NCBI GenBank assembly: GCA_015063725.1
Contig: SVTP01000026.1
Span: forward strand, 1-36,929
Direction of reading: 5' to 3'
DNA from: Oscillospiraceae bacterium
GTDB lineage: Bacteria > Bacillota > Clostridia > Oscillospirales > CAG-272
Length of the DNA: 36,929 nucleotides
The position numbers were made by a program, and so were the translations under genes. The notes under the pieces were generated by a model. It was not told the DNA's origin, searched no databases, and saw only the letters and a list, made by a program, of their open reading frames with translations. Positions 1 through 36,929 of the stretch are shown here, in pieces. Every line of letters starts with the position of its first letter. The first letter of the stretch is position 1.

Positions 1-59
1 CTCCAAATATGTTTTTTAGTTTTGACTGGCAGGTCTCTTCTATTATAACATATTTGGAG
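1..59. repeat. 13-bp perfect inverted repeat at the window's left end
   Basis: Bases 1-13 (CTCCAAATATGTT) are the exact reverse complement of 47-59, with 33 bases between. Stop codons occur in all frames, so this is non-coding. The loop contains TTGACT (22-27) and TATAAC (44-49) 16 bp apart, which could be a weak plus-strand promoter. The repeat is not followed by a T-run, so it is not a terminator. It could be the edge of a mobile element or an operator. The window begins exactly on it, so it may continue to the left. Confidence 0.5.
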
Positions 60-90
60 GATTTCCTCTCACCGGTTAACCTCTTTTGAA

Positions 91-113
91 CCCCGCCACT
101 ATGGCGGGGTTTT
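91..113 (+). terminator. Rho-independent terminator
   Basis: The stem CCCCGCC / GGCGGGG (91-97 and 103-109) has a 5-base loop and is followed by TTTTCGTTTT. The T-run lies on the plus strand, so it ends a plus transcript that comes from the left of the window or starts in the first 60 bases. Confidence 0.75.
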
Positions 114-129
114 CGTTTTGCAAATAGAA

Positions 130-157
130 AGCCGACGGAGACCGTCGGCTTTTGTTT
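130..157 (+). terminator. Second tandem terminator
   Basis: A perfect 9-bp stem AGCCGACGG / CCGTCGGCT (130-138 and 142-150) with a 3-base loop is followed by TTTGTTT. It lies 17 bases after the previous terminator and acts as a backup in the same direction. Confidence 0.7.
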
Positions 158-172
158 CGTGGCAAACTAACA

Positions 173-340
173 AAAAGCCTTCCCCTTGAGGGGAAGGTGG
201 CGAGCAACGCGAGACGGATGAGGTGTAGCCATCGAAGATGGCGTCAGACACGAGTAAACGAACGAGCGCGATGCGCTCTACACCTCATCAGTCACTGCCG
301 TAAACGGCAGATGACAGCTTCCCCTCGAGGGGAAGCCTTT
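173..340. repeat. MITE-like palindromic intergenic repeat
   Basis: Both ends carry the same palindromic core in inverted orientation: CTTCCCCTTGAGGGGAAG on the left and CTTCCCCTCGAGGGGAAG on the right. Further in, GATGAGGTGTAG (217-228) is repeated inverted as CTACACCTCATC (278-289). Inside are smaller hairpins such as GAGCGC-GAT-GCGCTC (264-278) and CTGCCG-TAAA-CGGCAG. There is no transposase. Elements of this kind are widely dispersed in gut Clostridia, and I infer a non-autonomous repeat rather than a gene. The exact borders are uncertain. Confidence 0.7.
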
Positions 341-360
341 GCTTATTTTTCGACAAAGAG

Positions 361-391
361 AAACAGCGAGCCGCGGTGCGGCTCGCTGTTT
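361..391 (-). terminator. Terminator of the LRR lipoprotein gene
   Basis: A perfect 14-bp inverted repeat (361-374 and 378-391) with a 3-base loop lies 10 bases beyond the stop codon of the minus-strand LRR gene. The minus-strand tail is only moderately T-rich (CTCTTTG), and the stem itself ends in GTTT. Confidence 0.7.
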
Positions 392-401
392 GTTGTTGTT
401 T

Positions 402-3400
402 TTATTCTACGGGGACGTAGTTATAATGAATAGTGGCATCGGTTAAAGGATAATTACCGCTAACTATCGTTATTTGCTTCCATTCTGCCTCACTGCCGGT
501 GTAGTAAACATCGGTGAGGTAGTAGCAATATAGGAACGCAGAATTGCCAATGCTCGTGACGCTATCACCGATGGTAACACTCGTCAAAGAGGTGCAACCA
601 TCGAACGCAGAAACGCCAATGCTTGTGACGCTATTGCCGATGGTGACACTCGTCAAAGAGGTGCAATATTGGAACGCATAATCGCCAATGCTCGTGACGC
701 TATTGCCGATGGTGACACTCGTCAAAGAGGTGCAATCATAGAACGCATAACGACCAATGCTCGTGACGCTATCGCCAATGGTGACACTCGTCAAAGAGGT
801 GCAATAGTAGAACGCAGAATCGCCAATGCTCGTGACGCTATCAGGGATGGTGACACTCATCAAAGAGGTGCAACCAGAGAATGCAGAATTACCAATGCTC
901 GTGACGCTATCAGGGATGGTGACACTTGTCAAAGAGGTGCAATTATAGAACGCAGAATTACCAATGCTCGTGACGCTATCAGGGATGGTGACACTTGTCA
1001 AAGCGTCGCAATTAGAGAACGCATAATCGCCAATGCTCGTGACGCTATTGCCGATGGTGACACTCGTCAAAGAGGTGCAATAGTAGAACGCATAATCGCC
1101 AATGCTTGTGACGCTATCGCCAATGGTGACACTCGTCAAAGAGGTGCAATCACAGAACGCATAATCGCCAATGCTCGTGACACTATCGGGGATGGCGACA
1201 TTCGTCAAAGAGGAGCAATCCTCGAACGCAAAGTCGCCAATGCCTCTTACACCATCGGGGATGATAATGCTTGTAAGGTGATAGCAATCTCCAAATGCTT
1301 CGTAAGCAATTACCTTGGTGTCGGGGTGAATTTGGTAAGTGCTCATATTTTTGTTGGTAACTTCAATTAAAACTGCATAGGGATTGGTTGCGTCGCCCAC
1401 ATATTTGCCCAATTCATATTCGGTATAAAGTGCAGAATTGCAACCAAAGAACGCATCATCGCCAATGCTCGTGACGCTATCAGGGATGGTAACACTCGTC
1501 AAAGAGGTGCAATTATAGAACGCAGAATCGCCAATGCTCGTGACGCTATTACCGATGGTAACACTCGTCAAAGAGGAGCAATTATAGAACGCAGAATCGC
1601 CAATGCTCGTGACGCTATTGCCGATGGTGACACTTGTCAAAGAGTCGCAACCAGAGAATGCAGAATTACCAATGCTCGTGACGCTATCAGGGATAGTGAC
1701 ACTCGTCAAAGCGTCGCAATTAGAGAACGCATAATCGCCAATGCTCGTGACGCTATCAGGAATGGTGACACTCGTCAAAGAGGTGCAATAAAAGAACGCA
1801 TCATCGCCAATGCTCGTGACGCTATTGCCGATGGTGACACTCGTCAAAGAGGAGCAATATCGGAACGCACCATCGCCAATGCTCGTGACGCTATCAGGGA
1901 TGGTGACACTCGTCAAAGAGGTGCAATTAGAGAACGCATAATCGCCAATGATCGTGACGCTATCAGGGATGGTGACACTCGTCAAAGAGGTGCAATAAAA
2001 GAACGCAGAATCGCCAATGCTCGTGACGCTATCGGGAATGGTGACACTCGTCAAAGAGTAGCAATTATAGAACGCAGAAGCGCCAATGCTCGTGACGCTA
2101 TCGGGAATGATAACCGAAGTAATAATGATACCTTTGTTTTTGAATGCTTCGGCATAAATGGTGGTTACGGGCAAGCCTTGATACTCCTCGGCGATGCGCA
2201 CCTTGGTGGCAGTGCCTGTGTAGCCGATGACCTCGGCATAAGTGCCGTCGGCAGAAATGTCGTAAATAATACCCTCGGTTGCACCAACTACCATATCACA
2301 TACGGTGCAAATACCGTTATCATTCGGTGTATGTTCCGCTTTTTCAGCAATCGCATCACAGAATTGGCACTTTAACCAATGGAAACTATTATCTGTGGTA
2401 TAAGTAGTTGCCCAGCTGTGGTCTGCAATAGGAGTCTGGTTGCAAACCTCAATCTTACCGCAAGTTTGACAAGTTTTTGTATCATAGCCACCTGCTTGAC
2501 AGGTTGCGGGGGTAGTGACAGTTACAAAATTATGGTCTTGGTATGTACCATCTTTCCACTCAATGTTGGAACAAGTAGAACAAATTCTGTGGTACAATTT
2601 CTTTTCACAATCGGTTTCGGCATTATTGTAAAGTTCCCATTCACCGTAAGAATGCACATGGGGAATTTTTACCTCATACTCTGTCTTAACGCCATTGATA
2701 GCAATATAACCATCAATTACAGAAATTTCGGGTTCAACGTGAACCTTATGTTCGGTCTTGACGCCATTTACTGCAACATAGCCGTCAATTACAGAGATTA
2801 CAGGATCGGTGTGAACCTTGTGCTCTGTTTTGATGCCGTTGACTACAACGTAACCATCCTTAACAGTGATAACGTCTGCGGTGTTGACCTCGTATTCGGT
2901 TTTAACACCGTTCACTGCAACGTAACCGTCGATTACAGAGATTACAGGATCGGTGTGAACCTTGTGCTCTGTTTTGATACCGTTGACTACAACGTAACCG
3001 TCTTCAACAGTAATTTCATCCGCGGTGTTAACTTCGTATTCGGTCTTAACACCGTTGATTGCTACGTAACCGTCAATTACAGAGATTTCGGGATCAACAT
3101 GAACCTTGTGTTCGGTCTTCTCGCCATTGACTACAACGTAGCCGTCTTCTACCGTAACAACTACGGCTTTATCAACAGCATATTCTGTCTTAACACCGTT
3201 GATTGCTACGTAGCCGTCGATGACGGAGATCTCGGGCTCAACGTGAACCTTGTGCTCTGTTTTGATGCCGTTGACTACAACATAGCCATCGTTGCTGACA
3301 AGAATACTATCCTCGGTGTGAATTTTGTATGCGGTTTTTACACCGTTAACAATCACATATCCATTTTCGTTTACGGTAATCACGTCCGTAAGGTGTACCT

Positions 3401-3632
3401 GATGCTTGGTGGCAACACCGTTGACTACAAGATACCCATTGGCATTGACGGTGATAACATCCTCGGTGTGAACCTTGTGCTCGGTTTTTACGTTGTTTAC
3501 CACAACGTAGCCTTCCTCATCAACGGTGACATTGATGGGAGTGTCACTTTCACCCGGTACGGGAGCTTCGCAGGATGCCAATACAAGCATCATGGCAAGC
3601 GCCAGCAAAACAATTCCTAAAACTTTTTTCAT
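402..3632 (-). CDS. BspA-like leucine-rich-repeat surface lipoprotein
   Basis: A 1076-residue predicted surface lipoprotein. Residues 1-21 form a lipoprotein signal with lipobox LASC and acylated Cys21. Residues about 35-330 are twelve copies of a 24-residue unit built on GYVVVNGVKTEHKV. Residues about 330-450 hold CxxC pairs in four clusters resembling zinc ribbons. From about residue 505 come some 22 copies of a 23-residue LRR_5 unit (TSIGDYAFxNCTSLTSVTI), in two blocks split by a roughly 50-residue spacer. The tail (VYYTGSEAEWKQI) is typical of this class. Family knowledge: LRR_5/BspA proteins act in adhesion and host or matrix contact, but the ligand is unknown here. It has its own promoter and terminator, so it is monocistronic. 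The near-identical repeats make copy-number change and assembly collapse likely. Confidence 0.88.
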   Translation of the reverse strand: MKKVLGIVLLALAMMLVLASCEAPVPGESDTPINVTVDEEGYVVVNNVKTEHKVHTEDVITVNANGYLVVNGVATKHQVHLTDVITVNENGYVIVNGVKTAYKIHTEDSILVSNDGYVVVNGIKTEHKVHVEPEISVIDGYVAINGVKTEYAVDKAVVVTVEDGYVVVNGEKTEHKVHVDPEISVIDGYVAINGVKTEYEVNTADEITVEDGYVVVNGIKTEHKVHTDPVISVIDGYVAVNGVKTEYEVNTADVITVKDGYVVVNGIKTEHKVHTDPVISVIDGYVAVNGVKTEHKVHVEPEISVIDGYIAINGVKTEYEVKIPHVHSYGEWELYNNAETDCEKKLYHRICSTCSNIEWKDGTYQDHNFVTVTTPATCQAGGYDTKTCQTCGKIEVCNQTPIADHSWATTYTTDNSFHWLKCQFCDAIAEKAEHTPNDNGICTVCDMVVGATEGIIYDISADGTYAEVIGYTGTATKVRIAEEYQGLPVTTIYAEAFKNKGIIITSVIIPDSVTSIGASAFYNCYSLTSVTIPDSVTSIGDSAFFYCTSLTSVTIPDSVTIIGDYAFSNCTSLTSVTIPDSVTSIGDGAFRYCSSLTSVTIGNSVTSIGDDAFFYCTSLTSVTIPDSVTSIGDYAFSNCDALTSVTIPDSVTSIGNSAFSGCDSLTSVTIGNSVTSIGDSAFYNCSSLTSVTIGNSVTSIGDSAFYNCTSLTSVTIPDSVTSIGDDAFFGCNSALYTEYELGKYVGDATNPYAVLIEVTNKNMSTYQIHPDTKVIAYEAFGDCYHLTSIIIPDGVRGIGDFAFEDCSSLTNVAIPDSVTSIGDYAFCDCTSLTSVTIGDSVTSIGDYAFYYCTSLTSVTIGNSVTSIGDYAFSNCDALTSVTIPDSVTSIGNSAFYNCTSLTSVTIPDSVTSIGNSAFSGCTSLMSVTIPDSVTSIGDSAFYYCTSLTSVTIGDSVTSIGRYAFYDCTSLTSVTIGNSVTSIGDYAFQYCTSLTSVTIGNSVTSIGVSAFDGCTSLTSVTIGDSVTSIGNSAFLYCYYLTDVYYTGSEAEWKQITIVSGNYPLTDATIHYNYVPVE
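530..2110 (-). repeat. 69-bp tandem coding repeats (LRR units)
   Basis: About 22 tandem copies of a 69-bp unit, each encoding one 23-residue leucine-rich repeat, are interrupted once at about 1305-1440 by a unique spacer. Copies differ mainly in the codons for two variable positions (D/N/G/R/V and Y/S/D/F) and in the choice of PDSV or GNSV/GDSV endings. The unit length is a multiple of three, so the antisense strand also stays open, which explains spurious plus-strand frames here. Confidence 0.9.
2645..3530 (-). repeat. 72-bp tandem coding repeats (GYVVVNGVKTE units)
   Basis: Twelve tandem units of about 24 codons encode GYV(V/A)(V/I)NG(V/I)KTE(H/Y)(K/E)V followed by a short acidic linker. 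Alternating units (VVVNGIKTEHKV and VAINGVKTEYEV) form a higher-order pair repeat, which suggests duplication of two units at a time. Confidence 0.85.
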
Positions 3633-3686
3633 CTTTTTGCCCTCTCTAAAACAGTATTTTTGAGATACCTATCTGGGGATACTGCC

Positions 3687-3715
3687 ATTATAGCACACTT
3701 CTTCCTTTTTGTAAA
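3687..3715 (-). promoter_or_regulatory. Sigma-A promoter of the LRR gene
   Basis: On the minus strand TTTACA (3715-3710) is followed after 17 bp by TATAAT (3692-3687), with an extended -10 TGC. It lies about 55 bases upstream of the start codon. Confidence 0.75.
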
Positions 3716-3746
3716 GGAAAACATCAAAATTTATTCTTGTGCGCGC

Positions 3747-3796
3747 AAAAACTCCCCAAGCGAGGTCGTTTTGCTCATTTGGGGAGTTTGTTTTTT
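3747..3796 (-). terminator. Terminator downstream of murA
   Basis: The inverted repeat AAACTCCCCAA / TTGGGGAGTTT is separated by an 18-base loop, with T-runs on both strands. It lies just past the murA stop codon and also insulates the LRR promoter. It may work in both directions. Confidence 0.7.
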
Positions 3797-3803
3797 AGTA
3801 AAT

Positions 3804-5105
3804 TCAGTTCGCTTTTGCGGTGGTTTCGGCGGTGGGATCCTCAAGGGGGAGCTCCTCGATGTCGGCGCCGATGCCGCGGAGCTTTTCAACAAGGTTTTCG
3901 TAGCCGCGCTTGATGTAATGCACGCCACGTACCTCGGTAACGCCCTGTGCCACAAGTCCTGCAATGACCAGTGCCGCACCAGCTCTGAGGTCGGTCGATT
4001 TTACAACGGCTCCCGTAAGTTGCTCAACACCAATGATGGTCGCGTTTTGCGAGTCTACCATGATTTTGGCGCCCATTTTCATCAGCTCCTCGGTGTAGCG
4101 GAAGCGGTTTTGCCACACGCCCTCGTGGATATTGCCAATGCCATTGGCAATGCAAAGCAGTACTGCAAACTGCGGGTGCATATCGGTGGGAAAACCGGGA
4201 TAGTAGACGGTTTGAATGTTGATGTTTTGCAGCTTGCCGTCGCTGATGACAACAACTGCGTCATCCTCTTCTTCAACCTTGACGCCCATTTCGCAAAGCT
4301 TGCTGGTGATGGACTCAACGTGTTTGGGGATCACAGACGTGACACGCACGCATCCGCCCGCAGCGGCAGCGGCTACCATGTAGGTGCCTGCCTCGATCAT
4401 ATCGGGAATGATGGTATAGCTGCAGCCGTGAAGCTCGGTAACGCCGTGCACTTTAATGACCGACGTACCTGCGCCAACGATATCGGCTCCGCACGCGTTG
4501 AGGAAGTTTGCCAGGTCAACGATGTGGGGCTCGCGAGCCGCGTTTTCAATAACGGTGGTGCCCTCTGCAAAAACAGATGCCAGAATAACGTTGACAGTAG
4601 CTCCTACGGATGCAACGTCAAAATAGACGCTGTTCCCTTTCAACCCCTCGTCTGCCTCGGCGAAAATGTAGCCGCCCTCGGTGTCGGTTTTGGCGCCCAG
4701 CGCGCGGAAGCCTTTGATGTGCTGGTCCAGCGGACGGCTGCCGCCAAAATCGCATCCGCCCGGCCACGCGATGCGCGTTTTACCAAAGCGGCCGAGCTCT
4801 GCGCCCAAAAGGTAAGAAGAGCCGCGCATTTTGCGGACGAGCTCATCGGGCGAGGTTCCCTGACGGACACCTGCGGTGTTGATGAGGACCTGCGTGGGGG
4901 AAAGATATTTGACCTGCGCTCCCATTTGCTGGATGAGCAGGAGCGAGTTGGTAATGTCGCTGACAGCGGGAATATTATCAAGTGTGCAAACGTCACCTGT
5001 GAGAATGGTGGCAAAGAGGATGGGCAAAGCCGCGTTTTTCATGCCGCTGACGGCAATTTCACCGTAAAGCGGACGGTTTCCGCGAATGACAAATTTGGTT
5101 GACAT
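3804..5105 (-). CDS. murA: UDP-N-acetylglucosamine 1-carboxyvinyltransferase
   Basis: MurA catalyses the first committed step of peptidoglycan synthesis in the cytoplasm, moving enolpyruvate from PEP to UDP-GlcNAc. The protein is 433 residues, a normal length for the two-domain inside-out alpha/beta barrel. Lys23-Asn24 in GMKNAALP and the catalytic, fosfomycin-sensitive Cys118 in PGGCDFGGSRPLD are present. Firmicutes often carry two copies (MurA/MurZ), and I cannot tell which paralogue this is. The gene is monocistronic with a perfect promoter about 110 bp upstream. The start is oddly placed: the only strong ribosome site (AAAGGAG) is about 29 bases before the ATG, and no in-frame start lies between them. 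Family alignment (KFVIRGNRPLYGEI) still supports this ATG. Confidence 0.95.
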   Translation of the reverse strand: MSTKFVIRGNRPLYGEIAVSGMKNAALPILFATILTGDVCTLDNIPAVSDITNSLLLIQQMGAQVKYLSPTQVLINTAGVRQGTSPDELVRKMRGSSYLLGAELGRFGKTRIAWPGGCDFGGSRPLDQHIKGFRALGAKTDTEGGYIFAEADEGLKGNSVYFDVASVGATVNVILASVFAEGTTVIENAAREPHIVDLANFLNACGADIVGAGTSVIKVHGVTELHGCSYTIIPDMIEAGTYMVAAAAAGGCVRVTSVIPKHVESITSKLCEMGVKVEEEDDAVVVISDGKLQNINIQTVYYPGFPTDMHPQFAVLLCIANGIGNIHEGVWQNRFRYTEELMKMGAKIMVDSQNATIIGVEQLTGAVVKSTDLRAGAALVIAGLVAQGVTEVRGVHYIKRGYENLVEKLRGIGADIEELPLEDPTAETTAKAN

Positions 5106-5145
5106 ATCGATTACACGAAAGGCTGAAAGCCCCGCTCCTTTCTAT
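5106..5145 (-). promoter_or_regulatory. murA leader with displaced, pairable ribosome site
   Basis: On the minus strand GAAAGGAG is followed by CGGGGCTTTCAGCCTTTC and then the start codon. GAAAG can pair with either of the two downstream CTTTC copies, and GGCT-TTC-AGCC can form a small hairpin. The leader could hide the ribosome site or bring it closer to the ATG. This is inference from base pairing only. Confidence 0.3.
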
Positions 5146-5213
5146 ATAAAGACTAATTATTATTCTAAAAATTTCGGCATTCTTCGCGCGCGCGCGATAT
5201 AGATACTATATAT

Positions 5214-5242
5214 ATTATAATATATTATATAGCAATTGTCAA
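5214..5242 (-). promoter_or_regulatory. Sigma-A promoter of murA
   Basis: On the minus strand TTGACA (5242-5237) and TATAAT (5219-5214) are spaced by exactly 17 bp, in a very AT-rich stretch next to a (CG)n run at 5186-5197. It gives a leader of about 100 bases. The 354-bp divergent region 5106-5459 holds only this promoter, the opposite promoter and the two leaders. Confidence 0.8.
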
Positions 5243-5359
5243 TAGGTTTTTGAAAATTTCTTTTGATTTTTCAGAATTTTTTTCGCTCTTTTTCAGCATA
5301 TGCCCAAAATGTGCCAAGGGACACAGAAAAACGTGGCTTTTTTCTCCCGTATCAGGGGA

Positions 5360-5388
5360 TTGACAAGTGCCCTTTTCTATGATATAAT
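5360..5388 (+). promoter_or_regulatory. Sigma-A promoter of the galK-like operon
   Basis: Consensus TTGACA (5360-5365) and TATAAT (5383-5388) are 17 bp apart. The leader then contains the hairpin GCGCGC-GAG-GCGCGC (about 5411-5425) before the ribosome site GGAAAGGA ahead of the ATG at 5460. Confidence 0.85.
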
Positions 5389-5459
5389 GATAAATTGAGA
5401 TAGTATGTACGCGCGCGAGGCGCGCGCTCAAATCCGCATTTGGAAAGGAAGATACTGTT

Positions 5460-6740
5460 ATGAAAATCAATGCGCTCAAGTCCGCTCTTTTGAGTGGTGA
5501 ATACGACGGTCGTTTGGGTTATATTTACGGCGAGGCTGCCATCCCCCGTCAAAGAGAACGCTATGCCGCTGCCATCGATGCGTTTGCTTCCCTTTACGGC
5601 TCTGACCGCGAGGCTGCACTCTATTCGGTTGCCGGCAGAAGCGAGCTTTCGGGCAACCACACCGACCACAATCACGGCTGCGTGATTGCCGCATCGATCG
5701 ACCTTGACATCATTGCGGTCGCCTCCCCCAACGATGAGGATATGATCCGCGTAAAAAGCGAGGGCTTTCACGAGGACGTCATTGACATCAACTATTTTAC
5801 TTCTCCTCGCGAGAACCCCGAGGGACACTCGGACGAGCTGATTGCGGGTATGGTTGCAGGCTTCCGTCAAAACGGTTATACGGTTGGCGGCTTTGATGCT
5901 TACACTACCTCAAGCGTGCTCAAGGGCTCGGGCATTTCTTCCTCGGCGGCGTTTGAGGATATGATCGGCAACATTCTCAATCACATCTACAACGAGGGTG
6001 CGATCGACAACGTGGAGATCGCCAAGATCGCGCAATATGCCGAGAACGTGTTTTTCGGCAAGCCCTGCGGTCTGATGGACCAGGTTGCCTGTGCCGTTGG
6101 CGGCATTGTTGCCATTGACTTTGCAGATCCCAAGTCCCCCATCATCAACAAGCTCGACGTTGATATTTCGGGCGCGGGCTACAACCTCTGCATCACCAAC
6201 ACGGGTGGAAACCACGCCGACCTGACCGAGGACTATGCCTCTGTTCCCGCTGAAATGAAGAGCATTGCCGCTTATTTTGGCAAGTCGGTTTTGCGTGACT
6301 TGACCGAGGAGAACATTGTGGCAAGCATGCCCCTTTTGCGTGCGCAGTACAGCGACCGCGCCATTTTGCGTGCCTTGCACTTTTTTGCAGAGAACCGTCG
6401 CGTAGCCGAGCAGACCGAGGCTTTGGCAAAGGGAGACCTGGATGCCTTTTTTGCAAACGTGATCGCATCGGGACGCTCCTCTTATTGCTATCTGCAAAAC
6501 GTATACACCACCAAAAACGTAAAGGAGCAGGGACTTTCTCTCGCTCTTTGCCTCTCCGAGCGTCTGCTCTCGGGCAAAAAGGCGGCTTGGCGTGTGCACG
6601 GCGGCGGCTTTGCAGGCACGATCCAGGCATTTGTTCCCACCGCTGACGTAACCGCTTACCGCGAGGCGATGGATGCCGCATTTGGTGCGGGTGCTTGCAT
6701 GGTTTTGCGTATTCGCCCTGTTGGTGCAATTCAACTGTAA
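5460..6740 (+). CDS. galK: GHMP-family galactokinase
   Basis: A 426-residue cytoplasmic GHMP kinase, predicted to make galactose 1-phosphate from galactose and ATP (Leloir pathway). The N-terminal sugar motif reads GRSELSGNHTDHNHG (59-73), a variant of the usual GRxNLIGEHTDY. The ATP loop LKGSGISSSAAFE is at 154-166, the catalytic Asp sits in KPCGLMDQ (about 207), and motif 3 is HGGGFAGTIQAF near the C terminus. This variant form is common in Clostridia and is generally annotated galactokinase, but another sugar substrate is possible. No other Leloir gene is nearby. It is the first gene of an operon whose next gene starts 19 bases on. The ATG is preceded by GGAAAGGA. No signal peptide. Confidence 0.82.
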   Translation: MKINALKSALLSGEYDGRLGYIYGEAAIPRQRERYAAAIDAFASLYGSDREAALYSVAGRSELSGNHTDHNHGCVIAASIDLDIIAVASPNDEDMIRVKSEGFHEDVIDINYFTSPRENPEGHSDELIAGMVAGFRQNGYTVGGFDAYTTSSVLKGSGISSSAAFEDMIGNILNHIYNEGAIDNVEIAKIAQYAENVFFGKPCGLMDQVACAVGGIVAIDFADPKSPIINKLDVDISGAGYNLCITNTGGNHADLTEDYASVPAEMKSIAAYFGKSVLRDLTEENIVASMPLLRAQYSDRAILRALHFFAENRRVAEQTEALAKGDLDAFFANVIASGRSSYCYLQNVYTTKNVKEQGLSLALCLSERLLSGKKAAWRVHGGGFAGTIQAFVPTADVTAYREAMDAAFGAGACMVLRIRPVGAIQL

Positions 6741-6759
6741 TCTCCAAAAAGGAATTTTT

Positions 6760-7119
6760 ATGAAACCCGAAAACAAACTCCTTGCCCTGATCCTTTTGGG
6801 CAATTCGATCCTTTTTTCTGTCGCCTATTTTGCGTTGGCGAAGTACTTTCCCATCTACATCGTCTACCTTGCCGTGGGCGCGGTGCTGACCGTGATATTT
6901 GTTGTTTACAACCGCGGCTTTGTGGGCAAGGGGCTCACGCCCGACCGCATGAGCGACTCGATGACACTCGAGGAAAAACAAAAGTTTATTGACGATTGTG
7001 CCGCTCGCATGCACCGCTCGCGTTGGATGATCACCGTCATCTTCCCCATTATTCTGGCGTTTTGTCTGGACATGATGTACCTCTTTCTTTTGCCGATGCT
7101 GGAGGGAATGTTCCAATGA
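6760..7119 (+). CDS. Small membrane protein of unknown function
   Basis: I do not recognise this 119-residue protein. It has two hydrophobic helices near the N terminus (about 7-28 and 31-50), a charged central part with TLEEKQKFIDDCAARMHRSR, and a third helix at about 90-112. Start chosen at the ATG following AAAAAGGA rather than an upstream in-frame codon inside galK. Its stop overlaps the start of the walJ-like gene (ATGA), so the two are translationally coupled. Function unknown; the tight coupling hints at a link with the walJ-like product or simply at operon packing. Confidence 0.75.
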   Translation: MKPENKLLALILLGNSILFSVAYFALAKYFPIYIVYLAVGAVLTVIFVVYNRGFVGKGLTPDRMSDSMTLEEKQKFIDDCAARMHRSRWMITVIFPIILAFCLDMMYLFLLPMLEGMFQ

Positions 7120-7898
7120 CCTCTGTTCGCATCATCTCCCTTTACTCGGGATCAACGGGCAACTGCTTTGTAATATCAGCACCTTGCGGCACGCTCCTGA
7201 TCGATGCCGGCAAGAATGCCAAGCGGTTGCATGGGGCACTTGCCGAGGTCGGCATTGATGCCGACAGCATTGGTGCGATTCTCGTCACGCACGAGCACAC
7301 CGACCACATCAGCGCCCTGCCCGTATTTCTCAAAAAGCATCCCGTGCCCGTACATATTGCAAACGGCTCTGCGTATAAGCTTTTACCGCATCCGTCGATC
7401 GAGCCGCTTTTGCACACACATCCGCCCATTTATGAGGAATGTATTTGCGGTATGCGCGTGACCTCCTTCCCCACCCCGCACGACAGTCGCGCCTCGGTGG
7501 GATATCGCATTGAAGTCCCCTCTGAAGATGGAAGCACCTACCGCATCGGATACGCGACCGACATCGGCTACGTCACGCCCGAAATTGAGGAGGCTCTGAC
7601 GGGCTGCGATGCCGTTATTTTGGAGAGCAATCACGACTACGATATGCTGATGACGGGACCTTACCCTTATGATTTGAAAATGCGCATTGCCTCACGGCGT
7701 GGGCATCTTTCCAACCCCGATTCCGCAGCTCTTGCCGCACGTCTTTGTGCTGCGGGCACAAAAAAGCTGATGCTGGCACACCTGAGCCAGGAAAACAACG
7801 CTCCCGACATCGCGCTTGGTGAGTGCATCGGTGCTTTGGGCGACGCTGACGTGCAGGTGTTTGTTGCGCACCCCGAAATCCCCACCGAAATGCTCTGA
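7116..7898 (+). CDS. walJ: Metallo-beta-lactamase-fold hydrolase, WalJ/YycJ-like
   Basis: A 260-residue cytoplasmic protein with the metallo-beta-lactamase fold. The opening strand VRIISLYSGSTGNCFVI is typical of YycJ/WalJ, and the metal site THEHTDH is at 58-64, with further His and Asp in FPTPHDS, YATDIGY and LESNHDYDML. Family members are predicted or shown to be DNA-processing nucleases linked to the WalRK cell-wall regulon in Bacilli, but no walRK genes are here. It overlaps the upstream membrane gene by 4 bases. rlmH follows 12 bases on, an association also known from Bacilli (walJ near rlmH). The earlier open frame is ignored because the family begins at this ATG. Confidence 0.85.
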   Translation: MTSVRIISLYSGSTGNCFVISAPCGTLLIDAGKNAKRLHGALAEVGIDADSIGAILVTHEHTDHISALPVFLKKHPVPVHIANGSAYKLLPHPSIEPLLHTHPPIYEECICGMRVTSFPTPHDSRASVGYRIEVPSEDGSTYRIGYATDIGYVTPEIEEALTGCDAVILESNHDYDMLMTGPYPYDLKMRIASRRGHLSNPDSAALAARLCAAGTKKLMLAHLSQENNAPDIALGECIGALGDADVQVFVAHPEIPTEML

Positions 7899-7910
7899 TT
7901 GGAGAAAAAT

Positions 7911-8390
7911 ATGGTTCAAGTTACCGTGATTACCGTTGGCAATCTCAAGGAAGCCTATTGGCGAGATGCTATGGCGGAATATGAAAAACGTCTTGGTGCT
8001 TTTTGCAAGCCCGAGATCCTGCAACTGAAGGAAGCCAAGCTTTCGGACAACCCGAGCGAGGGCGAGATCAAAGCCGCTCTTGCCGACGAGGGCAAGCGGA
8101 TCCTTTCGGCAATTCCTCCACGTTCTTACAAAATTGCGATGTGCGTTGAGGGAAAGCAATTCTCCTCGGAGGAGCTTGCCACAAGGCTTGACGGCGTGCT
8201 TGCAAACACGGGCTCTTTGTGCCTGATCATTGGCTCTTCCTACGGGCTTTCGGATGAGGTCAAGTGCGCGTGCGATTTGCGCCTTTCGGTATCCAAATTG
8301 ACCTTTCCGCATCAAATGATGCGCGTGCTGCTTTTGGAAATGCTCTACCGTTGCTTTGGCATTCTCAAGGGCACGAAATATCATAAATAA
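7911..8390 (+). CDS. rlmH: 23S rRNA (pseudouridine1915-N3) methyltransferase
   Basis: A 159-residue SPOUT methyltransferase, exactly the usual length of RlmH, which methylates pseudouridine 1915 in helix 69 of 23S rRNA using SAM. The N terminus VTVITVGNLKEAYWRDAMAEY and the C-terminal trefoil-knot part (LCLIIGSSYGLSDEV, LSVSKLTFPHQMMRVLLLE) match the family. The ATG at 7911 is preceded by GGAG at a 6-base gap. An in-frame TTG at 7899 exists but would lack a ribosome site. Confidence 0.95.
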   Translation: MVQVTVITVGNLKEAYWRDAMAEYEKRLGAFCKPEILQLKEAKLSDNPSEGEIKAALADEGKRILSAIPPRSYKIAMCVEGKQFSSEELATRLDGVLANTGSLCLIIGSSYGLSDEVKCACDLRLSVSKLTFPHQMMRVLLLEMLYRCFGILKGTKYHK

Positions 8391-8414
8391 TAGATTTTTG
8401 AAGGAGACATTCTT

Positions 8415-9677
8415 ATGAAACAGATCTTCAAAAACAATACACAGCATCACGGCTCGCGGCTCCCCGGTATGGAGTCCTTGACCGAGCTTTACAAGGTGGG
8501 CTCGGGCCCTTCCAGCTCGCACACCATCGGCCCCGAGCGCGCCTGTCTGCTCGCACTCAAAAAGTTCCCTGCGGCTGATGAGTTCCGCGTAACGCTCTTT
8601 GGCTCTCTTGCCAAAACCGGCAAGGGACACGGCACCGACAACATCATTCGCAAAACGCTCTATCCCATGCCCTGCGAGATCATTTTCGACCCCGAAAACG
8701 AGGATATTCCCCACCCCAACACCATGGACGTCTCTGCTCTTTCCAAAGGTCACGAATTTGGTCGCTTGCGCATCTTAAGTGTGGGTGGCGGTCGTATTCA
8801 GGTGGACGGCGAGGCTGCGGAAGCGCCGAAGATCCACTACACGCTCAAGACATGGAAGGATATTCGCGAATACTGCGAAAAGAAGAACATTCGCCTGTGG
8901 CAGTTTGCCGAGGAGAATGAGGGCCCCGAATTTTGGCTCTATATGACCGACATGTGGGAGGCGATGAAGGCGTCGATCCGTCGCGGTCTCGAGGACGAGG
9001 GCGAACTCCCCGGTGGGCTTCATGTGCAAAAAAAGGCGAAGTATCTTTACTACCGTCGCTCACTTGGTGAGAGTGCCGAAACACGCGAAAACCGCTTGGT
9101 TTGCTCCTACGCCTTTGCTGTCAGTGAGCAGAATGCAGCGGGTGAGAAGATCGTCACCGCGCCAACCTGCGGAGCTTCGGGTGTGCTCCCTGCTGTCCTT
9201 TACTATGAGCAACACAAAAACGGATTTGCCGATTGGGAGGTCGTTCGCGCGCTTGCCGCGGGCGGCATCATTGGCAACTTGATAAAAACGAATGCATCTA
9301 TTTCGGGTGCAGAGTGCGGATGCCAAGCCGAGATCGGTACGGCGTGCGCTATGGCTGCGGCGGCTTTGGGTGAGTTATTCCAGCTCAGTCTTGACAAGAT
9401 CGAATACGCCGCCGAAATTGCGATTGAGCATCACTTGGGACTGACCTGCGACCCCATTTGCGGTCTTGTGCAGATCCCCTGCATTGAGCGAAATGCGGTT
9501 GCCGCAATGCGTGCCATCAATGCGGTCACACTTTCGGACTTCCTATCCGATACGCGAATGATCTCGTTTGACAAGGTCGTGCGCGCCATGATGGAAACCG
9601 GCCGCGATATGTCCGACCTCTACAAGGAAACCTCCGAGGGCGGACTTGCGACGCTGGGTGTGGAGAGGAAAGATTGA
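8415..9677 (+). CDS. sdaA: L-serine ammonia-lyase, iron-sulfur dependent, single chain
   Basis: A 420-residue enzyme that converts L-serine to pyruvate and ammonia with a [4Fe-4S] cluster. The beta domain is N-terminal (VGSGPSSSHTIGPERA, about 27-42), and the catalytic alpha domain follows with APTCGASGVLPAV and the cysteine-bearing SGAECGCQAEIGTACAMAAA and CDPICGLVQIPCIERNA. Both halves are fused as in E. coli SdaA, whereas many Firmicutes split them into SdaAA and SdaAB. It is slightly shorter than SdaA (454). Last gene of the operon, 24 bases after rlmH, with AAGGAGA before the ATG. No clear terminator follows; the prfB promoter begins about 30 bases later. Confidence 0.92.
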   Translation: MKQIFKNNTQHHGSRLPGMESLTELYKVGSGPSSSHTIGPERACLLALKKFPAADEFRVTLFGSLAKTGKGHGTDNIIRKTLYPMPCEIIFDPENEDIPHPNTMDVSALSKGHEFGRLRILSVGGGRIQVDGEAAEAPKIHYTLKTWKDIREYCEKKNIRLWQFAEENEGPEFWLYMTDMWEAMKASIRRGLEDEGELPGGLHVQKKAKYLYYRRSLGESAETRENRLVCSYAFAVSEQNAAGEKIVTAPTCGASGVLPAVLYYEQHKNGFADWEVVRALAAGGIIGNLIKTNASISGAECGCQAEIGTACAMAAAALGELFQLSLDKIEYAAEIAIEHHLGLTCDPICGLVQIPCIERNAVAAMRAINAVTLSDFLSDTRMISFDKVVRAMMETGRDMSDLYKETSEGGLATLGVERKD

Positions 9678-9706
9678 CAATTTTATCCGCTTTTTTTCAA
9701 AACCTC

Positions 9707-9736
9707 TTGAAACATCCCCCACTTTTGTGATATAAT
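9707..9736 (+). promoter_or_regulatory. Sigma-A promoter of prfB
   Basis: TTGAAA (9707-9712) and TATAAT (9731-9736) with an 18-bp spacer. A TTGACA also lies at 9674-9679 over the preceding stop codon, but it is too far from this -10. Confidence 0.7.
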
Positions 9737-9793
9737 AGTATAGATATAGAAAATTTTGAGACAAATTGCCCCTTGGGGCTTTGGAGGTAAAAA

Positions 9794-10903
9794 TTGATCG
9801 TTGCATTAGAAGATGCCAAGTATAAGCTGCTTGGTATGAGAGAGAGCATTGTGGAGCTTGGTTCCGCTTTGCGTATTGAAGAAACAAAAGAATTGCTGAA
9901 GGATCTGGAAGCACAGACACAAGCTCCCGATTTTTGGAACAGTGCTGAAAAATCGAGCAAGGTGCTGCAGACCATTAAGCAAGGTCAGGATAAAGTTGCC
10001 GGCTATGAAAAGCTCTGTGCGCGTCTTGAGGACGCCATCGCTTTGGCCGAGATGGCAATTGAAGAAAACGACGAGGGCTTTGTTGACGAAGTTCAGAGTG
10101 AGCTTGATGCCATTGTTGCCGAGGAAGAGAACCGCCGCATTGAGGTGCTTCTTTCCGGAGAGTACGACAAGAGCAACGCCATTGTTTCCTTCCACCCCGG
10201 TGCAGGTGGTACCGAGGCGCAGGACTGGGCGCAAATGCTTTACCGCATGATCACCCGTTGGGCAGAAAAGCGCGGCTTTAACGTCAAGCTGACCGACTGG
10301 CTCGACGGCGACGGTGCAGGCATTAAGAGTGCAACTGTGATGATCTCCGGTCTGAACGCTTACGGCTACCTCAAGAGCGAGAACGGTGTTCACCGCTTGG
10401 TACGCGTTTCTCCCTTTGACGCAAACGGTCGCCGTCAAACATCTTTTGCATCCATCGAAGTCATGCCCGAGTTTGAAAACCTTGATGCAGTTGTCATCCG
10501 CGAGGAAGACATTGAAGTTACCGCTCACCGCTCCAGCGGCGCGGGCGGTCAGCACATCAACAAGACCGACTCGGCTATCCGCATCGTTCACAAGCCTACG
10601 GGTATTGTGGTTGGTTGCCAGACCGAGCGCTCGCAGCTGCAAAACAAGGAAACTGCAATGCGTATGCTCAAATCCAAGCTCATGGAGATCAAAATCCAGG
10701 AGCGTCTTGACACCATTGAGGACATTCAGGGTGTGAAGAACAACATTGAGTGGGGCTCGCAAATTCGTTCCTACGTCTTTATGCCCTACACCCTTGTTAC
10801 CGACAAGCGCACAGGATATGAGACGGGTAACATTCAAGCCGTTATGGACGGTGACCTTGACGGATTTATCAACGCATATCTCAAACACACAGCAGGAAAA
10901 TAA
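9794..10903 (+). CDS. prfB: Peptide chain release factor 2
   Basis: RF2 recognises UGA and UAA and triggers release of the finished peptide. The 369-residue product has the SPF recognition tripeptide (RVSPFDANGRRQTSF) and the catalytic GGQ in RSSGAGGQHINKTDSA. The start is TTG at 9794, 6 bases after GGAGG. Many bacterial prfB genes need a programmed +1 frameshift at an in-frame UGA near codon 25. Here the frame is continuous and the site reads GCTTTGCGT, so that autoregulation is absent. A small membrane-protein gene follows 15 bases downstream. Confidence 0.95.
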   Translation: MIVALEDAKYKLLGMRESIVELGSALRIEETKELLKDLEAQTQAPDFWNSAEKSSKVLQTIKQGQDKVAGYEKLCARLEDAIALAEMAIEENDEGFVDEVQSELDAIVAEEENRRIEVLLSGEYDKSNAIVSFHPGAGGTEAQDWAQMLYRMITRWAEKRGFNVKLTDWLDGDGAGIKSATVMISGLNAYGYLKSENGVHRLVRVSPFDANGRRQTSFASIEVMPEFENLDAVVIREEDIEVTAHRSSGAGGQHINKTDSAIRIVHKPTGIVVGCQTERSQLQNKETAMRMLKSKLMEIKIQERLDTIEDIQGVKNNIEWGSQIRSYVFMPYTLVTDKRTGYETGNIQAVMDGDLDGFINAYLKHTAGK

Positions 10904-10918
10904 AAAAGGAGAACGACT

Positions 10919-11200
10919 ATGAACATCAATAAGATCATTTTTTCTTTGGCAAGCGTAACCGCCGTTGCCGCTTCGGCTATGGCTGTGATCGACTATAAGC
11001 GCCGCGTCGACTGCAGACAGATTGCAGATCCCCCCGTGGGCAAATTGTTATTTACCGTTGCCACTGCCTTTGGCGGCGTGTTCTTGGCAAACATTGCAAA
11101 TCAGCTCGACGAAACCAAGCATCCCGAGCGCGCAGAAAAGCTGCAAAAGGCAGACGATGCGCTGACTGCTCTTGTGGCTCCTAAGGAAGAAAATCAATAA
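10919..11200 (+). CDS. Small hydrophobic protein of unknown function
   Basis: I do not recognise this 93-residue protein. It has an N-terminal hydrophobic helix (about 5-24, ISLASV...AMAVIDY), a second hydrophobic stretch (about 42-60, LLFTVATAFGGVFLANIA) and a charged helical tail rich in Lys, Glu and Asp. It follows prfB by 15 bases with AAAAGGAG before the ATG, and a strong terminator follows, so it shares the prfB transcript. Two membrane segments or one signal-anchor are possible. Confidence 0.7.
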   Translation: MNINKIIFSLASVTAVAASAMAVIDYKRRVDCRQIADPPVGKLLFTVATAFGGVFLANIANQLDETKHPERAEKLQKADDALTALVAPKEENQ

Positions 11201-11209
11201 AGAGAACAT

Positions 11210-11244
11210 GGGGGACTTCTTGATGAAAGTCCCCCTTCTTTTTT
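11210..11244 (+). terminator. Terminator of the prfB transcript
   Basis: The 9-bp stem GGGGGACTT / AAGTCCCCC (11210-11218 and 11227-11235) has an 8-base loop and is followed by TTCTTTTTT. Confidence 0.85.
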
Positions 11245-11263
11245 CAAAAAAAGCAATAAAATA

Positions 11264-11292
11264 TTGACTTTTCATTTCTTTTATGATATAAT
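11264..11292 (+). promoter_or_regulatory. Sigma-A promoter of the DUF512-der-obg-ppa operon
   Basis: TTGACT (11264-11269) and TATAAT (11287-11292) with a 17-bp spacer, about 50 bases before the first start codon. Confidence 0.8.
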
Positions 11293-11342
11293 AAGACGTT
11301 AAATTATGCGCTATTGAGACTTTTTGGAAAGGAGAGGTGAAA

Positions 11343-12659
11343 ATGGTAAAGATTTTGGCGGTTTTGCCGCGCAGTATTGCCGCAAAAGCCGGTATTCACG
11401 GTGGTGACGTGCTTGTCTCCATCAATCAAAATGAAATACGCGACGTGCTCGATTACCGTTTTTATCTCACCGATACAAACGTTTCCGTCACGCTTATGCG
11501 CGGTGAGGAGCCCTACACCGTACACATCAACAAGGGCGAGTATGACGACATTGGCTTGGAATTTGAAACGCCCTTGATGGACAAAAAGCACACCTGCCAA
11601 AACGGTTGCGTGTTCTGCTTTATTGACCAGCTGCCGCCCGGCATGCGCGAGTCTCTTTATTTTAAGGATGACGACGACCGCCTCTCCTTTTTGCACGGCA
11701 ACTACGTTACCCTGACAAACCTCAAGGATGCCGACATTGACCGCATCATCAAGATGCATATCTCCCCCGTCAACGTCTCGGTGCACACCACCAACCCCGA
11801 TTTGCGTGTGAAAATGATGAAAAACAAGCACGCGGGAGAGGTGCTTTCCTACCTTGGTCGCATGGCGGATGCAGGCATTGCGCTCTGCACGCAGATCGTG
11901 CTGTGCAAGGGGCTCAACGACGGTGCCGAGCTTGACCGCACGATGCACGATCTTATCGAATATCATCCGTCTTTGCGCTCTTGCGCGATCGTGCCCGTAG
12001 GGTTGACCAAGTACCGCGAAAAGCTCTATCCCTTGGAAGCATTCTCCCCCGAGGAGTGTGCGGCGGTGATCGAGCAGGTCAACGCCTTTGGCGAGGAATG
12101 CCTGCAAAAGTTTGGCACACGCATTTTTTACTGCTCGGATGAGTTTTACGTGCGTGCAGGACTTCCCCTGCCCCCCGAGGAATATTACGAGGATTACTCC
12201 CAAATTGAGAACGGCGTTGGTATGCTGACCTCAATGAAGTCGGAATTTGATTTTGAATTGGATTATCTCGACGAGCTTCTTGACGGCTTCCACGCTCCGC
12301 GCACCGTATCGGTTGCAACGGGCATAGCGGCACACGAGCACATCTCCTCTTTGGCAAAAGAGCTGATGGCGCGCGTGGATGGGCTGACAGTAAACGTTTA
12401 CCCCATTGTCAACAACTTTTTCGGCCCCAGCGTAACCGTTGCGGGATTACTCACCGGCACTGACGTAGTCGAGCAGCTTTCGGGCAAGGATTTGGGCGAC
12501 GAGCTTCTCTTCCCCGCGGTGATGCTGCGCGCAGATGGCGACGTCTTTTTGGACGATATGACGCCTGCTGAACTCTCGGAGCGTCTTGGCGTGCCCGTTT
12601 GCCCCTCGGAAAACGACGGTGCAAAATTGATTGCCGCTCTGCTTGGGGTTGGCGAATGA
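11343..12659 (+). CDS. DUF512 protein with PDZ-like and radical-SAM-like regions
   Basis: A 438-residue protein of the family that lies next to der in many Firmicutes. The N terminus is PDZ-like (VLPRSIAAKAGIHGGDVLVSINQ). It is followed by a radical-SAM-type cluster, CQNGCVFCFIDQLP (Cys spacing Cx3Cx2C), and then a TIM-barrel region and the DUF512 domain toward the C terminus. It probably binds a [4Fe-4S] cluster and SAM. The true reaction is unknown. The ATG at 11343 sits 8 bases after AAAGGAGAGG; a GTG two codons earlier overlaps that site and is less likely. The next gene, der, begins 50 bases later. Confidence 0.88.
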   Translation: MVKILAVLPRSIAAKAGIHGGDVLVSINQNEIRDVLDYRFYLTDTNVSVTLMRGEEPYTVHINKGEYDDIGLEFETPLMDKKHTCQNGCVFCFIDQLPPGMRESLYFKDDDDRLSFLHGNYVTLTNLKDADIDRIIKMHISPVNVSVHTTNPDLRVKMMKNKHAGEVLSYLGRMADAGIALCTQIVLCKGLNDGAELDRTMHDLIEYHPSLRSCAIVPVGLTKYREKLYPLEAFSPEECAAVIEQVNAFGEECLQKFGTRIFYCSDEFYVRAGLPLPPEEYYEDYSQIENGVGMLTSMKSEFDFELDYLDELLDGFHAPRTVSVATGIAAHEHISSLAKELMARVDGLTVNVYPIVNNFFGPSVTVAGLLTGTDVVEQLSGKDLGDELLFPAVMLRADGDVFLDDMTPAELSERLGVPVCPSENDGAKLIAALLGVGE

Positions 12660-12709
12660 CGGACAGAAAAAGCGGACAAACTGTTTTTTAGTGGAAAGGA
12701 CATAGATTT

Positions 12710-14044
12710 ATGGCAAAACCGATTATTGCGATTGTCGGACGCCCCAACGTTGGCAAAAGCACTTTATTTAATAAACTCATCGGCGAGCGCCGCTCCATTG
12801 TTGAGGACACCCCCGGTGTCACGCGCGACCGCATCTACGGTGAGACCGAATGGCGCGGCAAGCGCATGATTTTGATCGACACGGGCGGAATTGAGCCCAA
12901 GACCGACAACCTGATACTCAAGCAGATGCGTCAGCAGGCACAAATGGCGATTGACACCGCCGACGTCATCATTTTTATGTGTGACGTGCGCACGGGACTG
13001 ACCGCCAACGACCGCGACATTGCTGTCATGCTCAAAAAGAGCGGCAAGCCCATTGTTCCCTGCATCAACAAGTGCGATAGCATCGGCTCTCCCCCTATGG
13101 AGTTTTACGAGTTCTACGAGTTTGGCTTTGACGAGGATCCCATCAGTGTTTCTTCCATTCACGGCAGCGGCTCGGGTGATCTTCTCGACGCTTGCCTGCG
13201 CTATCTTGACGATTGGCAGGACACAATGGAAGAAGACGACAGCATTAAGGTTGCTGTTATCGGCAAGCCGAACGCGGGCAAATCCTCTATCATCAACCGC
13301 CTCATTGGCGAGGAACGTCTCATCGTTTCGGACATGGCAGGTACTACGCGCGATGCTGTAGATACACAATTGGAAAACGAATACGGCAAGTTCACTTTTA
13401 TTGATACCGCCGGTATTCGCCGCCAGTCCAAAATTGACGACAAGATTGAGCATTTCAGCGTTTTGCGCGCACACATGGCGGTAGAACGCGCACAGGTATG
13501 TCTTTTGATGATCGATGCCTCCACCGGCATTACCGATCAGGACACAAAAATTGCAGGCATTGCACACGAGGCAGGCAAAGCCGTCATTATTGTTGTGAAC
13601 AAGTGGGATCTGATTGAAAAGGACAACTCCACGGTCAACGAGTTTAACAACAAGATCCGCACCGAGCTTGCCTATATGCCCTATGCTCCCATCCTCTATA
13701 TCTCGGCAAAGACCGGTCAGAGAGTGACCAATCTGTTTGAGCGCATTGTTTACGTTTACGGTCAGTCGGTTATGCGCGTGACGACGGGTATGCTCAACGA
13801 CGTGCTGGGTGACGCGATGATCCGCGTTCAGCCTCCGTCCGACAAGGGACGCCGTCTCAAGATCTACTATATGACACAGATCGCGACTGCTCCCCCCACC
13901 TTTGTCATCTTTTGTAACAATATTCAGCTCTTCCACTTCTCCTATCAGCGCTATATTGAAAACTGCCTGCGCGAGACCTTTGGTTTTATGGGCACGCCCA
14001 TCAAGCTCATCATTCGCATGAAGGGCGACGAGACGGATAAGTAA
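12710..14044 (+). CDS. der: Ribosome-assembly GTPase Der (EngA)
   Basis: Der is an essential double GTPase for 50S subunit maturation. The 444 residues hold G domain 1 (P-loop GRPNVGKST at 10-18, DTGG, NKCD at 120-123), G domain 2 (GKPNAGKSS at 185-193, DTAGI, NKWD) and a C-terminal KH-like domain that binds rRNA. Length is typical. GGAAAGGA precedes the ATG. Expressed with obg, another ribosome GTPase, 36 bases downstream. Confidence 0.97.
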   Translation: MAKPIIAIVGRPNVGKSTLFNKLIGERRSIVEDTPGVTRDRIYGETEWRGKRMILIDTGGIEPKTDNLILKQMRQQAQMAIDTADVIIFMCDVRTGLTANDRDIAVMLKKSGKPIVPCINKCDSIGSPPMEFYEFYEFGFDEDPISVSSIHGSGSGDLLDACLRYLDDWQDTMEEDDSIKVAVIGKPNAGKSSIINRLIGEERLIVSDMAGTTRDAVDTQLENEYGKFTFIDTAGIRRQSKIDDKIEHFSVLRAHMAVERAQVCLLMIDASTGITDQDTKIAGIAHEAGKAVIIVVNKWDLIEKDNSTVNEFNNKIRTELAYMPYAPILYISAKTGQRVTNLFERIVYVYGQSVMRVTTGMLNDVLGDAMIRVQPPSDKGRRLKIYYMTQIATAPPTFVIFCNNIQLFHFSYQRYIENCLRETFGFMGTPIKLIIRMKGDETDK

Positions 14045-15361
<1,317 letters not shown>

Positions 15362-15373
15362 GGAGAATACAAT

Positions 15374-15907
15374 ATGAACGTTTGGCACGATATCCCGCCC
15401 GCATACATCAAGCCTGACGATTTTGCGGCAATTATTGAGATCCCCAAGGGAAGCAAGTGCAAATACGAATTGGATAAGTCGACGGGGCTACTCAAATTGG
15501 ACCGTATTTTATATACGTCCACGCACTACCCTGCCAACTACGGCTTTATTCCCCGTACCTATGCCGATGACGGCGACCCGCTTGACGTGCTGGTGCTTTG
15601 CTCCGAGGCGATCTATCCCATGACCATGATGCGAGTGTATCCCATTGGTGTGATGCGTATGTTAGACGGCGGCAAGATGGATGACAAGATCATCGCCGTT
15701 CCCGTATCCGATCCCACCTACGCCGGCATTGACTCGATCGACAGTCTCCCTGCGCACATCTTTGACGAGATGATGCACTTCTTTAGCGTTTACAAGCAGC
15801 TGGAGAACAAGGAGACCGCTGTCAAGTCTCTCTTCGGTCGCAAAAAAGCCGAGGAAATTATCGCCGAGGCGATTGAATTTTACAAGGAAACGTTTGAAAA
15901 AGAATAA
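15374..15907 (+). CDS. ppa: Family I inorganic pyrophosphatase
   Basis: A 177-residue soluble enzyme that hydrolyses pyrophosphate to phosphate and drives biosynthetic reactions. The metal-binding signature [11 protein letters not shown] is at 65-75, preceded by [13 protein letters not shown], and IAVPVSDP follows. This is the Mg-dependent family I type, whereas many Firmicutes have the Mn-dependent family II enzyme. Starts 12 bases after obg with AAGGAGAA before the ATG; last gene of the operon. Confidence 0.95.
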
Positions 15908-15913
15908 CGGATA

Positions 15914-15951
15914 AAAAATCGCCTACGACAGTGTCGTGGGCGATTTTTCTT
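15914..15951 (+). terminator. Terminator of the ppa operon
   Basis: A 16-bp imperfect stem (AAAAATCGCC TACGAC / GTCGTG GGCGATTTTT) with a 3-base loop, followed by CTTGTT. The A and T runs make it potentially bidirectional. Confidence 0.85.
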
Positions 15952-15965
15952 GTTCAAAACATATA

Positions 15966-15994
15966 CCCCCGACAAGTATTGCACCTGTCGGGGG
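15966..15994 (-). terminator. Terminator of the XRE regulator gene
   Basis: The stem CCCCCGACA / TGTCGGGGG (15966-15974 and 15986-15994) has an 11-base loop and lies 7 bases beyond the minus-strand stop codon. The minus-strand tail is TATATGTTTT. Confidence 0.7.
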
Positions 15995-16001
15995 ATTCCT
16001 A

Positions 16002-17081
16002 TTACTCTTTTTCAGCGTGTTTTTCGAGGTCAGCAATAATCTTCTTGAATCTTTCTTCGTTTCTCACAAAATCAAATTTGCCATGTTCTAACGCTTTTAA
16101 TCTAAGATTACAAGCATTACCCTTATAATTTTTAGAAGTATTTGCTTTTGTATGCTTCATACGATTTACCATTGGTGCTGTGTAATTCATATCTTTTAAA
16201 TTTGCCTCGATAATCGCATACCGACAGCTTTCTTCAAGTGCTTTCAAAGTGTTCTCTACATCCTTCAGCTCTGCATACTCCCAAGCAATGTGTAGATAGT
16301 AATAAGAAATATCAAAAGCATAAAAACCAACATTATCGTCTGAGTACAGTCGTTTAAGAATATCGATTGCGAAGGTAAAGGCTTCAATAGCTTCCTGATG
16401 CGAAAAATGTGTTTTTGAAATCATACTTGATGCCGTCATCGCAGCCGTATGAATTAAAGACATCATATAGCTTTGGCAAGCCTTAACACCTTCTTCTCCG
16501 TCGAGAATCGTGGTTCTTAGATCCTCCCTTGTTATATGGAACGTTCCACTCATATCGGCATAATATAGCGCTTTTTCTTTATCGATATTATCGTAGGTAT
16601 AGCACAAACATTGTACCGCATTTTCTCTTTGACGAGTGTCCGTAGATCTCTGCAAAAGCTCCTCACCAAGAGCGATGATGCGCTCTGCTTCGGCTTTAGG
16701 GCAAGGATATACCGCATCTCTATTGATTGCATACATAAGACCTTCGATAACGCGGCAATCCTTCGGAAATTCAGAATATGCCTTTTCCCAAATTTCAAGG
16801 TTCTTTTGATTTTCACCATTCTGACAGCAAATTTTACTTTGCCGCTGATATTCACAAATCGCTTCTTCCACTTTTACTTGATCTACACAAAGCAATTCAT
16901 CAACAGTCACATCAAAATAAAACGCGATTTTAGGTAGCAAAGTAATATCCGGAAAACCTTCTCCACGTTCCCACTTTCCGACGGATTGCGGTGTGATTCC
17001 AAGATGATTGGCAAGTGCTTCTTGGGTAATATTTTTTTGTTGTCTTAATGAACGTAATTTTTCTTTTAAGTTGATTTCCAT
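16002..17081 (-). CDS. XRE-family regulator with TPR-like C-terminal region
   Basis: A 359-residue DNA-binding regulator. Residues 1-65 are a Cro/C1-type helix-turn-helix (LRSLRQQKNITQEALANHLGITPQSVGKWERGEG is its core region). The rest is helical with repeated aromatic and Ala/Leu patterns resembling TPRs, as in peptide- or ligand-sensing XRE-TPR regulators of Clostridia. Monocistronic, with promoter TTGAAA-17-TATACT and a perfect palindrome between promoter and ribosome site that suggests autorepression. Its target is unknown. It lies divergent from the phage packaging genes, about 460 bp away, so control of that island is possible but unproven. Its codon use is more AT-rich than its neighbours, so it may be acquired. 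Confidence 0.82.
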   Translation of the reverse strand: MEINLKEKLRSLRQQKNITQEALANHLGITPQSVGKWERGEGFPDITLLPKIAFYFDVTVDELLCVDQVKVEEAICEYQRQSKICCQNGENQKNLEIWEKAYSEFPKDCRVIEGLMYAINRDAVYPCPKAEAERIIALGEELLQRSTDTRQRENAVQCLCYTYDNIDKEKALYYADMSGTFHITREDLRTTILDGEEGVKACQSYMMSLIHTAAMTASSMISKTHFSHQEAIEAFTFAIDILKRLYSDDNVGFYAFDISYYYLHIAWEYAELKDVENTLKALEESCRYAIIEANLKDMNYTAPMVNRMKHTKANTSKNYKGNACNLRLKALEHGKFDFVRNEERFKKIIADLEKHAEKE

Positions 17082-17107
17082 AAATTCAATCCACCTTTGC
17101 TTTAATT

Positions 17108-17121
17108 GATAAGCGCTTATC
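17108..17121. promoter_or_regulatory. Palindromic operator candidate
   Basis: GATAAGCGCTTATC is a perfect 14-bp palindrome just downstream of the -10 of the XRE promoter, roughly at +5 to +20, a position where a bound repressor blocks transcription. I infer that the XRE protein binds it. Confidence 0.6.
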
Positions 17122-17129
17122 TTGACTAT

Positions 17130-17158
17130 AGTATAGCAAATTTTTATGACTATTTCAA
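17130..17158 (-). promoter_or_regulatory. Sigma-A promoter of the XRE gene
   Basis: On the minus strand TTGAAA (17158-17153) and TATACT (17135-17130) are spaced by 17 bp. The ribosome site AAAGGTGG lies before the ATG at 17081. Confidence 0.75.
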
Positions 17159-17244
17159 GAACCGCAAAGTTTATTTACGGGCGGATTTAACAACCGTTAG
17201 TTGTTTTTAAATTTATAAACAAGAAAACCAAAACTATTCGCTTT

Positions 17245-17271
17245 CCTCGCAAAAATTTGCGGGGCTTTTTT
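17245..17271 (+). terminator. Plus-strand terminator with no visible gene
   Basis: The 9-bp stem CCTCGCAAA / TTTGCGGGG (one G-T pair, 2-base loop) is followed by CTTTTTTAG. No plus-strand gene ends here. It may insulate the island from antisense transcription out of the XRE region or be a relic of a lost gene. Confidence 0.6.
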
Positions 17272-17279
17272 AGTTTAGC

Positions 17280-17425
17280 GTTATGAGACGCGTCTACGCG
17301 TCGTTATGAGTTTGCTACGCAAACGTTATGATATGATTGCCTACACAACTCAACTTGGGCGTAGCCCAATCATAACGATGCGAAGCATCTCATCACTCAT
17401 AACTTGTCCGCAGGGCAATCATAAC
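17280..17425. repeat. Inverted array of GTTATGA heptamers with hairpins
   Basis: Three GTTATGA copies (17280, 17303 and 17325) are followed by three TCATAAC copies (17370, 17397 and 17419), with spacings of 23, 22, then 27 and 22 bp. Between them sit short palindromes: GACGCGTCTACGCGTC, TTTGCTACGCAAA, TTGGGCGTAGCCCAA and GATGCGAAGCATC. This is not a CRISPR array, because repeats are short and the spacers are themselves palindromic. It is probably a dispersed structured repeat. Other functions such as a recombination or protein-binding site are open. Confidence 0.65.
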
Positions 17426-17426
17426 T

Positions 17427-17475
17427 GTGCCACATAATGTGGCACAACATGGCACACATTGTCATCTTTTGGCAC
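17427..17475. promoter_or_regulatory. Phased TGGCAC repeat cluster upstream of the small terminase gene
   Basis: GTGCCACAT-A-ATGTGGCAC (17427-17445) is a perfect palindrome. Direct TGGCAC copies follow at 17440, 17450 and 17470, that is, 10 and 20 bp apart or one and two helical turns. It ends about 65 bp before the small terminase start. Candidate roles are an operator or a phage packaging recognition (pac) site. The rest of 17082-17541 holds the XRE promoter, a terminator and the GTTATGA array; no gene is seen. Confidence 0.45.
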
Positions 17476-17541
17476 GAAAAGACGCGGTAAAATGATGGCG
17501 TCACAAGGAAAAACCGAGTGAATGGAGGTGATGTACTTTGT

Positions 17542-17934
17542 ATGGCAAAGAGATTGCCAAAAACGCTTGACACTTCCGCCCGTCAAAAACGCCTCTTGGC
17601 TCTCTTGGAGGAGTACGTGGGGGCTTGCCGTCCGCCGCCCGAGGCGGGCACCAAAAAGGCAGGCGGAAAATTTGCAAATCTTGCAGGCTTTTGCCGCTTT
17701 CTCGGTTGCGGCATCTCCTACCTGCAAAAGCTATGCTCCGATGCTCCCCGTCTTTATGATCTCATTTGCACAACGCTTGAGGACGAGCTTCTGATCTCTT
17801 CTCCTTCCCCGTCGCTGCTTTCCTACTATCTCAAAAAGCGGTTGGGGTATGACGAGAAGGAAGAAGCCTCGAGCGCCTCTTGCGGCGAGATGCGGCTGGT
17901 GTTTGAGCATGACATTTTGGAGGACGGCGTGTGA
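17542..17934 (+). CDS. Putative terminase small subunit
   Basis: A 130-residue, mostly helical protein (MAKRLPKTLDTS...) with a central GKFANLAGFCRFLGCG part that could be a helix-turn-helix, and a charged tail. The call rests mainly on position: it directly precedes and overlaps the large terminase gene by 4 bases. Small terminases recognise the viral DNA packaging site and regulate the motor. GGAGGTG lies 11-17 bases before this ATG; an in-frame GTG 24 bases earlier overlaps that site and is less likely. Sequence similarity in this family is weak, so function is inferred. Confidence 0.6.
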   Translation: MAKRLPKTLDTSARQKRLLALLEEYVGACRPPPEAGTKKAGGKFANLAGFCRFLGCGISYLQKLCSDAPRLYDLICTTLEDELLISSPSPSLLSYYLKKRLGYDEKEEASSASCGEMRLVFEHDILEDGV

Positions 17935-19253
17935 GAGAACCGGAGGCGCTCTCCTTACATATCCGCGGCACGCCCAACGAGCGGCAAAAGCTGTTTTTTG
18001 CCTCTCGCGCCCGTTACACGGCTTACGGCGGTGCGCGCGGTGGCGGCAAATCCTGGGCGTTGCGGCGCAAGCTGATTGGTCTTTGTCTCCGCTATCCCGG
18101 CATTCGGTGCCTATTGGTGCGGCGTTCCTATGCGGAGCTGAAAGCCAATCACGTCCGCCCACTGTTGGACGAATACGGAACGCTCCTCTCCTACAGCGAG
18201 GGGGACAAGATTCTGACACTCCCCAACGGCAGCAGCATCGCGCTGGGCTATTGCGCGTCGCAGAGAGACGTTTTGCGCTACCAGGGACAAGAGTACGACA
18301 TTATTGCCATTGATGAGGCTACGCAGCTGAGCGAATATCAGTTTTCTATTTTTAAGGCCTGTCTTCGTGGCACTCGTGACGTACCGCGCAGAATGTATTT
18401 GACCTGCAACCCCGGCGGCGTTGGTCACGCTTGGGTAAAGCGGCTGTTTGTAGAGCGGAATTTTCGAGGGGATGAAAATCCTGACGATTACCTGTTCATC
18501 TCGGCGCAGGTGTATGACAACCCCGTATTGATGCGGGCTGACCCCGACTATGTTCGGCAGTTGGAAAGTCTGCCTCAAAAGCTGCGCGACGCGTGGTTGT
18601 ATGGCAGGTGGGACGTTTTTGAGGGACAGTTTTTTTCGGAGTTCGACCACGACGTGCACGTATGCTCCCCCGAAAAGATCCCATCGTCCCTTTACTATTT
18701 TGTTGCGCTGGACTACGGATTTGATATGCTTGCCGCCCTTTTGATGGGATGTGACAGTGATGGGAATTTGTTTGCCGTAAAGGAATTTTGCAAGCCCAAC
18801 CTGACCTTGAGTGAGGCGGCTCGCGAGGTCTCGCTTTTGTGTCAGGGGTACAACGTTCGTTATGCGGTGGCTTCCCCCGACCTTTGGAACCGCCGTCAGG
18901 ATAGCGGAAAAAGCGGATTTGAGGTGATGCAGTCGGTGCCCGGCATGCCGCCGATGTGCGCCGCCGACAACCGCCGCGTTCCCGGATGGCGCGTTTTGCG
19001 CGAATACTTAAGCCCTGCAGACGGCGCATCTGCGCTTCGGATATCGTCGGTTTGCACCGAGCTGATCCGCTCAATGCCTGCGCTTCTTTGCGACGCGATG
19101 CGTCCCGAGGATGCCTCGGACGAGCCCCACGCCGTAACGCACGCGCCGGAAGCCTTGCGCTATGCCGTAATGAGCCGCGCAAATCTCCCCTCCCCAATGC
19201 CTGCCGCCAACAATACCTTTCGTTTTGCAAAAAAAGAGCGCTCGCTCTTTTAG
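17931..19253 (+). CDS. Terminase large subunit (packaging ATPase-nuclease)
   Basis: A 440-residue TerL that pumps DNA into a procapsid and cuts it. Walker A GGARGGGKS is at 33-41, Walker B IIAIDEA at 124-130 and the coupling motif TCNPGG at 158-163. The RNase H-like nuclease domain has Asp261 in VALDYGFD, Asp in ASPDLW (about 317) and a His/Glu-rich third site near HAPEALRYAV. All motifs look intact, so the motor could be functional. The start is GTG at 17931, overlapping the small subunit stop, with TTGGAGG before it. Closest in type to TerLs of short-tailed or P22-like phages of Firmicutes. Confidence 0.92.
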   Translation: MREPEALSLHIRGTPNERQKLFFASRARYTAYGGARGGGKSWALRRKLIGLCLRYPGIRCLLVRRSYAELKANHVRPLLDEYGTLLSYSEGDKILTLPNGSSIALGYCASQRDVLRYQGQEYDIIAIDEATQLSEYQFSIFKACLRGTRDVPRRMYLTCNPGGVGHAWVKRLFVERNFRGDENPDDYLFISAQVYDNPVLMRADPDYVRQLESLPQKLRDAWLYGRWDVFEGQFFSEFDHDVHVCSPEKIPSSLYYFVALDYGFDMLAALLMGCDSDGNLFAVKEFCKPNLTLSEAAREVSLLCQGYNVRYAVASPDLWNRRQDSGKSGFEVMQSVPGMPPMCAADNRRVPGWRVLREYLSPADGASALRISSVCTELIRSMPALLCDAMRPEDASDEPHAVTHAPEALRYAVMSRANLPSPMPAANNTFRFAKKERSLF

Positions 19254-19275
19254 AGCGAGCGAGAGAGACGGTTTT
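19239..19275 (+). terminator. Hairpin over the TerL stop codon, possible attenuator
   Basis: A 10-bp stem (19239-19248 and 19252-19261, core GCTCGCTCT / AGAGCGAGC) spans the TerL stop codon, and GTTTTTTCTT follows after 10 bases. The gap makes it a poor terminator. It could lower read-through into the later virion genes or protect mRNA ends. Confidence 0.4.
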
Positions 19276-19314
19276 TTCTTGTGACAGTTCAAAATGAAAG
19301 GAGTTTTTCGATTT

Positions 19315-21030
19315 ATGGCAAGACTCAGATCAAAGCACTCCGCTTTGAAGATACTCTCTTGCAAATTTGGCGGCATGGGAAAGCACACGCCGCTCTCCCC
19401 CGAGGGTGCCGAGGATATGTGCAACTTTCGAATCCTGCCCGGCGGCGTTCTCAAAACACGTATGGGATATCGGCTTCACAAGTACTTTCCCGGCATGCAA
19501 AAGGTCCGCGGCGTTTGGCAGGGAACGCTGAAGGGTGTCTCGCTTTCGCTCTTTGTGGTCGATAGCAGCATTTACCGTTTGATGCAGAATGCGACATCAG
19601 AAAGCCCGGCGGGGGAACTTTCTACAAGCGAAGGACTTGTGCATTTTTGCGTCTATTTGGATGACTTGTATCTGCTGGACGGCAAGAGTATTTATCAGTA
19701 CTCCGTCTCGCAAAACAAGTTTCTTGAAATGGAAGCATACGTTCCGCTGTTCGGCTATCAGTGGAGTCCTACATCCTACGGTGACGTCAACGAGGAGATC
19801 AATATGCTCACGCCCCGTTTGCGTGTCCACTATTATAATTCCACCGCGTCGACCGTTTTCCGTCTTCCCTACTATGCCGATACGGTAGATATCGTGCGGG
19901 CGGACGGACAGGTAATTACCGATTACACCTTTACGCCCAAAACCGACCGAATCACCGTCAACACCGCGTCTCCCCCCACTATTCTTGAGGTTGGCTTTAC
20001 GGTGGATTTGAACGAGGAGATCCGCCAAAAAATTTTGGCAGCTCAGCTCTCCCTCATCTATTCTCACAATGGGGAGAACAAGCTTTTGCTTTGGGGCAAC
20101 GATGCACGCGTCTTTTGCTCACGAAACGTGACCGACTATATGCTCTCCTCCAGCCACGTACTCTATCCCAAGGCTTCCCCACTCTATTTTTGCGCGGAGG
20201 ACGTCCTCTTTTTGGGAGACAGTGCGCATCCCGTAACAGCAATGTGCCCTTTGTATGACACGGTTTTGGCGTTTACCGACGACCGCATCTGGAATCTCAC
20301 CTTTGAAAAAGGAACGGTTCAGGCGACTCTTGCGGCAAGCAATATCGGTTGCGCATCTCCCTTTGGCGCGATTCCCTACAAGAACAGCGTGATTGCCGTG
20401 ATAGGAAATGATGTTTATCGCATCAGCGCATCGGTCGCTCGCCCCGAGCAGATCTCCTTCGACCGTCTTTCGATTGGTCTGGAGGACAGGATCACATCTG
20501 ATTTTTCGAAGCGCGTGCATCTGTTTTGGAACGTGGCGGACGGTGAGATTTGGATGCGTGACCCTGAAAACGAAGGCGGCGACGTGCTGGTTTGGAACAC
20601 CGAAAGCGATGAATGGTATCGATTTGACAACATTCCCGCAAGCTTCTTTTTCAAAACCTCCGACGGGTTCGGGTTTGCGCAAAACAACGGCTCTCTCCTG
20701 TTTGACAGATCGCTTGGCACCGACTTTGATATGCCCATAACGGCTTTTTACAAAAGTGCCTACATGGACTTTGGAACGCCCGAGGTTCCGCGCCGCTCGA
20801 CACGTGCATATTTGTACTTTTTGGCAAGCGAGGGAGATGGAACGGTCCTTTTTGAAACCGAGCGAAACGGCAAGCTGTTTAACCTTGCCCAGCCTCTTTC
20901 CAACGCGGACACCTACCTGCAAACGATGCGCTTTGGTTCCCATCGCTACCGCTTTTTGCGCTTTACCATCTCTGCCAACGCATCTACCCCCGCCGAGTTC
21001 TACCGACTCGACATTCATTCTTTACCCTGA
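19315..21030 (+). CDS. Phage virion protein, beta-rich, possibly tail-nozzle or stabilisation protein
   Basis: A 571-residue protein made of repeated short beta-strand segments with aromatic and Asp/Gly turns (for example LFVVDSSIYRL, VYLDDLYLLDGKSIYQY, NKLLLWGNDARVFCS, ENEGGDVLVWNTESDEWYRF). This pattern suggests a beta-propeller such as those closing the portal in podoviruses (P22 gp10 or T7 gp12 type). That is a resemblance of pattern, not a proven match. The gene sits between terL and portal, an unusual place. The ATG at 19315 is 11 bases after AAAGGAG; an in-frame ATG at 19294 lacks a ribosome site. If the call is right, the particle has a short nozzle rather than a long tail. Confidence 0.55.
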   Translation: MARLRSKHSALKILSCKFGGMGKHTPLSPEGAEDMCNFRILPGGVLKTRMGYRLHKYFPGMQKVRGVWQGTLKGVSLSLFVVDSSIYRLMQNATSESPAGELSTSEGLVHFCVYLDDLYLLDGKSIYQYSVSQNKFLEMEAYVPLFGYQWSPTSYGDVNEEINMLTPRLRVHYYNSTASTVFRLPYYADTVDIVRADGQVITDYTFTPKTDRITVNTASPPTILEVGFTVDLNEEIRQKILAAQLSLIYSHNGENKLLLWGNDARVFCSRNVTDYMLSSSHVLYPKASPLYFCAEDVLFLGDSAHPVTAMCPLYDTVLAFTDDRIWNLTFEKGTVQATLAASNIGCASPFGAIPYKNSVIAVIGNDVYRISASVARPEQISFDRLSIGLEDRITSDFSKRVHLFWNVADGEIWMRDPENEGGDVLVWNTESDEWYRFDNIPASFFFKTSDGFGFAQNNGSLLFDRSLGTDFDMPITAFYKSAYMDFGTPEVPRRSTRAYLYFLASEGDGTVLFETERNGKLFNLAQPLSNADTYLQTMRFGSHRYRFLRFTISANASTPAEFYRLDIHSLP

Positions 21031-21041
21031 AGTTTTTTAGA

Positions 21042-21058
21042 AAGGAGGAATCGTTATT
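21042..21058 (+). promoter_or_regulatory. Ribosome site that defines an ATT start for portal
   Basis: AAGGAGG (21042-21048) is followed after seven bases by ATT (21056-21058), then TCT CAA GCA CAC. A stop (TAG 21038) closes the frame just upstream, and there is no ATG, GTG or TTG in frame until GTG at 21347. Starting there would drop about 97 residues with clear portal character. Confidence 0.7.
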
Positions 21059-22606
21059 TCTCAAGCACACGAACTGGCGTGGCGTGCCTACGAGGCAGGC
21101 AAAGCCTACAAACAACGCATCGGTCTTTATGAAACGGTAAGGCGCAACGAGCGTTTTTATCGCGGAGACCATTGGTATGGCGTAAACGCCGACCTCCCAC
21201 GCCCCGTTTTTAACTTTATCCGACGGATTACCGACCACCAGGTCGCATCCGTCATCGGTGGAGATATTTCTATCTCTTATTCCGACGAAGCACTCCCCTT
21301 TATCGCTTCTCCCGAGCAAAAACTCGCCGTCTCTCACGGTATCGGTGTGCTCAACCGCAATGCTGCCTGGCGCTGGAAACACGGGCAGATGGAGTCACTC
21401 TCCTATCAAGCGCTCCTGGATGCCGCTATTTCGGGCGATGGTGTATTCTACTGCTGGTGGGATTCCGACCGCCGCAACGGTCACGCCTTTGACGGTGACA
21501 TTCGCACGGATGTGATCGACTCCACCAATTTGTTTGTTGCAGACGTCAACTCATCTGATATTCAAAGTCAGAAATACGTAATGCTGGCAGGTCGCGCAAC
21601 AGTGGAAAGCTTGCGCCGCGAGGCACTGAGCTCGGGTGTGAGCGAGAAGGACGTTGCCCGCATTGTGAGCGACGATGAAAATTTGGGGACCTATGCGGCA
21701 GACCTTGGCAAAAACGAGCTTGCCGGCGAGGAAAAGGCGACTTTCTTGATTCGCTTCTTCCGTGAGAACGGTGAAGTCGTTTTTGAAAAAACGACCAAGA
21801 ACTGTCTCATCCGCCGCGCAAAAACAGGTCTGCGCCTCTACCCCATTGCCTATTTTCATTGGCACAATGCAAAGAACTGTTTTCACGGTACGGCATCAGT
21901 GAGCGATATGGTCGCAAACCAGAAATGCATCAACACCGCCTATGCCATGGCGCTCAAGCACATGCAAAATACTGCCTTTTCAAAAGTCATTTACGACAAG
22001 ACGCGTATTCCCGAATGGTCCAACGAGGTTGGTGAAGCCATCGGTGCCGTTGGCGGCGGTACTATGGCAGATGCCGTTTCGGTTGTGGGCGTTGGTCAAA
22101 TGCAGGATGGCTACCTCGATTTGATCACCGACGTAATTGAAAACACCAAGAGCATGATGGCAGCTACCGACTCGGCTTTGGGTGATGAGCGTGCTCACAA
22201 CACCAGCGCGATTTTGACCTTGCAGTCGGCGGCATCCGTCTCCCTGGAGCACGTTCGCGTTCACTTTTGCCGTTGCATTGGTGAGCTTGCCGCCATTTGG
22301 GCGGATATGCTTTGCACCTACTGCCCTACCGATCGCATGCTCTCTGTGATGGAAAAGAACGGTGACGTAAGTGCAGATGCCCTTGACTACGCGCTCCTGA
22401 AGAATGCGCTCATCAACGCAACCGTTCATGCGGGTAGCATTGACCGCTATTCGCCTGCCTCTACCGTTTCCACGCTGAACAAGCTACTCGACGACGGACA
22501 TTTGAGCGTTGCCGAATACGTGGAGCTGCTCCCCTCGGGCATGCTGACCAATCGCGAAGCGTTGCTCGAAAAACTCAAAGAGAAAGGAGTTGCAACTGAT
22601 GAATGA
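21056..22606 (+). CDS. Portal protein, apparent ATT start
   Basis: A 516-residue portal protein, the dodecameric ring through which DNA enters the capsid. The N-terminal part, found only when reading from the ATT, has typical portal features: helical AYEAGKAYKQRIGLYETVRRNERFYRGDHW, then LPRPVFNFIRRITDHQVASV. Downstream come YQALLDAAISGDGVFYCWWD, a wing region, the stem-like helical part and SMMAATDSALGDERAHNTSAI. Length fits portals of the 500-residue class. ATT starts are rare (known for infC and pcnB) and would keep the level low, fitting 12 copies per particle. A miscalled base (ATG read as ATT) is the main alternative. The stop overlaps the scaffold gene by 8 bases. Confidence 0.85.
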   Translation: MSQAHELAWRAYEAGKAYKQRIGLYETVRRNERFYRGDHWYGVNADLPRPVFNFIRRITDHQVASVIGGDISISYSDEALPFIASPEQKLAVSHGIGVLNRNAAWRWKHGQMESLSYQALLDAAISGDGVFYCWWDSDRRNGHAFDGDIRTDVIDSTNLFVADVNSSDIQSQKYVMLAGRATVESLRREALSSGVSEKDVARIVSDDENLGTYAADLGKNELAGEEKATFLIRFFRENGEVVFEKTTKNCLIRRAKTGLRLYPIAYFHWHNAKNCFHGTASVSDMVANQKCINTAYAMALKHMQNTAFSKVIYDKTRIPEWSNEVGEAIGAVGGGTMADAVSVVGVGQMQDGYLDLITDVIENTKSMMAATDSALGDERAHNTSAILTLQSAASVSLEHVRVHFCRCIGELAAIWADMLCTYCPTDRMLSVMEKNGDVSADALDYALLKNALINATVHAGSIDRYSPASTVSTLNKLLDDGHLSVAEYVELLPSGMLTNREALLEKLKEKGVATDE

Positions 22607-23216
22607 AGAATGCACTGTTCTCGAAGATCAAAATGAAGATGCGAGTGTATCGCGCGATTTTGTGGCGCAGGCGCCTGCGCCGCCTGCAGAATCCCCCGAA
22701 GAAGAAGGAGAGGAAGCCCCTCTCCGAGGGGCAGATGAAGCTATTACTGGCGTTTTTGCAGATCCCGATGCAGATCCTGATCCTAATTGCCAAAATTCTG
22801 ATCCCACGGATCAAAAAAGCGAATTGGACGAGCTGCGAGGTGAATTGATGCAGCTGCGTCAAGCGTTGGATGAAAGCCACGCGCGACTTGCACAAATGGA
22901 GCACATCGAACGTCAATACACCGAATTTTGCACACTCTACCCCAACACGCCAATCAGCACCCTTTCCGAAGAGGTGTGGCAAGGAGTGGCAAATGGCAAC
23001 TCTCTTGCCGCGGCATTTGCTCTTGCCGAGCATCGCCGCGCGCTCTCCCAAAAGAAGGCATCTGACAGCAATGCCTTCAACCGTTCCCGTTCTGCAGGTG
23101 CTGTGAAGAGCGCCGAGAACCTGGAATTTTCCCCTGCGGAGGTACGTGCCATGACCTCCGAGGAGGTTCGCGCAAATCTTTCAAAAATCATGCGCTCGAT
23201 GCAAAAATGGCACTAA
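22599..23216 (+). CDS. Capsid scaffold protein
   Basis: A 205-residue scaffold-like protein. The first 70 residues are very acidic and Pro-rich, with low complexity; residues about 73-105 form a likely coiled coil (SELDELRGELMQLRQALDES); the C-terminal 35 residues are a basic helical tail (ending SKIMRSMQKWH) that in known scaffolds binds the coat protein. Its position between portal and major capsid genes is the classic one. AAAGGAG lies before the ATG at 22599, which overlaps the portal end. No protease domain is seen. Confidence 0.75.
   Translation: MNEECTVLEDQNEDASVSRDFVAQAPAPPAESPEEEGEEAPLRGADEAITGVFADPDADPDPNCQNSDPTDQKSELDELRGELMQLRQALDESHARLAQMEHIERQYTEFCTLYPNTPISTLSEEVWQGVANGNSLAAAFALAEHRRALSQKKASDSNAFNRSRSAGAVKSAENLEFSPAEVRAMTSEEVRANLSKIMRSMQKWH
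22664..22681. repeat. 18-bp perfect palindrome inside the scaffold gene
   Basis: GGCGCAGGCGCCTGCGCC reads the same on both strands and encodes part of a Gln-Ala-Pro stretch. It would form a strong hairpin in mRNA about 65 bases after the scaffold start. It may be chance in a GC-rich low-complexity stretch. Confidence 0.5.
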
Positions 23217-23253
23217 CAACAAATTGATTGAATAAAGAAAGGAAAAAAACAGT

Positions 23254-24090
23254 ATGGCTATTACCAATTTTATTCCCACCGTGTGGAGCGAAAATCTCTA
23301 TCAGGAGCTTGACAAAAAGTATATCGGCGTTGCAAACTGCAACCGCGATTATGAAGGCGAAATTCGCGAAAAAGGCAACACCGTCCGCATTTGCGGCATT
23401 GGCGAGGTTGTGGTCTCCGAGTACACCAAGAATGCAAATATGAACTCCCCCGCAACGCTCTCCGACACCGCTCGCGACCTCACCATCGATCAGGCAAAGT
23501 ACTTCAACTTCCAAATCGATGACATCGACCGCGCACAATCCTCTCCCAAATTGATGGAGCTGGCAATGAAGAATGCTGCCAGCGCGCTTGCAAATGATGC
23601 AGACCGCTACATTTACGGTCTGTACGGTCAGGCAGGCACCAGCATCAAGTGTGACGGCGTAAACGCCGAAAACATCGTTGACCTCATCATCGATGCCAGA
23701 ACCAAGCTCTTTACCAACAACGTATCCGATCCTGAGGACATCGTGATCGAGGTTACCCCCGAGGTCGCAGGTCTGATTATGAAGGCAAAGGTCAACCTTT
23801 CCACCGACAATACCGAGCTGATGGAGACCGGTTGCATTGGCGCGATTGGCGGCTGCAAGATCTTTGTTTCCAACAACGTCAGAAAGATGGAAGGCGACAC
23901 CGGCTACGAGCACAAGTGCCTGGCACGTACCAAGCGCGCAATTGCTTTTGCAGAACAGCTCTCTGAGATCGATGCTTATCGTCCCGAGCTCCGCTTTGCC
24001 GATGCCGTTAAAGGTCTGCACCTCTATGGTGCAAAGGTCGTTTACCCCAACGAGATGGTACTGCTCGACCTGAACGTGCTCGACGCGTAA
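23254..24090 (+). CDS. Major capsid protein
   Basis: A 278-residue HK97-fold-type coat protein. The start MAITNFIPTVWSENLYQEL, the DRDYEGEI-like N-arm and a strand-rich middle (GNTVRICGIGEVVVSEYT, then YFNFQIDDIDRAQ) are typical of coat proteins of P22-like or Firmicutes phages. The C-terminal part IDAYRPELRFADAVKGLHLYGAKVV matches the axial-domain style of this group. AAAGGAAA precedes the ATG. No cleavage protease is nearby, so a scaffold-based, non-proteolytic assembly is likely. Intact, with no stop or frameshift. Confidence 0.85.
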   Translation: MAITNFIPTVWSENLYQELDKKYIGVANCNRDYEGEIREKGNTVRICGIGEVVVSEYTKNANMNSPATLSDTARDLTIDQAKYFNFQIDDIDRAQSSPKLMELAMKNAASALANDADRYIYGLYGQAGTSIKCDGVNAENIVDLIIDARTKLFTNNVSDPEDIVIEVTPEVAGLIMKAKVNLSTDNTELMETGCIGAIGGCKIFVSNNVRKMEGDTGYEHKCLARTKRAIAFAEQLSEIDAYRPELRFADAVKGLHLYGAKVVYPNEMVLLDLNVLDA

Positions 24091-24104
24091 TTTTGAGGTA
24101 ACAA

Positions 24105-24503
24105 ATGCTCTACCGCGATTTGATACAGAGCGCCATAGCGATTGTTTGCGAGAACGCGGTCGTTTCGTTTGGTAACGAGGATTACTACGCACGAGCCCCT
24201 TATTTGCTTGCCGCCTTTGTTACCCAATATGCCAAGCTTGACGGCGACTACCGCAAAGCCAACGGCATTGAAAACAAGGTCATTTCAACCGATGCCGCTG
24301 CAATTGAGGTGGATGAGGAGTTTCCGCTTTGCGACGTGTTTGCCCCAGCGGCAATCTATCACCTCGCCGCCGGACTTGTGATTGATGAGAACGAGGAGAT
24401 GAGCGATAAATTCTTTGACCGCTACATCAACGCCATTCTTGAAATTCGCAAAAATCTTCCCTCTTTGGCAGAGCCGATCGTTGACCGCTATGGCTTGACC
24501 TGA
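24105..24503 (+). CDS. Putative head-tail connector (adaptor) protein
   Basis: A 132-residue, mostly helical protein directly after the major capsid gene, 14 bases on. Size, helical content and place match head-completion adaptors that sit on the portal (HK97 gp6 or P22 gp4 role). The C-terminal half AAIYHLAAGLVIDENEEMSDKFFDRYINAILEIRKNL is characteristic in style of that group. It is the last gene of the island, followed by a strong terminator. The assignment rests on context and is moderate. Confidence 0.55.
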   Translation: MLYRDLIQSAIAIVCENAVVSFGNEDYYARAPYLLAAFVTQYAKLDGDYRKANGIENKVISTDAAAIEVDEEFPLCDVFAPAAIYHLAAGLVIDENEEMSDKFFDRYINAILEIRKNLPSLAEPIVDRYGLT

Positions 24504-24516
24504 TACACATAAAAAG

Positions 24517-24553
24517 GTACCCACGCGAAGTTCGCGTGGGTACTGATTTTTTT
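24517..24553. terminator. Bidirectional terminator between the island and recX
   Basis: The stem GTACCCACGCG / CGCGTGGGTAC, extendable by AA/TT toward the loop, is flanked by AAAAAG on the left and GATTTTTTTG on the right. It stops plus-strand transcription from the capsid operon and minus-strand transcription of recA-recX. Confidence 0.9.
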
Positions 24554-24556
24554 GTT

Positions 24557-25228
24557 TTATTCCCGCAACAGACGGATCGCATCGCGGATCTCCCCGATGG
24601 AATATCCGTAACGGGAAAGACTTGCGATCATGCGGCGGTTTTCATCGGCATCGGTTGGAACCTCGCCGTAGTGCTTTTTGATGAGCGCGGCACAGTTTTG
24701 TGAAAAATCGACGTCCTCAAGAAGTGTGGGAAGTCCTTGCATGGTTTCAGCGGCGTATCCCTTACTCCAAAGGTGAGCACTGATTCGCTTACTGCCCCAC
24801 AGCTTGCGCAGACATTTTTCCACCTCGCGCTGCATATCACGCTCCTCGTCAATGAGTCCGTAGCCTGCAAGGCGTTCTGCCGCCTGTGCGGCGACCTCGC
24901 GATTATATCCCTTGCCGACCAGCTTGCGTGTGAGCGCCTGCACCGAGTTTGCCCCGTAAGAGAGCAAACTTTCACCACTGCGCAAGGCGCGGCACAGCTC
25001 GGCGGCTTCTTCAATTTGCTCGTAAAGCTCCTCTGAGATCGGTCCGCGCGTCAAGTTAAATTCACAGTATTGCTCGGTTGTGATCACAAGGCTTTTTTGC
25101 TCCTGGTGTTCCCCATTTTCCAAAAGCAATTGCACAAGCATTTCGGCTCCCTCGTGCTGGGCACGCAGGGCGCGGACGGTGATGGTGAGCGGGTTTGTTG
25201 TGCCGTAGGAAATTTTTTCAAGTGTCAT
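24557..25228 (-). CDS. recX: RecA regulator RecX
   Basis: A 223-residue RecX that binds and restrains RecA filaments. It is helical with three-helix repeats and the family pattern LLSYGANSVQALTRKLVGKGY, AERLAGYGLIDEERDMQREV and RYGYSIGEIRDAIRLL. It starts directly at the recA stop (the TAATG overlap is one base), a typical arrangement, and is transcribed with recA. Slightly longer than E. coli RecX (166), as usual for Firmicutes. Confidence 0.9.
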   Translation of the reverse strand: MTLEKISYGTTNPLTITVRALRAQHEGAEMLVQLLLENGEHQEQKSLVITTEQYCEFNLTRGPISEELYEQIEEAAELCRALRSGESLLSYGANSVQALTRKLVGKGYNREVAAQAAERLAGYGLIDEERDMQREVEKCLRKLWGSKRISAHLWSKGYAAETMQGLPTLLEDVDFSQNCAALIKKHYGEVPTDADENRRMIASLSRYGYSIGEIRDAIRLLRE

Positions 25229-26340
25229 TATTCATCATCGGAGAGGCGAAGATCGAAATCTTCATCGTCGTCCTCGTCAACCTCAAAGTCCTGATCCATG
25301 GTCATTTTTGCTTGTTCGCTGAGCTGGCGGACCTTGTTTTCGATCTCTTTCATCAAGTCGGGCGTGTTCTCAATGAGCTTGCGCACGTTATCCTTGCCCT
25401 GACCGATTCTCTCGCCGTTGTAGGAGAACCAGGAGCCGCTCTTTTGAATAACATCAAGCGCGATTGCAAAGTCGAGGATCTCGCCCGAGAGAGAGATGCC
25501 CTTGCCGTAAAGAATATCGAATTCGGCTACGCGGAAAGGCGGTGCAACCTTGTTTTTGACGATCTTGCACTTGACATGGTTGCCATAAACGTCGTTGCCG
25601 TCCTTGAGCTGTTCAGTTTTGCGGATGTCGATACGGACAGAGGCAAAGAACTTGAGCGCGCGGCCGCCGGGGGTGGTTTCGGGATTGCCGTAAATAACGC
25701 CAACCTTTTCGCGAATTTGGTTAATGAAAACAACTACGCAGTTGCTCTTGGAGATAACGCCCGAGAGCTTGCGCATTGCCTGCGACATCATTCTTGCCTG
25801 CACGCCGACCATGGATTGTCCCATATCCCCTTCGATCTCCTGACGGGGAACGAGAGCGGCTACCGAGTCAATAACGATGGCATCGACCGCGCCCGAACGC
25901 GCGAGGGCTTCGCAAATTTCGAGGGCATCCTCACCGCAGTCGGGTTGGGATACGAGCAGCTCGTTGATGTCAACGCCCAGCGCTTTGGCATATACGGGAT
26001 CAAGTGCGTGCTCGGCGTCGATGAAAGCTGCCGTGCCGCCCGACTTTTGCACCTCTGCGAGAATGTGCAGAGCAACGGTGGTTTTACCCGAGGATTCAGG
26101 GCCAAAGATCTCGACGATACGTCCGCGCGGAACGCCGCCGATGCCGAGTGCTAAGTCAAGAGAGAGCGAGCCGGTGTGAATGGCTTGCACTTCCATGTGG
26201 GTGTTCTCACCCAGCTTCATAATAGAGCCTGCGCCAAAGTCGCGCTCAATTTGTGTCATTGCGGTCTTGAGTGCCTGCAATTTGCCTGCCGCATCAAGCC
26301 CTGCGGGGACTGCCGATTTCGTTTTCTTCGTAGATGCCAT
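25228..26340 (-). CDS. recA: Recombinase RecA
   Basis: A 370-residue RecA for homologous recombination and SOS signalling. Walker A GPESSGKT is at 80-87, and the strand-exchange loops and the MAW-like [13 protein letters not shown] region are present. It has the usual acidic C-terminal tail ([16 protein letters not shown]). The ribosome site GAAAGGA precedes the ATG at 26340. The promoter is consensus-strong and no LexA site (GAAC-N4-GTTC) is visible, so SOS control may be weak or absent. Confidence 0.98.
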
Positions 26341-26356
26341 AATATGTTCCTTTCAC

Positions 26357-26376
26357 GCGACGAGCCCTCTCGCCGC
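26357..26376 (-). promoter_or_regulatory. Hairpin in the recA leader
   Basis: GCGGCGAG and CTCGTCGC (minus strand) can form an 8-bp stem with one G-U pair and a 4-base loop, immediately before the ribosome site. It may affect mRNA stability or translation of recA. Confidence 0.4.
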
Positions 26377-26400
26377 TTTCCTTTTTATTTTACTGCCCCT

Positions 26401-26429
26401 ATTATACTCCATTTTTGGATGCTTGTCAA
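26401..26429 (-). promoter_or_regulatory. Consensus sigma-A promoter of recA
   Basis: On the minus strand TTGACA (26429-26424) and TATAAT (26406-26401) are 17 bp apart, both perfect. It lies about 60 bases before the start codon. Confidence 0.85.
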
Positions 26430-26583
26430 CCCCTTTTTGAAATATATTTTTCCGTTTTTGGTATTTTATTTGGCATTTTTTGAATTTTAGTCTTTTTTAA
26501 ATATTGCTTTTTTCCGAAATTGAGAATTTTCGGAAAGAAGAAATCGTATTCGGAAAAAGCGTTTGCTATCATTATCCGTCAGC

Positions 26584-26824
26584 CTGTCATCCTGAGCGGA
26601 GTCGAACTTCTGCTGAGCGAAGAGCGAGGCAGAAGCGCAAGGCGTAGCCGCCGCGGGATCTCGTAACGAGTCTCGGTGACTTGCAGTGTGGATGTTACAT
26701 TTGTTATGGCAAGCCACCCAAATTTGTTAGGAGATCCCTTCGTCGCTTTCGCTCCTCGATTTCACCTCGTTCTTCACTCGGTGAAATTTCGACTACGGGC
26801 TACGCCCTCCGCTCAGGATGACAG
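26584..26824. repeat. 241-bp MITE-like element with 18-bp perfect terminal inverted repeats
   Basis: CTGTCATCCTGAGCGGAG (26584-26601) is exactly inverted at 26807-26824. The interior has further palindromic pieces and no open frame with coding character. No target duplication is obvious. It resembles dispersed palindromic repeats found in gut Clostridia and contains no transposase. The rest of 26341-26934 holds the recA promoter and leader, AT-rich filler and the GH36 terminator. Confidence 0.75.
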
Positions 26825-26894
26825 CTTAACTGTTTGTTTGGTTATAATTGGTTGAGGCAGACTGCCAATAGTCGCCCCTCTCTTTTATATAAAT

Positions 26895-26920
26895 AAGGAT
26901 GCCACCGTAGTGACATCCTT
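26895..26920 (-). terminator. Terminator of the GH36 operon
   Basis: An imperfect 10-11-bp stem AAGGATG(C/T)CAC / GTGRCATCCTT with a short loop lies 14 bases after the GH36 stop codon. On the minus strand it is followed by ATTTATATAAAA. Confidence 0.7.
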
Positions 26921-26934
26921 AAGGTGTTGATTTT

Positions 26935-28983
26935 TTAGGAAAGTGTAATTTCAAATAGCCGTCCGCCAAAATCTTCTGCAATCGTTACATCAAAGCCTTC
27001 CTTTTCGAGTAGAACTCCGGACATTCTTGCGATTTGGTTGCCATCCATATCCAAAATCAGGTATTCGCGATCTGCAAGCAGTCCGTCTACGCATACCCTT
27101 CTTGTAGACTCTTTAGCGCCGTGTCGGAAAAATCCGATGATGCCGCCCGAGAAGGTTTCGCGATTGATGCGAGCAAATCCATCATGACCTCCTATGGCAG
27201 GTTCAAAATATCCCGGCAGATCCTGACGATAGAGCATAATATTGTGTTTTTGCTCCATTTTTGCAAGCCAGCCCGAATATTTGCTTAATACTTCTCTGTC
27301 TTGCTTGGGGATTTGTCTGGGATCACCGAGCAGAATTGGCAACGCTCCTGCTAAAGAACGCACGTGATTTTCATACCCGACATCCTGAATGTGGGCGTTT
27401 CCAATCACCAACGAGGTAGCCGGCATTGCAGGAGAACGCCACCACGCCATTTGTCTGATGCGCAAGTCGGTTTTCTCACCCATGTTACCAAAAAAATTGG
27501 AAAGCCAATTTCCTTCTGCGTGCCGGAGCATTGCATAATCCACAAGCTGTAATCCGCCCATGGTCTCAAAGGTACAGTCAATAAACAGATTTGGTCTGCC
27601 CTTGTGAAGCTTATCAAAGACCTCCCACATTTTGTTATAATTTACCCACATGGATTCTTCCCGATCCCGATGCGCGGAATGATTGCAGGAATAGCATCCC
27701 GCTTCTTCTTTGTTATAGCGGTACGGGCTTGAAACAACGGAAAAATCCAACTTTAGGTAGTCAAAACCGTACTCATCTACCAATCTTTCCAGCACACCCG
27801 TGATATACTCTGACCAACCGGTAGAAAAACAGGCGGTACGTTTGCTGTTTCCACCGCCGAGCAAAGAGAAATCTTCGCCCTCTTTGTTTTTAAGAAACCA
27901 TTCAGGGTGCTCCCGATATACCTTGCTTTGGGGAGATGCGGTTCCGATACTGGCCCACACGCCCGCTTTCATTCCCAAGGATTTGATATGATCGACAACG
28001 GGTTTTAGTCCATTGGGGAACTTTTTGTAATCAATTCCCCAGTCACCGTAAGAGTCTTGCCATCCGTCGTCGATAACATATTCCTTGATGCCTGCCTGTG
28101 CCGCTGCCTCGGCAGTCTCTTTTATCAATTGTTCCGAAATATTATATTCAAAGGGTTGCCAGGTGTTGTAGACAAATATCGGTCGCTCCTCAATTTGAGT
28201 GAGGCGGATACCCATATATTTTCGAACATAGTCCTGAACCATTTGATTCATAACGATATGCGTATCCTTTTGATGATTATATACACCTGTGAAAACATCC
28301 GATGCAACAAAGACCTCGCCGCTCGCCAAATATTTTCTAAAGGGATAATCCTCGTCTTTATGCGTAAGACCTAAGGTGATCTCCCTTCCCCGCGCCCATA
28401 CGGACGCACCTTTCAGGACGCCGGGGGCTTCATTGCCTAATACAATGCCTGCTTCCCAATCGGGGTGATGAACGATGATCAGACTATCCTGCAGATTGCC
28501 CAGATAGGGTCCGATGGATTTCTTTCTTCCGTAATCACTCAAAATCCAACTGTAGGTGGGAGCCCAAAATCCCGTTATGGCGAATTTTTCTACGTCCACC
28601 GATTCCAGACACAGCTCACCATTTGTGCAGTTTTGCACGGTAAGATTTTTGCGTACAAAAGGAAGCTGCCCATACCAAGTATAGGTAAGCCATACTTTCA
28701 CCTTTTGGTCCAATGCCTCTAAAGAGACGGTAACGCCCTCGCCAACATCCGATTTTTTGGTTTCTGCTACGTTCAAAAGCTTCCAGCCGGTGGCACCGGT
28801 ATACAGCACGCCGCCGAGTTCAAAGGCAAATTCATCGCCGGTGGACTCAAAGAAAAGAAATTCACCTTGCGTTGGGCGATATTCTTTTAGCAGATATTTT
28901 CCATTTACTGTTGGAAGCTCCATTGTTCTGGTAAACGATCCGTTTGTCAGAGTCAGTTTACCGGCTTCGATTGTATATCCCAT
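26935..28983 (-). CDS. GH36-like (clan GH-D) glycoside hydrolase, possible alpha-galactosidase
   Basis: A 682-residue enzyme without signal peptide, so probably cytoplasmic. The N-terminal 260 residues form a beta-supersandwich, followed by a TIM barrel with the clan GH-D hallmarks FVYNTWQPFEYNI (269-281), VIDDGWQDSYGDWGID (303-318) and the nucleophile Asp413 in DYLKLDF. A C-terminal beta domain ends the protein. The usual acid/base segment (SDNTDA type) is replaced by DYAMLRHAEGNW (about 482-493), so the substrate may not be simple alpha-galactosides. Last gene of a four-gene operon, 40 bases after the small membrane gene; AAGGAACAGGA precedes the ATG. Confidence 0.82.
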   Translation of the reverse strand: MGYTIEAGKLTLTNGSFTRTMELPTVNGKYLLKEYRPTQGEFLFFESTGDEFAFELGGVLYTGATGWKLLNVAETKKSDVGEGVTVSLEALDQKVKVWLTYTWYGQLPFVRKNLTVQNCTNGELCLESVDVEKFAITGFWAPTYSWILSDYGRKKSIGPYLGNLQDSLIIVHHPDWEAGIVLGNEAPGVLKGASVWARGREITLGLTHKDEDYPFRKYLASGEVFVASDVFTGVYNHQKDTHIVMNQMVQDYVRKYMGIRLTQIEERPIFVYNTWQPFEYNISEQLIKETAEAAAQAGIKEYVIDDGWQDSYGDWGIDYKKFPNGLKPVVDHIKSLGMKAGVWASIGTASPQSKVYREHPEWFLKNKEGEDFSLLGGGNSKRTACFSTGWSEYITGVLERLVDEYGFDYLKLDFSVVSSPYRYNKEEAGCYSCNHSAHRDREESMWVNYNKMWEVFDKLHKGRPNLFIDCTFETMGGLQLVDYAMLRHAEGNWLSNFFGNMGEKTDLRIRQMAWWRSPAMPATSLVIGNAHIQDVGYENHVRSLAGALPILLGDPRQIPKQDREVLSKYSGWLAKMEQKHNIMLYRQDLPGYFEPAIGGHDGFARINRETFSGGIIGFFRHGAKESTRRVCVDGLLADREYLILDMDGNQIARMSGVLLEKEGFDVTIAEDFGGRLFEITLS

Positions 28984-29023
28984 ATCCGTCCTGTTCCTTA
29001 TTTATAACTTCGTTTTTATGTTT

Positions 29024-29293
29024 TTAATGATGCTTTTTATATAGCACGATGCCTGCGATGATTTGCGCTAGAACGAGAACTGCCGAGACAATCATGAGTA
29101 TCAGTCCCCATACGGTATTCTTCTCAAACAGCAAAGATGCTCCAAAAAGGAACAATGCGAGAAGTCCGAGAGCCAATACAACGGCAATTATGATTGCAAG
29201 CACCCTCATTCCCTTTGTTACGTTCTTTTCCGGAACGATCATAACCATCAATTCAAGATAGAGATCCAAGATAACTTCAATCAGAATGTCCAT
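29024..29293 (-). CDS. Small two-helix membrane protein
   Basis: An 89-residue protein that I do not recognise. An amphipathic start (MDILIEVILDLYLELMVMI) is followed by hydrophobic helices at about 29-52 and 60-84 and a KKHH end. It lies 14 bases after the M50-like gene and 40 before GH36, in the same operon. It may be a partner of the neighbouring membrane proteins. Confidence 0.65.
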   Translation of the reverse strand: MDILIEVILDLYLELMVMIVPEKNVTKGMRVLAIIIAVVLALGLLALFLFGASLLFEKNTVWGLILMIVSAVLVLAQIIAGIVLYKKHH

Positions 29294-29307
29294 ATTGCGC
29301 GCTCCAT

Positions 29308-30441
29308 TTATGCGTTTTCGCTTTCTTGATATTTGGCATCCGCAATTGCCATCAGGTCACGCTCGGGTGCGACCTCGTGGGGATAGGGGTGCGTCTTGGC
29401 GCGCTTTTCAAACTGCGCTTTGATGGTCTCGGCTTTCTCCTTGTCTCCCTCGTGAAGCAGGGCAATGGCGTACTGCGTGCGGAGAATGGAGATGTTATCC
29501 TTCATCGCCTTCATAAAGGATTGCAGGTTTTTGGTGAGCTTTTCGTCGATGACCTCGCGGCGGTTTTGGGTAATGAGCTCAACGTAGATGCGCTCGCAGA
29601 TGAGGAGACTGCGGTGCAGCCCCACCATGCCGCTCTCGATGGAGAGCAGATGCGCCATCAGCTCGTCGGCCTCGTCGAAGCGTTCCTCGTCCATAAGTCG
29701 GTTGCAGGCAAACACGCCGCGTGCGGCGACCATGCTGTTTTTCATTGCTTCGTCAGTGGGAACGGTGAACCACTCGGCAGGCATATCCTTGATGCGTACG
29801 CCCTTGGTGGTCTCCTCAATCACCTTCATTTGCATCCAAAATGCCTCTCTTGCCTCGGTATTTTTGCTAAGGGCGATGGCGTTGTAGCCGTCGTTGTCAA
29901 CCGTCTCTGTGCGCATTGGCACGCCGTTGAGCAGGGCAAGCGCAAAGCCGAGGAGCGAGAACAAAAGCAGGATTGCCGAAAGGATGGAAACCTCTCCGCA
30001 CAGGAAAAATCCGCCGAGGAATAAAAGTCCGAAAATGATGTTCATAAGCGAGCCGCCGAGGTTATACCAAACAACGGGCAATTTGCCGTCCTTGATGTCG
30101 GGTGGGCTCATCAGGCACTGTCCGCCCGTGCCCGCAATGCTATGGCGTTTGAGCTTGACAGTCTCCCCTTCCTTTACCCACATAAAGGAAAAGACACGGA
30201 AGGAGCTGAAGCGGTAGCCCGAGAGAAGTCCGAACACAAGGTGTCCGCCCTCATGCACGATAATGTGAAAGATAAACGCTGCATACACCGCCAAAAAGAA
30301 TCCTGCAAGCTTGAGCAAGGGATGAAGATTCAAGGGATCGGCATATCGCAAAGCCACAAAGCAAGGAATGACGTAAAGGGCAATGTTAAATAGCAGAAAC
30401 AGATCATTTTTGAATTTGCTTTTCTTTTTACTGTTTTTCAT
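29308..30441 (-). CDS. M50-like membrane zinc metalloprotease with cytoplasmic helical domain
   Basis: A 377-residue protein with an N-terminal membrane segment, then HEGGH (63-67), the zinc HExxH motif inside a transmembrane helix, and a second site resembling the NxxPxxxxDG motif (NGVPM...DNDG, about 173-186). It thus resembles M50 site-2 proteases that cut within membranes. The C-terminal half is soluble and helical (TPR-like). Its substrate is unknown. The start is placed at MKNSKKK (30441), which has AAAGG eight bases before; a longer open frame begins inside the upstream gene. Second gene of the operon. Confidence 0.78.
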   Translation of the reverse strand: MKNSKKKSKFKNDLFLLFNIALYVIPCFVALRYADPLNLHPLLKLAGFFLAVYAAFIFHIIVHEGGHLVFGLLSGYRFSSFRVFSFMWVKEGETVKLKRHSIAGTGGQCLMSPPDIKDGKLPVVWYNLGGSLMNIIFGLLFLGGFFLCGEVSILSAILLLFSLLGFALALLNGVPMRTETVDNDGYNAIALSKNTEAREAFWMQMKVIEETTKGVRIKDMPAEWFTVPTDEAMKNSMVAARGVFACNRLMDEERFDEADELMAHLLSIESGMVGLHRSLLICERIYVELITQNRREVIDEKLTKNLQSFMKAMKDNISILRTQYAIALLHEGDKEKAETIKAQFEKRAKTHPYPHEVAPERDLMAIADAKYQESENA

Positions 30442-30467
30442 TGGAGTGCCTTTCTTGTTCGTGTCAT

Positions 30468-31553
30468 TCAGAGTGTCAGGTCGCCGTCTTTTATCCATTT
30501 GATCTTGTAAAGAAGTTCGCTGAAAACAAGGGTGAGAACGGCGGGGAGAATGAAGCAGATAAGGGCAAGTCCGATCCAATCAAGGGTGCTAACGGTGCTC
30601 GGGTAGCTGCCGCCAAACCAACCGAGAATGATGCCGATGGGGCCAAGAAGCCCGCAGGTTCCCATGCCCGAATTGATTGCCGCGCCGTACATTTGCATCC
30701 CGAAAACGCAGGTGGCAAGGGGGCCTGTGATGGCACTTGTCAGCGTTGCAGGGATCCAGATGCGCGGATTTTTGATGATGTTGGGCATCTGCAGCATACT
30801 TGTGCCAAGTCCTTGGGAAACGAGGCCTCCCCATTTGTTCTCTTTAAAGCTCATAACGGCAAAGCCCACCATTTGGGCACAACATCCCGCAACGGCGGCG
30901 CCGCCTGCGAGGGCAAGTCCTGCGTAGTCGCGCGCGATGAGCTCCCCTGCCGCATCAAATGCGGGCATACCCGAGAGGTAGATTGCCGCACAGATGGCTG
31001 CCGAGCTGATGGGGAGTGTGAGCGCTACGCCGACAACGACCGAGACGATGATGCCCATCAGGAAGGGGTGTTGCGTGGTCGCCCAACCGATAAAGTTGCT
31101 GACGTATCCCACAAGCTGCCCGATGTAAGGTGCACAGTAAACGCCGAGAAGTCCGCCCACAAGAAGTGTAACAAAGGGTGTGACAAGGATATCGACCTTT
31201 GTCTTTTTGGAGACCAGCATACCGACCTCTGCCGAGATAATGGCGATAAAGAGGACTGCCAAGGGTCCGCCTGCCCCACCGCTTGTGTTGGCGATTTGTC
31301 CAACCGCCGCACAGGTGAACACAACGAGCGGATCAGCCTTGAGGGAGAGTGCAATTGCCACCGCCATTGCCGCTCCCGCAACGCCTTGCGCACCCTTGCC
31401 AATGGTAGACATGACCGAAAGCCCGGGGATCATTCCAATGGCATTGAAGATTGTGCCAATGAGCAAAGAGGCAAACAGTCCGAGTGCCATGGCACTCATA
31501 GCATCAATAAAATAGCGCTTTGCGTACTTTTTGAGAAGTTCCTTTGTTTTCAT
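30468..31553 (-). CDS. PTS EIIC-type membrane protein
   Basis: A 361-residue, very hydrophobic protein with about nine or ten membrane helices, many glycines and short charged loops, of the PTS_EIIC_2 type (PF13303-like; unusual EIIC proteins without IIA or IIB). No phosphotransfer partner is coded nearby, so sugar transport by phosphorylation is uncertain. First gene of the operon, with promoter and TTGGAGG at good distance before the ATG; an open frame 14 codons longer has no ribosome site. M50-like and small membrane genes follow 26 and 14 bases apart. Confidence 0.75.
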   Translation of the reverse strand: MKTKELLKKYAKRYFIDAMSAMALGLFASLLIGTIFNAIGMIPGLSVMSTIGKGAQGVAGAAMAVAIALSLKADPLVVFTCAAVGQIANTSGGAGGPLAVLFIAIISAEVGMLVSKKTKVDILVTPFVTLLVGGLLGVYCAPYIGQLVGYVSNFIGWATTQHPFLMGIIVSVVVGVALTLPISSAAICAAIYLSGMPAFDAAGELIARDYAGLALAGGAAVAGCCAQMVGFAVMSFKENKWGGLVSQGLGTSMLQMPNIIKNPRIWIPATLTSAITGPLATCVFGMQMYGAAINSGMGTCGLLGPIGIILGWFGGSYPSTVSTLDWIGLALICFILPAVLTLVFSELLYKIKWIKDGDLTL

Positions 31554-31585
31554 TTTACAAAACCTCCAAACTTGTCTTTGGCAAC

Positions 31586-31614
31586 AGTATAGCACATTTT
31601 TCCCCTTTCAACAA
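31586..31614 (-). promoter_or_regulatory. Promoter of the EIIC-M50-GH36 operon
   Basis: On the minus strand TTGTTG (31614-31609) and TATACT (31591-31586) have a 17-bp spacer and an extended -10 (TGC). About 30 bases before the start codon. Confidence 0.6.
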
Positions 31615-31679
31615 GAGGAAAAAGTAACAAAAAACGCCAAAAAGCGAAATTATTTTTCTTGATCGGGAGATAAAAAGCG

Positions 31680-31712
31680 AAAAAATGCGCGTTCCCCGAA
31701 GGGAACGCGCAA
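31680..31712 (-). terminator. Terminator of the sialidase-EEP operon
   Basis: The 9-bp stem GCGCGTTCC / GGAACGCGC with a 6-base loop is followed on the minus strand by ATTTTTT. It lies 15 bases after the stop codon of the last EEP gene. Confidence 0.85.
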
Positions 31713-31724
31713 ATGGAAAGCTTT

Positions 31725-33488
31725 TTATTCTGCCTTCTCGACGGGCAGTGTAATGGTTGCGATGATGGCGTTGTGGTCGGAGATCCACTGTCCGTCACGC
31801 TTTGCAGGGCAAACGGTGTAGGTGTCAACTGCATCCGCAAGCTCGGGGGAAACAAAGATGTAGTCGATCAAAACATCGATGTCACTGTCACTCATGCCGT
31901 TGTAGGTGGGCAGGATCTCACCTTCGGCTGCTACATGCGAGGCATCGAGGTATCCGTTTGTGATCATGGTGGTGTAAGCGGAAGCATCGGGAGTGACATT
32001 GAAGTCACCCGTAACGATGGTGGGCAGATCACCGAGCTTTGCAATTTCTGCAATCAAGATCTCGATCTGTGCTTGTCTGACATTTTCGGCAACCTCAACG
32101 CTATTGTTGCCGTTGTGGTCGAGGTGAGTGTTGACATAAAGGAAGCGCGCGCCGTCGGTTTTGCGCTCCAAAATGGCGTAGGTCATAATACGCGGGAAGT
32201 TGGCATTGGTGAGCTTGGTTCCCTCTTGATCAGGCGTATTGGAGAGCCACTTTGTGCCGCTCTCGATCAGGTTGAACATATCGGTGCGGTAGAAAATGGC
32301 ACTGTGTTCACCAAGACCGCCCCAGTCGCGTCCAACACCAACAGAGGTATAAATGTCGCCAAGTCCACTTTTCAAGGCGGTCATCCAAGGTACACTCGCC
32401 TCTTGAACGCCAAGCACCGAGGGCGTGTTGTCAAGAATGGTAGCAATTACGCGATCGATATACGCCTTATTGAATTGGTTTCCAACGTAAACATTAAAGC
32501 TCATAACCGAGAAGAGCTGCGGCACCTTGAAAAGTCCTGTTTCAATGGTCAGGGTTGCCGTCTCATTGGATTGGATCTGTGGCAGGATGTTCTTTTTGAT
32601 GGCGCTGTATCCCTCAAGAACGGCGGCGTTGATCCACACAATGTTCTCCCCGTTGCCAACGTAATAGGAAAACTGTCCTTCCACGGTCTGTTGTGCGGCA
32701 TCCCATTCCGCCTTCATATCAAGGGGAACGTGTTTGGATGCGCCGATAATAATGAGTGGATCGCTCTTTAAAATGAGAGTTTCATCGGTGACAATCTCCG
32801 GGCGACGACCGCAAAGCTCCAGAGATTTATCAGAGAGGGCTTGTGCAAGCCTTTGGTCGTCTGCTCCCCCATTTACAACGATCTTGGCGCTCAAGACGTC
32901 GATGCCGTTGAGAAGGAAGGTATCGGATACGTAAGGATAGCGGTAAAGGTATTGGTCTTTATTGCTAAAGAAAACGGTTGTATGGTCACCGCTCTTAATG
33001 TGCTGCAAAAAGAGCTTGATCGCTTGAAAGGTTCCCGCGTTGGTGTGTCCTGCAATAACGATCTTATTGCCCACAATGGCATAACCGTAGTCATCCCAGA
33101 GGAGATCTGCCAAAAATGTTTGACTTTCCTCGCGGTTGGTGCTCCCTATAAGGATTTCAAACTCGCTTTCCTCATAGTAGTCGCTCTCAGCGAGGGGAGC
33201 TGTGCCGCACATTTTTTGAATTTGGGATTGCAACTGCCAGAACTGCCCGGTGACGTTGGAAGGGGCGCGTTGCGCGCAAATGAGATTGTATTTGCTAAGA
33301 TCTGCTATCAGAACCTCAGCATATACCTCGGGTTCTACGGGGGGCTCATCGGAAGTGGTTGTCTCGGGGGTGGTCACCTCAGGCGTGGTTGCAGGCGTAC
33401 CTTCTTCCTCGTCCTTTTTGTTGCAAGCGACCAAAAAGAAGCATTGCAAAAGCACAAAAAGTGCTAACAGAACACTGATTTTTTTCAT
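31725..33488 (-). CDS. Lipoprotein with C-terminal EEP phosphodiesterase domain (paralogue A)
   Basis: A 587-residue surface lipoprotein. The signal ends at the lipobox with Cys22 (FFLVAC), followed by a Thr/Glu/Pro linker. Residues about 55-280 contain a segment like the N-terminal domain of GH67-type enzymes (EILIGSTNREES, DDYGYAIVGNKIVIAG). The last 260 or so residues are an endonuclease/exonuclease/phosphatase domain with all key sites: MSFNVYVGN, VLGVQEAS, HSAIFYR, VNTHLDHNG, TGDFNVTPD, and SDHNAI. It may be a phosphodiesterase acting on a lipid or glycan outside the cell, substrate unknown. It follows its paralogue by 15 bases and shares the operon with a sialidase-family gene. Confidence 0.82.
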   Translation of the reverse strand: MKKISVLLALFVLLQCFFLVACNKKDEEEGTPATTPEVTTPETTTSDEPPVEPEVYAEVLIADLSKYNLICAQRAPSNVTGQFWQLQSQIQKMCGTAPLAESDYYEESEFEILIGSTNREESQTFLADLLWDDYGYAIVGNKIVIAGHTNAGTFQAIKLFLQHIKSGDHTTVFFSNKDQYLYRYPYVSDTFLLNGIDVLSAKIVVNGGADDQRLAQALSDKSLELCGRRPEIVTDETLILKSDPLIIIGASKHVPLDMKAEWDAAQQTVEGQFSYYVGNGENIVWINAAVLEGYSAIKKNILPQIQSNETATLTIETGLFKVPQLFSVMSFNVYVGNQFNKAYIDRVIATILDNTPSVLGVQEASVPWMTALKSGLGDIYTSVGVGRDWGGLGEHSAIFYRTDMFNLIESGTKWLSNTPDQEGTKLTNANFPRIMTYAILERKTDGARFLYVNTHLDHNGNNSVEVAENVRQAQIEILIAEIAKLGDLPTIVTGDFNVTPDASAYTTMITNGYLDASHVAAEGEILPTYNGMSDSDIDVLIDYIFVSPELADAVDTYTVCPAKRDGQWISDHNAIIATITLPVEKAE

Positions 33489-33503
33489 ATCTGTAACTCC
33501 TTT

Positions 33504-35246
33504 TTATTTTCCGTCGGAATAGAACATCAAAACGGCAAAGATCGGATAGTGGTCAGAGACGTTTTCGTTATCGACACGCTCGGTGCAAATGCGATGGAAC
33601 ATGCCGGATACACCCTTGCAAAAGACGAAATCAATGTGGCTGGGTTCACCCGTTGTACCCATCAGGGCGTGGTAGGTTGGTTCGCGGTCTTCTGCGGGAA
33701 TATAGTGGGCAACCTCAAGGTAGCCCTTATCACCAATTCTGTTGTAAACGGGAGAGCCTACGGTGGCGTTAAAGTCACCTGTGATAATGGTGGGAATGTC
33801 TGCAAACTTTTCGATCTGACCAAGCAGAACCTCAATTTGTGCGACCTTAACGGCTTCTTGCTCGGGAGTGGTGCCGTAATCGAGGTGGGTGTTGACGTGC
33901 AAAAACTCCTTGCCGTCGCTCTTGCGAGAGAGATGCACGTAGGTCATGATGCGGGGATATTTGGAGGTTGCCGTGGAGTGTTGAGAGCCAGGGACGTCGG
34001 GGGTTTCGGAGAGCCACTTGGTACCGCTTTCAAGGCAATCAAACTCTGCGGTAAGATAAAGGATAGCGCTGTGCTCGTCGCCGCGGTCGGCGTTTCTGCC
34101 GTCACCTACGATGGTGTAAATGTCACCGAGGCGTTGGTTGAGCAGCCCGATCCACATATCGGTTGCCTCTTGCACGCCGACAACTGCGGGACGGTATTTG
34201 AGAATGGTCTCTACAACGGCGTCCAAACGCTCGGACTCCTTACCTGCCATCAGGTTAAAGCTCATCACGGGGAGTGCATCATAGCCCATGGTTATTCCTT
34301 GACTGAACACAACGCGATCGGCCCCCTTGCCATCAGAAGAAAGGCATGCATCCATGTACTCTGCGGCAGAGTAATATCCCGCAGAGGTTTTGGCGTTGAG
34401 CCAAATGAGATTTTCATTGCTATGGATGGAATAGTCATTACCATTAAGGGCATTCACCCAAGCATCCTCTGTAACGTGCGCGGACGCACCGATAACAAAC
34501 AGTTTGTCACCTTCTTTTACATCGGCATCTGTTATGATCGGCACGGCAATGCCGCAAGCCTCGATGATAGCATCACGAAAGATTTGTGCCACGCCGCCAA
34601 GCTCTTGCTGGTTGCAAAGAATGGACAGATCCTCTGCCGCAATGCCGTTGACGGTAATCGTTTCATAGGGGTACACTGCCCTCTCAATGCTTTGGTTTTC
34701 ATTGCTGAAAAAGACTTCACTATCGGCATTGGTGGCAAGCTGCAGGATGAATTCACACAGAGCGGCAAAGGTGCCGTCCTCGTTTTTTCCTGCAATAACC
34801 AATTTATTGCCAACGATGCCGTAGCCGTAGTCATCCCACTTCAGGTCAGAAAGGAAGGCTTGGCTTTCCTCTCGCCCCGTATCACCAACAAGGATCTCAT
34901 AGTCCTTGATGTTGTATGCGTTTGCGGTTTTGAAATTGATGGGGATTTGATAAATGTTCTGCATGGTCTCCTGCAAGGTCTTGGTCATCTTGCTGACCTC
35001 ATTCGAAGCCCCTTTTGCAGAAACGATCTCGTAATTTTTCAAATTTTCAACCAAGATGCTGGCATGCACAACGGGGGGATTTTCCTCGGGCTTGGTGGTC
35101 ACCTCGGGCGTGGTTGCCGCAGGCGTTGTGGCTGTGGGAGTGGTCCCCGCAGGTGTGGTTTCTTCCGGTTTTTCCTTCTTGCATGCCGTCATCAAAAAAG
35201 AGGACGCCAACAAAAGGATGGCTAACAAAAAGCTGATTTTTTTCAT
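33504..35246 (-). CDS. Lipoprotein with C-terminal EEP phosphodiesterase domain (paralogue B)
   Basis: A 580-residue paralogue of the next gene, with the same architecture: lipobox Cys22 (SFLMTAC), a longer Thr/Pro/Ala linker, a GH67-N-like segment (EILVGDTGREES, DDYGYGIVGNKLVIAG) and an EEP domain (MSFNLMAGK, VVGVQEATD, VNTHLDYG, TGDFNATVG, HIDFVF and SDHYPI). Catalytic sites are intact in both copies, so duplication was not followed by loss of function. The ATG at 35246 has AAGGAGAA before it; an in-frame ATG seven codons earlier lies in the end of the sialidase gene and has a poorer context. The gap to the sialidase gene is 17 bases. Confidence 0.82.
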   Translation of the reverse strand: MKKISFLLAILLLASSFLMTACKKEKPEETTPAGTTPTATTPAATTPEVTTKPEENPPVVHASILVENLKNYEIVSAKGASNEVSKMTKTLQETMQNIYQIPINFKTANAYNIKDYEILVGDTGREESQAFLSDLKWDDYGYGIVGNKLVIAGKNEDGTFAALCEFILQLATNADSEVFFSNENQSIERAVYPYETITVNGIAAEDLSILCNQQELGGVAQIFRDAIIEACGIAVPIITDADVKEGDKLFVIGASAHVTEDAWVNALNGNDYSIHSNENLIWLNAKTSAGYYSAAEYMDACLSSDGKGADRVVFSQGITMGYDALPVMSFNLMAGKESERLDAVVETILKYRPAVVGVQEATDMWIGLLNQRLGDIYTIVGDGRNADRGDEHSAILYLTAEFDCLESGTKWLSETPDVPGSQHSTATSKYPRIMTYVHLSRKSDGKEFLHVNTHLDYGTTPEQEAVKVAQIEVLLGQIEKFADIPTIITGDFNATVGSPVYNRIGDKGYLEVAHYIPAEDREPTYHALMGTTGEPSHIDFVFCKGVSGMFHRICTERVDNENVSDHYPIFAVLMFYSDGK

Positions 35247-35263
35247 GTCTTTCTCCTTTTTTG

Positions 35264-36688
35264 TCATTCTACATCAATCATATCAAATGCTTCGAGGGGG
35301 AGTTCAAGATAGACGAGCTCATTGGTGTGTATGGGCATATCGCGCTCGTAGAGTACGGCGATCCTCTGCCCGTTTGTGGCAAGGCAACTGTAGGAATAGC
35401 TACCGCCGATGGAATAGGAATATTTCCATTCCACCTCGTATCCATTTTTGGTTTTGTTCAAAAGTCCGATTTTGATAACGCCGTTTGCGCGCTTGCCGTC
35501 GGGCTTCTCTCCCTCGGGGTAAGAGATTGCGATAGCATCCCTGCCGTCAATTTTCCATGGGAGTGCCAAAACAGAGACCATACAATCGCGGCAATATATC
35601 AAAGATGTATCCTCGCGAAACGCGGTAAATGTTACACCACCGTCGGTGCTATCAGCAAAGAGGATATAGTCCCCTTGTCCGCGCGAATAGATGCGGAGCG
35701 TTCCGTCGGGCAGCTCGACCAACTGCGCCTCGGTGGCATTTGGAAAATCCCCAACCGAGATGGTCTCGCTCATTTGCCAGGTAAGGCCGTTATCGTCACT
35801 GTACAGGCAGGAAACGCTGATGGGAGTTGAAGAATCGCCACCGCGATAGAGTGGGAACAAAATGCGTCCTGCGTGCTCACTGTTTTGGATGACCAATCCA
35901 ACTCCGGGAGCTTTGTTATAAACAGTCTCCCCTGCCTTGCGGTATTCGCTGCCGATGAGCATTGGATCTGACCATGTCATGCCCTTGTCGTCACTGTAGC
36001 TGAGATAGAAGTAAGAGGTTCTGTGTAATTTGAGTACAGATGCCGCATAAAAGATGTTCATAGGAACATCGATTTCATTCTTCGGCTTTTGCTTAACGGT
36101 AAGCGCTACACCGTTTTGATAAACGTTGAAATGACTGTCGAGCGTGTATTCGGTATCGGTACTGTCACTCACGCGCTTGACGATGTATTTATCATACTCA
36201 CCGTTGGGATTGGGATACATATAGTAATCGTAGCCCGTTGCAAGGGTGTTATCCCCCATTGTTAAAGCGTAATAATAGGCATCGCCGATTTTGACGGTTC
36301 CGTTGAACTCCTTGCCGCCAATGCCACCACCTGCGTTTGCGGGCATAGCGTCAACCAGCATAAAGATTCTTCCATCGGCGGTTTGTGTAATAGCAGCGTC
36401 GATAAAGGATGCCGAATCTTTGACGGGATTGTAAGTGTTTGTGCCAAATGTTTGGTCATAGTCGTTGAATTGGTGCGCCACGATGGGAGTTCCCCATTCG
36501 ACCGTTTTGCTATCAAGCACGCGGACACCAATTTCGATATTGTTGGGAGAGTCCAAAATGTTGACGCGTAGGTCGGTCACTGCCATTACGTCACCGTCAT
36601 TGAGCGTCAAAAGGCAAGGAATGCGATAGGTAAAGACGTCAAAGCTGCCATCGTATAAAAAAGGTTGCGCGAATGATTGTTCGTTCAT
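35264..36688 (-). CDS. Sialidase-family (GH33-like) protein, no signal peptide
   Basis: A 474-residue six-bladed propeller protein. It has the YRIP motif (21-24), three Asp boxes (SDDKGMTW 232-239, SDDNGLTW 297-304 and a degenerate STDGGVTF 347-354) and an ATEAQLVELPDG part that carries a Glu expected near the active site. Residues about 115-215 form an inserted domain. GH33 enzymes release sialic acid from glycans. There is no signal peptide, so it would act in the cytoplasm or be exported by an unknown route, and some BNR-repeat relatives have other substrates. The ATG at 36688 follows AAGGAGAGG. First gene of the operon. Confidence 0.8.
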   Translation of the reverse strand: MNEQSFAQPFLYDGSFDVFTYRIPCLLTLNDGDVMAVTDLRVNILDSPNNIEIGVRVLDSKTVEWGTPIVAHQFNDYDQTFGTNTYNPVKDSASFIDAAITQTADGRIFMLVDAMPANAGGGIGGKEFNGTVKIGDAYYYALTMGDNTLATGYDYYMYPNPNGEYDKYIVKRVSDSTDTEYTLDSHFNVYQNGVALTVKQKPKNEIDVPMNIFYAASVLKLHRTSYFYLSYSDDKGMTWSDPMLIGSEYRKAGETVYNKAPGVGLVIQNSEHAGRILFPLYRGGDSSTPISVSCLYSDDNGLTWQMSETISVGDFPNATEAQLVELPDGTLRIYSRGQGDYILFADSTDGGVTFTAFREDTSLIYCRDCMVSVLALPWKIDGRDAIAISYPEGEKPDGKRANGVIKIGLLNKTKNGYEVEWKYSYSIGGSYSYSCLATNGQRIAVLYERDMPIHTNELVYLELPLEAFDMIDVE

Positions 36689-36726
36689 TTTAACCTCTCC
36701 TTCCCCAAAAGGCAAGTATTATCTTT

Positions 36727-36755
36727 ATTATACACCCACATTTTGTAAATTGCAA
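36727..36755 (-). promoter_or_regulatory. Promoter of the sialidase-EEP operon
   Basis: On the minus strand TTGCAA (36755-36750) and TATAAT (36732-36727) are spaced by 17 bp, about 40 bases before the start codon. Confidence 0.7.
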
Positions 36756-36766
36756 TAGCAAGAAGC

Positions 36767-36795
36767 AAAAAAAGGCTCTCTTTTAGAGAGCCTTT
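36767..36795 (-). terminator. Terminator of an upstream minus-strand transcript
   Basis: The stem AAAGGCTCTC / GAGAGCCTTT has a 5-base loop and is followed on the minus strand by seven Ts. It ends a transcript that enters from the right of the window. Confidence 0.75.
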
Positions 36796-36801
36796 CCCAC
36801 A

Positions 36802-36835
36802 CAAAAAATAAAAATCCCCCCGTAAAACGGGGGGT
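36802..36835 (-). terminator. Second tandem terminator on the minus strand
   Basis: The 7-bp stem CCCCCCG / CGGGGGG (36816-36822 and 36828-36834) has a 5-base loop and is followed on the minus strand by ATTTTTATTTTTTG. It comes first for a transcript from the right, with the other terminator as backup. Confidence 0.8.
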
Positions 36836-36837
36836 AT

Positions 36838-36929
36838 TTCATTTTCGGGCATAGCCCTAATAATACTGGCTGCGCACAAGTGCGCTTGAGATTGGCCTGC
36901 CAGCCATGCAATTGTTACTTACTACCCAT
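36838..36929 (-). other. Structured non-coding segment of unknown nature at the right end
   Basis: On the minus strand CTGGC and GCCAG enclose GCGCA-CTTG-TGCGC, and a GGGC-TAT-GCCC hairpin follows before the terminators. Open frames here are very short. It may be the 3' part of a small RNA or a dispersed repeat that broke the assembly. No family is recognised. Confidence 0.35.

What the first reader, a model, noticed from the sequence alone, without database searches (positions are those of the whole stretch)
17542..24503. Self-contained seven-gene capsid and packaging island with no integrase, lysis or replication genes
All seven genes (putative small terminase, TerL, beta-rich virion protein, portal, scaffold, coat and connector) are intact and co-directional, and end in a strong terminator facing recX. 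TerL keeps its Walker and nuclease motifs. A decaying prophage would be expected to show stops or frameshifts and leftover tail or integrase pieces, and none are seen. Composition looks like the host. Selection for a working head-and-motor unit is a plausible reading, such as a domesticated gene-transfer-agent-like particle, a capsid-forming satellite, or a module using tail parts encoded elsewhere.
Basis: partly seen in the sequence, partly recalled or inferred. Interest (0 to 1): 0.85.

Follow-up and report, generated by a model that had tools for sequence, protein, structure and literature searches.

The report
Domesticated short-tailed phage particle operon
Seven virus-derived genes that a lineage of gut bacteria has kept and passed on from parent to offspring probably build small DNA-filled particles for the bacterium's own use, and in some relatives they share a switch with a gene for a bacterial toxin.

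Summary
The island is real: seven co-directional genes (TerS, TerL, tail nozzle, portal, scaffold, coat, adaptor; 17542-24503) ending in a strong terminator. It is not a decaying prophage. The block is seen in 32 of 35 genomes of the genus. Its tree matches the RpoB tree: 14 of 24 splits shared, at most 3 in 2000 shuffles, no strong conflict. dN/dS is low. The 'beta-rich' protein folds like a podovirus tail nozzle, so the particle would have a short tail. Upstream lies a distinctive promoter: four TGGCAC-type hexamers at 10-bp phase, 12 nt before the -10 box. In some relatives the same array stands before unlinked MuF-RNase/barstar and DUF6291 genes, with matching spacing. Sister lineages have longer versions with lysis genes and a LexA-like box. 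Best reading: a gene-transfer-agent-like viriform, similar in plan to Faecalibacterium FpGTA (2026); homology to FpGTA is untested. Packaging and delivery are inferred; no lysis or fibre genes were found in the genus; the window's genome shows neither MuF-RNase nor DUF6291.

The parts
17440..17475 (+). promoter array: hexamers TGGCAC, TGGCAC, TGTCAT, TGGCAC at 17440, 17450, 17460, 17470 (10-bp period)
17488..17493 (+). -10 box TAAAAT, 12 nt after the last hexamer
   Evidence: gap is 12 nt in 27 of 27 strict arrays
17542..17934 (+). putative small terminase (TerS), helical, with a helix-turn-helix-like part
   Evidence: position; AF2 pLDDT 75.5; top-ranked PDB fold match is P22 TerS but not significant (E 1.1)
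17931..19253 (+). large terminase (TerL)
19294..21030 (+). podovirus tail nozzle (P22 gp10 / T7 gp12 type)
   Evidence: AF2 pLDDT 91.6; PDB matches ranked 1-27 are all phage virion chains, best E 9.9e-21
21056..22606 (+). portal, P22 type, with a likely ATT start codon
22599..23216 (+). scaffold-like protein (by position and make-up; no phage family match)
23254..24090 (+). major coat protein
   Evidence: phrog_267 9e-50; PF25209 8.1e-7
24105..24503 (+). putative head-tail adaptor/connector (by position)
   Evidence: no phage family match
24516..24544 (+). terminator hairpin, followed by a run of T
   Evidence: z -7.35

Best explanation
The island is the structural operon of a vertically inherited, host-domesticated podovirus-type particle: a gene-transfer-agent-like viriform. 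A dedicated activator, not identified, binds a four-hexamer array upstream of a -10 box and switches on one transcript for TerS, TerL, nozzle, portal, scaffold, coat and adaptor. These build a small capsid, fill it with DNA through the TerS/TerL motor and close it with adaptor and nozzle. As no replication or integrase genes accompany it, the cargo is most likely host DNA. Shown by computation: gene content, intact frames, fold of the nozzle, co-inheritance with the host, purifying selection, the shared promoter. Inferred: the activator, assembly, DNA cargo, release and delivery.
For: TerL in 30 of 34 relatives of the genus, coat in 31 of 35 genus genomes, the window's own included, one of these (G014) being another phage's; with G024 (coat only) the island is in 32 of 35. 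Same gene order in 22 of 29 same-genus loci, 7 cut by contig ends. Island and RpoB trees of 27 genomes share 14 of 24 splits (2000 shuffles: mean 0.18, maximum 3), 0 conflicts among splits with SH-aLRT >= 95, Mantel r 0.72 against a shuffle maximum of 0.30. dN/dS by NG86 in 13 pairs: terL 0.075-0.18, portal 0.07-0.15, coat 0.05-0.25. Stops inside matched stretches: 2 in 322 instances. The flank families shown are host genes. G019 keeps the promoter, the start of terS and the end of conn side by side, a deletion scar rather than a clean excision. Conserved promoter: 27 of 60 strict, 0 of 1180 control segments. Best phage record: 49% TerL identity.
Against: No particle, packaged DNA or transfer was observed. 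No lysis or fibre genes of the sister-lineage kinds were found in the genus (the last two had no positive control), so release and recipient binding are unexplained. The window's genome is 80% complete in 38 contigs. Many dS values exceed 1, so dN/dS is rough. 33 of 60 upstream regions fail the strict promoter rule, and roughly ten show no array at all. TerS keeps a helix-turn-helix-like region and could still select DNA. Homology to FpGTA is untested.
Confidence: 0.72

Rival explanations
1. A domesticated toxin-delivery particle. The capsid is kept not for gene transfer but as a vehicle (PBSX-like or bacteriocin-like) for a MuF-RNase cargo, with barstar protecting kin.
For: The same promoter array stands before MuF-RNase genes in G011, G022, G023, G027 (10-10-10) and G013, G016 (10-9-10, as in the particle promoter of G013). 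Pfam on two such proteins: Ribonuclease 1.4e-10 and 4.5e-15, Phage_Mu_F 4.8e-5 (under its cut-off) and 5.9e-8; on one neighbour: Barstar 2.2e-20.
Against: The MuF-RNase profile matches only 5 of 34 genus relatives and not the window's genome (G011's copy is cut by a contig end). G027 has three MuF-RNase copies, of which the array search matched two. Most carriers of the particle lack the toxin gene, so it can at most be an accessory.
Confidence: 0.12
2. A recently captured or decaying prophage remnant with no function.
For: No integrase, replication, lysis or fibre genes in the island; portal without a canonical start codon.
Against: Congruent trees, low dN/dS, intact frames and a conserved promoter across the genus; the ATT start itself recurs in related species.
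Confidence: 0.04
3. A capsid-forming satellite or mini-phage that moves with helper tails or integrases.
For: Self-contained head module; flanking genes differ between species; IMG/VR holds short contigs in which I identified only island genes (L217-L221).
Against: Usually one copy per genome, tree congruence with 0 strong conflicts, its own nozzle; no integrase among the 25 commonest flank families shown (50 further families not shown).
Confidence: 0.07
4. A variant of the best explanation, not exclusive with it: a complete GTA whose fibre, release and maturation genes are encoded elsewhere in a form too divergent to find, as FpGTA II is in Faecalibacterium.
For: FpGTA has a second operon with baseplate, fibre and lysis genes (PMC12946183, section 9). 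Sister lineages here have fibre-like and amidase/LysM genes in the operon, with holin-like ORFs in L198.
Against: Searches with the sister-lineage fibre (0 of 35), amidase (0 of 35) and coiled-coil protein (in the genus only G002, on the contig of a different phage) found none in the genus; array loci beyond the particle are MuF-RNase or DUF6291, apart from three that look like chance.
Confidence: 0.3

Closest known systems
FpGTA of Faecalibacterium (PMC12946183; abstract, passages and sections 7, 9, 10, 26 read)
   Same: Gut Clostridia; podovirus-like; TerS, TerL, portal, scaffold and coat in one operon without replication genes; [quoted passage not shown] particles reported about 40 nm with about 9 kb of host DNA.
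   Different: FpGTA I is 10.5 kb with ten ORFs and, in some strains, has a second operon with fibre and lysis genes. Sequence homology was not tested: no FpGTA sequence was at hand. Here there are seven genes, no second tail or lysis locus found, and a promoter array described here; FpGTA's promoter was not examined.
RcGTA / CcGTA (alphaproteobacterial GTAs; PMC9662315 passages and section 3 read, rest recalled)
   Same: Vertical inheritance, phage-derived structural genes in the chromosome, no self-replication.
   Different: Siphovirus-like with longer tails and lysis genes (recalled); gene transfer is proven there, not here; no sequence comparison was made.
P22-like podovirus heads and tails
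   Same: Portal family, nozzle fold (P22 gp10, T7 gp12).
   Different: No fibre or spike, lysis, replication or integration genes in the island.
MuF polymorphic toxins of temperate phages (PMC5576092, passages read)
   Same: MuF domain fused to a toxin domain, in Firmicutes of the gut.
   Different: Here next to a barstar gene, unlinked to the capsid genes and tied to them by promoter only; not in the window's genome.

Membership tests
Gene transfer agent (PMC9662315 definition) | Caudoviricete-derived structural proteins | tested here: met
Gene transfer agent (PMC9662315 definition) | Fully endogenized in the host genome | tested here: met
   chromosomal contigs, host genes beside it; further loci, if any, not found
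Gene transfer agent (PMC9662315 definition) | Vertical inheritance, co-diversification with the host | tested here: met
Gene transfer agent (PMC9662315 definition) | Packages mostly random host DNA | not testable with these tools
   needs particle DNA
Gene transfer agent (PMC9662315 definition) | Own gene set not fully packaged because the head is too small | not testable with these tools
   head size unknown; the island is 7 kb
Gene transfer agent (PMC9662315 definition) | Delivers DNA to other cells | not testable with these tools
   needs experiment
FpGTA-type element | Homology of TerL, portal and coat to FpGTA I | not tested
   no FpGTA sequence available; only the paper was read
Functional temperate prophage | Integrase, replication and lysis genes in the element | tested here: not met
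   flank families shown
Capsid-forming satellite (cf-PICI, features recalled) | Own integrase | tested here: not met
   none in the island or among flank families shown
Capsid-forming satellite (cf-PICI, features recalled) | Mobility between strains | tested here: inconclusive
   trees follow the host, but only species-level genomes were seen
Podovirus tail nozzle (for 19294-21030) | Nozzle beta-propeller fold | tested here: met

The most novel reading that the evidence does not exclude
A GTA-like particle whose production is wired by one dedicated activator, through a co-evolving array of 10-bp-phased hexamers, to an unlinked MuF-RNase/barstar pair. In lineages that carry the pair the particle is armed: it delivers an RNase with or instead of DNA, and only kin with barstar survive, so that gene exchange is coupled to kin selection. 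In this lineage the circuit replaced an ancestral LexA (SOS) control.
Probability: 0.3. Interest if true: 0.92.

Novelty: new variant of a known kind. Interest (0 to 1): 0.78.

Why it matters
Very few GTAs are known outside Alphaproteobacteria, and the first podovirus-like one, in a gut Clostridium relative, was reported only in January 2026 (PMC12946183, Discussion). This work gives a second, genus-wide candidate with tree congruence, a compact gene set and a recognisable promoter. That promoter makes the regulon searchable and the regulator catchable, and in some species it links particle production to a toxin-immunity pair. Carriers occur in MAGs from many ruminant guts, so the effect on gene flow there could be large if the particles work.

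Tried and rejected
Tried: a second tail/lysis locus in the genus, with a sister-lineage coiled-coil profile (in the genus only G002, on the contig of a different phage), a 97-aa phrog_4105 protein (0 of 35), a fibre-like protein (0 of 35) and an amidase/LysM protein (0 of 35). warn that an empty answer without a positive control shows little. LexA box before terS in the window: absent, and absent from the window-order loci. The upstream XRE regulator (16002-17081) as dedicated regulator: a full-length match lies beside the island only in G009, so rejected. TerS fold match to P22 TerS is not significant. FpGTA homology could not be tested; the IMG/VR listing carries no host names. Naming the host genus: the genome-contig scan named relatives only as Clostridia MAGs and taxonomy gave no finer place. 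DUF6291 and MuF-RNase in the window's own genome: none. Paper searches for an earlier description (for AUU starts, for MuF) listed only PMC12946183 as close; preprints and most subscription papers are not covered. A first RpoB tree was wrong because some loci were read on the wrong strand; it was replaced.
Full report
OBSERVATION. Family searches support TerL, a P22-type portal and a phage coat, with a weaker virion-protein match for the beta-rich one; TerS, scaffold and adaptor rest on position, predicted shape and conservation. The window's TerL keeps GGARGGGKS and IIAIDEA; Asp 261, 317 and 394 are invariant across 16 aligned TerLs; that these are Walker and nuclease residues is recalled knowledge. 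The window is the whole of contig C24 of a 1.85-Mb, 80% complete genome with a single TerL match.

THE NOZZLE. An alignment of 64 sequences gave a confident model of the beta-rich protein (pLDDT 91.6). Its best PDB matches are podophage tail nozzles, including P22 gp10, T7 gp12, VP1, Pa223 and Pan3; the 27 best all come from phage virions (best E 9.9e-21). The unit is therefore a head, a packaging motor and the core of a short tail. This protein evolves fast (19-55% identity to 63 homologues), as expected for an exposed part.

THE PORTAL START. The portal frame is closed by TAG at 21038 and has no canonical start until GTG 21347, codon 98, yet most relatives match the portal from residue 1-9 on, so these codons are translated. 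ATT at 21056 lies 7 nt after GGAGG. G009, G011 and G032 have ATT at the same place (in G011 and G032 a GTG lies 27 codons on); G023 has it too, but there an in-frame ATG upstream could serve; most others have ATG at or next to that place. In the RpoB tree G000, G011, G023 and G032 group together with G026, which has ATG (G009 has no RpoB in that tree). I read this as an AUU start kept in one clade, perhaps holding portal synthesis down; that role is inference.

VERTICAL INHERITANCE. TerL was found in 97 of 147 genomes, own included, and in 30 of the 34 genus relatives, at 70-88% identity where full-length (G015 had two pieces). Coat was found in 31 of 35 genus genomes, one of which (G014, 39%) belongs to a different phage; G024 has an 88% coat but no TerL in its assembly, and G002 has a second, 35% coat of another phage. 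The island is thus seen in 32 of 35, and not in G014, G019 and G021. In G019 the promoter array is followed by the start of terS (matches end at residues 52-61) and at once by the end of conn (matches begin at residues 30-67 and run to 126-130), with no significant match to TerL, nozzle, portal or coat in the 13 kb fetched (six query genomes): a deletion scar. All seven genes in the same order were on one contig in 22 of 29 same-genus loci (two with an end gene cut); the other 7 run off contigs. Trees of RpoB and of TerL+portal+coat for 27 genomes (quick method) share 14 of 24 splits, with shuffles giving a mean of 0.18 and a maximum of 3; there are no conflicts between the 13 and 11 splits with SH-aLRT >= 95, and Mantel r is 0.72. 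dN/dS by NG86 for 13 pairs, each gene in the pairs that had it: terS 0.06-0.29, terL 0.075-0.18, nozzle 0.17-0.34, portal 0.07-0.15, scaffold 0.34-0.55, coat 0.05-0.25, adaptor 0.085-0.24, one adaptor pair being saturated; many dS are above 1 and rough. Stops inside tblastn matches occurred in 2 of 322 gene instances, near the end of G023 portal and at codon 85 of G017 scaffold; frameshifts that end a match would be missed.

SURROUNDINGS. The flank families shown are host genes such as recA, phoH, ybeY, proS and mutS (150 of 166 flank ORFs scanned, 25 of 75 PHROG and 25 of 127 Pfam families shown). No integrase or tail family is among those shown; two members matched an endolysin family, so a stray hydrolase cannot be excluded. 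recX/recA follows in 3 of 29 same-genus loci besides the window. Neighbour genes are shared within subgroups, which fits a fixed element in rearranging chromosomes.

SISTER LINEAGES. Of these 80, 41 carry all seven genes in window order. Eight (L195, L198, L199, L202, L203, L204, L206, L207) have TerL-portal-coat-nozzle (scaffold and adaptor matched in most) followed by amidase/LysM, fibre-like and coiled-coil genes; in L198 two small ORFs with a hydrophobic stretch, holin-like by eye, precede the amidase. All eight have a LexA-like GAACAAATGTTC box 453-494 nt before terL. In all, 15 of 80 loci have a GAACNNNNGTTC box within 800 nt upstream, against 0.017 expected per locus from 25 in 1.16 Mb elsewhere; none of the 15 has the full window order. 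The likely history, an inference: an SOS-controlled prophage or GTA with lysis genes lost or moved these genes, and its control changed. Phage records: 713 matched TerL, all under 60% identity; the best is an uncultured human faecal record at 49%. The nearest IMG/VR contigs (59-68%) are short, and I identified only island genes in them; longer contigs at 45-53% have other portals and coats in many cases.

THE PROMOTER. Aligning upstream regions revealed direct hexamer repeats. In 27 of 60 upstream regions a strict definition holds: four TG-starting hexamers at 9-11-bp steps, conservation at least 20 of 24, and TANNAT 10-13 nt on. The gap to the -10 box is 12 nt in all 27. None of 1180 random segments from the same loci qualifies. 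Of the other 33, many show a looser version by eye and roughly ten none. The hexamer differs between lineages (TGGCAC, TGAGAC, TGGCAG, TGGTAC) while the four copies in one locus tend to change together, as expected of a co-evolving DNA-binding protein. No such protein was identified.

THE REGULON. Searching 35 genus genomes for three TGGCAC units (up to 2 mismatches) gave matches in 21 genomes, against 2 matches for the reversed control. I merged these into 34 places: 20 particle promoters, the G019 scar, 5 before MuF-RNase genes (G011, G022, G023, G027 twice; the G011 gene is cut by its contig end after a few codons), 5 before DUF6291 genes (G002 twice, G017, G023 twice) and 3 that look like chance (G001:C18, G012:C34, G011:C13). 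G027 has a third MuF-RNase copy that this search did not match. Pfam was run on two MuF-RNase proteins (Ribonuclease and Phage_Mu_F), one neighbour (Barstar) and three DUF6291 proteins; one MuF match and one DUF6291 match lie under the curated cut-off. Six genomes have particle promoters with 10-9-10 spacing; the MuF-RNase genes of G013 and G016 carry a 10-9-10 array with no mismatch (reversed control 0). For G013 both loci are seen; G016's own particle promoter is cut by its contig end. This agreement of geometry at unlinked loci is the strongest sign of one trans-acting regulator. Against it: the MuF-RNase profile matches 5 of 34 genus relatives, and neither it nor DUF6291 is found in the window's genome; four MuF-RNase genes in other genera that the script could place lack a clear array.

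MECHANISM. Shown: a selected, vertically inherited operon with a conserved promoter, able to encode a short-tailed capsid with a motor. Inferred: a regulator turns it on in some cells; capsids fill with host DNA; release is by unknown means. In some lineages a MuF-RNase might enter the capsid near the portal, as SPP1 gp7 does (PMC5576092, passages read), while barstar protects producer and kin. This last step is speculative.

COMPARISON. By the definition in PMC9662315 (section 3 read), three of six GTA features are met and three are experimental. I call it GTA-like, not a GTA. PMC12946183 (abstract, passages and sections 7, 9, 10, 26 read) describes FpGTA in Faecalibacterium, and GTA-like packaging in Christensenellaceae and other Clostridia without operons named. 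The plan is alike; membership in one family is untested. Searches for an earlier description listed no other close paper.

Noticed in passing
window 21056: Portal probably starts at ATT; the same ATT is found in G009, G011 and G032 (and G023, which also has an upstream ATG), with ATG at or next to the same place in most other species.
   Followed up: partly
L338 (G019:C57): Deletion scar: promoter array, start of terS, then end of conn; no match to TerL, nozzle, portal or coat.
   Followed up: yes
L329, L330, L336, L337, L344, L347: MuF-RNase genes, followed by barstar-like genes in L329, L330, L336 and L337, under the particle-type promoter array.
   Followed up: partly
L331-L335: DUF6291 genes of unknown role under the same array; L334 and L335 proteins share a C-terminal DFFE..NW.GR motif.
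   Followed up: no
L128 (G002:C16), L129 (G014:C45): Different phage regions with portal and coat only 25-37% like the island's.
   Followed up: partly
L060 (G008) against L040 (G027): Coat diverged much more (dN 0.36) than TerL (0.15) between these species: possible coat exchange.
   Followed up: no
window 17426-17446: Perfect palindrome TGTGCCACATAATGTGGCACA overlapping the first array unit, not found in the four aligned close relatives.
   Followed up: no
G022:C52 and C107: Two rpoB copies in one MAG; C52 scores like G008's, perhaps contamination.
   Followed up: no
L217-L221: IMG/VR 'viral' contigs of 5-10 kb in which only island genes were identified: possibly chromosomal pieces misclassified as viruses.
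   Followed up: partly
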